Positions 1 through 10,642 of a stretch of DNA of 10,642 nt are shown in pieces. The stretch spans positions 1 to 10,642 of the forward strand of contig MU070417.1 in the NCBI GenBank assembly GCA_002284615.2, given 5' to 3'. Source of the stretch: Dunaliella salina. Its lineage: Eukaryota > Chlorophyta > Chlorophyceae > Chlamydomonadales > Dunaliellaceae. Numbering within the stretch: the stretch's first letter is position 1; every line of letters begins with the position of its first letter. Position numbers and translations under genes: made by a program. The notes beneath the pieces are model-generated. The model was given only the letters and a program-made list of their open reading frames with translations, was not told where the DNA came from and ran no database searches.

Positions 1-70
<70 letters not shown>
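1..70. repeat. (AC)n microsatellite
   Basis: About 35 AC dinucleotides with two G interruptions near positions 25 and 33. The run continues off the left edge, so its true length is unknown. It directly abuts the left arm of the inverted repeat that starts at 72. Long AC runs are typical of eukaryotic nuclear DNA. Confidence 0.97.
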
Positions 71-71
<1 letters not shown>

Positions 72-72
<1 letters not shown>

Positions 73-146
73 TATCCCCTTTTCCTTAATTGATGTGAGG
101 AGTGTTTTCACTGCCTGCGTAGTTTTTCTTTTTCTTTTCTTTCCTG
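72..146 (+). repeat. Left arm of a ~74-bp inverted repeat
   Basis: Reverse-complementing 1071-1143 gives a sequence that aligns along this whole arm with roughly nine differences including one 2-base gap (counted by eye). The shared core reads CCTTTTCCTTAATTG, then after a variable stretch CTGCGTAGTTTTTCTTTT. Similarity stops at the microsatellite on the outer side and soon after the pyrimidine-rich tract on the inner side. It may be a terminal inverted repeat of a small DNA transposon or foldback element, or two opposed copies of an unknown repeat. Confidence 0.8.
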
Positions 147-148
147 TG

Positions 149-388
149 TTATCTTAGAAGAAAGTATGCACATCTTTTGGTGCCTTTCCTGCTCACAGAG
201 TTGTGCCAGATAATACAGGATCTTTTTTTGTCTGATGCTTGCTCTCCGGATGTAGTTTGCTTTTCCCAAAGCCGGATGTAGTTCGTTTTTTCTTAAACCA
301 GATACTCAAGACTTATTGCTTCATGTCTAAGCTTATGGATTTCTTTAAGAGCACCGAGCAGCCAAACTATCAGGCTGAAGGTTATGTC
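149..388. other. Mostly unassigned sequence with a 26-bp tandem duplication
   Basis: No convincing gene. The only internal structure is a pair of adjacent 26-base units at 246-271 and 272-297, both starting CCGGATGTAGTT. Each contains a Pro-Asp-Val-Val reading, in different frames, about 60 codons before the conserved tail motif of the next fragment. This could be the PD part of a PD-(D/E)xK-like tail, but the match is weak. Confidence 0.5.
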
Positions 389-640
389 CTTGTAAACCTT
401 GTGAACCTTGTAAACCTATTCATTTCTACAAAGTACCGCAATAACAGAGTCACATTGCACACCATACTATTTGGAGTTGCTGCAACTCTTCCCTCCACTA
501 TTGATCCCCTCTGCAAACTTGGCCTAGCCAAAGAAGAAGCCCACAAAACTGCAAAAGATCTCCACTATCATGCTGTAACAAACATTTATAATACCAAAAA
601 TGCCATCCAGTTCAGCAGCGTAAGCAACGAGGTTTTGGGG
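246..640 (+). pseudogene. C-terminal tail fragment of the retroelement second ORF (copy 1)
   Basis: The secure part begins near 425 and reads RNNRVTLHTILFGV, then TIDPLCKLGL and a basic stretch ending near NAIQF (about 440-615). The same block occurs on the minus strand at 2385-2190 (VALHTILIGVAGT, TIDPLCKIGL) and, more decayed, at 4030-4145 (RNNEVTLHTI). Upstream is a triple 9-base repeat at 389-415 (CTTGTAAAC type) that encodes VNLVNLVNL. A reading near 320-380 may be an eroded version of the ExK region, with its acidic residue lost. There is no start and no catalytic set, so this is a 5'-truncated, dead retroelement end. The 186-residue frame beginning at 239 is a chance extension of this remnant rather than a host gene. 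Confidence 0.65.
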
Positions 641-832
641 GAGGGGGCTTGGGGCGGACTGCGTACAGGACAGCGAGGCACGCAGCTGGACGGATGGCCA
701 ACGACCTGCCGGACCTACATTAGCTGGGCTGCTCATACCTGGCCTTCGTTGGTGGGGCTCACTGTTAGTTTCAGCGCTGACTGTTGGATCTTTCCTTAAT
801 GCACGCTGGTTGTGTCCAGCGTAGACTCCTGC
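616..832 (+). mobile_element. 3' untranslated end of the retroelement (copy 1)
   Basis: After the tail coding block comes a G-rich tract (TTTTGGGGGAGGGGGCTT, near 633) and a segment shared with the minus-strand copy (core ACAGCGAGGC then CAGCTGGACGGATGGC, near 669-697). From 692 to about 832 the sequence matches 3174-3316 at roughly 85% by eye, including the hairpin at 803-822. Both copies lose similarity just past the hairpin, as expected if this is the 3' terminus of the element. No poly(A) or short tandem tail is evident after 832. Confidence 0.7.
803..822 (+). other. Hairpin at the presumed 3' end of the element
   Basis: ACGCTGG and CCAGCGT form a perfect 7-bp stem around the loop TTGTGT. 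The homologous copy at 3283-3302 keeps the stem except for one changed base. Some LINE reverse transcriptases recognise a 3' stem-loop in their RNA, so this is a candidate recognition structure. That role is inferred from position and conservation only. Confidence 0.6.
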
Positions 833-1070
833 TTTTAGGACAAGTTCAGGACATGACGCCCAGACAGGATTTGTTTCTACCTGTGCAATTTGTCGATGCT
901 TCTGGCAGAGCCAACTCAAAATAACCTCAATTGGTATCCAGCTAAAGCATCTTATTCAACATCTATGCACACTGGAAATACTGGAAGTACATTGTTCAGG
1001 TATATCTGATCGAAACAAGGGGTGCTGATTTTGCATGCTCTCGCAATGGCATGCTAATTCCACGGTGCCA
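833..1070. other. Unassigned, between the 3' end fragment and the right inverted-repeat arm
   Basis: No motif, repeat or credible gene was recognised. The minus-strand frame covering 524-919 runs through the 3' UTR repeat and is not conserved as protein in the other copy. Confidence 0.5.
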
Positions 1071-1143
1071 AGGAAAGAAAAAGAAAAGAAAAACTACGCA
1101 GACAGAGAAACTCTCCCTACACCAATTAAGGAAAAGGAGACAC
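1071..1143 (-). repeat. Right arm of the ~74-bp inverted repeat
   Basis: This is the reverse complement of 72-146 with about nine differences. It starts with a purine-rich AGGAAAGAAAAAG tract and ends with CCAATTAAGGAAAAGGAGAC. The two arms enclose about 0.9 kb that includes the retroelement fragment at 246-832. Confidence 0.8.
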
Positions 1144-2104
1144 ATTGAGCCCCCTCCACCACAAGGTATGAAAAATGTACCAAAACTTGTACTGTTTCAA
1201 AATGCCTGCAAGCCTGGGCTTAAGCCCATGGGCTCAATCATGCTGTCGTTGATCCTCTGGCGACCTTCAAGCTGTGATTTATGCATCTGAGTCGTGATCA
1301 CTTTGATGCTGCATCAACAGTAGAGCGTGATGGTTTGAAGTGGATTGAGAATTTGAATTTGCTCAAAAGTACACAAAACATGAAAGAAGGGGTGCATGAG
1401 AGAAAGGGTCCATGTAGATCACTGCATCCTTCTTGTCGCACCTTGCCTTCCTCCTTGCAAGCTAAACTAGCTCGTACCCGTCTGTGTGCCACTGTCAACA
1501 CATCACGAATGTAAGCAAGTGCATGCATGGCTCCAGGCATGGCAAACGTCCATCCAGGGATGCATGGGTCTCCTGACACACACAGGTCAGAAAAGAGATC
1601 GAGTCATTGATACAGTTTTGGGTTTACAAGGGTTAAACCCCTTGTCCCCAAAAAAGGGACCCTCGAATGTGAAAGTTTTCATGTGTGTGGCTCCACACAT
1701 GGGCCTATTGCTTGATTCTCTAACTTCTTCAGGCTTGCCTGAATTCGAATTCAAAGGAATTCTTTTGGTGGGGATTTCGGGGCTCACCGCGGACATGCCT
1801 CATATCATCATCAGGGGGGTGTACTGTAGTCATTCCCCGGTACAGACTACCGGGCCGGTTGTGTCGCCAGTTGCGGGCTCTCCTGGAACTCCGGCCTCCG
1901 CGCATGGGAGATGGACGCAACGATCCTCGATTACGTACCAGACTGAGCACTTTTTAAACTCACTTTTAATTCTGCGAAACGGCCAAGAATCAAGAACTTA
2001 GCTCACTGAAATATTTTTTCTTGAGGGCACCATAGGAGACGAATCGCAAAACCTACAACACAGCACCAGAAAATGCTCAATATATTGAATGTGTACGCAT
2101 GGGT
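1144..2104. other. About 960 bp with no recognisable gene; several palindromes
   Basis: No open frame here shows a recognisable domain. The 171-residue frame at 1486-2001 has low-complexity, non-conserved content. Local structures are a perfect 14-base palindrome TGGGCTTAAGCCCA (1215-1228), an imperfect one around ACAAGGGTTAAACCCCTTGT (1626-1645), a 7-bp hairpin around GTGTGTGGCTCCACACAT (about 1683-1700), and a doubled EcoRI-like palindrome GAATTCGAATTC (1741-1752). It may be old dispersed repeat, but nothing in the window pairs with it. Confidence 0.5.
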
Positions 2105-3030
2105 CCTCCGCCATCCGTCCAGCTGCGCGCCTCGCTGTCCTGTGCGCGGCCCGCCCTGCAGCCCCCTCCCCCAATCCCGCATAGCTTATGTTGCTGAACT
2201 GGATGGCATTTTTGGTGTTGTAATTTTTGTTAGGCTCTTTACTGCGTGAAAGTGGAGATCTTTTGTGGGCTTTGCCTTTAAAGACAAATTAGGCCAATTT
2301 TGCAGAGGGGATCAATAGTGTAGAGATTGGAGATTGTTCCAGCAACTCCTATTAGTATAGTGTGCAATGCGACTCTGTTGCAGTGCGTGCTCCAAAGAAC
2401 GTTTGTGCGCAGGCGCCTGCTCTCAATGGTGTGTTTGCGCTGATTTTGTGCAGTGTGGAGAATTTGTTCTGGTTTGGTGTCAAAACAAAATTTGAGCTCA
2501 ATGAGGTGGATACCTCTGCCTCTGGGATTCATATCTTGCGGATGATGTGTGAAGTCCCTACAGATCTGCCTTCCAGGGACAAAACTAAAATCCCAGATCT
2601 GCCTTCCAGAGACAAAACTAGAATCCCATCAGGTTGACTGAGTTGTGTATTTGGAGATTGTCTGGATGGAAACAGTTAATTTGGAATGCTTCCATTGGAC
2701 ACTATTTGGAATTTCCATCTCCAGGGAGCATAGCTTCTCTGTATTGCATGCATCCATCTTTTGCTACAGTGTAAGGTCCAAAGTTTCCTTTGCTGAATGC
2801 TTCACTGCAGATGCTGAGTGCTTGATGGTGGTTCATTCTGTTACCTGTGGGTGATTGCATCTGAGTAAGGTGCGGGAATGCTATCAGGTGCACCACAAAG
2901 AGGGCAAACAGAAGGCCCAGGGTGGCCACTGGAGCGTCCGGCATATTTGCCATTGTACAGGGTGTCTGTTCAATATTTGAGGACATTGGTACAGGCGTTG
3001 CAAATGCTAGGGATCCATTCCACAAATTCT
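2105..3030 (-). pseudogene. C-terminal CCHC knuckle plus PD-(D/E)xK-like tail of the retroelement (copy 2)
   Basis: Read on the minus strand from about 3000 downward, the pieces appear in order across several frames. NVLKY-stop-TDTLYNGKYA (near 2998-2940) leads to CPLCGAPDSI (about 2906-2877), the first half of a CCHC knuckle. NHHQALSICSEAFSKGNFG follows (about 2840-2785), then PDGILVLS (near 2633), IHLIELKFCFDTKPE (near 2511), and VALHTILIGVAGT with TIDPLCKIGL (about 2369-2290). The G-rich 3' UTR start ends the copy near 2105. PD followed by E-L-K fits the PD-(D/E)xK nuclease pattern, and CCHC followed by such a nuclease is the C-terminal arrangement of R2-type LINEs. At least two frameshifts and one TGA make it inactive. 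It lies opposite in orientation to copies 1 and 3. Confidence 0.7.
2561..2626 (-). repeat. 33-bp tandem duplication next to the PD motif
   Basis: Two adjacent 33-base units (2561-2593 and 2594-2626) differ at two positions. On the minus strand each encodes the 11 residues GILVLSLEGRS, directly after the Pro-Asp at 2633-2628. The unit is a whole number of codons, so the duplication itself keeps frame. Confidence 0.95.
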
Positions 3031-3173
3031 TCTGGCTCTCATTAAAGACCTCTCATGCACAAAATGCTAGTATGCACCGGTCCCGATCCAACACCCCACC
3101 AACCTGACAAAGTACACGTGCACAAAAAGCACAAGCTTGGCTCTGCTGATACTTCTGGCTACCATTACAGTAT
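3031..3173. other. Short unassigned gap between two retroelement fragments
   Basis: No conserved motif was seen. It may contain the start of the minus-strand copy, but no protein similarity to the other copies could be followed past about 3030. Confidence 0.4.
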
Positions 3174-3316
3174 ATGGCCAACGACCCACCGGACCCACAT
3201 TAGCTGGGCCGCTCGTAGCTAGCCTTCGTTAGTGGGGCACACTGTTAGTTCTAGCGCTGACTGTCGAGTCTTTCCTGAATGCACGCTGGTTATGTCCAGC
3301 ATAGACTTCTTTCTTC
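3174..3316 (+). mobile_element. 3' UTR fragment of the retroelement (copy 3)
   Basis: Begins ATGGCCAACGACC and matches 692-832 over its whole length at about 85%, through the hairpin and the following TAGACT. None of the tail coding region precedes it, so it looks like a heavily 5'-truncated insertion, the usual product of incomplete LINE reverse transcription. The decayed + strand tail copy begins immediately after it. Confidence 0.75.
3283..3302 (+). other. Second copy of the 3' terminal hairpin
   Basis: ACGCTGG, loop TTATGT, CCAGCAT. It is homologous to 803-822, with the stem kept except for one C-A mismatch near its base. Loop and stem differ by one base each from the other copy. Confidence 0.6.
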
Positions 3317-3329
3317 AATAGATGGCAGA

Positions 3330-4150
3330 GGCTCAACTCTGCCCCACAACCCGCTTCCCAAATCACCACACAGTCAACATCCAAGCTCACAGTCCAAATT
3401 TTCAACTTGCTAACAAGGAGACCAACAACTCCTTACGGGAGAATCCTGAGACACCCTTAAACAGCAAATTAATGTAATAGAGTAACGAACAGACACAGTG
3501 TGCACACAAAAACATGCCTTCAATTTCAACTTTTCTCCTTCCAATTCTTTAAGATTCCCACTATGTGATGATACAGACATCATTGATCACATATTCCTGA
3601 ATTGTCGACAATGAATGGGATGCACACCAACAGACATCATGCGAGCCTTAGACTCTTTGTCAAAGCCCTCAGCAAAGGCCGGTATGGCTCATCCTTTGTT
3701 GTTATGGATGGCTGCGACAATGAAAAACTCTAGAAACAGGGCATGCACGTACCTCAAAACGTGGCACAAGACATTCCTAATAGGGTGTTCCCTAATGCCA
3801 ATGACTCTTTAGTCAGCCACCGGAGCCGCCCGAATTTCATCTTTGTGCGCTATATCCCAGGGCGACTAGTCCACTTTTTTGATCCCTCTTAGATCCCTGT
3901 TCGTGACAGGGACATCCACCTTGTTGAATTTAAATTCTCCCCCGACCCCTTACCACTTTGGAACGTGTAGCAGCTCAACCATCTCACACTGTAGGCAGAC
4001 TTAAATCGCGCACAAGAGATCCAAAGAGGAATAACGAAGTGACCCTGCACACCATTCGGTGTGGCTGGCACTATGTAAAAAGTGGGTACACAATCAAGCC
4101 TCTTGTGAATCTGCGCCTTACCGAGCAAAAAGCTCAGACACTAGCATCCT
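3330..4150 (+). pseudogene. C-terminal CCHC knuckle plus PD-(D/E)xK-like tail (copy 4, + strand)
   Basis: Pieces occur in the same order as in the minus-strand copy. NKETNNS is near 3412 and RTDTV with QKHAFNF near 3485-3525. FPLC-x7-H-x4-C spans 3555-3605 (a CCHC knuckle whose first Cys codon is now TTC). ASLRLFVKALSKGRYGSSF is near 3640-3697. RPN lies at 3827-3835 where RPD is expected, and IHLVEFKF carries the E-x-K at 3926-3934. RNNEVTLHTI with GYTIKPL runs from about 4027. All three frames are needed, with in-frame stops (for example TAG at 3890). RPD followed by ExK after a CCHC knuckle is the pattern of restriction-like LINE endonucleases; here the Asp is lost. The 65- and 70-residue frames at 3615-3812 and 3958-4170 are parts or shadows of this remnant. 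Confidence 0.7.
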
Positions 4151-4165
4151 GGGGGGGGGGGGGGN
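4151..4165. other. 14-G run ending in N: probable assembly gap or unsequenced homopolymer
   Basis: Fourteen G at 4151-4164 and an N at 4165, flanked by CTAGC (4141) and GCTAG (4166). The tail coding homology of copy 4 stops exactly here, while copies 1 and 2 continue for another 20-25 codons plus a 3' UTR. The true distance between the left and right sides is therefore uncertain. Confidence 0.8.
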
Positions 4166-4255
4166 GCTAGGCTGTTGTGCAAGATCAGCGTAAAACACAC
4201 CTCAGCAACCTGGGAGCACACATGACACCCCCCCCACCACCACCAGTTGTTGAGA
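4166..4255 (+). other. Junction or leader upstream of the endonuclease ORF
   Basis: Ninety bases with a C-rich tract (4226-4244). One frame stays open from 4171 and ends at TAA 4267-4269, overlapping the endonuclease start at 4256 in another frame. It could be the 5' leader of the long copy or the last codons of the preceding tail ORF; the N at 4165 prevents a decision. Confidence 0.4.
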
Positions 4256-4702
4256 ATGTGGATGTTTAACGTCCAGGGTCAGCTAAAACCATCCGAACAA
4301 AGGACAAGTTTACTCGAGCTGATGGAAAGAGAGATGCCAGTGAGGCAGGGTTGCTGGGATTCTGGGTTTGCTGTTCCTTGCTGCACTCCCGCATGATGCA
4401 GCACAGCACTTATTCTTCGCACAAGACATACTCAGCTTTGGTACATGGTTGCCAGGCCTGGTCCCCTATGCCCCTCCCAGGGCAATGGGAGACTTTTCTG
4501 TCATCTGCTCGGTTTACAATGCTGAGAATAAGTGACGTCAAATCCAGACCAATATACTACCAATTCTCAACTGATTCGCCAGTCTATTTGCAATCCTTGC
4601 TTTACCTGCAAACTTGGCTCCTTGAGTGACCACAGACCCCTTCTGCTTAGCATACCTACCAGCATCCTTGATGTCTCCATAACACGTATAACCAACCCCT
4701 AG
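4256..4702 (+). pseudogene. AP-type endonuclease domain, internally deleted and frameshifted
   Basis: The proposed start ATG 4256 opens with MWMFNVQGQL, matching the first beta-strand motif of AP-like LINE endonucleases (N of the LNVQG type). In another frame, FSVICSVYNAEN (about 4494-4529) fits the central strand before the missing GDxN motif. Back in the first frame LSDHRPLLLSI (4622-4654) is the C-terminal SDH motif with the catalytic His. Only about 123 codons separate the first motif and SDH, where roughly 200 are usual, so some 80 residues including GDxN are gone. Stops lie near 4394, 4531 and at 4700-4702. In a live element this enzyme nicks target DNA to prime reverse transcription; here it cannot be active. 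Confidence 0.72.
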
Positions 4703-5501
4703 CCAACCAGGCAACCACCCCGCATAGTTCTGGCCCGCGCTGTCAGCAGCTCTGATCAGCAAACCTTCATGCAATCTGTTCTTGACCCCACACATGGAGT
4801 CATCCAGGAGCTTGAAGGAACTCTGCAAGTGCTCAACCCAGCCTACACAGAAGCTAGCACTTTCCTCAAAAACCTCAGGTCAACGAGTGCCAAAACTACC
4901 AAGAAGCTCATCTCTCTTTGCCATAAACCTGCCCCTGAAATCCTAGAGGACCTGGCTGACAAAGTTACCAACCTCACACATTCCTCCCACGACGTTGCAC
5001 AAAAAATTTGCGAGACCAAAACTATCTCTGAAGACCATAGACACTACAACCCAAGACCTGTCGGCAACAAGCGCAACTCTCTGCTGAAAAGACTAGGCCA
5101 GATCAGAGCTATCCAGAAACATGTCCTCTTGCCCTTTGTCAACGCCAAGGACCCGACTTCCAACGTGCTAGAGCAAGTCAAGGGCAATGAAGCCTTCAAG
5201 GCTTAAGTTACATAAGGCAATCTCAGAGCTAAGAACGCTCAATCCCAACCTACCTTTACAAGAACAGCTGGAACATCTTTTAAAATCCACCAGAGAAACT
5301 ATATCTAGCATTGACCGGGCCAAAAACACTCAACAAACCAAGCAAGCTTGCAAACAGCAATGCAAACTTGCTATCAAAAACCCAAAGAAAGCACACAAAG
5401 ATATCTTCAAGGATAAGAATGCACAACCAAGAGCTGGCTTGCAAGCCCTATACAACCCTAGAGATAACCATCTCGAAACGGAACCCAAGAAAATTGCATA
5501 A
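4703..5501 (+). pseudogene. Linker between endonuclease and reverse transcriptase, with one frameshift
   Basis: Open in the endonuclease frame from 4703 to 5206, then continued in the next frame from about 5187-5207 (KAISELRTLNPNLPLQEQL) to a TAA at 5499-5501. The content is polar, Lys/Gln-rich and probably helical, typical of the spacer between nuclease and reverse transcriptase in LINE proteins. One indel near 5187-5206 explains the frame change, and the stop interrupts an otherwise continuous frame into the reverse transcriptase. No separate function is implied. Confidence 0.7.
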
Positions 5502-8048
5502 ATTGTAGAAAAATACCACAGCAATGCTCTCAAAAACGTCAATATAAAAATTGGAAAATACCTTCCAGAAGAAGCACCCAGAAGCTATCCCTGGGAGCAA
5601 GCAGGCGCATCAACACATGTTCCCGACCCCTTCACCTTCCAGTCTCAAATAACCAAAGACGAATTAGAGGGGAGACAAGAAAGAGACTGGCTCCGCTCCA
5701 AGATCCTTGACAGAAGTGCCTTCCGCGAATGCATAAAGACTCTGAGCAACAACAGGTCTCCAGGGCCGGATGGCATAGCCAATGAGCTCTTGAGGATGTT
5801 CCCTACAGAGATCCAAGAAACTATACACAAGCTCTTCATCATAATGTGGGCCACGCGTCTCACCCCTGTAATCTGGAAAACAAGCAGAACAATCCTGATA
5901 GACAAGGGAAAAGGAGAAGAAACTAACCTTTCCTCCTACAGACCAATAGGAATCGCTAATACACTCTACAAACTCTGGACCCGCCTCATCACTAGTACAC
6001 TTTATGAATATGCTGAAGCACACTCCTTGCTCAGCAGCACGCAGGCTGGCTTCCGCAACCAAAAAGATACAATTCACCAGCTCCAAAATGTAATCATGAG
6101 CTTAGAAGACGCCAAATTCTTTAAGCAAGACATCTATGCCCTCATTGTAAATTTCACCTCCGCATTCAACACAACCGATCATGACCGTATGCTATGGATT
6201 ATGTATGACCTTGGCTTCCCCACTGATGCCATAGACACGGTTAAAAACCTATACGAGGACGCTACCACCCTCATCAGACTTGCCAATGGGACTGGTACAG
6301 GACGAATTCCCGTTGAAAGAGGCACTATTCAAGGCGACACATTGTCTCCTTTCCTATTCCTACTGTATATGGAACCCCTTCTCCGCTGGCTCCACGTAGG
6401 AGGGCGCGGTTACAAACACATCTGCATCCCTAATCAAAACCAAACTGTCTCTGAAACGCACCTGGCCAACATTCTAAGCAGCGCCTCCTTTGCTGATGAC
6501 CTACTCAGCAAGGCTAACACTATTCAAAACCTCAAAATTCAGGCCCGTAAGATTACACTTTATTCCGACTGGGCAGCGCTCATCATATCCGGTAGCAAGA
6601 CCAAAGTGACAGGCATCCTATATGGTCACCCGCCTAAAGACAATAATGGAGTGACACCCTCCCGGACTCTTTGCCAGCAACTTGAAAACAAAATTGACAT
6701 ACAAGGGCAAAAAGCACAGTTCATTACACCGGACACGCCTTTTCGCTATCTGGGAGTAGAACTAACCATGAACTTGAACTGGAAGCACCAAATACGGTGC
6801 ATGACTAATAATCTCAAAGAAAAGCTAGAAAACCTAAGAGAAACGTCTCTAACCCCAAGCCTAATTCTAAAGATTATTTGTACAGCTATCATACCCAGTC
6901 TGACTTATTCCTTTGCAGTCACCCCCTGCACCCCTACTAACCTTGAGATGTGGGATAATATGGTGGATATAATTATTAAAGACAAGTTTGGTCTGTGGAA
7001 TTGCACTGCTACTGCCATGATTCGAGAGGACACCTCTAATTGTGGCCTGGGTGTAACATCAATATCTGCGGAATACCATAGGCGAATGGCCCTTGCCCTT
7101 ACTCTGAGCTTAGAAGACCCTTCAATCAGACACCGCAATGTCACTATGAACCTCCTCACAATGCAAGTAAAACACTTGAAGGACCTAGCCACAGAGTACC
7201 TCACAACAAGAGAAGGAACAAACCATCGAATTAAGCGCCAACTAGACTACTGCATGAGAGCTCGTCAGCTCATCAGTGTCTACTCGAGCAAGCTCCACCT
7301 CACAAAACAAAGCATAAGTCTGTTCCTGGATGACTTCAAGATCATTGATGAGGCTCTCTCCCTCCATAAACCCCCGGCCCACTCCTTCCCAACGCTGATT
7401 GCTTGCATCACAAAACCCCTCCTAAGTCTAGACATCCAAGGACTCCATGAACTTACAACCACTAGCGGAACCCACATAATCACTGTGGCGCAACTCAAGA
7501 ACAAGCACTCAAAAATTACAAATAAAAGGAAAATAGTCCTCAACAGGTTGGCAGCCCTAGTCAACCTACCTCCTGATGTAGAATTAACCCAGGACATCAT
7601 ACATAAAAATCAGGAAGACAAAAATACTGCAGCTAACACACTCCCTAGATTTCGCCAGATCAACAACAGCCACATAAGCGAGCTGGTCGACACACACTTC
7701 AACGGTGCACCTCCAGACTCACCATGCCCAGAAACTATCCCCCTAACTGCACACACATCACAACCAGTACCCCCAACAGTACCCCCAACACAACCCTGTT
7801 CCAGAACCCGCTATACACACCCGCTTACAGGCCGCCGCACCAACCTGACAAATACCTCTGTCACTACCCCCAACCAAGACCCTAACAGAGCAACATGCAA
7901 TCGTGGGGCCAGCCTAGCAGAAATCAATAACAATCAATCCACCATCTCCTTTCCTTCCAGATGCAAGAAACAGCATGTGCAGCTGCTGATTTTTAAGTTA
8001 ATTATGTCCTTTCTTCTGTATTCAATGCACACCTTCCACCATTCGTGA
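5502..8048 (+). CDS. LINE-type reverse transcriptase, catalytic Asp replaced by Asn
   Basis: An uninterrupted frame of 848 codons, continuous with the linker apart from the TAA at 5499. Motifs in order are FRECIKTLSNNRSPGPDGI (to 5777), RPIGIANTLYKLW (from 5940), QAGFRNQKDT (near 6042), motif A IVNFTSAFNTTDHD with N at 6150-6152 where Asp is required, motif B GTIQGDTLSPF (6321), motif C FADD (6489-6500), and the thumb start FRYLGVELT (6741). AAT for GAT is a single G-to-A change and should abolish polymerisation. After about 7650 the protein becomes Pro/Thr-rich (PPTVPPTQP), and its last 30 residues look like read-through into unrelated sequence. The ATG at 5790 lies inside the domain and is not the natural start. 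In a working element this enzyme copies the element RNA at the nicked target. Confidence 0.93.
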   Translation: MVEKYHSNALKNVNIKIGKYLPEEAPRSYPWEQAGASTHVPDPFTFQSQITKDELEGRQERDWLRSKILDRSAFRECIKTLSNNRSPGPDGIANELLRMFPTEIQETIHKLFIIMWATRLTPVIWKTSRTILIDKGKGEETNLSSYRPIGIANTLYKLWTRLITSTLYEYAEAHSLLSSTQAGFRNQKDTIHQLQNVIMSLEDAKFFKQDIYALIVNFTSAFNTTDHDRMLWIMYDLGFPTDAIDTVKNLYEDATTLIRLANGTGTGRIPVERGTIQGDTLSPFLFLLYMEPLLRWLHVGGRGYKHICIPNQNQTVSETHLANILSSASFADDLLSKANTIQNLKIQARKITLYSDWAALIISGSKTKVTGILYGHPPKDNNGVTPSRTLCQQLENKIDIQGQKAQFITPDTPFRYLGVELTMNLNWKHQIRCMTNNLKEKLENLRETSLTPSLILKIICTAIIPSLTYSFAVTPCTPTNLEMWDNMVDIIIKDKFGLWNCTATAMIREDTSNCGLGVTSISAEYHRRMALALTLSLEDPSIRHRNVTMNLLTMQVKHLKDLATEYLTTREGTNHRIKRQLDYCMRARQLISVYSSKLHLTKQSISLFLDDFKIIDEALSLHKPPAHSFPTLIACITKPLLSLDIQGLHELTTTSGTHIITVAQLKNKHSKITNKRKIVLNRLAALVNLPPDVELTQDIIHKNQEDKNTAANTLPRFRQINNSHISELVDTHFNGAPPDSPCPETIPLTAHTSQPVPPTVPPTQPCSRTRYTHPLTGRRTNLTNTSVTTPNQDPNRATCNRGASLAEINNNQSTISFPSRCKKQHVQLLIFKLIMSFLLYSMHTFHHS

Positions 8049-8249
8049 TGGTGCATTCAACTAAAAAGGGAAGACCACAGAAGCAGTTCAAAAGTGCTGC
8101 AGCATTTTTGAGTCCCTTAAAATGTTTAACTCAGTTGCAAAAACGATTGGAAGCTGCTATGCTTCAGGAATGATAAGCACTGGGCTGCATTAGGCACACA
8201 CACCTCTAGCAATTGTATTGGTTCACCCAGCTGAAAAAAATGGCTGTAA
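8049..8249. other. Spacer between the two ORFs
   Basis: AT-richer than the flanking coding parts and without a long frame. CACCATTCGTGATGGTG at 8038-8054 forms a 6-bp stem spanning the reverse transcriptase stop codon. If the two ORFs belong to one element this is the inter-ORF region; if they are two tandem elements it is the 3' end of one and the 5' end of the next. Confidence 0.5.
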
Positions 8250-8882
8250 AAACACAAATACTCAGTTTCTCCACGCAAATACAGCATTCTAGAGTACAAA
8301 ATACTGTTTCAACAGGATGGAATCTTAAACACAACAGAGACAACCTCCCACAACACCTCCTCCTTAAACATTGCCTCCTTTGACATCACTTCCCAGAGCA
8401 TCATCTCCCTGACCACCACTTCTCACAGCACGCAAGGAACCTCCTCCACACCTCACGAAGAGGCAAGCATTAACCCTGGAAACACTCGAGACACCATACA
8501 AGAAAACATACAAGGTACCACTACCCAAAGGAGCCCCAACAACGCCGACAATAATCCCCACTGGCAGGAAGCTGCCAACGAGCATGATGTACCTCCCACA
8601 AAAGCTATACCACTCAATGCACTTTCTCAAAATACCATAAACGCAAATGAAGAGCCACCTAGCAAAAGGACATGTTCTAAAAGCAAACAAACAACCACAC
8701 TAACCACAGGAGCAACCTCCCTGGTGCAAAACACACCTCAAAACTACTGACTGCTCCCCACTCAGGAAATACAGCAAGGAACCACAGAGACCCCATACTC
8801 TGCCACCACACCCACGCAAGCACAAAATATAACACAAGTTATGCCCCTTTACCCCCAGGAAACTCCTTCAAGAACCATCTCC

Positions 8883-9110
8883 ATCACGAAGAGAGCCGCC
8901 TCTGCGAACCTAGCACTCCCCACCACCCAACCTATCCATCCTGATGCCCCACACAGGTGGGACCCACAGGCTGTTTTTCCCCCTAATGAGCCATCCAGCA
9001 AGCGCACGCGATCCAAGTCACAATCAAGCTCCACTCACACACAGAGTACCTGTAACCAAACAACATCCAATGCCCTAGCCTTACAACACCCAAGCGAGAA
9101 TCTACCCCCC
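8883..9110 (+). repeat. 228-bp tandem repeat, unit 1
   Basis: A 76-codon unit beginning with KRAASANLALPTTQP and containing NEPSSKRTRSKSQSSS. It is followed at once by unit 2, with about 85% base identity by eye. A 36-base block around AAGCGCACGCGATCCAAG is identical in both units. An older, weaker third relative (EEPPSKRTCSKSK) lies upstream near 8651. Confidence 0.93.
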
Positions 9111-9348
9111 ATCAGGAAAAGAGCCGCCTCTGCCAACCTTGCACTACCCACCACCCAACCTCACAATCCGGATGCCCCACACAGAAGGGACCTGCAAGCT
9201 ATGTCTCCCCCCAACGAGCCTCACAGCAAGCGCACGCGATCCAAGTCACAATCAAGCTCCCTCCATACACTGAGTACCTGTAACCAAACAACATATGGAT
9301 GCATCCAATCCCCTGGCCATGCAACACCAAAGTGACAACCCAACCCCC
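9111..9348 (+). repeat. 228-bp tandem repeat, unit 2, with a 10-base insertion
   Basis: Same layout as unit 1. An extra ATGGATGCAT at 9295-9304, absent from unit 1, shifts the frame and ends the upstream reading at 9335. Correcting for it restores alignment with unit 1 (SNPLAMQHQSDN against SNALALQHPSEN), showing that the frameshift came after the duplication. Confidence 0.92.
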
Positions 9349-9693
9349 ACTCACCATCAGCCAAGCTCCCCCTCTGAGCCTCCCACCACCACCCTAATGT
9401 CCTCTAGCCAAGGCACACAAAGCAGCCGACAGAAATCTAAGAGGAGAAAGCTTCTTCAACCTAATGCAAACCTCTCTATCCCTAGTATCTCCCCACTGGG
9501 CCATACAGCCCAACACACAGAGGTATGGCACTACAAGAAAAATAAATTGAGAAAACTAATAGATGAAACAAACCTCTATGACGCAATCAATACTATTTAC
9601 AACTGCGACCTAAATGATATCACACATATCAGTGATTGGAGGATCATCACAGCCAAGAAAAGAGACTGGAACAATGAGCCTCCCAAGCACACC

Positions 9694-9925
9694 TGTCAAT
9701 ACCAAAACTGCCGCGTGAGCTGAAATTGAGTGTGCCTGCTGTGAGATCTGCAACTACAACGGCGGCAAAGAGCCCGTAAACTCTGAGCCCCCCTACCCTG
9801 ACATGTACATCTGCGATGTCTGCCACCGAACCTACCACTGGTCCTGCATGAAGGAGCTCGGATGTTACTCTGATGCACAAAGACAGGATGTTGACAACAA
9901 CATTTATTGGGCCTGCCCTGCATGC
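9694..9925 (+). pseudogene. C4HC3 PHD finger within the second ORF
   Basis: Zinc ligands by codon position are C9740, C9749, C9812, C9821, H9836, C9845, C9914 and C9923. Spacing is C-x2-C, about 20 residues, C-x2-C-x4-H-x2-C, 22 residues, C-x2-C, with the Trp two residues before the seventh ligand (WACPAC) that is typical of the fold. Extra Cys pairs just upstream (9694, 9709, 9731, 9737) may form an extended zinc module. A one-base shift near 9716-9721 separates those first two Cys from the rest. PHD fingers usually read histone H3 tails, and some CR1-group LINE ORF1 proteins carry one, so chromatin tethering is a reasonable inferred role. Confidence 0.88.
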
Positions 9926-10642
9926 AAACCTCTCAGCAATGACGAGAAATTTAAAAAAGAATCAAACTCTTTCAGCAATAAACTAATTCATGTTGATTGG
10001 GAGCCAAGCTGGGAACCTGAAGACATCAGGGAAGCTTGGCCCAATTTTCATGAATGCATCCTTGAATTTGAGGCTTGCAAAGATGAACCAGACCTCTCCA
10101 CTCCAGCTGCTAACTCTGAGCTAGACAACCTTGTAAGGATTTGAAAACTCAGACAGGATAAACACTTGGAAACAAAAATTAGACACGGAACTCCGTAACA
10201 AGGCCACCTTTGACATGAATCCCACAAACCCCCAAGTAGACATTAATGGAACTGGCCGCTGTGGATTCTGGATCACAACAGTTGACCTCACTAGGCCAAA
10301 GCTAAGTAATACAGCAGGCCCCCAACCCAGAGCAGATGCTACCCACTCCCCCTCCATGCCACCAATACCACCTCTGGTGCTACCACAAGTCTATTCCAAA
10401 CAAGTGGCATGCATTTATGGCACAGACGGAAGATGCAAAGGAATGCTAACCCCTGAGCGCATCAATATCCTCAACACTGCTTTCAACAGAGCCAGAGACA
10501 ATGGGATCCACAACACAATTTAGCCTCCACCCCAAAGCTTTGCCTCTGAGCTCGTGGGTCTTTTCTCGCGCTCAACCCTCAACAGCAAAACGCAACAAAG
10601 TAAGAAAATCAAGGACTCATTCATGCGCATCCTACCAAACCA

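What the first reader, a model, noticed from the sequence alone, without database searches (positions are those of the whole stretch)
2105..10642. Fragments imply a retroelement with two unrelated endonucleases plus a PHD finger
The long copy has an AP-type endonuclease remnant (MFNVQG, SVYNAEN, SDHRP) before its reverse transcriptase. Two other copies in the window carry a CCHC knuckle followed by PD and ExK (PDG with ELK at 2633 and 2499; RPN with EFK at 3827 and 3926), the layout of R2-type restriction-like nucleases. Dualen/RandI elements are known to carry both nuclease types. A PHD finger in the second ORF would add a chromatin reader. Whether the pieces come from one element is inferred from shared repeat context and from recollection of related proteins.
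Basis: partly seen in the sequence, partly recalled or inferred. Interest (0 to 1): 0.75.

Follow-up and report, generated by a model that had tools for sequence, protein, structure and literature searches.

The report
Two-nuclease algal retrotransposon with chromatin reader
Damaged pieces in this stretch belong to an abundant, probably algal, jumping gene whose giant protein carries two unrelated DNA-cutting enzymes plus a chromatin-reading finger and an RNA-methyltransferase-like part, an unusually rich version of a known family.

The parts
4583..10639 (+). long decayed copy of the element, APE C-terminus to MTase-like N-terminal part, cut by the assembly gap after 10642
   Evidence: collinear DNA matches to L050 and L052, 80-90% identical; gap: L039 is 9958 of 10000 N
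4583..4678 (+). C-terminal end of the AP-type endonuclease, with SDHRP at 4625-4639
   Evidence: tblastn with APE of L052, 9.8e-13
4679..5017 (+). spacer between APE and RT
   Evidence: tblastn 8.6e-59
5502..8048 (+). 848-codon open stretch with reverse transcriptase (matches L050 RT at 5721-7034; FADD at 6489-6500)
   Evidence: RVT_1 1.6e-21; best R2 chain 5.7e-28, best L1 chain 3.7e-15
7949..8324 (+). 376-base stretch in the long copy with no counterpart in L050, nearly single-copy
   Evidence: gap in collinearity; DNA search found only itself and one partial match, 76% over 93 bases
8325..9690 (+). Ser/Thr/Pro-rich linker with a duplication (8881-9066 and 9109-9294)
9731..9925 (+). PHD finger (C4HC3)
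   Evidence: pattern match; fold of the homologue P0002 matches UHRF1, BAZ2B and ATXR5 PHD fingers
10398..10640 (+). N-terminal part of the PCIF1-like methyltransferase domain
   Evidence: tblastn 6.3e-43 to the L050 domain
2290..2868 (-). RLE remnant of another copy, with PDG and HLIELK; zinc-knuckle piece at 2880-2981
   Evidence: P0042 1.4e-10, P0060 2.0e-13, P0052 1e-4
3414..3955 (+). zinc knuckle and RLE remnant of another copy, with RPN and HLVEFK; C-terminal piece at 4036-4149
   Evidence: P0055 9.5e-15 for 3608-3955; flanking pieces P0056, P0092, P0152, P0045
446..655 (+). RLE C-terminal remnant of a further copy
   Evidence: P0036 1.8e-8
694..830 (+). probable 3' end of a related family (homologous to 3174-3310)
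   Evidence: direct repeat 87%
3174..3310 (+). 3' end of a related family, holding PPDPH (3186-3200), stop and 3' UTR
71..142 (+). 3' UTR end of the element's own family, next to an (AC)n microsatellite
   Evidence: 94% to L050 (71-139) and 96% to L052 (71-142)
1079..1136 (-). 3' UTR end of the element's own family, minus strand
   Evidence: 88% to L050
4195..4590 (+). separate dispersed repeat that holds FNVQG and SVYNAEN; not shown to be part of the element
   Evidence: 40 places scored of 266 candidates, matches centred on about 4245-4551

Best explanation
An abundant, decayed non-LTR retrotransposon family (Dualen/RandI-like). Its coding part runs AP-type endonuclease, reverse transcriptase, Ser/Thr/Pro-rich linker, PHD finger, PCIF1-like methyltransferase-fold domain, RNase H, zinc knuckle and R2-type restriction-like endonuclease, followed by a short 3' UTR ending in a T-rich repeat with CTTTT-like units. 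Shown: order of domains in single copies, RT-to-RLE in one open frame, predicted folds of relatives, abundance. Supported only partly: selection on the domains (dN/dS). Inferred: APE joins the same polyprotein; it moves by target-primed reverse transcription, one or both nucleases cutting the target and RNase H removing template RNA; the PHD finger reads histone H3 tails (it lacks the Trp that I recall as part of the K4me3 cage, and its nearest solved folds, UHRF1, BAZ2B and ATXR5, I recall as unmodified-H3 readers) and so biases where the complex lands; the PCIF1-like domain, having lost the NPPF motif, more likely binds capped RNA or cofactor than methylates.
Against: No copy that I read is intact from end to end: L059 and L060 have broken frames, and L059 an interruption in the APE; L050 lacks the APE and reads HLVEVN where ExK is expected and KRPD for SRPD. 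In L052 a stretch of RT is missing and a 3' end is interposed, so its APE and RLE may be two insertions. PF12237 and PHD scores in the element's own copies stay under Pfam cut-offs (L050: 8.4e-4 and 0.98 for PHD_4). A sequence search of PDB with the P0185 domain found PCIF1 only at E 0.081. The P0002 model is poor overall (mean pLDDT 59.2). dN/dS does not clearly separate domains from spacer: in close copies MTase 0.39, RNase H 0.34, RLE 0.34 against 0.36 for the PHD-MTase spacer; and the loci compared were mostly picked by similarity of their PHD, which biases the PHD value (0.17) downwards. The N-terminal end was not defined.
Confidence: 0.9

Rival explanations
1. Two separate element families, an APE-RT LINE and an RLE-type element, sit next to each other by nesting, and the dual-nuclease element is an artefact of fragments.
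For: The window itself is such a mosaic: its RLE scraps are from other families, and L052 may be two insertions.
Against: One 2430-aa frame joins RT to RLE; similar spacing recurs in tens of copies; APE to RLE collinear in L059 and L060; RT, PCIF1 and RNase H share one protein in the distant relative P0272.
Confidence: 0.04
2. The PCIF1-like domain is an active adenosine N6-methyltransferase that marks the element's own RNA (cap or internal).
For: Fold and FGA motif kept (F1170, G1171 and A1172 of P0185 invariant in the 9 rows of A3); dN/dS 0.16 in two very distant, saturated pairs; methyltransferases of other families occur in other retrotransposons (PMC5890265, passages read). P0010 keeps an Asn (NPIY).
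Against: The motif at the place of NPPF reads HPIY or similar in 25 of 25 pattern matches among 37 loci, NPEN in P0185 and CMPG and FPGT in P0199 and P0272; none of these is NPPF, whose Asn I recall as essential.
Confidence: 0.2
3. Only one nuclease still works; the APE or the RLE is a relic.
For: Other LINE groups manage with one nuclease (established knowledge); L050's RLE has lost the ExK lysine.
Against: Zinc knuckle, RPD and ExK are kept in 6 of 6 RLE loci (the six best hits), the RHN pattern in 4 of 6; GDMN, IDD and SDH can be read in the APE of L052; both domains occur in relatives.
Confidence: 0.3

Closest known systems
Dualen / RandI group of non-LTR retrotransposons (Kojima and Fujiwara 2005; paper not held, recalled; its two nucleases are stated in PMC4640811 and PMC3636483, passages read)
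   Same: APE and RLE in one element; RNase H (PMC4640811 lists Dualen/RandI among RNase H carriers); green algae (host here inferred; Dualen families in all species of PMC8226300, passages read); simple 3' repeats: (CTTT)n in a SINE with a RandI-2 tail (PMC3747384, passages read), like the CTTTT-type tail here
   Different: PHD finger and PCIF1-like domain between RT and RNase H, not mentioned in the passages I read nor in what I recall; whether published Dualen proteins have them unrecognised is open
R2 elements
   Different: also an APE, RNase H, PHD and MTase-like domain; no common insertion site in the 3' flanks printed
CR1/L2 LINEs with a PHD finger (PMC4120745, passages read)
   Same: a PHD finger carried by a LINE
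   Different: there in ORF1, or at the 5' end of ORF2 or of a single ORF; here after the RT, and the nuclease set differs
PCIF1 / CAPAM cap-specific adenosine methyltransferase
   Same: fold and, in relatives, sequence family PF12237
   Different: part of a retroelement polyprotein; NPPF motif replaced
DNMT- and Dam-bearing retrotransposons (PMC5890265, passages read)
   Same: methyltransferase captured by a retroelement
   Different: cytosine DNMT or Dam-like enzymes; not the PCIF1 family

Membership tests
Dualen/RandI | APE and RLE in the same element | tested here: met
   L059 and L060, collinear though in broken frames
Dualen/RandI | RNase H domain | tested here: met
Dualen/RandI | RT placed between RLE-only and APE-only groups (recalled, and PMC4640811) | tested here: inconclusive
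   best R2 chain 5.7e-28, best L1 chain 3.7e-15; no tree built
Dualen/RandI | cysteine protease (recalled) | tested here: inconclusive
   Josephin 0.029 in the N-terminal piece of P0194, no family for the L052 piece
R2 clade | zinc knuckle plus RLE at the C-terminus | tested here: met
R2 clade | no APE | tested here: not met
   APE present
R2 clade | insertion at one fixed target (28S rDNA) | tested here: not met
   3' flanks differ by eye among the loci printed; no further target test was run
PHD finger | C4HC3 ligands with Trp before the seventh Cys | tested here: met
   window and 23 of 30 PHD loci (best PHD hits); fold match
PHD finger of H3K4me3-reading type | Trp in the CxxCxxWFH position (recalled) | tested here: not met
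   CDVCHRTYH in the window
PCIF1 family | PF12237 over its cut-off | tested here: met
   met in relatives P0185 (2.2e-12) and P0199 (1.5e-10); the element's own copies L050, L052 and L041 stay below the cut-off
PCIF1 family, active enzyme | NPPF catalytic motif | tested here: not met
   0 of 25 pattern matches read NPPF; 0 of 12 relatives with a match (13 tried)
Element able to move today | intact full-length copy | tested here: inconclusive
   none among the loci read; closest RT copies of the window 97% identical

The most novel reading that the evidence does not exclude
A PHD finger and a PCIF1-type methyltransferase fold that has lost its catalytic asparagine form an old, conserved module of dual-nuclease retrotransposons in algae, unnoticed so far, that reads chromatin and RNA (cap or cofactor) and so couples choice of site and template to two nucleases in one polypeptide. 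It would be the first PCIF1-family domain reported in a retroelement.
Probability: 0.5. Interest if true: 0.75.

Novelty: new variant of a known kind. Interest (0 to 1): 0.62.

Why it matters
The place of dual-nuclease elements in the RT tree is taken to mean that APE-type LINEs arose from RLE-type ones by nuclease replacement (PMC4640811, passages read). A copious family with both nucleases, each with readable motifs, makes it testable which nuclease cuts which strand. The PHD and PCIF1-like domains, seen together with an RT also in distant relatives from environmental sequence (P0185 and P0230 with both, the PHD and PCIF1 scores of P0230 below cut-off; P0203 and P0164 with PHD; P0199 and P0272 with PCIF1), suggest that these elements read chromatin and RNA ends. 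I did not find this pairing described for LINEs in the searches named in Tried and rejected.

Tried and rejected
Rejected: FNVQG and SVYNAEN as APE motifs of this element. Rejected: the window's RLE scraps as parts of the long copy. Rejected: L052 as proof of one element with both nucleases, because its RT is interrupted and a 3' end lies between; L059 and L060 were fetched for that reason (2 of the candidate places; others were not fetched). Tried without result: PDB sequence searches with the mixed profiles A1 and A2 showed RNase H or RT-with-RNase-H rows only (one search shows the best 60 of 123; all 19); R2 RLE and PCIF1 came out by fold. Rfam at gathering thresholds found nothing. A cysteine protease in L052 was not supported by Pfam. 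In one search a first, stricter MTase pattern and the GDxN pattern matched nothing in any set; the MTase count given is from a second pattern in the same call. No RT tree was built. Searches for print; I saw titles and abstract starts of the listed papers, and passages of PMC8226300, PMC4640811, PMC5890265, PMC4120745, PMC3636483, PMC3747384, PMC5348765 and PMC4686597. None of what I saw tells of a PCIF1 domain in a retroelement or a PHD in Dualen, but the 14 papers listed for PCIF1 with retrotransposon were not opened, and the library lacks most subscription papers. The Dualen paper is not held. dN/dS was pairwise against L050 only, on decayed copies, without a tree; pairs covering less than half a domain, repeated values and pairs without a computable value were dropped. 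In one search I gave 27 of the 150 PHD places and 11 of the 94 RLE places (those I saw on shared contigs), so its counts are minima, while the expectation used all 150.
Full report
What the window is. It is bases 1-10642 of contig C967 (61,658 bases) in an unnamed assembly of 284.9 Mb in 1403 contigs. One relative carries the name Dunaliella salina (P0140, 89% identical over 15% of the query), and the eukaryote names among the listed RT relatives are green algae (Haematococcus lacustris P0192 and P0194, Parachlorella kessleri P0210, Micractinium P0227), so the host is probably Dunaliella or a near green alga; that is inference. Many matches bear the EukProt label Pelagomonas calceolata, which I do not trust as a host name. 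After 10642 comes an assembly gap (L039: 9958 of 10000 bases N), so the window alone cannot answer the finding.

The observation. The long copy is real: the DNA from 4583 to 10639 matches other copies collinearly, apart from a 376-base stretch at 7949-8324 that is nearly unique in the genome, a duplication in the linker and a small loss near 9690. It starts inside the APE (SDHRP), passes through the RT (RVT_1 1.6e-21) and PHD finger and ends in the first third of a methyltransferase-like domain. The three RLE remnants in the window match relatives at 1.8e-8 to 9.5e-15 by tblastn (per query) but are only 33-43% identical to the RLE of L050, so they are from other families of the same kind.

One element. 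The PHD query gave 150 scored places of 2632 candidates, the RLE query 94 of 16545, the RT DNA query 40 of 583 (its 41 matches include a second piece at one place). Among 150 PHD and 94 RLE places, 30 pairs lie within 20 kb where about 2 are expected; 28 are on one strand with gaps of 1466-2133 bases, the other two being C18 (same strand, 6614) and C728 (opposite strands). 20 of 40 RT places, the window's included, have PHD downstream within 6 kb and 8 have RLE downstream within 8 kb (minima). L050 carries RT, linker, PHD, MTase-like, RNase H, zinc knuckle and RLE in one frame of 2430 codons. L059 and L060 carry the APE as well, in order, over 9.2 and 8.2 kb. The reading frames of L059 and L060 are broken, and the APE of L059 is interrupted.

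Function. The RT scores higher against R2 than L1 chains. In the MTase-like domain the motif at the place of NPPF reads CHPIY (20), RHPIY (2), CYPIY, CHPVY and CHLIY (1 each) in 25 matches among 37 loci, so I expect binding, not catalysis; this is inference, and one relative (P0010) keeps an Asn. dN/dS against L050: PHD median 0.17 in 29 close pairs, 0.16 in one other; RT 0.12 in its one pair; MTase median 0.39 in 10 close pairs and 0.14-0.49 in 21 diverged pairs, of which three are saturated (0.16, 0.16, 0.29); RNase H 0.34 in 13 close and 0.05-0.23 in 15 diverged; zinc knuckle plus RLE 0.34 in 10 close and 0.18 in one saturated; PHD-MTase spacer 0.36 in 28 close and 0.21 in one; linker 0.65 in 5 close and 0.36-0.45 in 5 diverged. 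The medians and listed values are below 1 and the linker is highest in close copies, which agrees with constraint, but the spacer is no looser than the MTase in close copies, 30 of the loci were chosen by their PHD, the copies are decayed and no tree was used; I take it as weak support. The 3' ends share a UTR ending in CTTTT-like repeats, followed by different flanks, so no fixed target is seen.

Known or new. It works like, and in the features I could test fits, a Dualen/RandI element. The PHD finger after the RT and the PCIF1-like domain are what is new to me. PHD fingers are known in CR1 and L2 LINEs, at the 5' side (PMC4120745, passages read), and methyltransferases of other families are known in retrotransposons (PMC5890265, passages read). 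I could not read the Dualen paper, so the module may sit unrecognised in its proteins.

Noticed in passing
What it is remains open.
   Followed up: partly
window 7949-8324: A 376-base, almost single-copy stretch splits the long copy between RT and linker; whether it is intron-like was not tested.
   Followed up: partly
L052 minus strand, upstream of the APE, and P0194 residues 1-116: Possible N-terminal cysteine protease (Josephin, E 0.029 in P0194; no family for the L052 piece); would fit the recalled Dualen protease.
   Followed up: partly
P0200 residues 1-77: An N-terminal stretch that recalls a Ulp1-type protease, in front of APE and RT; Pfam gave no support.
   Followed up: partly
Many EukProt proteins labelled Pelagomonas calceolata are close to these elements (up to 90% identical, P0037); mislabelling or contamination is likely.
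   Followed up: no
(P0063, P0158-P0160, P0259): Relatives are annotated as bacterial MAG proteins (Halalkalibacterium, Spirochaetia, Agrobacterium, Hydrogenophaga); probably eukaryotic contigs binned wrongly.
   Followed up: no
L042:54-1349 (minus) and L051:434-1953 (plus): At least one more, diverged family of the same kind in this genome (RLE about 49%, MTase about 56% identical to L050).
   Followed up: partly
window 1-142: A 3' UTR end of the family directly abuts an (AC)n microsatellite; whether microsatellites are favoured targets was not tested.
   Followed up: no
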